64,000 nt of DNA from Enchytraeus crypticus (lineage: Eukaryota; Annelida; Clitellata; Enchytraeida; Enchytraeidae). Under the pieces are notes generated by a model. The model saw only the letters and a program-made list of their open reading frames with translations, was not told the DNA's origin and made no database searches. The position numbers and the translations under genes were made by a program. The stretch lies in the NCBI GenBank assembly GCA_905160935.1, contig CAJHZI010000478.1, forward strand, positions 829,001 to 893,000. The letters run 5' to 3'. Positions 1-64,000 of the stretch are shown piece after piece (position 1 is the first letter of the stretch; the number at the start of each line of letters is the position of its first letter).

Positions 1-76
1 CTACTGATATTTACTGATAATATTTATATTTGTACTGCAATGACATTTGATGCAATTGATGATATTTTTGTTTCAG

Positions 77-3000
77 CTGGTACTGTAAAGAAGGAAGGTC
101 ACCAAAGTAAGTTTTGCTCTTTATTTTATAAAAACTGAAATCATAAAAATGATTTACAATTGTTGAGTTTTTAAAACTGATGCTATCGAATGTCAATGAA
201 TCTTAGCTTCATTATACGTAATCAATGGTTTTAAAGGGGCATAGTTTTATAAAAGTGATTGTAATTATGTTTATTGTAACTGTGCATATTATGTCCATTA
301 TATTATGCGCACTGTTAGCCAGTGTTGCACTGTTAGCCAGTGTTGCACTGTTAGCCAGTGTTGCACTGTTAGCCAGTGACTGTGCTGTCAGGTTTAAATT
401 ACTAAACTAGACATTTATTTAAATAAAAGACAGATCATTCTTATGTATCTATTTCTCTGAATTTGATAAGATATTCCTGCTGTCCAGACCTGCGGTGTGT
501 CTTGATTATTGAAGAATAGAACAACCGTGTACTGCACGTGTAATAAAAGACTACAAAGAACTAAGATCCTAACCAACGTCAGTAAAGGGCATTCAGTTGA
601 GGAGCGCTAGGCTACAGAAATTGCTGAAAAATTTTCTAATCTCGACCCTAGTTAAATTGGGAATCAAAAAGTGATGATGAAGATTACTATTGTATTGACT
701 TCCTAACATATTGTAAGATCTATAGTTTTCTCAGTTATGCTTAAATTTCTTTGCTTGTTTACTTAGATATTTTGCAGTTAATCAGTTGCATAATGATGTA
801 ATATAAATTGATAAACTTAATAATATAATACGACTATTTAGATATTTAATTATTGATCATTTGCATAATTTTTATGTAAATTGATTTGCTTAATATTATG
901 ACCATTTATTTATTTAGCTGTTGAGCAATCTCAGATAAATATGCAGAACTTTTGAAGGCAAAACAATAAAAGTTGCAACAATTTGAAGAAATTTTTAATG
1001 ACTAATGATAATTTAATCATGAATCGTAAAGAGTGCATATTTTACAAGCGACTCTTAAATTGATTGATTGATGGATTGATAATTTATTGATTTATTCCTT
1101 TAACTGATTGATTTGACTGATTGATTGATTGATGCAGCAAACATGCGACTGTGCCTGGGATCAAGAAGAGCTTTTATAATAAGAATGAGACTTGGCAACA
1201 TGCCAATAAAGCCGATGACCTCCTCTCACACTGTGCGGGTGAGACAGCGAAACACACTGGGGCCCTCTAGTGACGGGCAGCAGTACTCAGTGGTACACGT
1301 CACGGGATACGTGAGGAACTGGCCCCCTGCCGGGCACGGTAAGATCTGTCATGATTTTATACAATACTTGTGTACGAGAATACTAAACTGACGTTAACAT
1401 TAACTGTACTATTAGCTTTTACTCGACTGAGATGGTTTCACTAGTGAACTGATTGAGCAGTGGTTGAACTGATTGAGCAGTGGTTGAACTGATTGATGAG
1501 TGGTTGAACTGATTAATGAGTGGTTGAACTTATTGATGAGTGGTTGAACTGATTGATGAGTGGTTGAACTGATTAATGAGTGGTTGAACTGATTGATGAG
1601 CGGTTGAACTGATTGATGAGTGGTTGAACTGATTGATGAGTGGTTGAACTGATTGATGAGTGGTTGAACAGATTGATCAGCGGTTGAACTGATTGATGAG
1701 TGGTTGAATTGACTGATGAGTTGTTGAACTGATTGATGAGCGGTTGAACTGATTGATGAGTGGTTGAACTGATTGATGAGTGGTTGAACTGATTGATGAG
1801 TGGTTGAACTGATTGATGAGTGGTTGAACTGATTGATGGGTGGTTGAACTGATTGATGAGTGGTTGAGCTGATTGATGAGTGGTTGAACTGATTGATGAG
1901 TGGTTGAACTGATTGATGGGTGGTTGAACTGATTGATCAATGGTTGAACTGATTGATGAGTGGTTGAACTGACTGATGAGTGGTTGAACTGACTGATGAG
2001 TGGTTGAACTGATTGAGCAGTGGTTGAACTAAATAGAATGGAATTGGTAGTAAATTTATTTTCAGCAAAGACACAAAATGCATAGATACAGAGACGAAGA
2101 TACAGAGTATCTTATCTTGCTGACTACCGTGATAACTCTGATACTTACTGATTGATACACTCTCTGTGCAGGGGGACCACTGGATAGCGCTGTGGACGAC
2201 GAAACGAGCTCCCCCTCTCACTGTTGTCTCGTTGCTATTGGCAGACTTCAGGTGACGAGCACAGCTAACTGTAGCGACCTCATGGGTCCAGCCTGTAACA
2301 CCGAGTTCATCACGAGACACTCTGTGGATGGAAAGATCACCTTCATCGACCAGAGGTCAGTACAAAACGCTACGTGCGCTTGTTCCCTCTTCTTATTTAT
2401 TTTGTGATTTCTATTTGTTCTCGGAAGACTTGGCTGTACTAACTAGCTCACTTATAGAGTCAATTGGCTGGAGCCAGTGGCGAAGTCGGTAAGGTACTCC
2501 ACCGCGGATCAGATTGTGCGGGGTTCAAATCCTGGGCTCGCCCGTCACTGACATCGCTTTCGAGTGAGGAAACTGACGTTAACCTTAGCTTTATTTTAGC
2601 TTTTTAATTGATAGGCGACTTTTGTTGAAAGGTTGTCTTTGTCGGTTTATTTATTTATATTTTTTGTCTATTAACTCTTTGATCTATGTGTTAAATGTTT
2701 GTATAATGTGTAGTGCAGAGTTCCTACATTGCTGGTTAAATGTATGTATAATGTGTGGTACAGAGTTGCTACATTGCTGGTTAAATGTATGTATAATGTG
2801 TGGTACAGAGTTGCTACATTGCTGGTTAAATGTATGTATAATGTGTGGTACAGGTTGCTACATTGCTGGTTAAACGTTTGTACAATGTGTGGTACAGAGT
2901 TGCTGCATTGCTGGTTAGGTATGTATAATGTATGGTACAGAGTTGCTATATTGCTGGTTAAACGTTTGTATAATGTGTGATACAGAGTTACTACATTGCT

Positions 3001-6000
3001 GGTTAAACGTTTGTACAATGTGTGGTACAGAGTTGCTGTATTGCTGGTTAGGTATGTATAATGTGTGGTACAGAGTTGCTACATTGCTGGTTAAACGTTT
3101 GTATAATGTGTGGTACAGAGTTGCTACATTGCTGGGTTATCAGCCACAGGAGCTGCTGGGTAAAGGTGTGTTCGACTACTATCATCCAGAAGATCAGCCG
3201 CAGATGAAGGAAACCTTTGATCAAGGTCTGATTCTTCGTTTATCTCTCGCATAGTGTATCGCAAATGTATTAAGAAATAGGAAGAAGAGTTGGATAGGAC
3301 ACATTCTAAGGGGGAAGGTCTATTAAAAGTGGTCATAGAGGGTAGAATGGTAGGAAAAAAGAGACAGAGGCAGGCCGAGATTAGGTATGTTAGATGATTT
3401 AAAGACCCACCCATATGTGGAAATAAAGAGAAAAGCGGGAGACAGAGAAGAGTGGAGGCGTTATATACCATGGATCTTCCAGTAGGCAGTGCACTAAGAG
3501 AGAGAGAATGTATCGTAATTAATTGCAGTATGTTTGTATAGGCGGTTCGTCAGTTCTTCCGTTTTGGTTTTATTGTAATTTTAAGCACTATTATATTATA
3601 TTTAAGCGCATATTTTCCTTATAGTTGATAGGCAACGTGTTATAAATTGATAGCTGTTCATTTCTTGAAAAATTATGTAATACTGTCTAGCGTGAACCTT
3701 ATGTCATTTGTGATTTGTGATGTTATACATCTACTATAGATCTATCAATTGATTTTATTACAGTAATTTGGCTGAAAGATCACACATTATCAGTTGATTG
3801 ATTGATTGCTTTATTTATGCTGAAAGATCAGACATTGTCAGGTGATTGATTGCTTTATTGATGCTGAAAGATCAGACATTATCAGGTGATTGATTGATTG
3901 CTTTATTTATGCTGAAAGATCAGACATTATCAGGTGATTGATTGATTGCTTTATTGATGCTGAAAGATCAGACATTATCAGGTGATTGATTGATTGCTTT
4001 ATTTATGCTGAAAGATCAGACATTATCAGGTGATTGATTGATTGCTTTATTTATGCTGAAAGATCAGACATTATCAGGTGATTGATTGATTGCTTCATTT
4101 ATGCTAAAAGATCAGACATTATCAGGTGATCAGTGGTCACTGATACATTGCCGTAGTTTAGCTGATTGTCATGGTGCTATCCTGTAATTGTTTGATATCT
4201 TTATGGAATGAATGATTGATTGATTGTCGTTGTTAAGATTGATTGATCTATCAATAGCTATTGATATATTGCCTAGGCTGAAGGTCTTATGACGATGCTA
4301 TCCTGTGATTAATTAATTGATTGATTGTCGTTGTTAATCTGAAAGGGCAGATGCTATCAGATGATTGATTGATCTATCAGTAGTTTTTGATATATTGCAT
4401 TAGCCTGGCTGAAGGTCTTGCAATATGACGATGTGATTAATTTATTAATTGATTGATTGATTGCAGTTGTTAAGCTGAAAGGTCAGGTGTTATCAGTGAT
4501 GTATCGCTTTCTCTCTAAATCCGGGGAGTGGACTTGGCTGCGCACAAGTGCACTCAGCTTTCTCAATCCATACACTGAGGATGTGGAGTACATCGTCTGC
4601 ACCAACAGCAACACCAAGTAAGTGCTCAATGTCATCTGCTGCCTCTCTCGTAATAGTCATCTGATGTCCCTGACGTTGCCTTATGGCGAGGAACCGGACG
4701 TTAAATTCTTATTGATTGATTGATTGATCTGATAACTGCACGTGTTGTTAAGTGGAGGCTAGACCGTATTGTTGATTGCCTGCTCCAAATTCTGACTTGT
4801 TTGCTACCGTAGTTTTTGTGCTATTTGCTACACGTTAAAGTTGCCGGGTCACTGAAGAAGAGACGAGTAAGCAAGAACTGGGGAAGTTAAAGAGAAATCA
4901 CCCAGAATCCATATTTTTAAAGCTAAAGGTTACTCAAGGTGTGAACAGGGCTTGTCCTTGTGAGAGGCTTAACGTAATGATCGACGGAGTGGTCCTTCAG
5001 TTTCGTGAAAGCTGACTTTCTGTGGTAATGTGTGCCTTGAGCTAACTATTTGCCGAACACGAGTGAGTATTGTGTTGTAGTGTACTGTATTGCATTGATT
5101 TTAGTTTAGTGTATGGTATGGTCCGTAATCAGACCCTTTCTAAAGTGGGATTCAAGCGATGATATGATGATGATGATGGTACTGTATTGTGGTATGTTGT
5201 ATTGTATTTGATTGTGCTGTATTGTGTTGTATTGTATTGTATTTGATTGTGCTGTATTGTATTGTGTTGTATTGTATTGTGCTGTATTGTATGGTAGGCC
5301 TATTGTGTTGTGTTGTATAGTGTTGTATTGTATTTGATTTTGCTGTATTGTATTTTGTTGTATTGTATTGTGCTCTATTGTATTGTATTGTGTTGTATTG
5401 TATTGTATTGTCCTGTATTGTATTGTGCTGTATTGTATTGTGCTGTATTTTACTGTATTGTATTATGCTGTATTTTATTCTATTGTATTGTATTGTATTA
5501 TATTGTGCTGTATTGTATTGTATTGTTTTGTATTTTATTGTAGACAATCGACGCTAGATGGAGTGAGTGATGCAACAGTTCCTATAGTTTACCCCACTGC
5601 ACAGCTTGACAACTCACAGCACCAACAACAACAACACTTCACCGATCTCTATGGCAATATGATTAATCAATCTGTTTGTGGTAAGCGTTTCAGTTAATAA
5701 GTTGATGCATTTCAGTTAGCCTATTAAAACATTTCAGTTAATCTATTAAAACATTTCAGTTAATCTGTTAGAACATTTCAGTTTATCAGTTGAAACATTT
5801 CAGTTAATCAGCTAAAACATTTCAGTTAATCTATCAAAATATTTCAGTTACTCAGTTGAAACATTTCAGTTAATCAGTTAAAGCATTTCAGTTAATCGGT
5901 TGAAGCATTTGATTTAATCGGTTAAAGAAGTTTATTTAATCATGTCAAACTTTTGCGCACTCCAAATGACCTCCCTGAGGTGCTTAATGTAATGAAGTAA

Positions 6001-6737
6001 GGACAGCCTCTGTGGTGATTATGGTATATTAGGATGAAGTGAGCATTAACGATGTATTTACTTTCAAGGTTTATAAGGGGTTATATTTATATATGTGGTT
6101 TGAAATATAAAGTCCTGGGTAGATGGTACAGGATGAATATCTGTTACATGATTCAAAATTTAACTTAGTCATCCGGAGATTTTTGATGCCAATAGTTGTT
6201 AACGAATTAAATAACTAATTGACTAATTAAGTAATTGTTAATGAATTAAATAACTAATTAGATGACTAATTAAATTACTAATTAAAAGACTAATTAAATT
6301 AATAATTAAATGACTAATTAAATGACTATTAAAAGAATAATCAAATGACTAATTAAATTACCAATTTAATTACTAATTAAAAGACTAATTAAATTACTAA
6401 TTAAATGACTAATGCTATTGCACGTAGGTCAGCCACAAGCCTCTGACTCCGCCTACTCTAGCTACCCGTCAATCATCAAGTACCACAGCTCCACGGGTGT
6501 AGCTCCGCCCACTGGCCCCTCTCCCTTACAACCCACTCGCAATTCCTCGTCCTCAAGTCCTGGCACTTCCTCGTCCCTGTGGAATAGAAACAACTACCAC
6601 AGCAATATGGTAACTCTCTCTCTATCTAGCTGTCTATCTATCTATCTCTGTGTCTGTCTCTCTGTCTCTTTCTCCTCTACGGTAATATGTTAACTCTCTC
6701 TATCTATCTCTCTCGGTCTCTCTCTATCTCTCTCTCG

Positions 6738-6815
<78 letters not shown>

Positions 6816-8514
6816 TTCTCCTCTACAGGAATATGATAACTTATCTCTCTCTATCTCTTTCTCCACTCTAGCTATATTGTAGCTAACCTCTCTCTGCGTC
6901 GCTTTCTCTTTCTTCTCTTCAGCATCATAGTGACTAACCATAATGTAGCCTAACCATCTCTAGCTCTCTATCTCGCTATCTTTGTATCTTTTTCTCCTCC
7001 TGCTCTTGGCGCCCTTTATTTAGGACGGCGTACGCACGGATGCCTTGGAGGGGGATCTGGGGACGCCAGGGGCCCAAGGGGGACGCTAGGGGACCCAGGG
7101 TGGACGCAAGGGGGTCCAGGGGAGGACGATAGGGGCCCATGGGGGGACGCTGAACTCCCAAGGGGGGAATGGCCCCCGTGGTTAAGCCACTTGGGCACCA
7201 CACTTTTAGTCAGCATCCTGTGATGGAATTTTATGTAATCGTTGATGATGTTGCAGACTGAAGATATTACGGGAGGTGGTGGAGCTATGTACAATCAATC
7301 AAACTGTGAATCATCTGCCTCGCCAGGTATCAGCCAATCAATCAATCACTCAATCTTCAGTCAGTCAATCTACTGTATATCAATCTCTTGATATGTTATT
7401 GAGGAATATCTTCTGGTTTCTATTACATATATCTATTACATATATGTATCTTTTATCGGTCAGTCAATCAATTAAATTTCAATTATCAATAGGTATTTAT
7501 TTAAAAAGCTGGCACTCTTTGCAGAAGCTGTACAACCTATATGCAGCGTCGGCTCCTTCAGCTGTCCTACTTTATAGTCTTGTCTTTATTTTATAGTTTA
7601 AAAATTTCTAATTTTGTTTTCTTTTTTTAAACATCCTAGGCTGTTAAAAATTCTGAGCTATGCAAAAGGGAGAATTTAATTTTAAAAGATGGACATTTAA
7701 TAACTTATTCATATATTAATCTAATAAAATTATCACATCCACTTGATATTCGACCTCGAATGAGTATGTGTGGGTTCAAATCCTGGGCTTTCCCGTCAAT
7801 GTTATCGCTTTGGAGAAAGGTGATGTTAACATCAGCTTTATGGCATTAAAAATTTTATTTTTACGCTTACTATTTACTTACTTTCATTTTTATGCTTACT
7901 TTTTATTTAAGAATGCCTGATGTTAGATATGCAAAGACTGCAATAAATTGGAAACCGAGTCAAGGAAAAAGAGGAAGACCTGAAGTACTCGGTTCAATGC
8001 GATCAACAAGGATTTGAGAGCATTAAACATTTCATGGGAAGACGCTGTGAGGATTGCTAAAGACAGAAAAGAATGGAGGAATGTTGCCGCCCTATGTTCT
8101 CTTCAGAACGCAAGGAACTGATGACGATTTACAGACGCGGTTTTATTCCTTTACAACACAATTTATTGAATTGCTAATTAGTGTAATAAGTTATGATGTG
8201 TACATTATTAACCATAACTCTTTGCTGCAGCAGCTAGCTACACAGCGCTGGACCCCACAGCTCACAGCAGCTACATGTCTCAGAACGGCTGGTCCACTAC
8301 CCAGCAGTGGCAGCAGCCGGGCCTAGCTAACTCAGCTGATCTGGATAGACAGCAGCCGGTGCTGACCGGTACTGGCGCTAGGATGGAGACAGCTTTGGCT
8401 GCCAGTGGATCGGCACCGCATGAGGAGCTCTCGGATATGTTCCGGATGTTGGATAATCACCAGGGGACGGAGTTCGGCGATCTTACTGGCATGTTTACTG
8501 GGTTCGCGGAATAA
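77..8514 (+). CDS. ARNT: ARNT-type bHLH-PAS transcription factor, 3' part (nine exons)
   Basis: This is the C-terminal 447 residues of an aryl hydrocarbon receptor nuclear translocator, the common partner of AHR, HIF-alpha and SIM in nuclear heterodimers. Exons are 77-106, 1138-1338, 2172-2355, 3119-3225, 4467-4617, 5544-5680, 6428-6609, 7257-7326 and 8231-8514; all phases join and the stop is TAA. Visible landmarks are GTVKKEGHQ followed by MRLCLGSRR (end of PAS-A), then [23 protein letters not shown] and HPEDQ (start of PAS-B, about residue 138), [15 protein letters not shown], and EVEYIVCTN-like residues closing PAS-B. The tail ends in an acidic EELSDMF...FGDLTGMF segment, like the vertebrate ARNT activation domain. 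These blocks match ARNT better than BMAL. The bHLH and most of PAS-A lie left of the window. Minisatellites fill most introns. Identity is very secure; exon edges are predicted from splice signals and phase. Confidence 0.95.
309..378. repeat. 18-bp tandem repeat, about four copies
   Basis: The unit GCACTGTTAGCCAGTGTT is repeated almost perfectly inside an ARNT intron. The open reading frame across it is only a by-product of the 18-bp period. Confidence 0.9.
1443..2030. repeat. 20-bp minisatellite, about 29 copies, ARNT intron
   Basis: The unit TGATTGATGAGTGGTTGAAC recurs with a few substitutions (GATTGAGCAG variants at both ends). It fills most of the intron between exons 1138-1338 and 2172-2355. 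Period 20 leaves the minus strand open in all frames, which produces spurious proteins. Confidence 0.95.
2466..2608 (+). mobile_element. tRNA-like SINE, family 1, near full-length copy
   Basis: It starts GGCTGGAGCCAGTGGCGAAG, carries a B-box-like GGGTTCAAATCC and ends GAGGAAACTGACGTTAACC plus TTAGCTTT. Related copies lie at 12327-12500, 15380-15487, 25903-26035, 31465-31612, 47515-47650 and 48930-49112, so it is an interspersed family and not a tRNA gene. Confidence 0.85.
2691..3133. repeat. 45-bp minisatellite built from the 3' splice site of an ARNT exon
   Basis: About ten units of 38-45 bp, each containing GTGTGGTACAG followed by AGTTGCTACATTGCTGG. The last unit holds the real 3' splice site and the first bases of the PAS-B exon at 3119. 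Period 45 is 15 codons, which explains overlapping open frames on both strands. Confidence 0.93.
3257..3514 (+). mobile_element. LINE 3'-end fragment, family A
   Basis: Conceptual reading resembles the C terminus of non-LTR retrotransposon ORFs: a K/R-rich WIGHILRGE-like start, RGRPRLG-like middle and [12 protein letters not shown] end, with stops and frameshifts. Copies of the same segment occur at 19235-19345, 45622-45900 (minus), 50845-51040 and 59785-59850. A dead, 5'-truncated copy in an ARNT intron. Confidence 0.75.
3771..4127. repeat. 48-bp minisatellite, about seven copies
   Basis: The unit contains TGAAAGATCAGACATTATCA followed by GGTGATTGATTGATTGCTTT and ATTTATGC. Degenerate GATT-rich versions continue to the next exon at 4467. 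Confidence 0.93.
4657..4726 (+). repeat. Interspersed repeat 3' end with (ATTG)n tail
   Basis: TGTCCCTGACGTTGCC is followed by GCGAGGAACCGGACGTTAAA and an ATTG run. The same end occurs at 50190-50255, also ending in an ATTG tail, so both are copies of one dispersed element. Confidence 0.65.
4838..5055 (+). repeat. Dispersed repeat, second copy at 50580-50800
   Basis: Both copies contain an AGCAAGAACTG...GAA segment, a CAGAAnCCATAT segment, AGGCTTAAC-like and GTGAAAGC motifs in the same order. It is probably an old SINE-like element; no internal promoter is clear to me. Confidence 0.5.
5130..5543. repeat. LINE tail followed by (TATTG)n microsatellite abutting an ARNT exon
   Basis: A remnant LINE end with GATGATGATGATG at about 5158-5176 leads into some 370 bp of TATTG pentamers with TGC and TTT variants. 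The array runs directly into the 3' splice site TTGTAG at 5543. All reading frames across it are artefacts. Confidence 0.9.
5705..5935. repeat. 22-bp tandem repeat, about ten copies
   Basis: Units of CATTTCAGTTAATCTGTTAA plus two bases decay toward the right end. It starts 25 bp after the ARNT exon ending at 5680. Confidence 0.9.
6195..6412. repeat. AT-rich 12-13-bp tandem repeat
   Basis: Repeats of AATTAAATGACT and AATTAAATTACT run up to the acceptor region of the exon at 6428. Confidence 0.85.
6612..6975. repeat. Pyrimidine-rich tract with a (TA)36 microsatellite
   Basis: CTCTCTAT repeats surround a pure TA run at about 6741-6812, followed by three diverged copies of a segment with CTCCTCTACnG near 6671, 6829 and 6873. 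Confidence 0.9.
7048..7172. repeat. G-rich repeat cluster in ARNT intron
   Basis: About eight degenerate units of GGGGGACGCnAGGGGnCCCA type, strikingly GC-rich against the AT-rich surroundings. Many G runs of four or more on the plus strand could form G-quadruplexes. A similar island lies at 63785-63955. Confidence 0.85.
7744..7850 (+). mobile_element. Diverged SINE, family 1 fragment
   Basis: GGGTTCAAATCCTGGGCT and the TATCGCTTT...GTTAACATCAGCTTTA end match family 1; the 5' third is missing. Confidence 0.65.
7915..8125 (+). mobile_element. LINE 3'-end fragment, family B
   Basis: Conceptual translation contains [17 protein letters not shown], then KDRKEWRN-like and LCSLQNARN-like residues with frameshifts. 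This matches the usual C terminus of RTE/CR1-type polyproteins (basic GRPR, then DRxxWR). It lies in the last ARNT intron. Confidence 0.7.
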
Positions 8515-9650
8515 ATTCCATAGGTTTACGAAATAGATGAATTACATTCAGAGTTTGTCAGATGAATTTACATATAGATTACATTTTATGGGTTGTTTCT
8601 GTATTAGCAGATGAGGGCAGAGTTATTTTGTAAATCTGTTGAACGAATTTTTTGTGAAATTATTTTAGTGTTTTTTTGTGTATTTAGTAATTGGTAAGCT
8701 GACTGCGTCTGTTAATTGAGGTCTACTATTCACTCAGTAGCGTCAGATTGCTCCCATTATCTGTAATCCTGTGCGTATGTTATCTATAGGTTGAATTAAA
8801 AGAATAACAAAAAACAGCCCATTGTTGAATACATGTCTGCACAGTGTATGTAACGTGCATACGGGTGTGTGCTGGTGCGAATGTGCGTGTAGGTCTATTT
8901 ATATGTCTGCGTTTTTTTCTATTTGGTTGTTGGTGTTACTATTTAATCATATCATACTGCGATACTATCGCATAGGAATCCCCAGCAGCGTTATGGCATC
9001 ATAGCCTCTGTGTATCTTATGGTATGTATCCTATGGTATCATAGCCTGTATGTATCTTATATCCAGCTAAACCTCCAATGCTCACTCGCTGCCGCTAGTA
9101 TTTACGAGATCATTACTGTCTTGTTTCGTATCACTTTTAGATATTAGTAATCTGACTTTATCTAATGTTTCGCACCTTGTTTTAGTTTAATTACTGCGTA
9201 GCGCACTGGATGCATTGAAATCGCAAATGTTAAATCTGTTTGTCAAACTAGAAGACTTTTATGTGTAATGTGGCTTATTTGTGTACTTCTGTGTCGTCGG
9301 TGTATATATTTAATTGAAAGATTTGATGGTGAATTGTGTATTTTGATGGACACTGAGGTACTAAGTGTATAACTCTATGACTCAGTAGTGAAAGCCCTTG
9401 AACGTTTTGCGCTGACGTATAGTTAATTCCCAATTGTAATAATAATAATAGAGGTAACGTCCGTTTCCTCATACAAGGATGATGTCAGGGACGTCTCCCC
9501 ATAACATATCACTCCAAATCAATTCACCCCATCATGTGCTTATGTTATCTGTAGGTTGAATTAAAAGAATGTCCATAACAATGACATTGCAGGACACGTC
9601 TCAGCTGATTAAGTCAAGAAAACCTAAATCCATTTGCGAGTGGTTGAAGA
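8515..9650. other. ARNT 3' untranslated region and intergenic sequence
   Basis: Starts at the ARNT stop. The stop lies inside GGAATAAATT, too early to be the poly(A) signal; AATTAAAAGAATAA near 8793 and again near 9560 is a weak candidate. I see no further coding sequence. A hairpin-element arm lies at 9452-9545. Confidence 0.5.
9452..9545 (-). mobile_element. Arm of a dispersed hairpin element
   Basis: AACGTCCGTTTCCTCAT...GATGATGTCAGGGACGTC followed by CACTCCAAATCAATTCACCC matches the arms of the inverted repeat at 46203-46532. Only one arm is present. Confidence 0.55.
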
Positions 9651-9689
9651 ATTAGTAGCAACATATGGAGTGTGTGACTTCTTCAGAAG

Positions 9690-9825
9690 ATTCCAAATCT
9701 AAAAACCCAAAAGCTAATTTAACGTCTGTTTTGTGTCTTGAAAGCATATTAGTGGTGGGACAAGCACTGGATTTGAACCCTCTGCCGTCTGATCCATCGT
9801 GGGACAACTTATCGACGTGAATTCT
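9690..9825 (-). mobile_element. Diverged tRNA-like SINE on the minus strand
   Basis: On the minus strand it shows GGATCAGACGGCAGAGGGTT, a B-box-like GGTTCAAATCC and a GACGTTAAAT end, as in family 1 but with a different middle. Confidence 0.55.
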
Positions 9826-9839
9826 TTCATATTTGATCA

Positions 9840-10080
9840 AATGTCATTAACAGTGACATTAAATTGTCACGGTGTGATGTCAGTTCAATGACATTAAATT
9901 GTCACATGTGATGTCCGTTCAATGACATTAAATTGTCACATGTGATGTCAGTTAAGTGACATTAAATTGTCACATGTGATGTCAGTTCAATGACATTAAA
10001 TTGTCACATGTGATGTCAGTTAAGTGACATTCAATTGTCACACGTGATGTCAGTTCAATGACATTAAATTGTCACATGTG
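9840..10080. repeat. 34-bp tandem repeat with a palindromic core, about seven copies
   Basis: The unit holds TGACATTAAATTGTCA, a near-perfect inverted repeat, then CATGTGATGTCAGTTCAA. Copies alternate AGTTCAA and AGTTAAG. Confidence 0.9.
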
Positions 10081-10376
10081 TGCTATACAGCATGGTTTGG
10101 GATTAGTTCTCGTACCTAACACCCTGTTCTGAGTATCTCGTGGACTTTGTAGCTAGTACTGTTACAATTTAATCTTCCCTCACATCTAAGACTTTAAATT
10201 AATTTCCAGTGTACTCCTTAACATCTTCTGCTTGCAACGACATCAATTCGTTCTTTGTAATATCTAGTTCTGTTTAGTTTTCCTGTGAATCGTGTTGTAT
10301 GATATAGAAGATTTTGATGTAGCGCTTGCTCTGTTAATCTATGAATCGCTGTGTATTCAGCGACTGAATCCTCCTT

Positions 10377-10811
10377 GTTTAGAGCATAGATGAAAAAACG
10401 TTCTTACCAAAAATAAAAATCGTTAAAAACGCGTTTTTTCCCAAAAAAATAAAAAACAAAAAAACGTTTAAAAAAACTTTAGTAGCGTACACGTAGGCTT
10501 GCATATATATTACCATGCCTTCAGTCCGTAACACTAAATTTTATTACAACTAGACTTGATCTAAAGTTCTAAAGTATGTCCATAGACCCCATACAAATAT
10601 AAACAAATACTTTCAGGTCACATACAGCCAACTATGTCATGGCTCACAGTTGAAATAATTAGAGGTGAGATCACAGTGTTTATCTTAATTTTTACGTTTG
10701 ACGTTTACGGTTACGTTTTTTATTTTCTAAAAAATAAAAAACGTAAAAAATCGAGTTTCTTTAACAGATATAAAAAACGTAAAAAACGTTTTTGTCATCT
10801 ATGGTTTAGAG
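10377..10811. mobile_element. MITE with 8-bp target-site duplication
   Basis: The element is 10385-10803 (419 bp). It starts CATAGATGAAAAAACGTT and ends AACGTTTTTGTCATCTATG, an imperfect terminal inverted repeat. GTTTAGAG flanks it on both sides (10377-10384 and 10804-10811). An 8-bp duplication is typical of hAT-group DNA transposons. The interior is A/T-rich with AAAAACG repeats and no coding capacity, so it is non-autonomous. Confidence 0.8.
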
Positions 10812-10854
10812 TGTGTGGAATCAACGCTATCCCGTGCAGGTAACAATAAATAGT

Positions 10855-11040
10855 TCAGAGTGTAGTGCGTCAGGTAACGTTGTGAAATGTTGTAAGTCTG
10901 ACCTTAAAGTGATTGAACTCACGCAAGTTCGAGGCCCGGGCGTTCAATCAGAGAGTAGAATCTCAGACATTAACAGGACTGGTAAATGGATAACGGACTA
11001 GAACTTCTTAAAGCTTTAAACATGTAGCATTAAAAACGTT
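10855..11040 (+). mobile_element. SINE-like repeat, family 2, diverged copy
   Basis: Shares GAGAGTAGAATCTCAGACAT, ACAGGACTGGTAAATGGATA and TTTAAACATGTAGCATTAAA with copies at 57145-57300 and 57375-57580. A B-box-like AAGTTCGAGGCCC is present. Confidence 0.55.
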
Positions 11041-11089
11041 AAAGGCGTTACCTTGGATGATCGCTTTACAGTACTGCATGTTTAACCTT

Positions 11090-11300
11090 TAAAAAGTACA
11101 AGAGTCAGGAAAAAATCTTTAAAAGGTACCATAATACTTTAACAAGGTGCCAGAAGTCGGGAACAATCCATTAAAAAGGTCTAGAAGTCAGGAATAATTA
11201 ATACTTAACATTTTCCAGAAGTCAGGAACAATACTTTAATAATAAGGTACCAAAAGTCTGGAATAATCCTTTAAAAAGTGCAGATGTCTAGAGCTTAATA
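11090..11300. repeat. Degenerate tandem repeat
   Basis: Five or six blurred units of AGAAGTCAGGAACAATACTT with AAAGGTACC-type spacers. Confidence 0.6.
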
Positions 11301-12234
11301 CTACTCGTAGAATCAGATTGAAAATCCCCTTAATGATTTCATGATTTAATTTGTAGTCTGCACATTTTGCTGCACGTATACCAAGGATTCCTGAGAAATT
11401 TTGCCAATTAATAACTCAGAGCTGCTCAGTAGAGGCATGTTTTAGTTGCTAATTTGTACAAAAATATATGTAAGAAATATTTTGTAGATTTGGATTTATT
11501 TTAGAAGTTGTCAATGTTCTTAATATATGAAGGTTTTTTAATTTATAAATCAAATAAGGTTTTGTAGCATATGTATAGAAGGTGTATATTTTAATGGTAA
11601 GTTTGTGTGAATTATTTTGTAGTATGGTAATTTGTTAAGATATAGTTGCTTCAGTTACTGATTTTTTGCTTCAGAACATTTATTTTTGTACTGTTTAATG
11701 GCGTATCCGTTATTGTGGACTAAGTAGACTGTTTTCATAGTACATATAGAATCATAATGTATGCATATGTATAATTCTGTATTATTATGTCTTACTATAA
11801 TCATATTTTGATACACTAATATATCAGGTTTTATTTTATCGAAATACGCTGTCAAGAATATCAAACCCTTTCAACGTGTGTGCAGTGTGTATATTAGCAT
11901 CATGTACCAGTGCAGTATGTTGGGTACCTTTACAGGTGTACAGTAGTACTTATGTAGTATTTTTGTGTAACTACTTGTGTACAATCATTTACTAACTTGC
12001 CACATACAATTACAACTACATACGGTTACGACAGCATAAATCAATCTCCGGCTGTTTTATCAGCATAAATCTTGAAAGCTTAGCTAAGCTCTGAAAACTT
12101 AGCCTTTAAGCTGTTTCTGAATATAGTATAAATGTCACAAATTGCAGTTCATTTAAACTATCACTAGTTGCAGAGCATATACGTGTACTTTATTAACTGT
12201 ATTGCATTTAATGTGACATTTAAGGATTTGAGAC

Positions 12235-12285
12235 AGTCCATTTGTATCCCGACCCTAGTTAAACTTGGATTTAAGGGAGGATGAT
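12235..12285 (+). mobile_element. LINE tail fragment, family C
   Basis: ATCCCGACCCTAGTTAAACT followed by GGATTTAAGGGAGGATGATT is the end of the family C LINE seen at 23770-23875 and 53524-53765. Confidence 0.6.
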
Positions 12286-12326
12286 TATTGCATTTAATGT
12301 GACAAATTGCATTACATTTACATTTG

Positions 12327-12510
12327 GTAAAGCTAAGGTTAACGTCAGTCGAAAGCGATGTCAGTGACGGGCGAGCCCAGGATTTGAACCCGCACCTACT
12401 GATCCGCGGTCGAATATCTTACCGACTTCGCCACTGGAAGTCGGTAAATCACTCTCCGAATATCTTACCGGCTTCGCCACTGGCTGAAGCCAGTGGCGAA
12501 GTCTGTTATT
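12327..12510 (-). mobile_element. SINE family 1 copy with duplicated head
   Basis: On the minus strand a full copy is present and its first 40-50 bases appear again (ACTTCGCCACTGG occurs twice and GGCTTCGCCACTGGCTGAAG ends in a small palindrome). Confidence 0.75.
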
Positions 12511-12559
12511 ACTTTCATTTCTGTTATTACTTGCATTTACTCTGCTAGCATTGCATACT

Positions 12560-14265
12560 ACTTATACTCTAATATTTGCATGACAACCTCTATGGATTGC
12601 TCCTAAATCATGCATTGTGTGATAGGAGCTGTCAACACACAGAGTCGTTTTGTACAGCTCCACCACACCATTAATACAAACTATATGCTACTGATATATT
12701 TTATAAATAGTTTGATGAAATACTGTCGATAAAATGAGCAAGAAATTAAATACAGAATGTTTTCAGTAGTGTCGCAAATTTCTTTTGTTATTCAAAGAGC
12801 ATATATTTCTACCCATAGCCTGCAGTCGCGCTCTCCCAAGAGAACACCATTGATCAACGAGTTAATCACAAAGACGAGGCTATTACCATAACTATAAGTG
12901 GCCATCTAGTTGATAAAATGATTACTGAGATTCTCTAACCTCTTCTTCTGCGTTTGTCGGCTCTTATCGAACATATGCGAAATTAAGTTTGGCTATTCAC
13001 TATTAGAATCAAAGCATAAAACTTCAAACATTTTTTCAGAACATTAACAATGAATTTAATAACTTAGAAATAACGATTAGTTAGAATTCTAGCAATAGAA
13101 CATTTGTATTACATTTATAAATAACAATCACATTTCAGTACAATGCACTTTATACGCAATATTAATTTTTGCAAATCCTGCATTATTTTATACAATAATT
13201 TTGCCAATTCTTACAAACTTATAATGGACAATGCGAAATAATTCAAAACGTCATAAATCTTAAATAAAAACCTTCCAATCAGTATCAAACATTACTTCTG
13301 ATTAATTATAAATCGTCAACTTAAAATACGACACACAACAGAACATAGTTCCATTTGAAAGAGACTAGCAGATTAAAAACACAAACAGAACAGCAGTAGA
13401 GAAGAGTTATCACTATCGCTTGGATCCAAATTCTACAGCGCAATCATTAAAATAACAACAGTCAACTAATAAACGATGAACAGTTGAACCCGTTTAATTC
13501 CATAAATAAACTTATTTGGCTAATGTCTTGCTACTTTTAGTTACAATATGCGATAAATATCAGGTAAATCGAAAAAACAGCGCTTCAGATTTCGAACATT
13601 AAGCATATAAACTTCGATAATTACATGTGGTTATAGACGTTATGCTATATCGTTGCGGTTAACGTCACATTCTAAGAGATAATTATAATTCTACGTAAAG
13701 ACTCGATTACAGCAACGATCTAGTTGAAATGTTTATACCTTCAGTCAGATAGAGAGAAATTTATACAGTATGATGATTAATATAATGAAAGTACATGTAA
13801 GTGCAAAATTGTCGCAACAATAATGGTGTTTAGTTAAATGAAAATGAACTGCACAGCATTTTTAAGAACGTCCATTTTACATAGTATTTTAAAATAGTCG
13901 ATTATTAATTTATATGACCTACATATAGTATAAGTAAAATTCACATAATTTCAATTATATTTCAATTAATACATCATACCACTATTTAGCAATAAATCAT
14001 TCAATCAAGCAATGGTAGAATTATGTAAAATTTACATAATTTCACTAATAATAATTACTATACTAATAATTACGTCACAGTGTAAATAAGATTTCGACAT
14101 CCTTATTGTAAGTGATTTGTGTAGAAAGGAAGCCAGTACAAGCAAAAAACAAAAAATACTTAATACTACTAGTATCATTTAATCAATCAAACAGTCAAAT
14201 AGCAATAAGTATAATTATAATTTATACAAATTTCAAGGGCACCTGTCAAAAAATTCATAGTATCA
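12560..14265. other. Intergenic, no feature seen
   Basis: AT-rich sequence without a convincing exon, RNA gene or repeat, apart from short AT runs. Confidence 0.5.
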
Positions 14266-14334
14266 CGTGGAACGTTTCTTAGTATCACGTAAAACGCAGA
14301 CATTTCACAGACTTCCCATAAACACTGAGATTCT

Positions 14335-14672
14335 AATCCTAAGAGGCTCCAGAAGCATAGGTTCTAATCCTAGAGGCTCCAGAAGCAGAGGTTCTAATCC
14401 TAGAGGCTCCAGAAGCAGAGGTTATAATCCTAGAGGCTCCAGAAGCAGAGGTTCTAATCCTAGTGGCTCCAGAGACAGAGGTTCTAATCCTAGAGGCTCC
14501 AGAAGCAGAGTTCTAATCCTGGAGGCTCCAGAAGCAGAGGTTCTAATCCTCGAGGCTCCAGAAGCAGAGGTTCTAATGCTAGAGGCTCCATAAGCAGAGG
14601 TTCTAATTCTAGAGGCTCCAGAAACAGAGGTTCTAATCCTAGAGACTCCAGAAGCAAAGGTTCTAATCCTCA
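14335..14672. repeat. 30-bp minisatellite overlapping the SYCP1 stop codon
   Basis: About eleven units of GAGGCTCCAGAAGCAGAGGT plus TCTAATCCTA. On the minus strand each unit contains GGATTAGAACC, and the SYCP1 stop TAG (14665-14663) sits in the first such motif, so the array is the start of the 3' untranslated region. Confidence 0.93.
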
Positions 14673-17600
14673 GCCTGAAAGCCGAACAACTCATCGGACT
14701 CAAACCAAGCGACGGACTCCTGGGCTTTCTTCTGCTGCCTCTTCGTCTCAGGCTTAGCGGTCTTGAACGAGATCTTGCCGTCACGTCTGCTCGGAGCCAT
14801 CGAGCCAAACGACTGCACCTCAGCCCTGCGAGGTGTTGAGCCCGTGAGAGCCAGAGCCGTGCTCTTTACCTAAATCAATCAATCAATAAGTGAATAAATA
14901 ATCACCTAAATCAATCAATCAATCAATAAGTGAATAAGTAATCACCTAAATCAATCAATCAATCAATAAGTGAATAAATAAATAAATAAATCAATCAATC
15001 AATACGTGAATAAATCAATCTATCAGTCAGCCAGTAATTAAATCAATCAACCAGTCTGCCAATAATTTTAATATAACTAATCAGTCTATGATTCAAACAA
15101 TCAATTGATTATATTATCAAATAATATAATAGATCAATCAAAGAGCCAGTCAGTCAGCAATTCAATCAATCAATCAAGTAATCAATCAGTGAATTAGTCA
15201 ATGAATCTAACAATCAACAATAAAGAGCTCAATCAATCAAACGCAAAGGGACACGCTAAAGTGGCGTTAGCTCACTCAGTCACTACACAAATTGGATAAC
15301 ATAACACTGTAATCAAGAAATCAATGCACCAACAATCAATCAGTGGCTGGATACTGAAGCCTGTCTGTGATCACTAGAGATACTTGACCGCGAATCAGTA
15401 GGTACGGGGTTCAAATCCTAGGCTAGCCCGTTTCTGATATCGCTTTCGAGTGAGGAAACTGACGTTAACCTTAGCTTAGCTTTTTATCATCTTGTTGACC
15501 GAGTGACTGACACTTTGATTCTAGCTTCTAATCTCTCTACAATCAAGAAACTAGTTACTCTATCTATCAAATAGTTCCTCAATAGTTATCTCTGTATATT
15601 TTATAGAATTCGCAACGATCACGCAACACCTTGCTGTTGTGGTAAATATTAGCATTTTATAAGTAGAGTTAACGCAACCTTATCACGACAAAGATGCTAC
15701 AAGACTAAATTCATATGGGATGTAGCGAAATCAAACACATTTACAGCGACATTATAGATTAGCATGGTAAAGTGTTAAGAACTCATCGGTTAAATCAGAC
15801 AAGTGTATATTTACAGCGACACTTAGATTTACAGCGACACTTAGATTAATAAAGTAAAGCATTGAGAACTGACCGGTAACTCAGCTATCTCACAACAAGA
15901 AGACTCGTCAGTGTTAGCGGGTGATGCGAATGAGACATTTCTCTTTCTAGCGACAGATGATGACTTACGCAATACAGTGCGTTGTGGAGTGAACAGCATT
16001 TCCTAACAACATAACAGTTCTCTATCTAGACAATCATATCGGTTGTGTGATACTATATACAACAGTTCTCTATCTAGACAATCGTATCGGTTGTTTGATA
16101 CCCCACACGACAGTTTGTTATCAAAACAATCGATTTACATAAAACTGTGCATTCAGAGCAAATAATGAACATGTCTTTACAATACACCACAGAATAAATA
16201 TCACTTGAGATGCAGATTTCAGTCTAAATCAGCTGACTAGCAAAACTAAATGTCTTGTGAATACAATAATAAGCATTACAAGATAAGGATCTGTTTAGTA
16301 ACCTGATTTAGAGTCTTTAGAGGTGTCTGATTTATGAGTGGTGTGGACGTAATGAGAGAAGTGGATCTCATCATATCATCGTTATCATCACTAACTATAG
16401 ACTTCTTATCATCAAATCCTGCAAGTCAATCAATCAATCAATTAGACAATTAATCAATCAATCAGTCAATTACTCAATCAGTCAATCAATCAATCACGCA
16501 ATTAAGCAATCAGTCAATCAATCAGACCATCGATCAATCAATCAATCAGTAAATCAAACATTCAGTCAATCAATTAATCAGTCAGTCCGTCAGTGATTCT
16601 GCCAGCCAATACATCAATAAATCAATCAGACTATCAAAGATTCAGCCCATTCAGTTAATCAGTCTATCAATCTATCAGTCAATATAGCTATCAATTAGTT
16701 ACATTACCATGAGTTAAGCTAACTGACTGGTTTAAATAACTAATAAATATATAATTTAATTAAATTTTAAAAAGATAAATAATTATCAAATATAAGATCA
16801 AACACTTCTGACTTTAATGTATGGATATCATAAAAGGATTCAATAGTATGAACATAACACGACGACCACGCAAAAAGGCTGAGATCTAACTAGCTAGTAA
16901 AATAACCGTTTCTTAAATTTCAAAAAGACATTACAATTCAAATAAAAAAAGTAACAAAATATAATCATCATCATCATCAACATCATCTTCCCTTAAATCC
17001 CAGTTTAACCAGGGTCGGGATACGAATAGACTTTCTCCAGTCCTCCCTGTCCCACACCATATCATCAGCCAATCCCCTATTTTTCATGTCCTGTTAATTA
17101 CCGCACCCCACATCAATTGTAGTCTACCTCTCTCCAGCTAGTGAATAAAATTTAATAAAATAATTATTTTATTAATTAAAATTTATTAGATAAATAATAA
17201 TTTTATCTAATACATAAAATTGAGAAATAATACTAAACAACACGGTGCAACCAGTAGCTGACACCTACTCTTAACAACAGAGCCAGGTGTGCTGGAGATG
17301 AGGTTACAGCTGGCAGGAGTTTTCTGAGGAGTCTTCAAGAACGACAGGCCGGTGCTGGAGGTCATTCTGACGTTGTTAGAGGTCGCTGAAGCCGCTGAGC
17401 CAGGAATGTTTCTTGACTTCTAGAAAATCAACCAATCAAATTAAAATTGCACGTAATAAATAAATTTTAATTACTATAACAATTTAAGATATTATTGGCC
17501 AGCAAGGATCAAAGAAAAGTAGAATCACAAGGCCACGTAACACACATGTATCTTATATACAACTTCACTCTTGCAGTTGAATATCCGAGGGTATTAAAAG

Positions 17601-20600
17601 AATCACAATTACATAATCAACTGTACATTAAATCAAATAATGCAATTAAATAATGAATTAAAGAATAAATAAATAAAATTACTAATAATAATAATAAAGA
17701 ATCACAGTTATACAATCAACTGTACCATCATACCATAGGAGTGCAGGGTTCAGTTTCAGCAGGGGTCAGCTTTCTACTGCTTCCCCTAGACAGGGAGGGG
17801 GCTCTGAAGTCCTTGAGATCACTCCTGGGCGTCGTAAGCCCCTGTGCCCCACTAGCATAGCTGCTGCATGGTGTAGCAGCCGCTGCTTCTCTAGCTGCTA
17901 GCATAGCAGACTCTCTAGCTGCAGCTAGCCTGGCAGCTGAGGCAGCAGCTTGAGCAGCTGCCTCTATACGTTGCTTGTCCAGCTCAGCACGAGTCTCTTC
18001 CAACTTCAGCTTTAAACTATCTCTCTAAATCAATCAATCACAAAATCAGTCAATCAATCAATCAATAAAACATCTATCAATAACATGGATGTGTTAAAAA
18101 ATCTATCAATAACATGGATATGTTAAAAATCTATCAATAACATGGATCTGTTAAAAAATCTATCCATAACATGGATCTGTTAAAAATGCTATCAATTACA
18201 TGGATCTGTTAAAAAATCTATCAATAACATGGATATGTTCAAAATCTTTCAATAACATGGATCTGTTAAAAAATCTATCAATAACATGGATCTGTTAAAA
18301 AATCTATCAATAACATGGATCTGTTAAAAAATCTATCAATAACATGGATCTGTTAAAAAATCTATCAATAACATGGATCTGTTAAAAAATCTATCAATAA
18401 CATGGATCTGTTAAAAAATCTATCAATAACATGGATCTGTTAAAAAATCTATCAATAACATGGATCTGTTAAAAAATCTATCAGTAACATGGATCTGTTA
18501 AAAAATCTATCAGTAACATGGATCTGTTAAAAAATCTATCAATAACATGGATCTGTTAAAAAATCTATCAATAACATGGATCTGTTAAAAAAATCTATCA
18601 ATAACATGGATCTGTTGAAAATTCTATCAATTACATGGATCTGTTAATCAGTTACTTCATCAAACATACATTCATGTAACGAATAAATCATCAGTTTTGA
18701 AGAGCTGGCTAACTCATGGGCATAGCTACTCTAGTCTTTTGATTAAGCTAAATCTTCAAATTAATAAATAACAATTCAACCAACCAATCATGCTGAGCTG
18801 GTAGCATGTTGGTAAACTGGCTGACTGCAGATTAGTTGGTTCAGGGTTCAAATCCAGTTACACTGATGTTAAACTAAAACTTAGCTTTGCCAACTCTTTT
18901 ATCGTCATAGCAGCTCAATCAGCATATACAAAACTATTTATTTTATTTTGATCTCTCTGTTTGGTTCAAATACAAATTAAATTTATCAAATGACTGTAAA
19001 CAAACACATGTAGCATATTAAATACAAAGAATAAAGCCTAGTCTAGTCAACGTTTTCAATCTGAAACCTGTAAGCAACTAAGAGAGAACATGATCTAAAC
19101 CCTGCATCTACAGATTCAACACTATCAGACACCGATCAGGTGATAATACACAAATACAAATACAAAATATCTGTCATTTATTATACATAAATTAGTTATT
19201 TAGTTTTATAATAGTTGGTGTATGTATATACTAGCAGATGTGGAAATGAAGAGCAAGCAGAAGAGAGAAAAGAGTGGAGGCATTATATACTATGGACCTG
19301 CCAGTGTACTAAGAGAGAGATTTAGCATCATTTTGACGAGGAAACAGGCGTTAAATCTTAATGCACTGGGTTGCTTCATAGACGACGACATACTTCCTCT
19401 GATACAGCTCTGAGTAGTTGCTCGTTGGATTCTTTCAGTCTCTTTATCTCGGCCTCCTTGCCATTGACCAGCCCGTCCAGACTGGTGCGATACTTGTTGA
19501 CGTTGTCCAGCGCCTGTGCAGTCTGTTCACTCGCCTCCCTCGATACTCTCTCTCGCTCGTCCTGTGCCCTAGACACCTGCTCCTTCAGCGTCGAGATCTG
19601 AGGACACAGATGTCAATGTACACGCAAATATACGAATTAGTCATCATCATCTTCCCTTGAATCAGTTTAACTAGGGTCGGGATAGGAATAGACTGTCTCA
19701 AATGGTTATTAACTACAAGGTCAACCACCAAGCCAATCACAGCGTTGTCCTTCAGGCTGATCGACCAATCAGCTTCTTTCGTAAACAAAGCCAGAATATT
19801 ATTTATAAATCAGTGGTGTAACTAATCAACTGTTTAAACGCCCGAAAACAGGCGCGCATCTATGCATTACTTTACAATCGAATCAAGCTTGCAGAATATC
19901 AAATTGTGACTAATCAGTAGTTTACACAACTGTTGAGGTATAAACACTGGATTATCTCTCTAGTAAATAAGACCATTAAACCATACTGTAATAAATTAAT
20001 TATTTACAATATTGTTACCTTTTCCTCCAAGCGCTGAATCTTGGTGTTGAGAGATTTTTGTTCCTTGGTCTTCTCTTTAGTCAGGCTCGTCACTACATAC
20101 GCACAATGTTAACTAAATGATATGAAGTAATAGCACACTCGTACTATTATTACTATTATTATATATACTGTATATACTCGCGACTGATTGAAAAATGTCA
20201 ATCATTTCAATATCAACTACATAATAATATAAGTTAGTTATTTCTGTAAGTGGTGATATTAAAATTTAATACAGCCAGCTCAGGATAGCTCAGAGTTTTT
20301 TACATTTTTATGTGATTTATCATTGTTTATAGCTAGATTGAATAAAAGCTGAATAATTTTTAATGACTATGACAGTTGAGCTCTTTTGTTTTCTAGATCA
20401 AATAAAACAATTGCACGTAAACTAAAGCAAATCAACTCTTCCATAACTCACTAACTGTATATGTTAAAATTAAAGATTATATAATGAGCTTTGCATACAC
20501 TGTGCATTGAGAGTTTTCTCTTTCTCACGCATCAAATCTTCAGCCTTCTTAAGCCTATCACTCAAGTCCTACACAAATAGATACCATAGAGAATTTATAA

Positions 20601-23600
20601 GTTAAGTATATCTGTTCATTTCATATATCTATCCATTGTTTATTCAATTTATACAGAGATCTGTTCATTTCATCTATATATTAATTAGATCTGTTGATTT
20701 CATTTATATGATAAGTAGATATATTTATTTCATCAACTTGTTTCCTTTGTTTTAACTTGTTGAACATATCAGAATGTTGCTAGCAGCTTGTGCAGCAGCT
20801 GTTAGCTGAGCATCTGGTCTTACCTGAATGTTGCTAGCAGCTTGTGCAGCAGCTGTTAGCTGAGCATTTATCCTGGTCTCTAATTCACTCTTTTCATCGC
20901 CCAATATTTTCGTCTGCTCTATCCAGTAGTTTTCCTTTCTCTGTAAAATCTCCAACGATTCTTTTCCTTGTTCCATTAGTCCACGTACTACTTCTACCTC
21001 GTTTTCCAACTATCAAACCATCAATCAATCAGTCAATCAAATAAAATCAATTATACAGTAGGTAAATAAATCACTTGACCAATCAAATCAATCAAATTAT
21101 GAAATCATACAATCAATCAATCTAGAACGTCAATCAATAAAGCAAAGCATTAACTCAATCATATAGAACACAAATTTCCCAAATTGCTCAATTAATATAC
21201 AGAATATTTCTACAGTCAATGACTTTATATAATACTGACATTAAAAGAATACCTATCTGTACGTGCAAAGAGACAAGCAAGATGTGTCATTCAAAATAGA
21301 AACATCAATGTTACATTAAGTAAATTTAATGAAATTATTTTTTATAGAAAAGTCAATAGCATAAACCATATAGACCATAATGAAGTAGCCATACCTTGCT
21401 GTTTGCCATTTCTCCTTTCTTCACTATTTTTATATTAACAAACACAAATACACGTGGAATCATTCAATAATAGTCAAATAAATTCATGAACATACCATAA
21501 ATTAAACCATTTGATATAAAAATCTAAAAAGTAATCTAAAATATAATATTAGAAGCAGTAATAAAAATAAAAATAAAAATAATAAAGTCCCACTAATGAC
21601 AATAATGACACTAAGATACTAATAGCAGAAAGGGAATCATTATTATTCATATTATAATTAACATTATTTTAGTGTCGTTTTTATTATAATTATCATTATT
21701 ACTGTAACTATTATTATCAACTAAACTATCATTATGATTCTAAATATTATTCTTTTTATTACTATATTTGTAGTTATTATTATTAATACATTAATACTAT
21801 TTGTAGTTATTGTTATAATATTTGTAGTTATTATTATTATTACTAAGGGGACCTAAATTCCCTTCTGTTGTTAAGGGTTGATGTCAGAATGTTCACAGTA
21901 TAATTCTGCCACTTTATTAATAGACCTATAATGTGAATCATAATCAGTCTTATCGTCTGTTTAAATTTAAATAATGTGATTAAGTGCAGAATTTATTAGA
22001 CCACGAAGGATTAGAATAACAAAGACTGTCATAAAAGGGACGCCCGGCAGAAATTAACTGATTTTTTCAATCCAACACCAATACACTGCCTGCCTAATTG
22101 CCTCATGACAGAACCTGTAGAACTCATCAGCTAAGCGTCATCTCTTTAACGAATCTCATGGGTGCAGAGATCGACTCCTGAATCTTCCACCACTACTTCA
22201 AACTAACAGAGCCAAACAACAATTACATTTGAGCTCTATAGCATCTCATTATATCTCTTGCTTTTCGCTTTCTGTCAAATGGCAATCTAACAGTAAGTAT
22301 TATAAATTACTGTCTGCTATCATGCTCTTCAGGAGCATACCACCGATCAGCCATGTGCACTCATCGTATGTATCAGGCCTCTAGTGCAATAAAAACTTGG
22401 GTAATTTCTGAGGTGTTTCCCAAAGCCTTCCTCAGTTATTGCTTATTTGTCTCTTACACCACGCACATAATTGGTACAGAAATTCTGCAGTGACCCGAAC
22501 ACAATGTGCAAAAATAAAGCATAATTATAATGTTTTAATGAGCTACCCTTAGCCTGAAGCTGCAGCAGCTTTTCACTGGAACTAGACTCCAGCTGTTCGT
22601 ATTTCTTCTTCCACATCTATCAACACACAATGAAGAGAATGCTTATTAAAGTCATACAAGCAATACCAACCGTAACACAATTACATCAACATGGGTTTAA
22701 TTAGGAGATTTTCAAGCATCAAGCAGGTTAGCATCAATAAGTGTAAAGCAAAATTTACCAGAAGACAACACCAATTAAGTGATTAATCATATCACTACAA
22801 TTACATTGCTAGCGCTTTCAGATTTGTTCCTGAATACTTAAATTAATGGTAGTTTTACAAAAGTTATCCTTCGCCAAATTTAATTAAAATTGACCGATAT
22901 TCCTAAATGTCATACCATATATTCCATGTTCATTAAGAGCGCCACAGAGGATGTAATATTACTACTAATTTAGTAACATTTCAGGTCAGATTAGTGAAAC
23001 TAAATATTAGGATTTGCCAGTGAGCTAAAATCTAATATATTGTCGCTTTTGACAGAACGTAATACTGCTAAATTTGCATCTGATAGCAATGCATAGTACC
23101 ACTAACTTTTGGTATCTGACAGAAGCATTTAATACACTAATTAGTACCACTTAACAGGAAAATATAATGATACCGACAATTAACATTTAAACAGCACACC
23201 TTAATGCTAATATTGGCAAAATAAGATATAAAGTTGGGGACTTATTTTGAATGTATATTGACCTAATTAGATTATTGAATAGCCAATCCTAAAATAAAAG
23301 GCGATTTTAGTTTAAATTTCTCTATTTGTACACTCTTTGATGGTTAATCCTTGGTTTCTGTTGCTCGGTTCGGGCATTATATTTCATTTCTTGTTCGGTT
23401 AATACTGCCATGTATTTTGATGAAATAAAGATCATATATAATTATAATTATTACTAACATTTCAGAGCTTTGGGATGTGGTAATTAAGAAGGACATGAAA
23501 AATAGGGGATTGACGGCTGATACGAGGCCATTGCCTCGGCATTCTACCTCACAATGGAACAAATCAGAGACCGATATGGACCCTACAATCAACCAAAAGA

Positions 23601-26600
23601 AGAACCAGAAATAGGTATGTAGCACAATCTATCTAACTGAAAGATGAGGCTATAGATCTAAAGCTCTAAAATGTCAGCCCATCGTCAACTAATTGTCAAT
23701 ACTCAGTAGGATAACAGTAGACAAGATTCACTTTGTTTAGTATTTTTAAACCATAGTTATAGGCATTAATAGGGGATTGACTGATGATATGCTGTGGGAC
23801 AGGGAGGACTGGAGAAAGACTATTCGTATCCCGACCCTGGTTAAACTGTGATTTAAGGGAAGATGATGATGATGACTAGCATTTCATAGCAGAATTTAGT
23901 TACTACATATTATCAATTCAGAGCAGAACTCAATGCCATAATACATTGAGTTAAGCTAAATGCTACTATATAGCACTTCGCGTTACGACTATGTAGCTCT
24001 AACCTCTACAGCAGCAGAGCTCTCCTCTCGCTCACTCCTGAGCTCTGAGCTGACTGAGCTCTGGCGCGCTGTCTGCTCCTCTAGAGCCTCAGTGGTTGCC
24101 TTCAGCTCTGCAGTCACTCTCTTCAACTCCTCCTCCAGTCTCAATGATTCAGCCTCCTTGCTCACCAAATCACTGCACAGTTCTTCCATCTGATCAAATA
24201 AGACATGCAAGCGTAGCAGATCAAATGTCGATAGTAATAATATGTATAATAATAATACAGATATGGTTATTAATTTTAAAATAATAGTCGTTATTTTTAT
24301 TTTTGTAAGTATATAAATGCTATTGGATTAGTACATAACTGCACTAAATAAACTAAACACACAACTACTAATCAGATCAAAGAGGTTGTTCAACATACTG
24401 AGGAGACAATTACAATCTATCAATTCTCAAATACCAAATTAATCACAATTCTGGTTTTCTATAGATCTTCTTCTTTCCATATTTTTCCATAGCATTTACA
24501 TCTTCAATTAACACATATACACATAATTATCACTTGCATTTTAATAAAAATTCTTTCCAGAATTTCATTTAGAATTTTGTCACTTCTGCTAATTATATAA
24601 TTATCAGTTTTGCATACTTCTCCAATGCCGCAGTTAAAATCCTCCAAAAATTACACATAAGAGAAATAAAATACGGCAGACCTTTTTAACCGTCTCCACT
24701 ACATACGTCTCATGCATCTCCATCCGTGTCTTTAATTCCTCTCCTGATACTCGCACTGGATAAAATGTCAAATAACCGCAAGAGAATTAAAAGCATAAAA
24801 GCAAAAGCTAAGGTTAACGTCAGTTTAATCTGCAAAAATTTATCTATATCTTGAAAGCAAGATTAATTATATATGGGAATAATAAGAACGGCATCAAGTT
24901 CTAACTTATTTATTCTAAAAATATTTTACCAAACGATTACTACAACTAAAGATCGATTACCTTGGTAAGGAAGACGAGAACAAAAATGTCAATCAATACA
25001 CAAATTATATAATTATTTAAGAGTAACAAAGAAAGTCTAGACATTCAAAACTTTGCAGAGCACACTGTGCAAAATGCAGTCCTTAAACCTTTCAGACAAT
25101 ATTCATAAATTACAGAAATCCGTTAAGCCTATAGTTTTATCTATTTTAAATTCACATAACATGCATACGTTTCACTCGCTTATAGAATTCTTATATTCTG
25201 GCCTCATGACTATCATGCCATTGAGGAGTCTTCTAAATAGAGAGACTGAGATTGAGGAAACACTGTGTCAATAAAAAGTTGGATTTCAACAATTCCTATC
25301 AAGATAATTTCCACAGAAATAACAGTATACAATAAGTATATTATACAGTATTTTACGTATACAAACCTTGCTCCTTCAGCTCATTCTTTGCACTCTCGGT
25401 CGAAGCTTCAAATTCCTCAAATTTAGTCACAAACTCCTGAAAACACAACAAATACCTAACTGTTGCTATTTAGCATTGACAGCGTCTCTTTATTAGAGAC
25501 TGATTGATTGATTAAAGAGAAAGAGTCTCCTTAATCTGATTAAATTAACTAGTTAAATTAAAAGTCTATTATTCTTAGAGAAATTGAAACTGGGATAGAT
25601 TAAAAAAATATCTTATTTGACACATACTTATTCATTTAACGAAAATAAAGTATTTTTATTAGTCACAACTGATGACTGATTTAAAGAGAAACAACATAGA
25701 AACCTCGAGACGTTTCGTCAATTCTTCACTCTCGTTCCTCCACTCCAAGCATTCCTCGCTGTAAAAACAAACAACAACCTCCAAACTCAACGTCAGCAAC
25801 GTCAGAGCTACAAGTCAGTCCCTTCCTTTCCTTGTAGTCATATATAGTCTTCCAAAAACTTACGTTGGAACTTCAAATATTAGAGTCAGAATTGCAAATA
25901 TATTGGCTAGAGAAAGTGGCGACGTCGGTAAGATACTCGACCGCGGATCAGTTTGTGCGGGGTTCAAATCCTGGGCTCTCCCATCACTGACATCGCTTTT
26001 GAGTGAGCAAACTGAAGTTAGCCTTAACTTTGTCAGAACTGCAAATATAAAGCGAAGCCTTCTATTTTTATTTTACTCAACACTAACGATTCCAAAATTA
26101 TACAAATCATTTGCCCAAACCTATGGAGATCTGACAAAAAATTGTGATGTGGAAAAATGTCGCACAAAATTTATGGTTGAAAAACAGATAATGCTTCAAA
26201 GGTACCAGAACAACATGAAATCCAGTGAAAGTGAATTAATTCTTAAATCACTCTAGTGATGTACAGCTGAAACAATTCCACGCCAAGTAAGTAGAATATA
26301 AGAAAATACATAAATATATTCCAAAATGTGGGCCACTAAGTGACCACTCATAACTGAGGTTAGAATGCAACTTTTGAAAGTTATCTGATCCGGGGAGGAG
26401 ATACGGTGTAATGGCTAGAGATTTGTCTCAGAAGCTAGTGGCATGGGCTCCAAGCTCCGGTCAATCAACAACTAATGGATATCCCACACGGCCCCTGGAA
26501 GGTTAATCGAGTATAAAAGATTGCTGCTATTTAATGCAATAAACAGCAAAGACATGATAAATCATAGAAAGGATTCGTTATAGCTTGAGCTTTTGTCTAT

Positions 26601-29600
26601 GTCTAACTAGGAAGAAAAAATAAATAAATAAAAAATTAATCTCACTCAACTTCAGAATTGTGTAAACCTTTTAGAGCAGAGATCAGCTTGGAGAATGTTG
26701 ATAGTTTTCAGCAATTCTTGTTCACTCTTAGACACTTGCTCCAATCTCTCGCTCAATTCCACAACAGTCTCCTACATTATAATCAACTTTGGCTTAACTG
26801 CCGTTCATAAAAATATCGAGCACCACACAAAATATGTTAATAAAGTAAAAACAAATATGCAGTAGCATTAACACCAATGTGATGAAACACTCTTTCACTA
26901 TTGTACAAGCACTTAATAATAAATTACTTTCTACTTGAAGTTGATTAATTCTTCAATGGCTTCAATCAGTAGACCAACTCTAAAACAGCTTAAACGTCTA
27001 TAACAAAAATAATAAAAACTCGTCCATCTCAAAACAATTGAAATCTCAAACTATGAAATACAACAGACATAAACTATAACAAACGTAGTGCATGACTTTT
27101 TAGCCGTAACTCGAAGGCAGCTTGTGCTACGAATTCAAAATTCTCTACACCTATCTATATATATAATTAGTCGAAGTTGCTAAGATGTATACTAACCCTG
27201 CTAGCATTTAGCTCAGCTTCAAGCTCAGCAATCCTGTGCTCTGTACAAAACAATACACTACAATTAACGGCTGGGAACCTGATTCTACACACCAGATTAA
27301 TTATATGTTTAACGTTAAATAAAGAGTACAAGAGCATTAACAACAAGTGGTAATCTTTTAAAAATCAAAAAATCTATTGGATAGATAAGAACTGATGGAT
27401 GGATGATTAAAGGATGGATGACTGAAGGAAGGATGATTGAAGGACGTATGATTGATTGAAAGATGGATGATTTAAGGATGGATGATTGAAGGATAAATGA
27501 AGGATGGATGATTGAAGGAAAGATGATTGAAGGGTGGATGATTGAAGGAAGGATGATTGAAAGATGATTGAAGGATGGATGATTGAAGGAAGGATGTTTG
27601 AAGGATAAATGATTGAAGGATAGATAAAGGCAGGATGACGGATGACAACTCAGCTATTCAAAAAGTGCTTCTGAAGAATCCATTACTAAATAAAATTTTC
27701 ATTGCTTCACAAATAACAATCTAAAAGTAACGTAGAATATATAAACTACTTAAAAAATTAGTTTCGGCTCTTTCCCTGGAAGGCAAGATAGACTATACTG
27801 TAGTAGCACTAAGTTAACATACCAGTGGTTTGCTGAATGCTCGACTTGTTAGAAATCTCACTCTTCAACAGATCTTCATATTTCACACGTTCTCGCCTGA
27901 TCTCTTCTTCTCTCTCATTCCATTTCGTTCTCTCTTCTTCTAACTGAATGTCTCTATCATTCACTATCTTCTTTGCGTTAGTTAGTTCCTCCTAAGTAGC
28001 AATTTCATAGAATAATTTAAAGCTGCCTTATAGCGAGTAAGAAAATGGCAGGAAGATGAAGTGTAAGTACAATTGTTATCTTTTTATTATTTTGTATCAT
28101 TTTGAAATCAATATTTTAAACAAACAACTTGCAATTTAACTGTTTTCAGGTTATTTGTAGCGTGAGGATATAGCAGCATAAGTGCAACCGAGTAATAATT
28201 ATTATTCTGTGGCATGATTCATAATTCATATGTCATGATTATAATCATGACTTTCTAGTTTTTATAGTTTATTAAAAGTCAAACATATGCAAGGAAAAAA
28301 TGTCCGCATAGCAGGAATTTGTTTACATTTTATTTAAATAGTGATGTAAACAGAACTGATGATAATTTATTTATTTTTATAGAAAAAATTAAATTAAAGA
28401 TCACATTCGAAAGTGAACTGGTAGCCAATTTCAACTTAAAAATAGCATGAGCAATAACTGCATAGCTCCTTAATCACTACTAATATAAAACAATAAAAAT
28501 TTCTTTCCAAAAGGGTGTGTACAAATGTATCTTAAACTTCATTAGTACACTTATAAGAAAAGCTAATACTAGCCATCAGATGAGCGCACTCCGAGATTCT
28601 ACTCTGAAGAGTTTGCTCCGAATCATTTAAGCGACACAACATCTCCTTTGATTCTTCTTTCACCCTTTCTAGCTCCCCCATCACTAGTTCTCTATCTCCT
28701 ATCACAGAATCTCTCTCACTAACAGCAGTGATTCTCTCTTTCTCCACTGAACTCAACTCATTCCGCAGGGACTCCATGTCACTCTTGAGTGCCTCCATGT
28801 TTTGTTTCTGCGTCTCTCGTTCAAGCCCCAACTGCTCAATGTTATAATTTAGAGCCTCAATCTCTGACTTGAGATTTTTCTGATCACTCTTCAGATTTTC
28901 TGCGTCAATAGTAAGTGATTGATTTTCACACGTGAGCAGTTCTACATTGCTCTTCAATGACTCCCTCTCGATTCCCATAGATGTCAGTTGTTGTAGCAAA
29001 TCTTCACTGGATTTTTCCAGATTCTTTACTTCATCTCTGGATTGCTTCAGTTCTAATTTCAGTGCGGCACACTCTGTCTTTACGTTGTCTAGCTCAGCAG
29101 TCAGATGGGATATTTCTGAATTCTTAGCCTGCAGACTCGTGTTTAGAGAATTAACATCTTGATCCTTGGTTAAGCTACATGTAGCCAGGTGATCATACTG
29201 AAACGTTATAAACATATTAACATTTTATTCTTATTTTATAAATAATGAAACATAACTTTTATCATTATTTTGTTCGTAACTGATGCCTTTTCAAAAGTTT
29301 TTGCAATTTGACTCTTCCTAATTGTTCTTGCAGTATTACATTTATAGATGTGATAATAAATAGAGCCATAAGCTTAACAACAAATAGAGCCATAAGATAA
29401 GCCGCAAATAGAGCCGTAAAATAAATAGAGCCAAAAGCTTAACAACAAATAGAGCCATAAGATAAGTCACAAACAGAGCCATAAAATAAATAGAGCCATA
29501 AGCTTAACAACAAATAGAGCCATAAGATAAGTCACAAATAGAGCCATAAAATAAATAGAGCCATAAGCTTAACGACAAATAGAGCCATAAGATAAGTCAC

Positions 29601-32600
29601 AAATAGAGTCATAAAATAAATAGAGCCATAAGCTTAACAACTGATTACAAGTCATATTTTTATAATCAGTTTCGCGGCATGACGGACACATCAGTGAAGG
29701 GTGAGCCCTGGGATATGAACCCAGCTCAGACTGCTCAGTAAAACTCAATGATACATTGCGTCAGCTGCAGTCACGTTCTCTCATGGAATTGTTATAATCA
29801 GAAAAAAATATTCAAAATTAATTTAAGTTTCAACTTAGTTTTAAATCAGCCTTATATTTTCATCATGATCAAACTCAGTAGTCACAAAGTAGGCTTTATC
29901 AGACAAACATTGTCAAGTCATTTGTCAGCTTAAATTTAATACAGTATTAAAAGCTTCATAACTCGTAAGATATTAAATGATGCTAGTTTAAACTATAATA
30001 TATGTGTTTGCACTTTTATACCATTAGTTATATTAATTCCATGTTTGTATCGTAATTATGCTTGAATGTTCATATATTTATATTGTATTTATTTGCGGTT
30101 GTAAGAATGTCTGATGCACTCTATTTTGATAAATATCACCTCAGTACAGATTGTCCGGATTTCCGACTCAGTCCATTTAAGAGGTCTACTTTTAGTTTGG
30201 CTCATTGCATGGGTTATAGCTGCAACTGAGGATATAACATAACATATAGGTAGTCCCCTATCTGTTATATTAGAAGTATTAATGACTGATAGATGTATAT
30301 AACCTCTTGTTTGAGATCGTTGAGTTTTTCTGACAACAGACTCTGCATAGACTCAGCCTGCTGTCTCTCCTCTTCCACTGTTTAAACATATGCACACGTT
30401 TACTAGCTCACTCATCCATTGTTTTAATTAACGTCCGTTTCTTCATCTCATAATGATGTCGCAATCATAACTTCAAATGATCAGGACATCCATAATATCC
30501 ATCATATATCAGTGATATAGCTAAATCATAAATGTTTACTAAATATTATAACATGACTTTATGGCTCATTACTCACAAAACTAATCAATGTTAATGGGAC
30601 TAGAGAGAAGTAAGAAGCTAACATCTTAGAATTCTACAAAAGTCGATCAGTACAACAACAATACGATTAGAGTGCTACTGTAATCCAAGACAACATTGAG
30701 GACGGACTACCATGACTCAACAAAATATAATAAATTCTGTAAACTCTAAGTGTTTTTCAAAGTAACTTTATTTCACCGTAATTCTATTCGGCAGAATAAT
30801 ATACTCTTTCACTATTTCTATGATTTGGAAAAATGTACTATGTAGGATGTTTAAAATACTTCAATCTCAGCTAATGTTAATTTGTCAGAACAGCAAGCAG
30901 CCATCCAATTAAGAACATAAATCTACTACATAGTAGCAAGCTTCTAACAGCATCTAGTATTAATCTAGTATTCACCAACAACATCAAACGTAACTATAAT
31001 TCTTTTGAAAGGAAGAAGTATTTATATAATTGATCGATTAACTCATTGCTTCTTTGTATATATCTAATTACTGCTATGTATGTTTCTGCTATTCTTAAAA
31101 AATTTCTGCCAAACGAAACAAACAGTAAAAATTTAGAAATTTGTACGTTTCTGAGCAAGCTTTGTTCTCTCTTCTTGGGTAGCCAGTGATAGCTGGTCAA
31201 AACTTCCCGCCAGTTCCTATACAACAATCATCAATCCAAGGTCTCTCAGCCAGTTTCAATCTGTCTCATGAATGAACTACAGTAATTTTAGACTCATTTT
31301 ATAAGCATGTAATGCAATCACTACACTGCTATACATTTACAATGAAACAACTTTCTCAGATATAAATTTAAACTATCTTACCTATCGTCTTTTTATCAAC
31401 AAACAGGCAACAATTAAAATCTTTCTTTCATTTCTCTTCAATATCTTTTTCAAATTGTTTTGAGTAAAGTAAAAAGCAAAGCTAAGGTTAACGTCAGTTT
31501 CCTCACTCGAAAGCGATGTCATTGACGAGCGAGCCCAGGATTTGAACCCTCATCAACTGATCCGCGGTCGAGTATCTTACCGACTTCACCACAGGCTCCA
31601 GCCAGTGAATCGACAGGAGTGACATCAGACGTCTGGACTTCATCTTTATCTTTTTGCCGAGGAAATTGACATAAAATATTCATTATTAAATTACTAATAA
31701 TTTTACTACATGCTTTAGACTTAAACCAGATGTACTTCAATTGCTACCATACAAAAGGGACTCAATCTCCAAAGATGATATCAACTTCATAAAGATTAGA
31801 GTAAAACACAGCACAACCTCACACTGCTTTACATGGTCCTTTTCTTTGGCTTCCAGATCGTTTCTCTCAGCATTACCTGCAACATTCAGCATCGAGGTCT
31901 TTCAATATTTCAAATATAATCAGTTTTCGTATTTATCACATAATCATACAATATTATAGCATCATATAATCATCACATAGTTTCATATTATAGGTTATAA
32001 TATGATGCTATAATTAATAGCACATGAAAAGAAAGGCAGATAATATTAATATGTGGCGGATTTATATGCCATGGATCTGCTACTAAACAGTACCTTAAGA
32101 GTGAGAGAGATACAGCACTATAGATACAGTAATTCTAAAATTCCTAACAAATAAAATTTTTCTTTATCAAGCAGTAAACTTAAGAGTGCCTCAATAACTG
32201 AGGACTTGCCCATTATTACTGTAAGTCTTACACTGATGGATGAGCTCCTCAGCTTTCACAGCAAAACCTCTCACTTCATTGAACATGTGCTGCAGAGACT
32301 TCAGTCTATACAAAATAACAGAACGACTGTAGTCAGCCTACAGAGTGCTCAGAGATATGAAAGCTTCCAATTCCTAGAACGTATCTCACATTGCCAGACT
32401 CATAAAAGATGAGCATTTACGTCTTATGAATCACATGCTTATCGCACTCAGATTCTGTTGTACAAGATGTACAACAGAAGCTTATTGGATAACAGTTTCT
32501 TTTAACGACAGTTATTTAGATAACAGTGATCACAACAGAATAACTATCATTTTGAGAAAAGCAAAACTATAAGTCGTAATTTTATGAGCAATTACTTTGT

Positions 32601-35268
32601 GCACCATTTACAGGAAACTTATAATAAATGTATAATAATTTATAATTAAATGATGAGAAGTCAAAATAAAAACAGCTGTGCAGTATTGCACAGGACTATA
32701 TAAAAGAAAAGATTTTTCCTCCAAGTTGTTCTTAATCAGTTCAATCAAAAACATGAGTGATAAAGAAGAAAATCACACAACTGTTTTGTAACTCTTTATA
32801 AACACATCTACTTGGTTAGGATATAATAATGAAATTCTAACTAAACGCTTTTGATAAAAAGCTATGCTAACACCATAGAATCCCAAACCTGACACTTAGA
32901 CTTTCATTCCCATCCAATTCTTGCTTCAACTTCATAACGATGGTTTCCTTTTCAGCCTGCAGCATGAAACATGATCATAGTAGGAATATAGAGAATAATT
33001 GGGACAGTGAAAGCATTTTAAATACACAATAAATACCTACACTATACTTAAGCATTATTAATTACAACACATGCATTTAACTCAGCAAGGTTTCTTTAAG
33101 CCTAAACAATATCTGATCATGTTAAGTTAAAGAAGATAGAGTTTCATAATAAACTGCAACCAGATTATATCAACTTTATAGAAATATATTTTGGGGAGAG
33201 GGTGTGAGATAACGGTTAGAGAATTCGCCTCAAAACTTGTTCAAGGAACAAAAAATGGATATCCGCTGGGGTCTCTGAAAGATTAGTCATATATTGGCGC
33301 TTTCCGTCAACTAGCGCTATCAACAGAAAAGCTATGATTAATTATGGAAAGCATTTATAGGCATACGCCAGAAACACGTACAACAGTCTCATAGGAAACA
33401 GTCTAGAAGTGCAGCCACCAGCCATGACACTGCGATAGAAGAGATCCTCAACGAACCACTAATGCATAGAGTTGATGATAGCAACATAGCAGGGTGGCCT
33501 GTAATGCAAATGAGTTGTGTGCCAGAACGATCAATTAACTGTCCTGTTAAATGATAAAAACAGAATTCATCATCTTATGACAAACCTGAAGACTGGTGAT
33601 CGTTTTATTCATTGATTCTTCTTTCGCGCGAGCCTCCGCTAACTGACGGTCCTGTAATAAATACAATGCATATAATTGCTTCTTTATTATATGGGTCTAA
33701 TATAGCAGTACCATCCCAAAATATGCTCCAGAAATTGCACTCACATACCTGTGCTAATTGTCAATAATAGTGTTCTTCCAAATCGAAAGTAAGACTTTGA
33801 TGATTATATTTGATAGTAAAATGAAAGTCATACATCGGATACTATAATTATATTCACTGGCCATATGTGAACCGATAGTATAAAAGAGTATTGTCAAAAT
33901 TTGGCTTATACTAGTATGCAATTTTAAGCAAAAATTAATAAATTATCAGCATAGAATTATATTGAAAAGTACTGTAGTATCAGTACTATATAAAATTTCT
34001 AACATTTGGCCGTCAACATACCTTCATTTTAAGATTGGTCTCCGTTTGTATCTTCCAGGCTCTCAGTTTATCAGTCTCACCCTGTAGCTGACTGGTTAGA
34101 GACATTGCGCTGGAGTCAAACTTTGTTCTACTGCCATTCCCCGCTCCTCCAACACTTGTTGTTGTACTTGTTGATCTGTCACTGCCCAGCTGGTTTGTGA
34201 TAAATGCTGGTCTAGCAAGAGACAGATTTGATCCTGCATTAATTCAGATATACATCGTCATATGCTGCAAGTCATTGTAGCTTTTGAACTTAATAATTTC
34301 ACACAAGAGTTAAAGAAATAGGAAATTTTACATTTAATTTTCTATTATCTTAATATTCTTTGTTAATACCATAAATAATCAATGTCACAACCGTAAATAT
34401 TATAAATAGATAAATTGTACAATAGATCACTATTAACTTTTCCAACCTCGACTCTCCACCTATGCCAAAGAACGATAAATTTGATAAATTTTCAAAGAAT
34501 GGTAAATTTGGATTACTAAGGTAGAAAAAGTTCAGTTTGAACCTTGGCTAATTCAATCTCTTTACTTAAAGTGATTATATTTAATTGTTAAACTACAACC
34601 TCACCAGATTAAAGCAAAAGCCATTAACTTCCTGTTAATATCAAAATGATTTGACAAATCTGCCAAATTAACAAAGTAAAATTTAAAAATTTTCCCAATA
34701 ATTATTATTACAGAAAGTAATAAATTTAATGCCTCTAAGAAATATGAGGAGGTACAACTCTGTAGGCCTATTGCATAAAAAGTGGCATATTTCAGCTAGA
34801 TCGGCATGTTGTGAGCATACATAATAGCAGACAGAAGTAAAATATTGCAAAACATAGCTTAAACAATATTTTCCGTTCTAAATTTAGAAAAAAATTATCA
34901 GATAAACCAAGTCTTGCTGTACAGTTGGAAGCAATCACTGTTGAACTGATACCCTCTGATGCTATACTACTAGCATTTCCATCTCTGAGATGCTTTGCAA
35001 AATCTATCCTGCTTCCATCAAATCCTGTTGCGCCTTCTTTGTTAGAATTGCCACCATCCTCACCTGAAGAGTAGCATAATACAATATCTGTTTGTATCAC
35101 AACTAAGTGGAGACATTAACTAGATAGGTTACAAATCTCCTCATTGCAGGTCCAGTAAATGTGTTGCTGCATGTATTCTGTACTATTTGAAACCAAATTA
35201 AACTCTCTATCTTTAGTACCATCATCTAAAAGGATGTTATGATTTGCAAAATATTATTACAGTTGTAC

Positions 35269-35309
<41 letters not shown>

Positions 35310-35329
35310 TCTTTTCTATATATAAATAA

Positions 35330-35369
<40 letters not shown>

Positions 35370-36097
35370 CAGATCATTTTTAACTCATAACAATTTATTT
35401 CAGAAAATTTTTATATTTTTCTCACAACACTTTATCTCAGAACAATTTATGTATTAAGATTTCATTTGCTGAGGAAACTTACCGCTTACAGAAATTTAAT
35501 ACCTCCATATCTTGAAAGTTACTATATATTGCTTTACATAACATTGTAAATTTAGGAAAAAGTAGATGAATATTTACTGTGACCAATAGCAGCAGGTTGT
35601 GATATTGTTCTTGCACTGTATGCAGATTGGCTAGTGTGACTAGTAACAGCTGTAGAGGTGATTCCTGATTGCACACCAGAAACAGACGAAGTTGTGTTCA
35701 GACAGCGAGGCATTAACCCAAAGGATGATACTTCCTGCGTTTTCGATACACCGTTTTGATTGCTTTTGCTTTGTATGATATTATCCTGACAGTTGATACC
35801 ATTCGTAGAATTGCTAAGAATCCCACGTCCATGATTAGCATTACCTAGGCCACCCGGGGTTAGAATATTGATGCCTTTGATGCCATAACCCTGGCTACCA
35901 TTGCCTTGTATGCCATTACCTTGATTACCACTCTCTTGAATACTGTTACTCTGGGTACGATCACCAGGGAAATTGTTGCCATGACAACTATTAACTTGGT
36001 AGCTTCTAGCCTGCCTGGTGTTGTTTACACCTAGACTCAGCCCAGGAAAAGCTGGTAAACTAGGATTTGGTCTACGCAGTTCAATGTCTCTACTCAT
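14663..36097 (-). CDS. SYCP1: Synaptonemal complex protein 1 (27 coding exons)
   Basis: SYCP1 forms the transverse filaments that zip homologous chromosomes together in meiosis. Exons, in gene order: 36097-35578, 35063-34908, 34233-34022, 33651-33586, 32956-32889, 32305-32232, 31876-31833, 31216-31147, 30377-30304, 29197-28538, 27991-27823, 27240-27197, 26771-26668, 25758-25704, 25436-25367, 24755-24682, 24189-24004, 22616-22547, 21423-21395, 21009-20824, 20568-20499, 20092-20019, 19597-19394, 18024-17734, 17419-17269, 16418-16303, 14869-14663. They sum to 4044 nt including the stop, and every phase agrees. Residues 1-270 are low-complexity, rich in Asn, Gly, Gln and Ser. The segment ETDKLRAWKIQTETNLKMK starts the coiled coil and resembles the vertebrate EAEKIKKWK region, followed by AEKETIVMKLKQELDGNESL. 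Coiled coil runs to about residue 1093. The tail has LKTPQKTP and STPRRAEV-type motifs and a basic stretch, as in SYCP1. At 1347 aa it is longer than the vertebrate protein (about 980). Identity rests on my recollection of the family; no search was run. Confidence 0.88.
14870..15250. repeat. CAAT-rich repeats in the last SYCP1 intron
   Basis: A 36-bp unit (AATCAATCAATCAATAAGTG plus AATAAATAATCACCTA) is present three times at 14870-14975, then degenerate CAAT tetramers. Confidence 0.85.
15360..15490 (+). mobile_element. SINE family 1 copy, 5' end altered
   Basis: GGGGTTCAAATCCTAGGCTA, ATCGCTTTCGAGTGAGGAAA and CTGACGTTAACCTTAGC match family 1; only the tRNA-like head differs. Confidence 0.75.
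16425..16700. repeat. (CAAT)n-rich array beside a SYCP1 exon
   Basis: TCAATCAATCAATCAG variants begin 7 bp from the exon acceptor at 16418, so on the gene strand this is a TTGA-rich tract just upstream of the splice site. Confidence 0.85.
16965..17140 (-). mobile_element. LINE 3' end, family C, minus strand
   Basis: An ATC run, then CTTAAATCCCAGTTTAACCA and GGGTCGGGATACGAATAGAC; reversed it encodes a [17 protein letters not shown]-like end followed by a GAT-rich tail. Confidence 0.7.
18068..18655. repeat. 29-bp minisatellite, about 20 copies, SYCP1 intron
   Basis: The unit TAACATGGATCTGTTAAAAA plus ATCTATCAA is very uniform in the middle and diverges at both ends. It begins about 45 bp from the exon at 18024. 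Confidence 0.95.
18787..18900 (+). mobile_element. tRNA-like SINE relative
   Basis: GAGCTGGTAGCATGTTGGTA resembles an A-box region and CAGGGTTCAAATCC a B box, followed by GATGTTAAAC...TTAGCTTT as in family 1. Confidence 0.55.
19235..19360 (+). mobile_element. LINE 3'-end fragment, family A
   Basis: AGAGTGGAGGCATTATATAC, TATGGACCTGCCAGTG and CTAAGAGAGAG match the copies at 3257-3514 and 50845-51040. It lies a few tens of bases from a SYCP1 exon. Confidence 0.65.
19635..19705 (-). mobile_element. LINE tail fragment, family C
   Basis: CATCATCATCTTCCCTTGAA and AGGGTCGGGATAGGAATAGA identify it. Confidence 0.65.
20764..20866 (-). repeat. Tandem duplication of the end of a SYCP1 exon
   Basis: A segment of about 45 bases (GTTGCTAGCAGCTTGTGCAG and onward to GCTGAGCAT) occurs at 20773-20815 and again within the exon at 20830-20872. 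The downstream copy lacks a donor, so the authentic splice donor is that of the first copy (GTAAGA, at 20823). Confidence 0.85.
22300..22510. repeat. Old dispersed repeat
   Basis: GGTAATTTCTGAGGTGTTTC, CCAAAGCCTTCCTCAGTTAT and a following TTGTCTC...ACCAC segment share the GAGGTnnTTTCCC...CCTCAGTT pattern with the pair at 36375-36565 and 55440-55700. Confidence 0.4.
23460..23615 (+). mobile_element. LINE fragment, family C
   Basis: AAGGACATGAAAAATAGGGG followed by ATTGACGGCTGAT matches the family C sequence at 23770-23875, then diverges into unique sequence. Confidence 0.5.
23765..23878 (+). mobile_element. LINE 3' end, family C
   Basis: Encodes RGLTDDMLWDREDWRKTIRI and PTLVKL before a stop, then a GATGATGAT tail. 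This is the typical end of a non-LTR retrotransposon ORF, with the 5' part missing. Confidence 0.72.
25900..26035 (+). mobile_element. SINE family 1 copy
   Basis: AGTGGCGACGTCGGTAAGAT, ACTCGACCGCGGATCAG, GGGTTCAAATCCTGGGCT and the GAGTGAGCAAACTGAAGTTA end are all present. Confidence 0.8.
26393..26580 (+). mobile_element. SINE-like repeat, family 3
   Basis: Shares GGGGAGGAGATACGGTGTAA / TGGCTAGAGA, AATGGATATCC, GGTTAATCGAGTATA and AACAGCAAAGACATGAT with 33190-33350. The A-box-like start (GTGTAATGGCTAGAG) suggests a pol III origin; the B box is degraded. Confidence 0.55.
27380..27640. repeat. GGATGATTGAA tandem repeat
   Basis: Irregular 11-13-bp units (GGATGATTGAAGGA, with ATAAATGA variants), some 20 in all, in a SYCP1 intron. 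Confidence 0.88.
29350..29645. repeat. 65-bp higher-order repeat
   Basis: Each unit has three AAATAGAGCCATAA submotifs separated by GCTTAACAAC, GATAAGTCAC and AATA spacers; a little over four units. Confidence 0.92.
31465..31615 (-). mobile_element. SINE family 1 copy, minus strand
   Basis: AAGCTAAGGTTAACGTCAGT, GCGAGCCCAGGATTTGAACC and ATCCGCGGTCGAGTATCTTA are the reverse complement of the family consensus. Confidence 0.82.
33190..33360 (+). mobile_element. SINE-like repeat, family 3
   Basis: GGGGAGAGGGTGTGAGATAA, CGGTTAGAGAATTCGCCTCA and AATGGATATCCGCTGGGGTC match the order of motifs at 26393-26580. Confidence 0.55.
35272..35366. repeat. Two (TA)n microsatellites
   Basis: TA runs at about 35272-35303 and 35332-35366 separated by a short AT-rich spacer. 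Confidence 0.9.
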
Positions 36098-36128
36098 ACT
36101 GGTACAATTAGTTTGGACTCCCTAATTT
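36098..36128 (-). other. Probable 5' untranslated part of SYCP1 exon, with upstream 3' splice site
   Basis: Read on the minus strand, a T-rich tract ending in AAAACAG stands just before 36128, followed by 31 bases and the ATG at 36097. This looks like a 3' splice site, so an untranslated first exon probably lies further right, between here and the foldback element at 38853. I could not place that exon or the promoter. Confidence 0.45.
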
Positions 36129-36369
36129 CTGTTTTAAAATAAAATCTCAAATATAATTATACAATATTTAGATAATTCATAACTTATTAATTGCATCCTG
36201 AGTCCTTTATATGATAGCAGAATGATACTTCAATGACACCAAATAATTAAACTATTCCTGAGTATAACTGTCACTTAAGGAGTTAAACATGTACATACTA
36301 TATAATGAAATAATCATCTGTAAAGATATTTAGGCCTATCACCTTTTAATCTCTTTCTCCCTATCTACT

Positions 36370-36570
36370 TTTCAGCCAAGTAGCAGGTCCAAGGTAGGGC
36401 CTACATATTCATATTCAGAGTTAACTTACATACTTTATGTAGCCTATAGCTTGGGAAACAAATATGGTTTCTGAGGTGGTTTCCCCAATTTTTGTTAATC
36501 ACCTCTTATGACAAGTGCAGTATAAACAATTGGTCTATTCTTCAGTGTCCCAGATACAACAGATTCTGTC
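36370..36570 (+). repeat. Dispersed repeat, partner at 55440-55700
   Basis: The two copies share GCAGGTCnAAGGTA, TAGCCTATAGCTTG, CTGAGGTGGTTTnCCC, CCTCTTATGAC and CTATTCTTCAGTG in the same order and orientation. Confidence 0.65.
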
Positions 36571-37773
36571 ATTTTTAACCATTAGGTAGTTTAGTCAATC
36601 ATCAATGTTATCATCTCTGAAAATGACTGAGATCACTTTACCCTCAGGTCAGTTCTAATGGGTATTGATTCACACCCCAGGAACAGCATTTCATGACGTT
36701 ATCTCTAGCACACCTACACGTTGAGCTATATTTAATTAAACATTAGAATTCCCAAAAATCTCAGTGTCTGCGTGCATTGATATTATACATATATAGGCCA
36801 TTAATTAATGTCAAGCAATGTCACTAAGTTTTAGATGGCTGTTCCTGATGTCCTAGGATCAATTCCCAGTAGGGCCTAAAATCGATCAGATAGTAAAATT
36901 TGGGACATATACAGGACTGGCAACAAGGATGATGGATAATGCACTAAACTGCCTAACAGTTACGGCCTACACATGTGACATTAAAATTAATAGATACAAT
37001 TAGTTCATCACATTGATGATTGTATAGTTTTTAACTTTTAACTATAGAATTCAAATTTATGTAGAGATACTGCCATTGAAAAGCCAAATCAAAAGTAGCC
37101 AAGTTTGCAAAAATATAGTTTAATTAATATTATTAACCGTATCATAATATATTTGCAAATGACAACCTCGTTTGACATAGGCAGTAGAGACCTTAAATAT
37201 AATTCTCAGATCATTAAACTCCAATCATCCATTTCCCATTAACAATACATGATTAGGCCTAATATAGTCTTCCTTCAATTTAATTTACAAAATACATATC
37301 TTATTATGTAGCATAAATATGATAGACTCGTAAATTTGTAATTTAGGCTAATTTCACTGCAAATGTTTCAAAACCAGTATTTAAAACAACGTATAATTTT
37401 GTATAATTTTTTACTTTTAAAATTTTCAATATTTCTTCTGCAGACAAACACCCCTATTATCGTCGCTCATTAGCGACAGCTCTTTCTCAAAAAAAATTTT
37501 AATATCAGATGCTTAGAGTAAATATACACTAGAGACAAGGTCCTATACTAAACGTCCTATTGGCTGCGAAGCCGTTCAGCCTACTATTTGAATCTATCCC
37601 CTACATTTTCGAAAAATATGAATTTGAATTTCAGTTGCAATAAACTATATTATATTTAATTAAGAAAATGTTATATAATATTATTTTGTTTGCTAAATAT
37701 ATTTTTCGCTATATTACGGTTTAAACTTAATTAGAGTATAAATTTTAAAAAAATAAATATTTTAAATCATGAT
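36570..37773. other. Intergenic upstream of SYCP1
   Basis: A possible family 2 SINE remnant lies at 36815-36990 (GGATCAATTCCCAGTAGGGC, GGGACATATACAGGACTGGC, ACATGTGACATTAAAA). Otherwise I see nothing coding; the SYCP1 promoter may be here. Confidence 0.45.
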
Positions 37774-38859
37774 ACAAAGTACGGTGGCTCGCAACTGCCA
37801 TAAATTTTTTTTTTAAACAAAAAATCAAAAAAACAAAAAAACAAACAAATCTTTGTTACTATAAATAGCCACTTTGTTACTATAAATAGCTCACTAGCAG
37901 TATCTATATCATACATAGTCAATGACAACATCCAGCACTCGATCTTGAATCAAAGGCCAGTCTATGTGCAAAAAATAGTTTATTGTCAATGACAACATCG
38001 AGCACTCGATCTCGAGCCAAATCCAAACCGATGAGCACAAAATTAGGTCAAAAACGGTGCAAATCCAAAATTCAGGTAATTAGTCATGTTAAGTGAATTC
38101 GTCAATGACAACATCGAGCACGCGATGTCAAACCAAAGCCAAGCCGATGAGCATAGAGGAGGTTAAAACTGTGCAAATTAAATATTCAGTTAATTAGTCA
38201 TACTAAGTTAATTTGTTTATGACAACATCGAGCACTCGATCTTGAGCCAAAGCCAAACCGATGAGCACAAAATTAGGTCAAAAGCGGTGATAATTACAAG
38301 GTGAAAGTCTTTGGACTGATTTTCTGCATTTTGGAATTTGCACCGTTTTTGACCTAATTTTGTGCTCATCGGCTTGGCTTTGGTTTGACATCGCGTGCTC
38401 GATGTTGTCATTGACGAATTCACTTAACATGACTAATTACCTGAATATTGAATTTGCACAATTTTAACCTCCTTTATGCTCATCGGCTTGGCTTTGGTTT
38501 GACATCGCGTGCTCGATGTTGTCATTGACGAATTCACTTAACATGACTAATTACCTGAATTTTGGATCTGCACCGTTTTTGACCTAATTTTGTGCTCATC
38601 GGTTTGGATTTGGCTCGAGATCGAGTGCTCGATGTTGTCATTGACAATAAACTTTATTTTTTGCACATAGACTGGCTTTTGATTCAAGATCGAGTGCTGG
38701 ATGTTGTCATCGACTATGTATGATATAGATACTGCTAGTGAGCTATTTATAGTAACAAAGTGGCTATTTATAGTAACAAAGATTTGTTTGTTTTTTTGTT
38801 TTTTTGATTTTTTGTTTAAAAAAAAAAATTTATGGCAGTTGCGAGCCACCGTAACAAAG
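37774..38859. mobile_element. Foldback (long inverted repeat) transposon with 6-bp target duplication
   Basis: The element is 37780-38853 (1074 bp), starting TACGGTGGCTCGCAACTGCC and ending with its reverse complement. ACAAAG flanks it at 37774-37779 and 38854-38859. The two arms of roughly 500 bp are nearly identical and meet at a short loop near 38290-38335. Each arm contains a poly-A-rich outer part, a doubled GTTACTATAAATAGC motif and about three internal subrepeats of roughly 120 bp (GTCAATGACAACATCGAGCA ... CCGATGAGCACAAAATTAGG). There is no transposase; the open frame at 38547-38867 is incidental. Confidence 0.9.
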
Positions 38860-39859
38860 ACTTCCAATCATTGTGACTGTCACAGTTGACATAGGTATGC
38901 AAATTGCTAGTGAGCAAGCAATTAATCGGCGACGGTATCCAATCGCGACATTTTCAATACTGCAGTTGTTCTTTTGCACACAAATTGCCATATTTAAATA
39001 TTTGCAATGGTTGAACTAGGCTAATTATTGTATTAAAAATGACATGAATTTAGAGTAGAGCTTGGAGATATTTAAGGCTAATGACGGTATCAAGTTAGGT
39101 CGTCATTTAATGCGATGATGATGATGATGATGAAGGTTTAACGTCAAAGTCAGAAGCCCGAAGGGCTTCTTTTCAAGACGTCAACTTTCGTCATTTAATA
39201 CTTGAGCGCAGGCTTTTATATAACGGTTAGACGTGGTTATATCTGGGTAAACCAATCTTTAAAAACTAGTTTGTTTATTGTAACTCTGGGAAATCTGAAA
39301 TAATATAGAATTCTCCAATCCTCTCTCCCTTATAGGAGTTTGAAAATGGAGTCGTGGGTTCGATTTTTCCAACTCTTCATGCTTAGGCGGTATTAATCTG
39401 AGGATGCAAGGATCTCTTGCTCATATAGCCAGTTAGAGGCTAAATCAATAAGACTGGAGCTGCTGTGAACAGAACGCATGCTTATTCGTTCAATGTATGA
39501 TAAATTATAGTATTTGTGTATTATTTGTAATTATCTCTGTAGATTCTAACTAAATTAGAATATTGACACAAAAACTAGTGATTTATTATTTTAAACGATT
39601 TATTATTAACAAAGAAACACGATAGCAATATAACGAGTTAAAACATTAAACATAAAGATAGAATAGAATATTAAACTAACAATACGCAACAATTAATGAA
39701 ATGCTAAAGATAGGCGATAAATGTACAGTCAGTCTACTTATAATCAGTTAGTTAAATGTCTGTATTTGCAATTAAAATAAGAGATAGAAAATGGGAACGA
39801 GTTATTGGCTTCAAGGCACTCCTCGCTTATATGATTTGAAACTTTCCCTCTTTTCTTCT

Positions 39860-40480
39860 TTAGTATGACTGTTAACACGTGAGGTGTTATTTTACAGTCG
39901 TTCAGTTAAATCTGTGAAAAAGACGCTTAACTAGAGTAGGAAACTAGTACATCGCTTTTCATAGATTTTAGGATCTGCAAGCACCTGATTGAGTTCTAGA
40001 AGGATAACGCTTATCTAGAGTGGACAACTAGAATTATTAGCGTTCTTCGTAGAACTTCAGTATTATTCTCTTCCGTCTTCTTTTCTTTCTTTCTTCTGAC
40101 AGTTAACACAAGAGGTATTATTTTACAGTCGTTTAGCTGAATCTAAGACGCTTAACTAGAGTAGGTAACTAGTAAATTTCGCTTTCCGTAGAATTCAGAA
40201 TTGTAGTTGTTTAGCTGAAATCTATGAAAGCAACACCTATCTAGATTAGGCACTAGAAAATCAGTATTCTTCGTAGAATTTCGCTCTTTCCTGATTCTGT
40301 CTTGCTCTTCAATTTCTTTCTTCAATTTTAAGTCTTCCATTTTCTTTCTTCACTTCTTTAGTCTTCAATTTTCTGTCTTCTATCTTCACTGCCAACACAA
40401 AGTGTTGTAAATGCAGCTATTCACCTGAATTGACGAAAAAACGCTTTATCTAGATCTCTAGTAATCGGCGTTTCTGGTAC
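39860..40480. repeat. Degenerate tandem repeat of about 110-130 bp
   Basis: About five blurred units, each with GTTAACAC...GAGGT, TTTTACAGTCGTTnAGnTGA, CGCTTAnCTAGAGTAGG and a TTCGTAGAATT end. Confidence 0.65.
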
Positions 40481-42360
40481 AATCAAGGATTTATACGTTC
40501 AATGGATTGAGATATTGAAATGGATCGTGACTAACCGACTTATTGAAAGTTAGACGACAATTCCACACAAAATCTGCAATCCCATGAGGCACAATCGTTT
40601 CAATATAGATTTCGTATTTTTCGTGCTAACTATCACCGACCTATAGAAGATACATAGTAGCAGTACTTCCTACGAATACAGTCAGAAATTCAGAAGCTTG
40701 TATGAAATCTACTAGTTTATGTGTTTGTCGCAATAATTCATTATGAATTATATTTAGACAAGTTCAGCTAGTAATGCCGTACATGCCAGAGTTCAGGAGT
40801 GAACTAAAATTCTATAGCCTGTTCTCTGGTAATATAGTATTGATCGAGGCCATGCTCAACAGCCAATCAGAATCAAGCTCTTCATAAGCATTTCTCCACC
40901 CAACCCCCACGAGTGGTTGCGTTGCATGCATGTATCTTATGCATATAATTTTTATTATTGCTTTACATAATCTACTGTTTTTACTGAATGTGATATCATA
41001 TTTAATTTAACATCAGTTTTTACATGAATACACCAATAAGCAAAGATCATATCTCAATATATGAAGGTTAAACTTCTAATAACATATTAATTTGCATTTC
41101 CTCATTACTTATTTTAATATCCTCGTTTCATAACCTTGCAATTCTAACGCAAAATAAGTTCTAATGAACATAAGCTGAAATGAATACAAGTCTTGATGCA
41201 CAAAGATCAATTTAAACATCTAAATACAAACATGAGTGCAAATAAAATTAATTCCAAACATATGGGTGAGAAATAAAATATGCAACACATTTAGTTGCGC
41301 TACATTACAGTGAAACGTCAAATTATCTTTTATTCCCACCTTACTTTAAGATTAAATTACAAGTTATATATCAGTTTACAATATACAATTTATTAAAATA
41401 TCTCTCAATGCACAAATAGCGATTTGAAATAATACACATCTTGTACATGGTACAGTTCAGAGCAATTTACAGTGATTTTTAATAGTAAATATAACTCGAG
41501 ATTACTTGTTAGTGCTATAAATTGAAGCCACTACTTGTAATAGTGCAGCAAAAGATAACTATTCCCGCTCTCACAGAGCCAGCCATGAAAATTGAATAAA
41601 TTTCTAATTTCTTAAATCACTTTCAATATATTACAAACTGAATAAAAATATAGCACTAGAATGGCTTCACAGTACATAAACCAGATTTCTTATAATAACA
41701 GTTAGACTCCTACTTTATCAGAAAATGTTACTTATAAAAATCTCTCAATATCAGAGTTAGAGTGCCACTGATTTCCATGACCACAGTGAGAAAAAGAGCA
41801 CTACTCAAATAATTAACTCATGACTGAATATGTCTGCGAAAGCATAAATTTTAGCCGAAAAATGTAGTAATATCTTAAAAAGTTGGTAATGTAAACCGAA
41901 CAGGAAACTACCAATAATATTGGCTGCTGTGGTTCCTGTGGTCTAGCTTAATGACAGTGCTACTTCGAAATTATTGCGCAATACTTACTCTGGTTTTATT
42001 ACTACTCTAAGATCAGATGCCCATGGATTTATTTTTCACACGAATGGACTAGTTAACTACAAAGTTAATTACCATCGTAGTTATCCAAACTAGAGCTACC
42101 CCGAAATATGCAATATTATGATTATTCCAACGATGTTAAACATCAAATTAATGCAGCAAGATTGTTATATTATATAATATTTTTCCATGTATACCCAGTA
42201 GCAGAAATCTTAGGACGTTTTTATTTATTTCTGTGTTCTGTCTCGTTACATGTATGCGCTTCGTATATATTTTGATTCAGTTACAAATAAATTATCATGG
42301 TTCTCTCTATTATATGAATTTTTTACTAGCAATTATTTCATCCCTCTCATTATTATTCAA
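40480..42360. other. Intergenic, no feature seen
   Basis: AT-rich sequence with no exon, RNA gene or clear repeat that I can support. Confidence 0.5.
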
Positions 42361-42369
42361 ACTTGTCAC

Positions 42370-42475
42370 TATTTTTCAGGATTTTTGAATTTAAGCCGTT
42401 TTTTACTTTAATTTTTGTTGTTCATCGGCATGGATATGGATAAATAGTGCTCGCTATAGTCATTGACGACAGTTG
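42370..42475. mobile_element. Relic of the foldback subrepeat
   Basis: TTCATCGGCATGGATATGG, GTGCTCGCTATAGTCATTGA and an upstream TCAGGATTTTTGAATT...CCGTTTTTTAC follow the same order as one subrepeat of the element at 37780-38853, heavily diverged. Confidence 0.55.
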
Positions 42476-43302
42476 CACTCTGCATGATTGTAGCAGGCAT
42501 ATTTTACTCGATTGTTTGAAATGATTAATGATTATGAATCACGCACGTATAATCTATATAGGTAGTTGATAAATGATTTACAGAATATGAGTGAGTTTGA
42601 GAATAGCACGTGATCACCTGGTTGCCAGGATCATGTGAAAACTGGTTTCGAAATTAACTTTAGATTCTCTGCTGTATTTTCTGCGTAAGTCCTCCTAGCC
42701 TTATTTGAAAACCAGTTCGTGTAAGTTTGACTAGATATCGTATATTGGCTACTTTGAACTTAAATATACACTATATATTCTAGCCTATGTATTCTTAACT
42801 GATTTCAACATAAGGAGAATTCTTTATACAGCTATATGTGCTTCAGGAAGTTTTGCAGAAAAATTAAAGACCATAAAGACACTTTTCTGCGCCGTTTGCC
42901 TATTAAAATACAATCGTACATGATTACTGCCTATTTTTCATTTTTACTTAATTTTCAACTCTTAAAACTGTAACTATCCAAGTATATGAGAGACATTAAC
43001 ATTTTTGCATATTCTCCTGCCAGAACAATGTACAAGGACGCGAGCGGGATTTACTGGAGAAGAGATGGTGCTAAAATGTACACGACGACAATAATAAACA
43101 AATAATTAAAACAGTTTTTGAAGTAAATTCATTTCGGAATATAAATTAGGAATATTTCGAGACAGCCGATTAAATTTATAGTATTTTGTAGTGTGAATAT
43201 TAATAAACAGATTCAATCTCACTGGTGGTTTTGTAGTTAAGCAGAAGGAGTGGCACACCTATCAGGTTAATTACAGGTGAAACCCATAACGAAAGCAGCA
43301 GA

Positions 43303-46300
43303 ATGTCGGGTTTGGATTCCAATCCATTTGCTGATCCGCACGCCACGAATCCATTTGCGGTTTGTATTTCGACACTTAAATACGAATAATAAAATAATTA
43401 AAAGGAGAGCGGCTATAATTGGCCTACCAGCTTTATCTTGATTAACTATTTGTTTTAAAATTGTCTTTTCATACAAATGAAAGGACAATTTGACGGCGGG
43501 ATTAGCGCACTTGGTTTAGTTGCACGTCAATTATCGAAGTTAAGCTGCATCGATCTCGGTTAGTACTTTGTGGGTGACCACCTTGGAAGACTGAGTGTTG
43601 GTAAAATCTTAGGAATGAAAAATCCCAGAGCGATGGAAGGTTATTATTAAATCCGCGCCGGCTGCAATTGATGTGCTATCAAAAGGCAACAATTACTAAT
43701 TACCATGGAGTGGAAGGAGGAAATGTGTCTTAAACAAGCAACTGTGCTTCCCGACTCAGTGTACCATTATGTTATGTTATGTTATGTTATGTTATGTAGA
43801 TCGCTCCTATAATTTATTCTTCACTAATTATTATTATTTACTTATTTATTACTAAATAATTATAATCTACAATTTCTATTATTTCTCTGGTTGTTTGATA
43901 TTGCTATAGTAATAAAACTGTCCTTATTGTTATCGAATTTATAATCTCTCTTCATCGAAAGTCTCGATCATTGATGAACTGTTTAAGAACTGGCAGTGAA
44001 AGAATATGATTGTTAAACCCTTATTATTATTATTATTATTATTATTATAGTTATTATTATTATTATTAATGCTACTAAATCTATGTCCACTTAAAGTTAA
44101 ATGTTGCTGATTGCAGCAGGGGGTGACATTGTCCTGACTTTTATTATTATTATTAATATTGGTTAAAGGATGACTCAGTGCAACAGGCCAGCAAGCAGGG
44201 CTATGGGGTGGAGCCTGTGGAAGAATTTAACCCATTCGCTGAGGACCAGTTTGCTCCAAGGGTTTGATTTATACTCCTATGAAATAATAGAATTTATTAA
44301 ATTCTAAAATATTGTTTGATTTAGGTTCTTGTTAAGTAGATATACAGAAATAGATGATGTTGTTGTTTCATTTGAATGTCCTAATCGGTAGCCTGCTTTT
44401 CTATGTCCTAATCGGTAGCCTGCTTTTCTATGTCCTAATCGGTAGCCTGCTTTTCTATGTCCTAATCGGTAGTCTGCTTTTCTATTAAGCGGGAGGTCAT
44501 AAGTTCAAATCCCAGCAAAGCCTAGCTTTGTTTAAGGCTGCGTTGCTATTGCTAGCATTATAGTTCTTAATTTGGCATCACGAACACGAGATACTAATTG
44601 ATATAGAAATGGAGTTTTCCAAATATCTGTACTAGTTGAGGCAAAAAGATAAGGCAATTTTTAGGGCTATTTTGAGGAAAGATGAGGACTATTTTGTCAG
44701 CAACTGAATCCTATATACATGTGTAAACAGTTTGACAGGTATTATTAATTAATTAATTATTATTAATTACTATTATTAATTAATTTATTATTATTAATTA
44801 CTATTATTAATTAATTTATTATTATTAATTACTATTATTAATTAATTTATTATTATTAATTACTATTATTAATTAATTTATTATTATTAATTACTATTAT
44901 TAATTAATTAATTATTATTAATTACTATTATTAATTAATTGCCAAACCTCTTAAAAATAAAGCAGTCAATATTCATTACACTGAATTAGTTAACATTTTA
45001 TGCATTTCAGTAAATTCATTTTGTAATTCATGTAGCTTTTGGAGAATCTCTCAGCAATCAAAATCTCTGTCATTATTAGTAATTACTCTTTTTTCTTGTA
45101 TTTCTTGAAAGTTTATCTCCATTGCTGGTGATACTAATTATAGTATATTCTATTTACATTTAAAATTTATTTTAAAAATTGAAAAAAATTGAAACACGGA
45201 AGCATCGTATTCAGCCGTACTGCCGACTTCGTCATTGGCTTATCTGCCACTTAATTTATTAATTAAATAATAAATTCTTTCATCATCATCATCATCATCA
45301 TTGTCCCTTGAATCTCAGTTTAACTAGGGTCGGAATACGAATAGATTGTCTCAAATACTATATTAAATGATAAATTCTTTATTCATAAATTAATTTATAT
45401 GTTGTGTATTTTGTTCTCTTAAAGCCCGCATCATCGCAGCCGGCCGTACTGCAGACTTCACCGCCGGCGTACACCCCTGAGCCGCAGCCGAGCGTAGCAG
45501 CTACCGAGTACCTGCAGCAGCGGCAGGATGAGCTGGAGCGTAAAGCCGCTGAGCTCGACAGGAGAGAGCAAGCTATGCAGCAGACCCTGCTGGTGGCAGG
45601 TCCGTCATGATATAACATTTTACCTTCTACATTCATCATCGTCATCATCTCTCTCTCTCTTAGTGCACTGCCTACTGGCAGGTCCATGGTATATAACGCC
45701 TCAAAACTTCTCTGTCTTCCGCCTTTCTATTCATTTCCACATACGAGTGGATCTTTAAATCATCTAACATACCTAATCTCGGCCTGCCCCTGCCTCCTTT
45801 TCCTTCCATTCTACCTTCTATGATCTCTTTTAATAGATCTTCCCCCCTTAGAATGTGTCCTATCCAAGTCTTCTTCCTATTTCTTAATACATTTATCATC
45901 ATCATCATCTTCCCTTAAATCCCAGTTTAACCAGGGTCAGGATACGAATAGACTTTCTCCAGGCCTCCCTGATATAGAATTAACATTTTGCCTTCTACAT
46001 TATAATAATAATGATGGTGATAATGATAGCAGTAATTATGATACTAAGCAATAATAGTATTTATAATTATATGCCCTGCGCTTATTGATTGAGTCATTTT
46101 ATTATATCCAAGTTTTTTACACCAGGGGTAAAAATTAAATTTTAAAAATAATAATATGAACATGGCATAGCTACTGTGTGAGGATCATGTTATATAATAG
46201 TGAAGGTTTACTGTTGTATTCTCATGCAAGAATGTTGTCAGAGACGTCCCCCATCTCATGTCACTATGAATCGTCTCGCCAAAATGATTTGAAACGCATG

Positions 46301-49300
46301 TGCTGAAGAGAGAAAAAGATCCTAAACGTTGTAGGCCCAGTGTTCAAAAACCAGTCAGATAAGAAAATTTGAATCTTTGGTGGTATATTATATTGTGGCA
46401 CCGTTTAAGATCTTTCTCTTTAGCACATGTTTTTTCAGATCATTTGGGGTGAATCGATTTGTAGTGACAAGTGATGGGGGGATCGTCCGTGACATCATCT
46501 GTGTATGAGGAAACTGCCGTTAAAACTTAATTATTTTTTTATTATTATATAGATACATGTATATATGCTATATCTGTACTAATCCTTGTTTGCTATTGTA
46601 GGAAGATTTAATAACTTTCCTCCGCTGCCTGCCAGATTACCCATAAGGCCTTGCTTCTATCAGGACATTTCCCTCGACATTCCCGTCCATTTCCAGAGGC
46701 TGGTTAAGCTCCACTTCATCTTTTGGCTTGGTACGTATTCTGAATTCTTTTTAGATATTCGTGGAAATTATATTTGTGGACTTGATGCAGAACCTTTCAC
46801 TTCGTATCAGTTCATGTAAATGTTTTTTTATCGGCTTGATGCAAAGCTCTATTGAATGTTTTTACTGAAGGATAGCTCTTTTGATTAAAAATTCTGTAAG
46901 GTCGTTGTAGATATTCTAAAGTTGTAAGAATAATTTAGATATCTTAGATGATAAATATATCTTAATTATGATGAATTATAATTAATTAATTATTATAATT
47001 TTAATAATGATGAAACAAATATTTCTCATAAATTTAATAACGATAAAGATGTCATTGATTTAAAAAAATCTAAGATGAAAATATTTATGATTAAAAATGT
47101 GGCTTCTGTTTTCTAAGAAGCAGAGATGAAAAATTTTATATATTAATGATGGCAATTAAATTAGATATAAATTAAACTGTGATTAAGATGGGAATTCAAG
47201 GAAATGCTATTTGTTAAGTAATATGATTGTGTATGGTTTATTTTAATTGACTTCTAAATTAAAACTTAAGAGTTCCCCACCAGAGTTCCCAAATTTTACG
47301 GTAATTTGAATAAATCCTCTTTAGCTCCACCATTGATCATAATCATAGCCTGAGGGAAATTGTAATTGATAGATAGAAACATATTTGATTAAATGTAGTG
47401 GTCATTACTCAGGTTGTATTCTCATCTTAGCTGCAGTGTGGAGAATTTCTTATACAAGCTTGCGCCCAATCTCTGTCTCTTAGGTATTTTAGAATTCGAA
47501 TGAGTGCATTTTATGGCTGGAGCCAATGACTATGTCAGTATGATATCCGACCGCAGATCAGTATGTGTAGGTTCAAATTCTCTACTCGCCTGTCACTGAT
47601 ATCGCTTTCGGGAGATGATAGTGACATTAACAAAGACTTTACAGCTTTTTATTTTTGTATAGCATTGAATTAATAAGGTTCGTTGTCTACTTCTGTACAT
47701 TATAGGAGTACTCTCAGGCGATGTCCCTGACATCATCCTTGGATGAGGAAACGGACGTTAAACCTTTATTATTATTATTATTATTGCTATTCTCTATTAA
47801 TTTTGTGTGCTATGTGTTGCAGTCTATGTAGCAGTGCTCTTTATCAACGTGTGCGTTTCGTTAGCGTTCTTCTGCGTCAGCGAAGTGTACGACATTGATA
47901 ACTTCTCTGGTACAACCTTTGGCTTATCAATTCTCTATCTTGTTCTTTGGACTCCCCTATCGTACGTTTGCTGGTTCCGGGCTGTCTACAATGCCTTCAG
48001 GTATGCTTTATTTCTATATTTTGGATTAATGGTCAAAATAAACGACATTTTTGGCAGCTGGATAAAGTATATGAAATATATATTTATACTGTATTAAATC
48101 AAAAAGAACAGTAAAGAGATAGTGCAGCAGTACTTCCTAACAATACCTGTGAACACACTGGACGGAAAAAACAAAATGAACGCATTCTGCAAGTTGTGAT
48201 TCCTTCTGCGAAACCTGCAGTGGTGTACTTGTTATAGTTGTTGCTTTATTGTGTGGATCTGCTACTCCTCAATCAACATTATCATCATCTTCCCTTTAAT
48301 CCCAGTTTAACTGGGGTCGGGATACGAATGGACATTCTCCACACATCCCTGGACATACCATATCAAAATATCTTCCATTCATTCTAGAAAATGTTGTGAA
48401 AATTTCTGGAGCCTAGGCGCTCACTAACCGAATGCCCTCTCTGACGTTAGTTTGGATCTTAGTGCTTTAGTCGCCTTCTACAACACGTGCAGTCACCGGT
48501 TGGTCTTTTGGTCTCTGCTGCCCTCCAATCAAACCTTAAAATATTTTCTGTACATATTTAAAATAACTCTGTACTCTAATAGAAGATTAACCAATAAACC
48601 TGATGATAACTAATTTTAGAATGCCATAGAATGCTAAACCCGTTTGTCTTATGCTATTTTATAGGATGGACAGTTCTTTTTTCTTCTTCCTTTACTTCAT
48701 TGTATTCGCATTGCAGTTCTGTGCCAATGTGGTGCAGGCCATTGGAATAAATGGATCCGGCTCTGTGTGAGTATCTACTTTCATGACGTATCAACTCGTA
48801 ATTGTAAATTCTTAATTAGTGATTCTTTATTGTAATTAGACGTCAAGTTAAACTTATAATTTAAACGACATTTGGTTTACTTCTCACAAGCTGAGTGAGT
48901 GAGGCTGACTAAGATTATATCGTATGTTAGATCCGCGGTCGAGTATCTTACCGACTTCGCCACTGGCTGGAGCCAGTAGCGAAGTCGGTAAGATACTCGA
49001 CCGCGGATCAGTTGATGCGGGTTCAAATCCTGGGCTTGCCCATCACTGACATCGCTTTCGAGTGAGGAAACTGACGTTAACCTTAGCTTTACTTTAGCTT
49101 TTTTTAGCTGCGAGTGTTTTTTAAGTTATTTCAATTTTTATACAAATAGTTTTATTTCACCATTCATATGACAAGATAAAAAACAAACTACAGTTACAGT
49201 CATAGGTAACCACATAAATAGATATTGAATATTGAGGCACAAACATACACTCAAGCAAGCAACTAAAAATATTAACTAAAAGTTAATTAATGATTTCCAG

Positions 49301-52173
49301 CAAAAACTTTCAAAGTTTCCAATCATCTCTCTAACTGGAAGCTTTCTGGAAAGATACAATTATGGCTATTATTATTTACACAGTATTTACTAACCAATGA
49401 CAACAATTCTACATTCATACAATTAAAGTATTTACAATAAGTATTTCCTGAAGGCTGATGTACATAACTGCACTTCAAAAATTATATCTTCTATTTGCAA
49501 TTTTTAATTCAATCAGAAATTAGCCTGAGAAGTATTGACATTGCTTAATTGAATTCGTATCGAATGTGTGAAATTGCTTGCTATGCAAGTGAGGAAATGC
49601 AATTTCAAAGCCCTGAATCATAGATTTTGACATTTTATTGTACTCAGACCATATAGCAGAATAGGAACGCAATACGACTCAAATAGTGAAATTACTACAG
49701 AAGGTGTAGAAGTGCCGTCAATTTTGCTTGTTTTTGTTGTATTGTTGCTTTATTGTCTTTTGTTTTTATAATTGAATGCTATTGTTGTATGTTGTTGTGT
49801 TTGTTTTGTTCTATTTATTTTAGTTTGTTGTTCCTATTGCAGTTTATTGTTGTTGTAATTGTTTTTGTCATTCTGGCTGTTGTTTTGTGTGTTGTTGTGT
49901 TGATGCTCATATTGTTGTAGTTGTGGAAGCTGTGGTGTGTTGTGTTGTGTGTTGTTTATGGAATTGCCATTGTCGTTGTGGTTGCTGAGTTTATGTTGCT
50001 TATTTGATTTATTATTCTATTTTATTTAGATTTTTGTATTGGTGCATGTTGTAGTTTGTTTTTGTTAGCACATTTTTGTATTTTGTTGTAATGTTTTGTT
50101 CTGTATTGTTTTGTTTGATGTTTGTTGCTATGGTAGTTGTATTGCTATTATAGTGTATTGTTGTTTATGTTGTTGTTGCTGTTGCTCTGTTTGTCCCTGA
50201 CCTTGCCTAATGGCAAGGAACCGGACTTTAAATTCTTATTGATTAATTGATTGATGTTGTTGTTGATGTTGTTGTTTATGTTGTTGTTGTTGCACTGTTC
50301 ATTGTATGTAGTGGATATATCAGCGGCCTGACCACAGTGAACACCAGGGGTGATCATAGGTCCAACATTGTGCCCATGGGCATTGTCATGGTCATCGTCG
50401 GGGTATTCTTCACAATACTCGCTGTTGCCTGTGCGTTTCTTCTCTTGCAAGTTAGCAACCTCTAGTCTCTTAAACAATATTCTCTCCATTTTACTAAAGA
50501 TGTACCTGCAAGCTAGATACTCAAATAACAGCCTTGAGCCACATTGATTGTTGTGTCCAAAAAATAGACCTACCGTTAACTGCACCTAAAGAGGTGACTG
50601 AGCAAGAACTGAGGAAGGCCACGAGAAACTACCTCAGAAGCCATATTATTCCAAAGATATTGGCTACATTAAGGTACGGATGAGACGTAGCCTTTTTTGA
50701 AGGGCTTAACTCGATGATCTATTGATTGCTCTTTGTGGAGCGTGAAAGCAAACTCTGAGCATGAGTATGTAACTTGGATCAACCACTTGGCAGCACTATA
50801 GAGACAGAGAGAGAGATATGCATAGTAAGATGTGTGCAACTGTGGTTCAGAGATAGGAAGAATTAGAAAGACTTAAAGTAACTGATAAAAAATAGGCAGG
50901 GGCAGGCCGAGATTAGGTATGTTAGATGATTTAAAGACCCATTCATATGTGAAAATGAAGAGGAAGGCGGAAGACAGAGAAGAGTGGAGGCGTTATGTAC
51001 CATGGACCTCCCAGTAGGCAGTGCACTAAGAGAGAGAAAGTAACTGATATTGTTACCGACAAACTCTGTCTCTGATCTACTGTTTATATATTGTAGGTAT
51101 ATTGGGTCATGAAGCTCAATTAGAGTATAATTATGTTATAATCATATTCTAATCCTGCTTTATTAATGATAATTGAAAGGTCTACATAAGAAGTATATCA
51201 TCAACTGAATTCTACCTCAGGTTTTTCATTGGTTTTGATAAAAACGATTATAGCAAAATGGCATATTTAATAGCAGTTATTGCTATTGTTTTTCATGTTA
51301 TTATTATTATAATTATTATCATTATTGTTATTCTTTGTATTGGTATTATCAAATGTTATTATATTTTTATTATTACTATTATTATTATTATTATTATGTT
51401 GTTATTGTTATTATTATTACTGTTATTTTAATTAAAGTTATTGTAAATATTATCATTATTGTTATTCTTATTAGTATTAATAATAATATTATCATCATTA
51501 TTGTTATTCTTATTACTATTACCAATATTATCATTATTGTTATTCTTGTTACTATTACCATTATCATCATTATTGTTATTCTTGTTACTATTACCATTAT
51601 CATCATTATTGTTATTCTTGTTACTATTACCATTATCATCATTATTGTTATTCTTGTTACTATTACCATTATCATCATATTGTTATTATTACTATTACCA
51701 TTATCATCATATTGTTATTATTACTATTACCATTATCATCATATTGTTATTATTACTATTACCATTATCATCATATTGTTATTATTACTATTACCATTAT
51801 CATCATATTGTTATTATTACTATTATCATTATCGTAGTTATTGTTATTCTTGTTATCATTACTATAATCATTATCATCATCATTATTATTCTTTATTACT
51901 ATTATCATTATCAAAATTTTGTTAGTATTGTTGCTATCACCATTATCATCATTATCATCATCATTGTTGTTGTTGCTTCAGGTTTTTCGTCTGTTCCGCT
52001 CTGGAGGAGGTAACTTTGCGAAGGCTCAGGAGGAGTTCGCCCAGGGGGTCGTGTCTAACCGGACTGTGCAGCAGGCGGCAGGGAACCTGGCCGCCTCGGC
52101 TGCACAGGGGGCCGCCCAGGGCGCCATGCAGGGGACCTTCAGTGGCGGCAGCGCCAGGGACCCCCGATACTAA
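43303..52173 (+). CDS. SCAMP: Secretory carrier-associated membrane protein (eight exons)
   Basis: SCAMPs are four-pass proteins of recycling and secretory vesicles. Exons are 43303-43359, 44169-44261, 45425-45599, 46602-46730, 47823-48000, 48665-48766, 50312-50450 and 51982-52173; the sum is 1065 nt, 354 aa, with all phases agreeing. The N terminus carries three NPF motifs (two in [19 protein letters not shown], one in FNPFAED), which bind EH-domain proteins. A short coiled coil follows ([20 protein letters not shown]). Next comes the family signature [19 protein letters not shown], then membrane segments near residues 143-167, 178-200, 213-238 and 268-290. Between the second and third lies [11 protein letters not shown], the conserved cytosolic E-peptide. 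The tail [12 protein letters not shown]...NRTVQQAA is also typical. The start is the only ATG that fits the NPF exon. The paralogue number cannot be assigned. Confidence 0.96.
43494..43800 (+). mobile_element. 5S rRNA-derived SINE with (TTATG)n tail
   Basis: The head contains GAAGTTAAGCTGCATCGATC, TCGGTTAGTACTTTGTGGGT and GACCACCTTGGAAGACTGAG, which follow the internal promoter of 5S rRNA (GTTAAGC, GGTTAGTAC, GGGTGACC, TGGGAA). About 180 bp of unrelated body and five or six TTATG units follow. This layout is the SINE3 class. It sits in the first SCAMP intron and is not a functional 5S gene because the 5' half and 3' stem are altered. Confidence 0.85.
44370..44560 (+). mobile_element. Tandem 27-bp repeat plus tRNA-like SINE fragment
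   Basis: ATGTCCTAATCGGTAGCCTG plus CTTTTCT is repeated four times. The last copy continues into GGAGGTCATAAGTTCAAATC and CCAGCAAAGCC, a B-box-like region. So the A-box portion of a tRNA-like element has been amplified. Confidence 0.65.
44728..44945. repeat. 34-bp AT-only tandem repeat
   Basis: ATTAATTAATTTATTATTAT plus TAATTACTATTATT, six to seven copies, in a SCAMP intron. Confidence 0.9.
45280..45360 (-). mobile_element. LINE tail fragment, family C
   Basis: An ATC run then CTTGAATCTCAGTTTAACTA and GGGTCGGAATACGAATAGAT. Confidence 0.65.
45622..45975 (-). mobile_element. LINE 3' ends, family A then family C, minus strand
   Basis: Reversed, 45900-45672 encodes [20 protein letters not shown] and continues [17 protein letters not shown] to [13 protein letters not shown], the best preserved piece of family A. 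At 45895-45975 an ATC run and the GGGTCAGGATACGAATAGAC segment of family C abut it. Confidence 0.75.
46203..46532. mobile_element. Hairpin (inverted-repeat) element, about 330 bp
   Basis: The left arm GTATTCTCATGCAAGAATGT...GAGACGTCCCCCATCTCATG and right arm (reverse complement of CACATGTTTTTTCAGATCAT ... GATGAGGAAACTG-type end) pair over about 125 bases around an 80-bp loop. Partial arms lie at 9452-9545, 30428-30470, 47700-47765 and 57925-57990, so it is a dispersed family. Confidence 0.7.
47512..47650 (+). mobile_element. Diverged SINE family 1 copy
   Basis: GGCTGGAGCCAATGACTATG, ATATCCGACCGCAGATCAGT and GATATCGCTTTCGGGA identify it. Confidence 0.72.
48280..48350 (-). mobile_element. LINE tail fragment, family C
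   Basis: ATCATCATCTTCCCTTTAAT and CTGGGGTCGGGATACGAATG. Confidence 0.65.
48930..49112 (+). mobile_element. SINE family 1 with an inverted head, forming a palindrome
   Basis: ATCCGCGGTCGAGTATCTTA and CCGACTTCGCCACTGGCTGG are followed at once by the reverse complement (CCAGTAGCGAAGTCGGTAAG ...), after which a full + strand copy continues to GACGTTAACCTTAGCTTTAC. The palindrome arms are about 45 bp. Confidence 0.85.
49720..50280. repeat. (TTG)n-rich region in a SCAMP intron
   Basis: Irregular TTGTTGTTG, TTGTGTTGTG and TTTTGTTTTG runs continue up to the acceptor at 50311, interrupted at 50190-50255 by a dispersed repeat end. Confidence 0.8.
50580..50800 (+). repeat. Dispersed repeat, partner at 4838-5055
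   Basis: GAGCAAGAACTGAGGAAGGC, CTCAGAAGCCATATTATTCC and GAAGGGCTTAACTCGATGAT match the order at 4838-5055. Confidence 0.5.
50845..51040 (+). mobile_element. LINE 3'-end fragment, family A
   Basis: CAGGGGCAGGCCGAGATTAG, GTATGTTAGATGATTTAAAG and GGACCTCCCAGTAGGCAGTG match 3257-3514 closely. Confidence 0.75.
51295..51980. repeat. TTATTA/ATCATC microsatellite block, last SCAMP intron
   Basis: Repeated TATTACCATTATCATCAT units (period about 36 in the middle) run to the acceptor at 51981. All long hydrophobic open frames here are low-complexity artefacts. Confidence 0.93.
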
Positions 52174-52412
52174 ACCCTTGCTCCAGGGACCCCCGATACT
52201 AAACCCTAGCTCCAGGGACCCCCGATACTAAATCCTGACTACAGGGACCCCCGATACTAAACCCTGGCTCCAGGGACCCCCGATACTAAACCCTGGCTAC
52301 AGGGACCCCCGATACTAAACCCTGGCTACAGGGACCCCCGATACTATATCCTGGCTACAGGGACCCCCGTTACTAAATCCTGGCTCAGGGACGCTTGATA
52401 CTAAATCCCGGC
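52156..52412. repeat. 29-bp minisatellite that starts in the SCAMP stop codon
   Basis: About nine units of AGGGACCCCCGATACTAAAC plus CCTGGCTCC. The first unit is coding (RDPRY then TAA at 52171-52173); the rest are in the 3' untranslated region. Confidence 0.95.
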
Positions 52413-52735
52413 TAAATAATCACTTACTTTCGGTTTATGGACTCAGGTTTTCTGCGTGGAGGTTCTGATGGATTACTAGGCAAGAGGAAGGCATTCCAGT
52501 GGACTTTATCCAGTTTTGTACTGGAGGAAAGAGAGAGAGGTGCTTCTGTTGTTGAGGTTGAATTTAAATCCTGGCTAACTCAACACTTACTTTTGCTCTA
52601 TGGACTATGGTTTTCTGCGTGGGGAGTCCGATAAATGATTAAACAAGAGGAAGACATTCCAGTGGACTTTATCCAGTTTTGTACTGGAGAGGAGAGGGGT
52701 GCTTCTGTTGAGGTTGGATTTACTTTGCAGGTAAA
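52413..52735 (+). repeat. Two-copy direct repeat of about 155 bp in the SCAMP 3' UTR
   Basis: Both halves carry CACTTACTTT, TTTTCTGCGTGG, AGACATTCCAGTGGACTTTA (or GGCATTCC), TCCAGTTTTGTACTGGAG and GGTGCTTCTGTTGAGGTTG. Confidence 0.85.
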
Positions 52736-53520
52736 GCTGACGGAGAGTGTATACTGTATGGAGCTGTTGTGTGTGACATCCCGCAGTGGCATTAAACGCT
52801 AAACATTAACAGATGAAAACATTTGACGATGACAGACGTATCGTGTTCTGTAAACTCGAGAGGTTATAAAATCACTTAAGGTTATTCTGGAACTTGTGAA
52901 GCAGTTACTATATTTCAATTCCTGTAAATGATATACTATCATTTCCTAAACTTGTGAATATCTCCTCAATCTTATATAGCAGTCACTCATGCCTTTGCAG
53001 TTGTCACCAAACTAACAGCCATACAAGACTTTATTGACTCTTTACAAAGCGTAGATGATGTAAATACGTTTATTTCTCAAACGAGGCCGTTTTGTATATA
53101 TTTTTAACATTGTTCTTTTTCTTTGAACAGTGTGTTTAAGTATAGCAGATTTGTTTAACTCGTGTTTTGCAGAGCATTTTAATGATTTTGCATTGCATTG
53201 CTTTCTGCACTCTAAGCAAAATGAAATTATTTTTGTTTACTTTCATTGCTACTATTACAATGGTTCTAATTTTACTGTTGCTATTGATGTTATGTTGCAA
53301 AAGAAAATATAAGCTTGCAGATTTATTATTCGTAGATATATGCATGACAATATAAAGTAGCTAATTAAAATATTTATACTAAAATTTGTTAATAATAACT
53401 AACTTGCAATTTTTCATTACAGCTCTTAGTTCTTCTGTAACAAGAATGCTATCTGTATGTTACGCTTGAAAGGATTATAAGGATTGTTAAATTTGTAATT
53501 TCTTGGAGTTTGTTATTTGA
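52736..53520. other. SCAMP 3' UTR or intergenic
   Basis: Nothing coding seen. A candidate poly(A) signal AATAAA lies further on at 54192-54197, but the real end of the transcript is unknown. Confidence 0.4.
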
Positions 53521-53523
53521 ATG

Positions 53524-53745
53524 TTGAGGGAATCAGGGAATATGTTGGCTCAGTCGAGATTGAGATGGTATGGGCATATTGTGAGAAAGCCAGATGAGGA
53601 TGCAGTAAAGAGGGTTTGGAGGAAGAGCTGCATACTAAGCTAGAGAGAGGCAGATCACAACTGACGTGGGATGCGGTGATGAAGGTCATGAAAAATAAGG
53701 GACTGACTGATATGGTGACCCTTGTTAAACTGGGATTTAAGGAAA

Positions 53746-53770
<25 letters not shown>
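53524..53770 (+). mobile_element. LINE 3' end, family C, longest copy
   Basis: Encodes LAQSRLRWYGHIVRKPDEDA then GRSQLTWDAVMKVMKNKGLT, then [10 protein letters not shown] and a stop, with one or two frameshifts, followed by (GAT)9. The RLRWYGH...GR...W pattern is the normal end of LINE ORF2 proteins. Confidence 0.78.
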
Positions 53771-53776
<6 letters not shown>

Positions 53777-55375
53777 GTGATGATGTAATATCTTGGAGTT
53801 AGTAAAATTGTGTCTGTGTTGTGTTTTTATCTCATTATAAGTGCGCTGCTAGTTATTCATCTAGCTATGCAGGATTCTTGAACGAAGAAAATCTAATCAT
53901 GTATAAAGCTGATCAATACTCTCTGAGAATGTCTCTGATATTCTTCTTATTTACTCGTGCATCTCCTATGACCCATAATTACACGAATATTTTAATATTC
54001 ATACTTCTGCCATAAAGGAATAGCAATACAAGCAGATAACGAATAGGCCTTATTGATGGCGTGCTACTAGTTTAGTAGGCCATATTGTTACATTACGTCT
54101 TAATTTTTTCAGTAATTTGTGAATTATAAATAGTATCCAATGTATTTTATTTGATAACTAATCATTTAACACGGTTATGTGACTCTCGTTTAATAAAAGG
54201 AATGATAATTTACAAGCGTTATAGTGAAGCTAATGTTTTACTTACAAATTGATTTAACGTGTGTTTCTCTATTCTCTAATGATACCTGAGATGTGTAATG
54301 TGTAGCTGAATTAATGGACTAATGCTTTAGAAGCACACTGCTTATTGCTGACTATATTACTAATGTCGTGTTGATATTAAATATTTTGAGCTAATGTCGA
54401 TATTGACAATACTTTTTCTAATGTGCATATAGCTGTAAATGGATATTTTAATATTTTATTTTACTGTAGAGATTGTGACGTTGGATATTCGGCTCAACAT
54501 TATGACATTTTTATGTTTATTTATGTTAAATGCTTAACAAGGCACAAGGGAAAACCTTTTTGTAACTTGATATGCATTTTGTGACAATTGAATTATTGAT
54601 TGAATTAAAGTTCGTTTGGATGATGGTATTGTGAAATGCAGATTGCAGAAGTTCTAAACGTTTGAGTTAGTACTCTAGTGGTAGTTTACGCCTATGAAAC
54701 TATTCTCATTATTTTTTTATATCCAATGTCCGTCCTTATTTTACAATCAGAATATATTTGTTACGAAAATTTCTAGATTTTTTCGGTATTTCTAGTTTTT
54801 GATTTTTGTGTCATCATTTGGCACCTTCAAATTATGTTCCATTTCCCTGAATGCTGCTGTACAATGTATAAAGCTGAAAATTGAGTTTAACATCTGTTTC
54901 ATCGGGTCAAATGGACATCAGTGAGCATTCCTTCAAAGCTCTGGAGTCTTTAGAGCTGCCACCTGTTGATCAGTGATCAGAGTGGCTGGAATAGTGCTGG
55001 GACAAGCATTGGCTAGTTGCTATAATTATAAATTTAGTTGCAAATGCACTGACGAAATGTGGGCATGTATCTCTTCCTGTAAATGGAAACGACTGGTTTT
55101 GGTTAAAATTGCATTTTTTCTATTTATCTTTGGCTTTATGACTTAAAGTCAATCCACTGTTTCTCAATAGTTCTATGTGGATAGCGTTTTACAAACAATA
55201 GTTTGTAGAGCTAGAGCAAGCAATAACTATTGCTTGCTATTTGTTACATGTTTTTTTGTTAGCTCACTAAGTTTCTGTCCTATTGGCTGATTTGTATAAC
55301 CTTGATTAATGTTCCCAGTTCATCTGATTTCATGCTCACTATAACTACTACTTTATCAAACCTTAACTTGACCTT
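53770..55375. other. Intergenic, no feature seen
   Basis: AT-rich sequence; no exon or repeat I can support apart from a possible AATAAA at 54192. Confidence 0.45.
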
Positions 55376-55379
55376 TGCC

Positions 55380-55700
55380 TTCTCTCTCTCTCTATTTCTC
55401 TCTCTTTTTTTCTCTCTCTCTCTCTATTTCTCTCTCTCTCTCTAGTATTCTGCCAAGTGGCAGGTCTAAGGTACATATTCCTGCTCACATGCTACTTTCT
55501 CTCTTCATAAAAAGCACCTCATCGATTAATGGGTTAATCTTTTCACAAAAGGCTATGCTTTATACTCACATGTAGCCTATAGCTTGAGAATAATATGGCT
55601 TCTGAGGTGGTTTTCCCATTTCATTCCTCAGGTCTTGCTCTGTCGCCTCTTATGACTTGTGTAGTTTACGGTTGATCTATTCTTCAGTGGCCCTGACACA
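55380..55700 (+). repeat. CT-rich tract and dispersed repeat, partner at 36370-36570
   Basis: CTCTCTCTATTTC runs to 55443, then GCCAAGTGGCAGGTCTAAGG, GTAGCCTATAGCTTGAGAAT and GTCGCCTCTTATGACTTGTG. Confidence 0.65.
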
Positions 55701-56334
55701 ACATGAGGAAAGCACGACATGGGAACCTTTGGCTCATGAAATATGTTTTCTGAAGTTTTTCCCTTGGCCTACGTATAATCAGTTTTTCTCGTCTCGGTTT
55801 TTTCTTTCTATTCTTTTAGTTACCTTTTCAGGCAACTTTTAGTTAGTCTTTGTTTCGGTCTCTGATATTATAAGAAAATATTCTCTACAATCAACACTGT
55901 AGCTATATTTTTATACAATGCTATTTACTGCATGTACATATTTGAGTAGATTATACGTAGCGCTCCTTAACTCGCTTTTTATTTATCTTCTCTTTGACAT
56001 TTAACTAACTGCCACTAAAGAGCTGTCCGGTAACTTCTCATTTTACTGCTTTGAAATTCGCTTATATCAATAAATGCACCTTTTCTTTCAGTTTAGTTAT
56101 TTTATTCACAAATCTCGGTATTTTTTAAATTGTTTACAATCATCTCTGAAAGTTATAATGGTTGAGTAACTTTATTATTTATTTTAGTGACTTTATTTTT
56201 TAACCTGACTTTGGTTGAGATACTGCACATTAAATCATCTTTGATTGATTGATAGACAATGTCTCATTGAATACATATTTAAAGTTTACACGTTTCGCGT
56301 AACGAAACACAGATCTACTTTAACAATAAAGATT

Positions 56335-56400
56335 TTAACCCCGCACATACTGATCCGCGGTCGAGTATCTTACCGACTTAGCCACTGATTCCAGCCAATG
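56335..56400 (-). mobile_element. SINE family 1, 5' half only
   Basis: CCGCACATACTGATCCGCGG, TCGAGTATCTTACCGACTTA and GCCACTGATTCCAGCC. The matching 3' half is at 56822-56880. Confidence 0.75.
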
Positions 56401-56821
56401 ATGCTACACCAGTCCCCAATATCATCACCTGATGAAGAAATTCTTACTATTTACTCGAAGTCATTAATGGAGCTATTTTGCTACATTCTATTCTTAATTT
56501 ACTGGCGATGGAATATTAATCAGATTAATTTTAATAGTTGTTTTTTGCACTAAATCTGTCCTGGGTCTAGACGTCACCCACTCTTAATTCCGGTCTTTGT
56601 CGTTAGAAGAATTACTAGTGATGTCAAAATTATATTTTGAAGACTTTTTACCGGTAAAAATCCCAATTAATATATTTCAACCTAATGAAAATTGAAATAA
56701 AAGCGGTACAAAATGATAATTCATTTACTAAAGTCGTGATTTTTTTCACTTATCAGATTAAGCCATTGTAAAATAAACTATAGTTGTTTAACCCGGGTCA
56801 TTTCATTCAGTGATTAAAGTG

Positions 56822-56880
56822 AAACTCGAAAGCGATGTCAGTGACGGGCGAGCCCAGGATTTGAACCCCGCACATACTAA
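56822..56880 (-). mobile_element. SINE family 1, 3' half only
   Basis: CTCGAAAGCGATGTCAGTGA, CGGGCGAGCCCAGGATTTGA and ACCCCGCACATACTA. Confidence 0.75.
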
Positions 56881-56984
56881 AAAACCAGTAAATACAATAT
56901 TTGGAGGCCCGGAAATTGTGACCGTTCCCTAGCTCTCAGTTCTCACTTTAACCACTTACTTTACCACGCCACCTTCCGTGATCC

Positions 56985-57115
56985 CCACCTCCGGTACTTT
57001 CCACCTCCGGTAATCCCCACCTCTGGTACTTTCCATCTCCGGTACTTCCCAGCTTCGGTAATCCCAACCTCCGGTACTTTCCACCTCAAGTACTTCCCAC
57101 CTCCAGTACTCCCTC
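56985..57115. repeat. CCACCTCCGGTA tandem repeat
   Basis: About eight units of CCACCTCCGGTACTTTCC with TAATCC and CAGCTT variants; more GC-rich than its surroundings. Confidence 0.88.
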
Positions 57116-57144
57116 CCAAAGACACTGGGCCTAAAGTGCGTTAA

Positions 57145-57580
57145 GTGACGTCGTAGAGTTTCAAATGAGTGTTTCTGAGATTTTGGGATCAGTTCCCAGG
57201 AGAACTGTTCAGAGAATAATATCTGACCGTCACGACGGTGGTAATAAATGGATAACCATTATCTGAAGTGACTAATGTTTTAAACATGTGGCATTGTAAG
57301 AGATATACGTGTGTAAATGTCATTATATTTAGGCCTAAAAGATCATTGCAGGTACTGTAATATTTCATGTTTATTGAATGTCTCAGTGGCGTAGTGGTTA
57401 GAAGCGAAAGATAAGCTCATGAAATTTTAAATGACAGAGCCTGTGATGGATTGAACTCTCTTGATCTCTAAGTAGAATCTCGGACATTCACTGGACTGGT
57501 TAATGTGGTTATACAGAAAATGGACTAAAATTGCCTTTCTGCGGTTCTAAAACCGAGAGATCTACATGTTGATCATTCAT
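57145..57580 (+). mobile_element. Two SINE family 2 copies
   Basis: 57145-57300 (AAATGAGTGTTTCTGAGATT, GATCAGTTCCCAGGAGAACT, AACATGTGGCATTGTAA) and 57375-57580 (AATGTCTCAGTGGCGTAGTG, GTTAGAAGC, AATCTCGGACATTCACTGGA). Confidence 0.65.
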
Positions 57581-57994
57581 AAGCGCTATACTTGTTAGTT
57601 ATAGTTGTAACCTTCGATCTTTGTTCTCAACCTTTTACGTAGGCTATGCTTCAATAATTTCTGTGCTTCAATATTTCTCATGGTTCACCTAGGCCTATTC
57701 CTGCTTGAAGTTCGAATTTTTCTTACATTGTTATTGCTCAGTTTAGTTCTCCGCTGTCGCTTTTGTAACTCTCTGTCTCCTTTTCGCTCCTGTTCTACTA
57801 TTTTTACTTTCTACTGTTTAAGCCCTATATATGTACATGTACAAAGGTTGAAAAAATATTTTCGCATTGTTTAAATTAGTCCTATTTCATCTGACTTTTT
57901 TTTATCACTGAACCAACACCGTTTAGGATCTCTTTATTTCAAGACATTTGTTCAAAACGCTTGGGGAGAATCGATTAATTTGCATTGACCTGCT

Positions 57995-58145
57995 AGTGTA
58001 AATGTCTCAATAGCGTAGTGGTAACATCATGAAGTTTTAAATGACAGATCCTGAGATAAATTGAACTCTCGTGGGTTCGAATCCCAGATGCGCTGATCTG
58101 AGAGTAAAATCTCGGACATTCACTGGACTGGTTAAATTACCTAAT
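57995..58145 (+). mobile_element. SINE family 2, best copy
   Basis: AATGTCTCAATAGCGTAGTG followed by GTAA is A-box-like; GTGGGTTCGAATCCCAGATG is a good B box; ATCTCGGACATTCACTGGAC and TGG follow. The spacing fits a tRNA-derived head, but the cloverleaf does not close, so it is not a tRNA gene. Confidence 0.75.
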
Positions 58146-58149
58146 GCAT

Positions 58150-59780
58150 ATCCAAACTCTACTGAACGTTTCATTTAGTTTTGAAATTCCTGGGGTTGCA
58201 TGGATGTCCCCATAAACAAGAAAAAATTACGATTTGTTAGTAAACATTGCGTCACTGCTGATGATATGAAATGGGAGATTGTGGATCGACTCATAAAAGT
58301 ATCGGTTTCGATTTTAATTTGTCGTCTGATTTTGCTTAACATGTAATAAAATGCCAGTCCATATCGCTATAACGTTAGCTAGTACATTATAAGCTTTGTT
58401 GAAAATTTAATTATTATATTAATTGAATAGTTTAAGGAACAATAATATGCTATTCGATAATTTTTTCCTTATCCCCATTTGAATAAAATTAAAAATTCCT
58501 TTACTATCTATCACGTTTATAAATCAGTTGTCTCGTAGGCATCAATTTTATATATTATATTTTACTGTTTAATTAGCTCCTATCGCCGCTGAATACTTGT
58601 AGATCATATCATATTTACTAGTTAATTAGCTCTTCTCCGGACATGTTATGTGTAGATCGCGTGTTGAAATTTATAATTTAAGGGCTCAGTAAGTCAGTGT
58701 GCATAATTTATCATTTATTTTATTTTTTTCTCTACTACGTTTCTTATAGTTAATATTTTATCCATAGTCTCTTGAAACCACTTTGTTTTAATTAAAAACT
58801 TTAATAAATATGTTTTGCTTGACATTTCTGTCAGTCTTCAAGTTCATCCTGCTTTACTAGTTATCCTTTGAACAATATTGTGATATTTAATGTTGGTTTA
58901 TAATTTGGATAGGATTAGGCTAACCCAACAAATTACCACCTGCAAAAATCGGTCAAATGACATAAGCACAAGCTTGATCTCGATTGAGTACTCACCTGCT
59001 TTTTTTCATACTGCTTTGAGTAGTAAAGTGATCTTCAGTTTAACACAGGTTAACGTTTTACTTACAAGACCAATAGTTTTATTCCACTCATTTTCTGAGT
59101 TCTTGCTGCATCTTATAGTCGTAGATCTGATCAGATCTACGACTGGTTGTGTTACTTTGTCTTTAATTGCAAAAGCTTTCTTCTATCTTCTGTATATTTA
59201 CTAGATGGGCTCCTGACAAAAGCTTTTAATAAATTTATTTTAAATCTATTTAAATTATATTGAAAATATTTAATTAATAATTATTTATCCATCAAACATG
59301 TTTCAAATAGCAGTTTGAGAAACATTTTCATTATTTCATTATCAATTAGATAATATATATGTATATGGTTGAGGTGCTTCTTGCATAATGATTCTTGGAA
59401 TCTGAAAGTCTATGTGTGGACATCCTCTGCTTCCATTATATTTTTATTTAGAGTCATGATATAACTTTCATTTATTCAAGATTTTCAAATTGTAAATTTC
59501 AGTTAATGTTTTGAAATGTAACACATATTTAAAATGTTGTGATATTTGTACTGTATCTTGATTAGAGAACAAATCTGAAATTGATGCATTTTGAGTGAGT
59601 TCTTATAATTGAATCATAAAGAATTTTTATTTCATTTCTTTAGTTTGATGAGATTGAGTAAATGTTATTGGAGATGGTTAGAACTAATGATTTGAAATTA
59701 AATCTCACCTCTTTCTGGTGACATCCTGATAGTGCCTTTGAGGACCAACAAATTCAACCTGTTGACATAGCCCTAGATAG
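58150..59780. other. Intergenic, no feature seen
   Basis: AT-rich; a 20-bp palindrome GTAGATCTGATCAGATCTAC is at 59121-59140. No exon found. Confidence 0.45.
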
Positions 59781-59781
59781 G

Positions 59782-59852
59782 CAAAGAATTGGAGGCGTTA
59801 TATACCATGAACCTACCAGTAGCCAGTTCACTAAGAGAGAGAGAGAGAGACA
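59782..59852 (+). mobile_element. LINE end fragment, family A
   Basis: AATTGGAGGCGTTATATACC, ATGAACCTACCAGTAGCCAG and TTCACTAAGAGAGAGAGAGA. Confidence 0.65.
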
Positions 59853-60480
59853 AAGAAAGCATTTGTTTGCTTTATGCTCTATGTAAATTAATGTAAATCA
59901 GTAGGCGACTTTTGTTGCCTTCTCAAGACAAATAGTAGATAGCCAAATGTATAATCAAGTATAATAGATGGAGTTAAATGTTATACCTGTTAGAGATTAT
60001 GTATCTTGTGTGTATCAAAATTAATTCTTTTTTACTGAATGAACCATTATGAAATGACTAAACAGCTGGCTATTAATGACTTATTGATTGACTGAATTCC
60101 CTGTCATATTTAATGTTTTTGACTAAAATGTTTAGCAATTAAGCATTTTAGCAAGCTGAATGTCAGTTGTTTAACCTAACATTACAATAGAGTTGAATAA
60201 CTTGTTTGCAATTTGGTAAAGGCTCTTATAGGACTATATGATTTCTTTATAAGAATTCTCTTTTTTATTACAAAATCTGTGTCTGCAGACTGCATGTAAA
60301 TGTTGTGCTGGGTATTGAGATCAGTTAAGTTCTCAGGATTCTATGATTTCAAGTAGTTGATGAAGTTAATTTAACATTTTTCTTTTATCATTCATTTTAA
60401 GAAGTTTTATAATATATTTATTTTAGATCTTTCTCATTCTTCTCATTGAACTTTTTATCATCCCTACTAGTTCATTTAAA

Positions 60481-63260
60481 ATGGCTGATGACAGCAAGGC
60501 TGGTACTGATGGATCAACGCAGGACTTGAATCCTTCTTCAGAATCAGCACAAGTTATCGATAAATGGCCGCATGATGAGAGCAAACATTTGTCCACTGCT
60601 ATGGCTTATTCGCACAGCTCAATTGATGAATACACTGGCAAACTAGTTGATCCCAGCAAAGAATCTGTAATGGAAATCTGTGACAGTACAAATGAAGCAA
60701 TTGAGATGCTGAAAGCCGATTCAGCAAGCCCTGCTATACACGATGCTGTCATGCAATCACTTGAGTCTCATGTAACAAGCGATGACATGGAGGTGGATAG
60801 CCAGCCAGTTGTAAGTCATACACATGAGCCGGATGTCAAGTGTGCCAAAGAGGCCGAAGGCACTGAGCCCGCTATGATACAGTCAGAGCAATCGGGGAAA
60901 GGGCCCAGTGAGGGTCAGTCTCTTTTTTCAGAGAGTGTAACTACGAAGAATTTCAACTTTGTAAATCTATCATCAATCAGGCTTGAAGCTGGAACCATGG
61001 AAGTGCAATCCGGTGAGTACGAGAACTTGTGCCGAAGGGTATAATTTAGCGTCAAAGTTGATCCTGAGATACCCGTTTTGAAGACCTGAACTTATTCCAG
61101 TTTTTGTGATGAAAGTTTTAGTAAAATTTAAAGTAATTTCTTAATGAGAATTTGTGGAGAATTTATGGTAATTTTCCTATAAAAATTATTTTAATTTATG
61201 AATGCGTGAGCATTGAAGTTTTTAATATGCTTAAAATATGTCATTGGTTACTTCCGAGTGCTGTGCCTCTGCTTTTTGTGGATTTAGCCAACAGTCAAGT
61301 TTTATTGATCCTCTAATTGCTTTCTTTGCTCTATGACTTATTCTGTAAATCATTTACTTTTATTCAAATTAATAATTATCTCTATATTTATGAACTTTCA
61401 TTAGCTATATTATACATTAAAATAGTAATAAATCAGCCGTAACTTAATAAACGTTGTTCAGTTAGAAAATTAGGGATAGAATTTAAGCTCCTCTATTTTA
61501 TTGTTAAACATACAGGTCTGTTACTTATGGTCTCTGGTTTAATTCTTTAAATAATTCATTTTTGTTTGCTTTGATTCTGTTAATGCTGACCTTAATAATC
61601 ATCCATTTCAATTCTATTCAAGCTAATTGAAATCCTTTTATGTCAATGCTATCCAAATTAAGCTACTTATATTCAATTTATTTCTATGTTATCCAAGCTA
61701 CTTATCAATTTATTTAAACGCTATCCAAGCTAATTATAACCCATTTCAATGATTTTAAAGCTACTTTTAATCTATTTATTTCAATGCTATTTTAGCTAGT
61801 TATAATCAATTTATTTCAGATTTTCAATGCTATTCAAGCTACTCATAATCCATTTTCTAATGCTATTCAAGCTACTCAGTACTATGGTTTTGATTGAAAG
61901 TTTCATTTTGCCTTGATAACTAACTTCTCTTATTTGATCATTAAGTCACAATCTTTTTAAATAACACATTCGTTTATATTGATTATATCTGACACAACGC
62001 TGGAATCTTGCACATTTAGAAAAGCAAATAAAGTAATTTGTAGAGCTTTAGACAATTCATTGCAATGAATTGAGTAAAGCTACGTTAATAAAGCTACGGT
62101 TAGTTCGATTAGTTCGATTAATACTGCGTATCTTGTGGCTTTTTAAAGCTTGTTTAATATTTCAAATAGAATATATGTCTATTTTTTAAAATTGGGATTG
62201 ATCTATTAAATTTAGCCTCTCTAACTGGAGATAACCTATAATACCTCAATTTATAGCATATCTAAGTATTATATCTACTTCTTTATTCGTCAACATTTGA
62301 CAGGAAGAAAAAGAACAGAAATGAAATCAAACAGCATGAAAATGAAAAGTAAAATTAAAGTAAAAATCATCGTAAATCGAAATAGACAAACCAGTTAGAC
62401 AGTTACAGGTTCAGTTAATCAGAATACTCGCTTCAGCTACAAGAGGTGAACCAATAGAAATAAAAAATGTTTGGTTCTATTCCTGACTGAGTTTAGGCTG
62501 CCTTTATATCATTTCATAAATAGGCCTGTTTTGATATTTTACTATATTCATATTATAGTTGAATTAATTGGTAATTTATAATTTTAGTTTCATTACCTTT
62601 AGAGTAGAGTTTTAAATAAATGCTTGATTTCCATAAATTTTTCATGGGTTTTCACAATTTTCTGATTCGTCTCTTTTTTGTCTAGTTACTCCAGTTAACT
62701 GTGTAGGTCACTTAGAAGTGACGTACACGTAATTGCTTGACAAGCTATTTGATTTTGGTTGCTTTATTGTATTTCATGGTTGAGTGTAGTTAATGATTTA
62801 TGGTTGAGGGTATTTCATGATTGAATGGTAGAGATTCACTGATGCATAAAAATTATCAACAACATGCCATGATTAAGCTTATTATTGTAAACTTTGTACC
62901 CAATCGGCACGGCAGCTCATTTGGAACGACGTCTATAAATTGTTTAGAATTTAAGTGCGCATAGCAAATTTCCCTCGGCGAATTGAGGCAAGCCAAGTTA
63001 ACAATATGTAGCTGCTGTTTATGTAGTGTCCATTTCTAAAGAGTTACTGAATGGGCAATGATTGCGGAACTGTTGAATATGTTCAGTATTTTTGAATTTT
63101 GGTGGTTTTTTTTCTGACAATTATTTGACAGATTTTGACTGATTAATTGCAGGGTATGGCTCAGAAGATGGGGAAGAGGATGAATATTACAAACCAAAGA
63201 CCTTGGAAGAGCTGGGCCACCTGTTTGTTGAGGAATGTCCAGATGGAAGTCAGCTTCTTG
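60481..63260 (+). CDS. Unrecognised acidic protein, first two coding exons (runs off the window)
   Basis: Two exons, 60481-61012 and 63153-63260, join in phase 1 and give 213 residues, with the reading frame still open at the last donor (GTATAT at 63261). The ATG follows an in-frame TAA in TTTAAAATGG. Exon 1 is a hydrophilic, Ser/Asp/Glu-rich segment without signal peptide or membrane span, as in a disordered nuclear or cytosolic tail. Exon 2 begins YGSEDGEEDEYYKPKTLEEL and continues GHLFVEECPDGSQLL, which looks like the beginning of a folded domain. I do not recognise the family. The window's last bases (CTTGACAG) could be the next 3' splice site. Existence is well supported by length, splice signals and codon pattern; function is unknown. 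Confidence 0.7.
61620..61885. repeat. Degenerate 35-bp tandem repeat
   Basis: Six or seven units of CAATGCTATTCAAGCTACTT plus ATAATCCATTTATTT, much diverged, in the intron of the unrecognised gene. Confidence 0.75.
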
Positions 63261-63351
63261 GTATATATACATATTGTACATTCTTAAATTTATTGATTTG
63301 TTGATTGATATTTAGGTATTTTATAATTCATGTGATTATATCAATTTTTAG

Positions 63352-63668
63352 TGTTTAATTGAGCCATTTGTGTGATTGAAGCAATATTAATGGCATCATT
63401 TGTGTGATTGAAGTAATATTAATGGTATCATTTGTGTGATTGAAGTAATATTAATGGTATCATTTGTGTGATTGAAGTAATATTAATGGTATCATTTGTG
63501 TGATTGAAGTAATATTAATGGTATCATTTGTGTGATTGAAGTAATATTAATGGTATCATTTGTGTGATTGAAGTAATATTAATGGTATCATTTGTGTGAT
63601 TGAAGTAATATTAATGGTATCATTTGTGTGATTGAAGTAATATTAATGGTATCATTTGTGTGATTGTC
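63352..63668. repeat. 32-bp minisatellite, about ten near-identical copies
   Basis: CATTTGTGTGATTGAAGTAA plus TATTAATGGTAT, nearly perfect across nine units, which suggests recent expansion. Confidence 0.95.
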
Positions 63669-63781
63669 GGTGTAGACTATAATTGATTGAATTTGATCAT
63701 TTAAAGGAATCATTTATTTTCAGTTTCAATATTTGTATCTCTTAGATTATAACGCTATAGGCTACATGTAGCGTTATGTAG

Positions 63782-63956
63782 CGATCGCACCCGCCTACTC
63801 GAGGCAGGAGTGCCCCCCGATGAAGGGCACCCCGGTGGAGGGGTGCTCCCGGTAGCCCCTCCACCTGGGGTGGAGGGGTGCCCCACCTCCTGGGGTTGAG
63901 GGGGTGTCCCAGCTCCCAGGGTGGAGGGGGTGTCTAACCACCCGGGGTGAAGGGGT
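63782..63956. repeat. GC-rich repeat island
   Basis: Units like GGGGTGGAGGGGTGCCCCAC and CTCCCAGGGTGGAGGGGGTG, some 70 percent or more GC in an AT-rich setting, with many G runs. It resembles in character the island at 7048-7172 but not in sequence. Confidence 0.85.
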
Positions 63957-64000
63957 GGAATTTGACATCTGAATGTGAATGTGTATCTTGCACTTGACAG

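Follow-up and report, generated by a model that had tools for sequence, protein, structure and literature searches.

The DNA that we analyzed (here, the window) is a 64-kb stretch of the Enchytraeus crypticus genome. It carries ARNT exons, and the boundary between one intron and the PAS-B exon is spanned by a tandem array in which the acceptor and the exon start are repeated.

2172..2355 (+), upstream ARNT exon, ending ...KITFIDQ-AG in phase 2, with donor gtcagt at 2356 (exon chain, ARNT homology)
2465..2605 (+), member of a dispersed tRNA-like repeat family, in the intron that holds the array and upstream of it (self-blastn, related copies in the window)
2690..3135 (+), minisatellite of ten units of 43 to 45 bp (repeat finding, unit alignment)
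3117..3118 (+), real PAS-B 3' splice site (AG), as judged by gap-free ARNT homology across the junction
3119..3225 (+), ARNT PAS-B exon, ending ...ETFDQ, with donor gtctga at 3226 (exon chain, ARNT homology)

Ten acceptor copies at the PAS-B exon of ARNT

Tandem Repeats Finder reported an array at 2690-3135 of the 64-kb window (period, 45; 10.0 copies; 89% matches), and a repeat search of the window recovered an exon-like 16-mer in ten in-register copies spaced 43 to 45 bp apart. Each unit comprises 28 intron nucleotides ending in CAG followed by 17 exon nucleotides, and the units are arranged head to tail with lengths of 45, 44, or 43 bp. The ten acceptors have AG ends at 2718, 2763, 2808, 2853, 2897, 2940, 2985, 3030, 3073, and 3118; nine are decoys, all with an intact CAG (9/9), and the tenth is the acceptor of the PAS-B exon itself. 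When exons 2172-2355 and 3119-3225 were joined, the two listed alignments of the product to ARNT ran gap-free across the junction (best E value, 1e-83). On this homology, 3118 is the real 3' splice site of the PAS-B exon. An earlier note on this DNA had described a 3' splice site turned into a minisatellite, with units made of a CAG acceptor plus about 17 exon bases and nine decoys ahead of a true acceptor at 3118. The array, its intron-plus-exon unit, the list of AGs, and the ARNT homology agree with that description, apart from the unit length, which had been given as 38 to 45 bp and was measured as 43 to 45 bp.

Across the 64-kb window, four probe words from the array unit had 4, 5, 6, and 9 occurrences, every one of them within the array. 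The array copies are not uniform; they differ mutually at several sites and carry indels of their own. Two three-unit blocks (2854-2986 and 2987-3119) are 96% identical, and such near identity shows a recent block expansion. Given this expansion, the nine intact decoy AGs are not independent survivors, and we draw no evidence of selection from them. The array is known from one match in a single assembly. No relatives were found among phages or bacterial and viral contigs, and Rfam returned nothing at gathering scores. ARAGORN reported no tRNA for the tRNA-like repeat at 2465..2605, which is presumably a SINE.

Splice signals and reading frames of the decoys

The nine decoys and two candidate branch-point words are as follows.

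2671..2675 (+), TTAAC, upstream of all copies, the highest-scoring branch-point-like word in the vicinity of the array, with its A 44 nt before the end of the first decoy AG (simple yUnAy score, 4.56)
2717..2718 (+), decoy acceptor 1 (AG); insert of 400 nt, stop
2762..2763 (+), decoy acceptor 2 (AG); insert of 355 nt, stop
2807..2808 (+), decoy acceptor 3 (AG); insert of 310 nt, stop
2852..2853 (+), decoy acceptor 4 (AG); 1-nt deletion after CAG; insert of 265 nt, stop
2896..2897 (+), decoy acceptor 5 (AG); insert of 221 nt, stop
2939..2940 (+), decoy acceptor 6 (AG); lacks TTAAA at -24; insert of 178 nt, stop
2984..2985 (+), decoy acceptor 7 (AG); insert of 133 nt, stop
3029..3030 (+), decoy acceptor 8 (AG); insert of 88 nt, stop
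3072..3073 (+), decoy acceptor 9 (AG); sole in-frame decoy, 15-residue insert; lacks TTAAA at -24
3091..3095 (+), TTAAA in the last unit, 24 nt ahead of the real AG, a candidate branch point, putatively used (branch-word score)

The pyrimidine fraction of the 16-nt stretch scored was 0.44 at each of the ten acceptors, and with ten acceptor modules in a row, the spliceosome must keep choosing the exon-adjacent copy. The claim that the last of ten nearly equal sites has to be picked thus holds for local signals. Branch-point words were scored with a simple yUnAy consensus. A weak branch-like word lies at the right distance for 8 of the 10 acceptors, and by this simple score the words belonging to 2718 (TTAAC, 4.56), 3030 (2.76), and 2763 (2.68) exceed that of 3118 (1.55), so that a strict rule of the first AG after the branch point would pick a decoy. 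The last AG ahead of 3118 starts at 3074.

The earlier note had also held that the copied exon start keeps the reading frame. This is true for one decoy of nine (3073), which adds 45 nt (i.e., 15 residues) without a stop in the insert; the other eight reach a stop, and the frame is therefore not preserved in general. Units 5 and 8, which at 43 bp are 2 bp shorter, each contain a latent 21-nt microexon.

2898..2918 (+), latent microexon of unit 5, acag/...GGTTAG/gtatgt, reading VAALLVR in frame (duplex with the U1 5' end, -6.2 kcal/mol; no stop)
3031..3051 (+), latent microexon of unit 8, reading VAVLLVR in frame (donor, -6.2 kcal/mol; no stop)

Boundary copies at other exons

Minisatellite-like duplications of intron-exon boundaries have been described in lancelets as "mirages," and RT-PCR suggested that they do not interfere with splicing (PMC3087553). 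In the E. crypticus ARNT gene, 4 of the 18 intron-adjacent exon edges recur in the intron that they adjoin. When exon tiles were compared with the flanking introns of ARNT (348 comparisons), 13 scores were at least 28; these form four clusters, each of which lies at or extends to an exon edge adjoining its own intron. The controls reached maxima of 22 (edges against nonadjacent introns; n = 144) and 17 (reverse-complement edges; n = 18). The acceptor edge of ARNT intron 4 (score, 22) was not counted as a mirage; other introns reach 20 to 22, although none of 100 shuffles reaches its score. One further duplication lies downstream of the PAS-B exon.

3740..4365 (+), second, older boundary duplication, in which the acceptor region of the exon at 4467 recurs as diverged copies, among them a 48-bp array (3771-4130) and a further copy (4308-4365); AG mostly lost (repeat finding, exon-edge comparison)
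4467..4617 (+), ARNT exon whose 5' edge is copied into the preceding intron (exon chain, ARNT homology, edge copies)

Only 1 of the 10 boundary-spanning copies in this older array has kept the AG, and one of the ten is gapped there.

Beyond ARNT but in the same genome, we sampled 21 of 137 kinase matches. Boundary-touching copies were present at 6 of 21 kinase acceptors, one of them with only 5 exon bases, and at 1 of 21 kinase donors; in 5 of the 21 exons, the copies took in 27 to 54 exon bases along with intron bases. Six further decoys, in frame, are present at a nicotinic-receptor-like exon. The candidates L049 upstream (46), L039 downstream (34), and L044 downstream (31) were not counted as mirages, as only intron letters match. 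Pooling of the ARNT and kinase edges gave copies at 9 of 30 acceptors versus 2 of 30 donors (Fisher p = 0.042, a post hoc value for which edges of the same gene are not independent; p = 0.10 if L039 downstream is counted as a donor), and we treat the excess of acceptors over donors as a lead only. Arrays of period at least 7 make up approximately 12% of 294 kb that include the window (10 kb read as N), and several ARNT introns contain arrays without exon letters.

Known systems, rival explanations, and meaning

The ARNT array combines four defining features of mirages (i.e., a tandem array, a boundary-spanning unit, duplicated splice signals, and occurrence in several genes). In the lancelet reports, mirage units also span the splice boundary, affect both 3' (BflGb6) and 5' (BflGb9) boundaries as in E. 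crypticus, and keep AG/GT in many copies. Two haplotypes of BflGb6 carry 6 and 3 units, with 81 to 100% identity (PMC3087553 and PMC3902484). The host of the ARNT array is an annelid rather than a cephalochordate, and its ten copies measure 43 to 45 bp, compared with units of 150 to 160 bp in BflGb6 and 10 to 72 bp in Adh3, according to the same accounts. Haplotype length differences and RT-PCR are on record for the lancelet mirages, whereas the ARNT array is known from one genome assembly.

Other systems are similar in part. The human IFI6 (6-16) minisatellite is likewise an exon-boundary repeat that multiplies a splice site, but it supplies donors, while the ARNT units supply acceptors; two of its downstream units are used as donors, giving three mRNA species (PMC4526556, on Turri et al. 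1995). An IFI6-type donor minisatellite does not fit here, as only units 5 and 8 of the nine carry the -6.2 kcal/mol donor. Internal tandem repeats in human segmental duplications also have minisatellite-size units at exon-intron boundaries; the report on them gives 27 intron modifications after manual inspection, from 2,008 gene loci, with alternative-transcript support for 66% (PMC2812944). The earthworm metallothionein genes are those of an annelid too, with intronic minisatellites and copies of the fourth exon absent from the final transcript, but the available text does not describe these as a splice-boundary duplication (PMC12783039). In a cluster of mutually exclusive exons, every copy would form a full exon, bounded by an acceptor and a donor; 7 of the 9 decoy units lack the TTAG/GTATGT donor. 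NAGNAG acceptors are a few nucleotides apart, and the 43- to 45-nt spacing in ARNT differs from that of such short tandem acceptors.

Two rival explanations give the copies a role in the transcript. Partial use of decoy 3073 would yield an ARNT isoform with 15 residues at the start of PAS-B, tuned by array length. The decoy's open insert and the resemblance of the 20 nt ahead of its AG to those of 3118 favor this, but the preceding unit (43 bp, TTAGG) lacks the TTAAA found at -24 before 3118, the stops at the remaining eight decoys mean that the frame is not generally kept, and the insert is absent in both ARNT alignments listed; we consider this isoform unlikely. Alternatively, units 5 and 8 might at times be included as 7-residue microexons, so that the array acts as a microexon nursery. 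Such recruitment is the proposed intron-gain model for lancelet mirages (PMC3087553). The 21-nt segments keep the frame without a stop, and by U1 pairing, the donor TTAG/GTATGT (-6.2) outranks four of the six real donors that were scored (-8.2, -8.0, -6.1, -5.1, -5.1, and -4.3 kcal/mol). However, units 5 and 8 occupy matching positions in the two near-identical blocks and thus probably reflect one event. An exon of 21 nt is also very short for exon recognition, and we regard inclusion as highly improbable.

The remaining rivals concern the origin of the array. A minisatellite of the ordinary intronic kind, unrelated to splice sites, might have extended into the exon by chance, and the array-rich surroundings and the exon-free arrays of other ARNT introns are consistent with this. 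In the comparisons made, however, the high-scoring ARNT copies were confined to clusters at exon edges adjoining the intron concerned, and 5 of the 21 kinase exons had exon bases copied along with intron bases; a chance overlap thus appears very unlikely. Misassembled repeats of a single boundary, or a haplotype artefact, are barely credible. Long and short reads were combined in the published assembly (PMC8460440), and near-identical blocks can be miscounted, but the copies differ at several positions, with distinct indels, and more diverged boundary copies are present at other exons. An assembler could, nevertheless, have miscounted the near-identical copies.

The array is very probably a boundary-spanning mirage minisatellite produced by tandem duplication at the DNA level and tolerated, we propose, because the exon-proximal site is used. 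A short tandem duplication would have crossed the PAS-B intron-exon junction, and slippage or unequal exchange, partly as three-unit blocks, may have extended it to ten copies, with new copies added on the intron side and each repeating the acceptor and exon start. Intact protein would result only if the spliceosome takes the exon-proximal copy at 3118, which is probably the site normally used; exon definition involving the 3226 donor is the probable mechanism. Decoy use would mostly be removed as premature-stop RNA, and array length may vary between worms.

What is new here is a mirage in an annelid and further ones within one genome; the kind is already known in lancelets, whose genes are the subject of the mirage papers that we found. 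A wider reading, for which our confidence is below even, is that E. crypticus undergoes genome-wide, ongoing splice-boundary duplication, at 3' sites more than at 5' sites, with about one-quarter of internal exons lying behind one or more decoys. Reliable exon-proximal choice would make this tolerable, and the arrays would form a reservoir of in-frame segments and microexons. Any model of splicing has to account for the choice of a single AG from many candidates, and junction counts across ten near-identical acceptor modules in one intron of a conserved gene would directly test scanning, branch-point, and exon-definition rules. The presence of annelid mirages at 9 of the 30 sampled acceptors suggests that in some animal genomes splice sites go on being copied, and such copying has been proposed as a source of new introns and exons.

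ARNT gene and the array at its PAS-B exon

Chaining by GT-AG rules and homology yielded ten ARNT exons in one open frame on the plus strand, four in the 10 kb directly upstream of the window (L003) and six in the window, whose start falls within the gene. The fragment translated from the window matched PDB ARNT chains (E, 1e-83) and Pfam PAS domains. The array lies at the 3' splice site of the PAS-B exon (3119-3225), in the following intron of the exon chain.

2356-3118, plus strand: ARNT intron carrying the array

Tandem Repeats Finder placed the array at 2690-3135 (period, 45; 10.0 copies), and the aligned units were 45, 44, or 43 bp long. In each unit, 28 intron bases with CAG at their 3' end precede 17 exon bases (AGTTGCTACATTGCTGG or a close variant), and the true boundary is the final copy. 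The splice-site minisatellite described in the earlier note is real and well defined, and the true acceptor that it placed at 3118 was borne out by gap-free ARNT homology at the junction (3118/3119). Identity between blocks 2854-2986 and 2987-3119 reaches 96%, indicating that the array grew partly by three-unit steps. Four probe words from the unit had no occurrence elsewhere in the 64 kb. When the array was used as a query against the 524-Mb genome, its own locus was the sole match in a search that skipped very common words. The window has a GC content of 34.4%; the published E. crypticus genome has 525.2 Mb and 35.4% GC (PMC8460440). On the 15,205-bp mitochondrial contig (C802), cox1 was identified by Pfam and the other long frames were assigned by eye to mitochondrial proteins; these frames share one strand with 23 of 26 ARAGORN tRNA calls. 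Its gene order is consistent with the Lumbricus type and leaves a gap between trnH and nad5, and the published mtDNA of E. crypticus (Annelida, Clitellata), also 15,205 bp, shows Lumbricus order with noncoding sequence between these two genes (PMC8460440).

Other repeats were observed in the window. About ten copies of a tRNA-like dispersed repeat share the word GGTTCAAATCC, and we take this repeat to be probably a SINE. A second dispersed repeat (90 to 91% identity among the copies below) is perhaps, as a guess, the 3' end of a LINE. A 30-bp array (11.5 copies) is partly open on both strands.

2465-2605, 25902-26031, 31478-31604, 48964-49103, and others: tRNA-like repeat
3260-3530, 45650-45894, 50887-51037: second dispersed repeat
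14327-14670: 30-bp array

Acceptor choice and predicted decoy products

Besides the real acceptor, whose AG ends at 3118, the array holds nine copied acceptor AGs (decoys). Over the 16-base stretch scored ahead of the AG, the pyrimidine fraction was 0.44 at all ten acceptors. Branch-point words were ranked by a simple yUnAy score. The best word near the array, TTAAC (2671-2675), lies upstream of every copy. The weaker TTAAA lies 24 nt ahead of 8 of the 10 AGs, 3118 among them, and is absent at that position before AGs 2940 and 3073, both of which are downstream of 43-bp units. Decoys 2718, 3030, and 2763 outscored 3118 on the branch-point word, and the AG that begins at 3074 is the last to precede the real acceptor AG. 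Acceptor 3118 probably uses the TTAAA at 3091-3095 and may prevail via exon definition. A first-AG rule would prefer decoy 2718, whereas exon definition would favor 3118, making this locus a good test case.

Each of the ten acceptors was joined to the upstream exon by script. Only one of the nine decoys, 3073, kept the frame in these predicted products, inserting 15 residues; the remaining eight met a stop 14 to 91 residues past the start of FIDQ. The proposal that the copied exon start keeps the frame holds at most decoys over the initial residues and fails for the product, since eight of nine reach a stop. In units 5 and 8, a spacer shorter by 2 bp gives rise to TTAG/GTATGT, which pairs with the U1 5' end at -6.2 kcal/mol, inside the span of -4.3 to -8.2 measured for six real donors. 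These units have 21 nt from acceptor to donor, in frame and stop-free, and constitute latent microexons.

Boundary copies elsewhere in ARNT and in other genes

We compared the 30-nt edges of the ten ARNT exons with the adjoining introns, using 100 shuffles for each. Clear copies were present at 4 of 18 edges (scores, 32 to 40; none of 100 shuffles as high), as follows.

L003:9408-9771, 364-bp intron upstream of the window: copies of the PAS-A exon donor edge
Same 364-bp intron (L003:9408-9771): copies of the acceptor edge of the exon after the PAS-A exon
2690-3135, plus strand: copies of the PAS-B exon acceptor edge (the array)
Intron before the exon at 4467: copies of the acceptor edge of that exon

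At the PAS-A donor (L003:9408-9520), about 45 exon nucleotides plus gtgag recur downstream of the real donor, followed by small cacag/gtg repeats. The other end of this intron (L003:9590-9771) holds a diverged, stop-containing copy of the acceptor and about 46 exon nucleotides, 139 nt upstream of the real acceptor. Ten boundary-spanning copies were found for the exon at 4467, with the AG intact in one; these explain the separate 48-bp array at 3771-4130 as an old, decayed relative. In a tiling control (348 comparisons), high scores were confined to the four edge clusters. One more edge, the acceptor of intron 4, scored 22, above its 100 shuffles and no higher than other introns, and was not counted.

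Large arrays devoid of exon letters occur in other ARNT introns (1445-2030, 5179-5542, and 5688-5926), two of them lying no more than 10 bp from a splice site (acceptor 5543 and donor 5681). (ATTG)n tracts, which reiterate the branch-point-like word TTGAT, reach the AG at several intron ends (window 1059-1137 and 4440-4466; kinase loci L044 and L045). One idea is that they may seed slippage.

For a genome rate, 21 of 137 protein-kinase matches were picked from a table blind to sequence. The first eight were hand-picked for short open frames (81 to 188 residues), and thirteen came from another twenty rows whose open frames did not exceed 130 residues, leaving seven of the twenty and lower such rows outside the sample. 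Upstream boundary-touching copies were present at six exons (L035, L039, L044, L045, L048, and L032, the last including just 5 exon bases), and donor copies were present at one (L032). The AG was intact in one of two copies at L035, in both copies at each of L044 and L045, and in the aligned copy at L048; at L039 it was TG. Of the other fifteen upstream comparisons, 14 scored ≤22; L049 scored 46 and was rejected as a boundary copy, its match covering intron letters only. Downstream matches at L039 (34) and L044 (31) were rejected as donor copies on the same grounds; with L032 also set aside, the remaining eighteen all scored ≤22. Reverse-complement controls scored ≤23 in 42 of 42. Boundary copies were likely missed because HMM ends differ from exact exon ends. 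Pooling ARNT and kinase exons gave copies at 9 acceptors and 2 donors among 30 of each.

A further case, noticed by eye, was for that reason excluded from the rates.

L010:2565-2842 (C385:905565-905842), minus strand: nicotinic-receptor-like exon, about 12.6 kb beyond the window

The gene name is our assumption from recognition by eye. The intron end is made of 45-bp units (gacacag/GTAAC...), with six decoy acceptors, all in frame without a stop. Every cacag/gtaac could also be read as a donor.

Relation to minisatellite mirages

By its anatomy, the ARNT array belongs to the mirages, the lancelet term for minisatellite-like duplications of an intron-exon boundary, a kind that is known but rarely described. 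The papers found on minisatellite mirages in amphioxus dealt with lancelet genes; among the matches listed, the word mirages was also used in a paper on maize. Literature on annelid minisatellites at splice sites offered nothing closer than earthworm metallothionein genes, an absence that is weak evidence because few subscription papers were covered. The consulted text on these genes describes intronic minisatellites and exon copies missing from the final transcript, and splice-site arrays were not found in it (PMC12783039). Within the reach of these searches, three features are new: the phylum, an acceptor module present in ten copies, and the apparent frequency. In E. crypticus, the ARNT array is part of something wider than one array.
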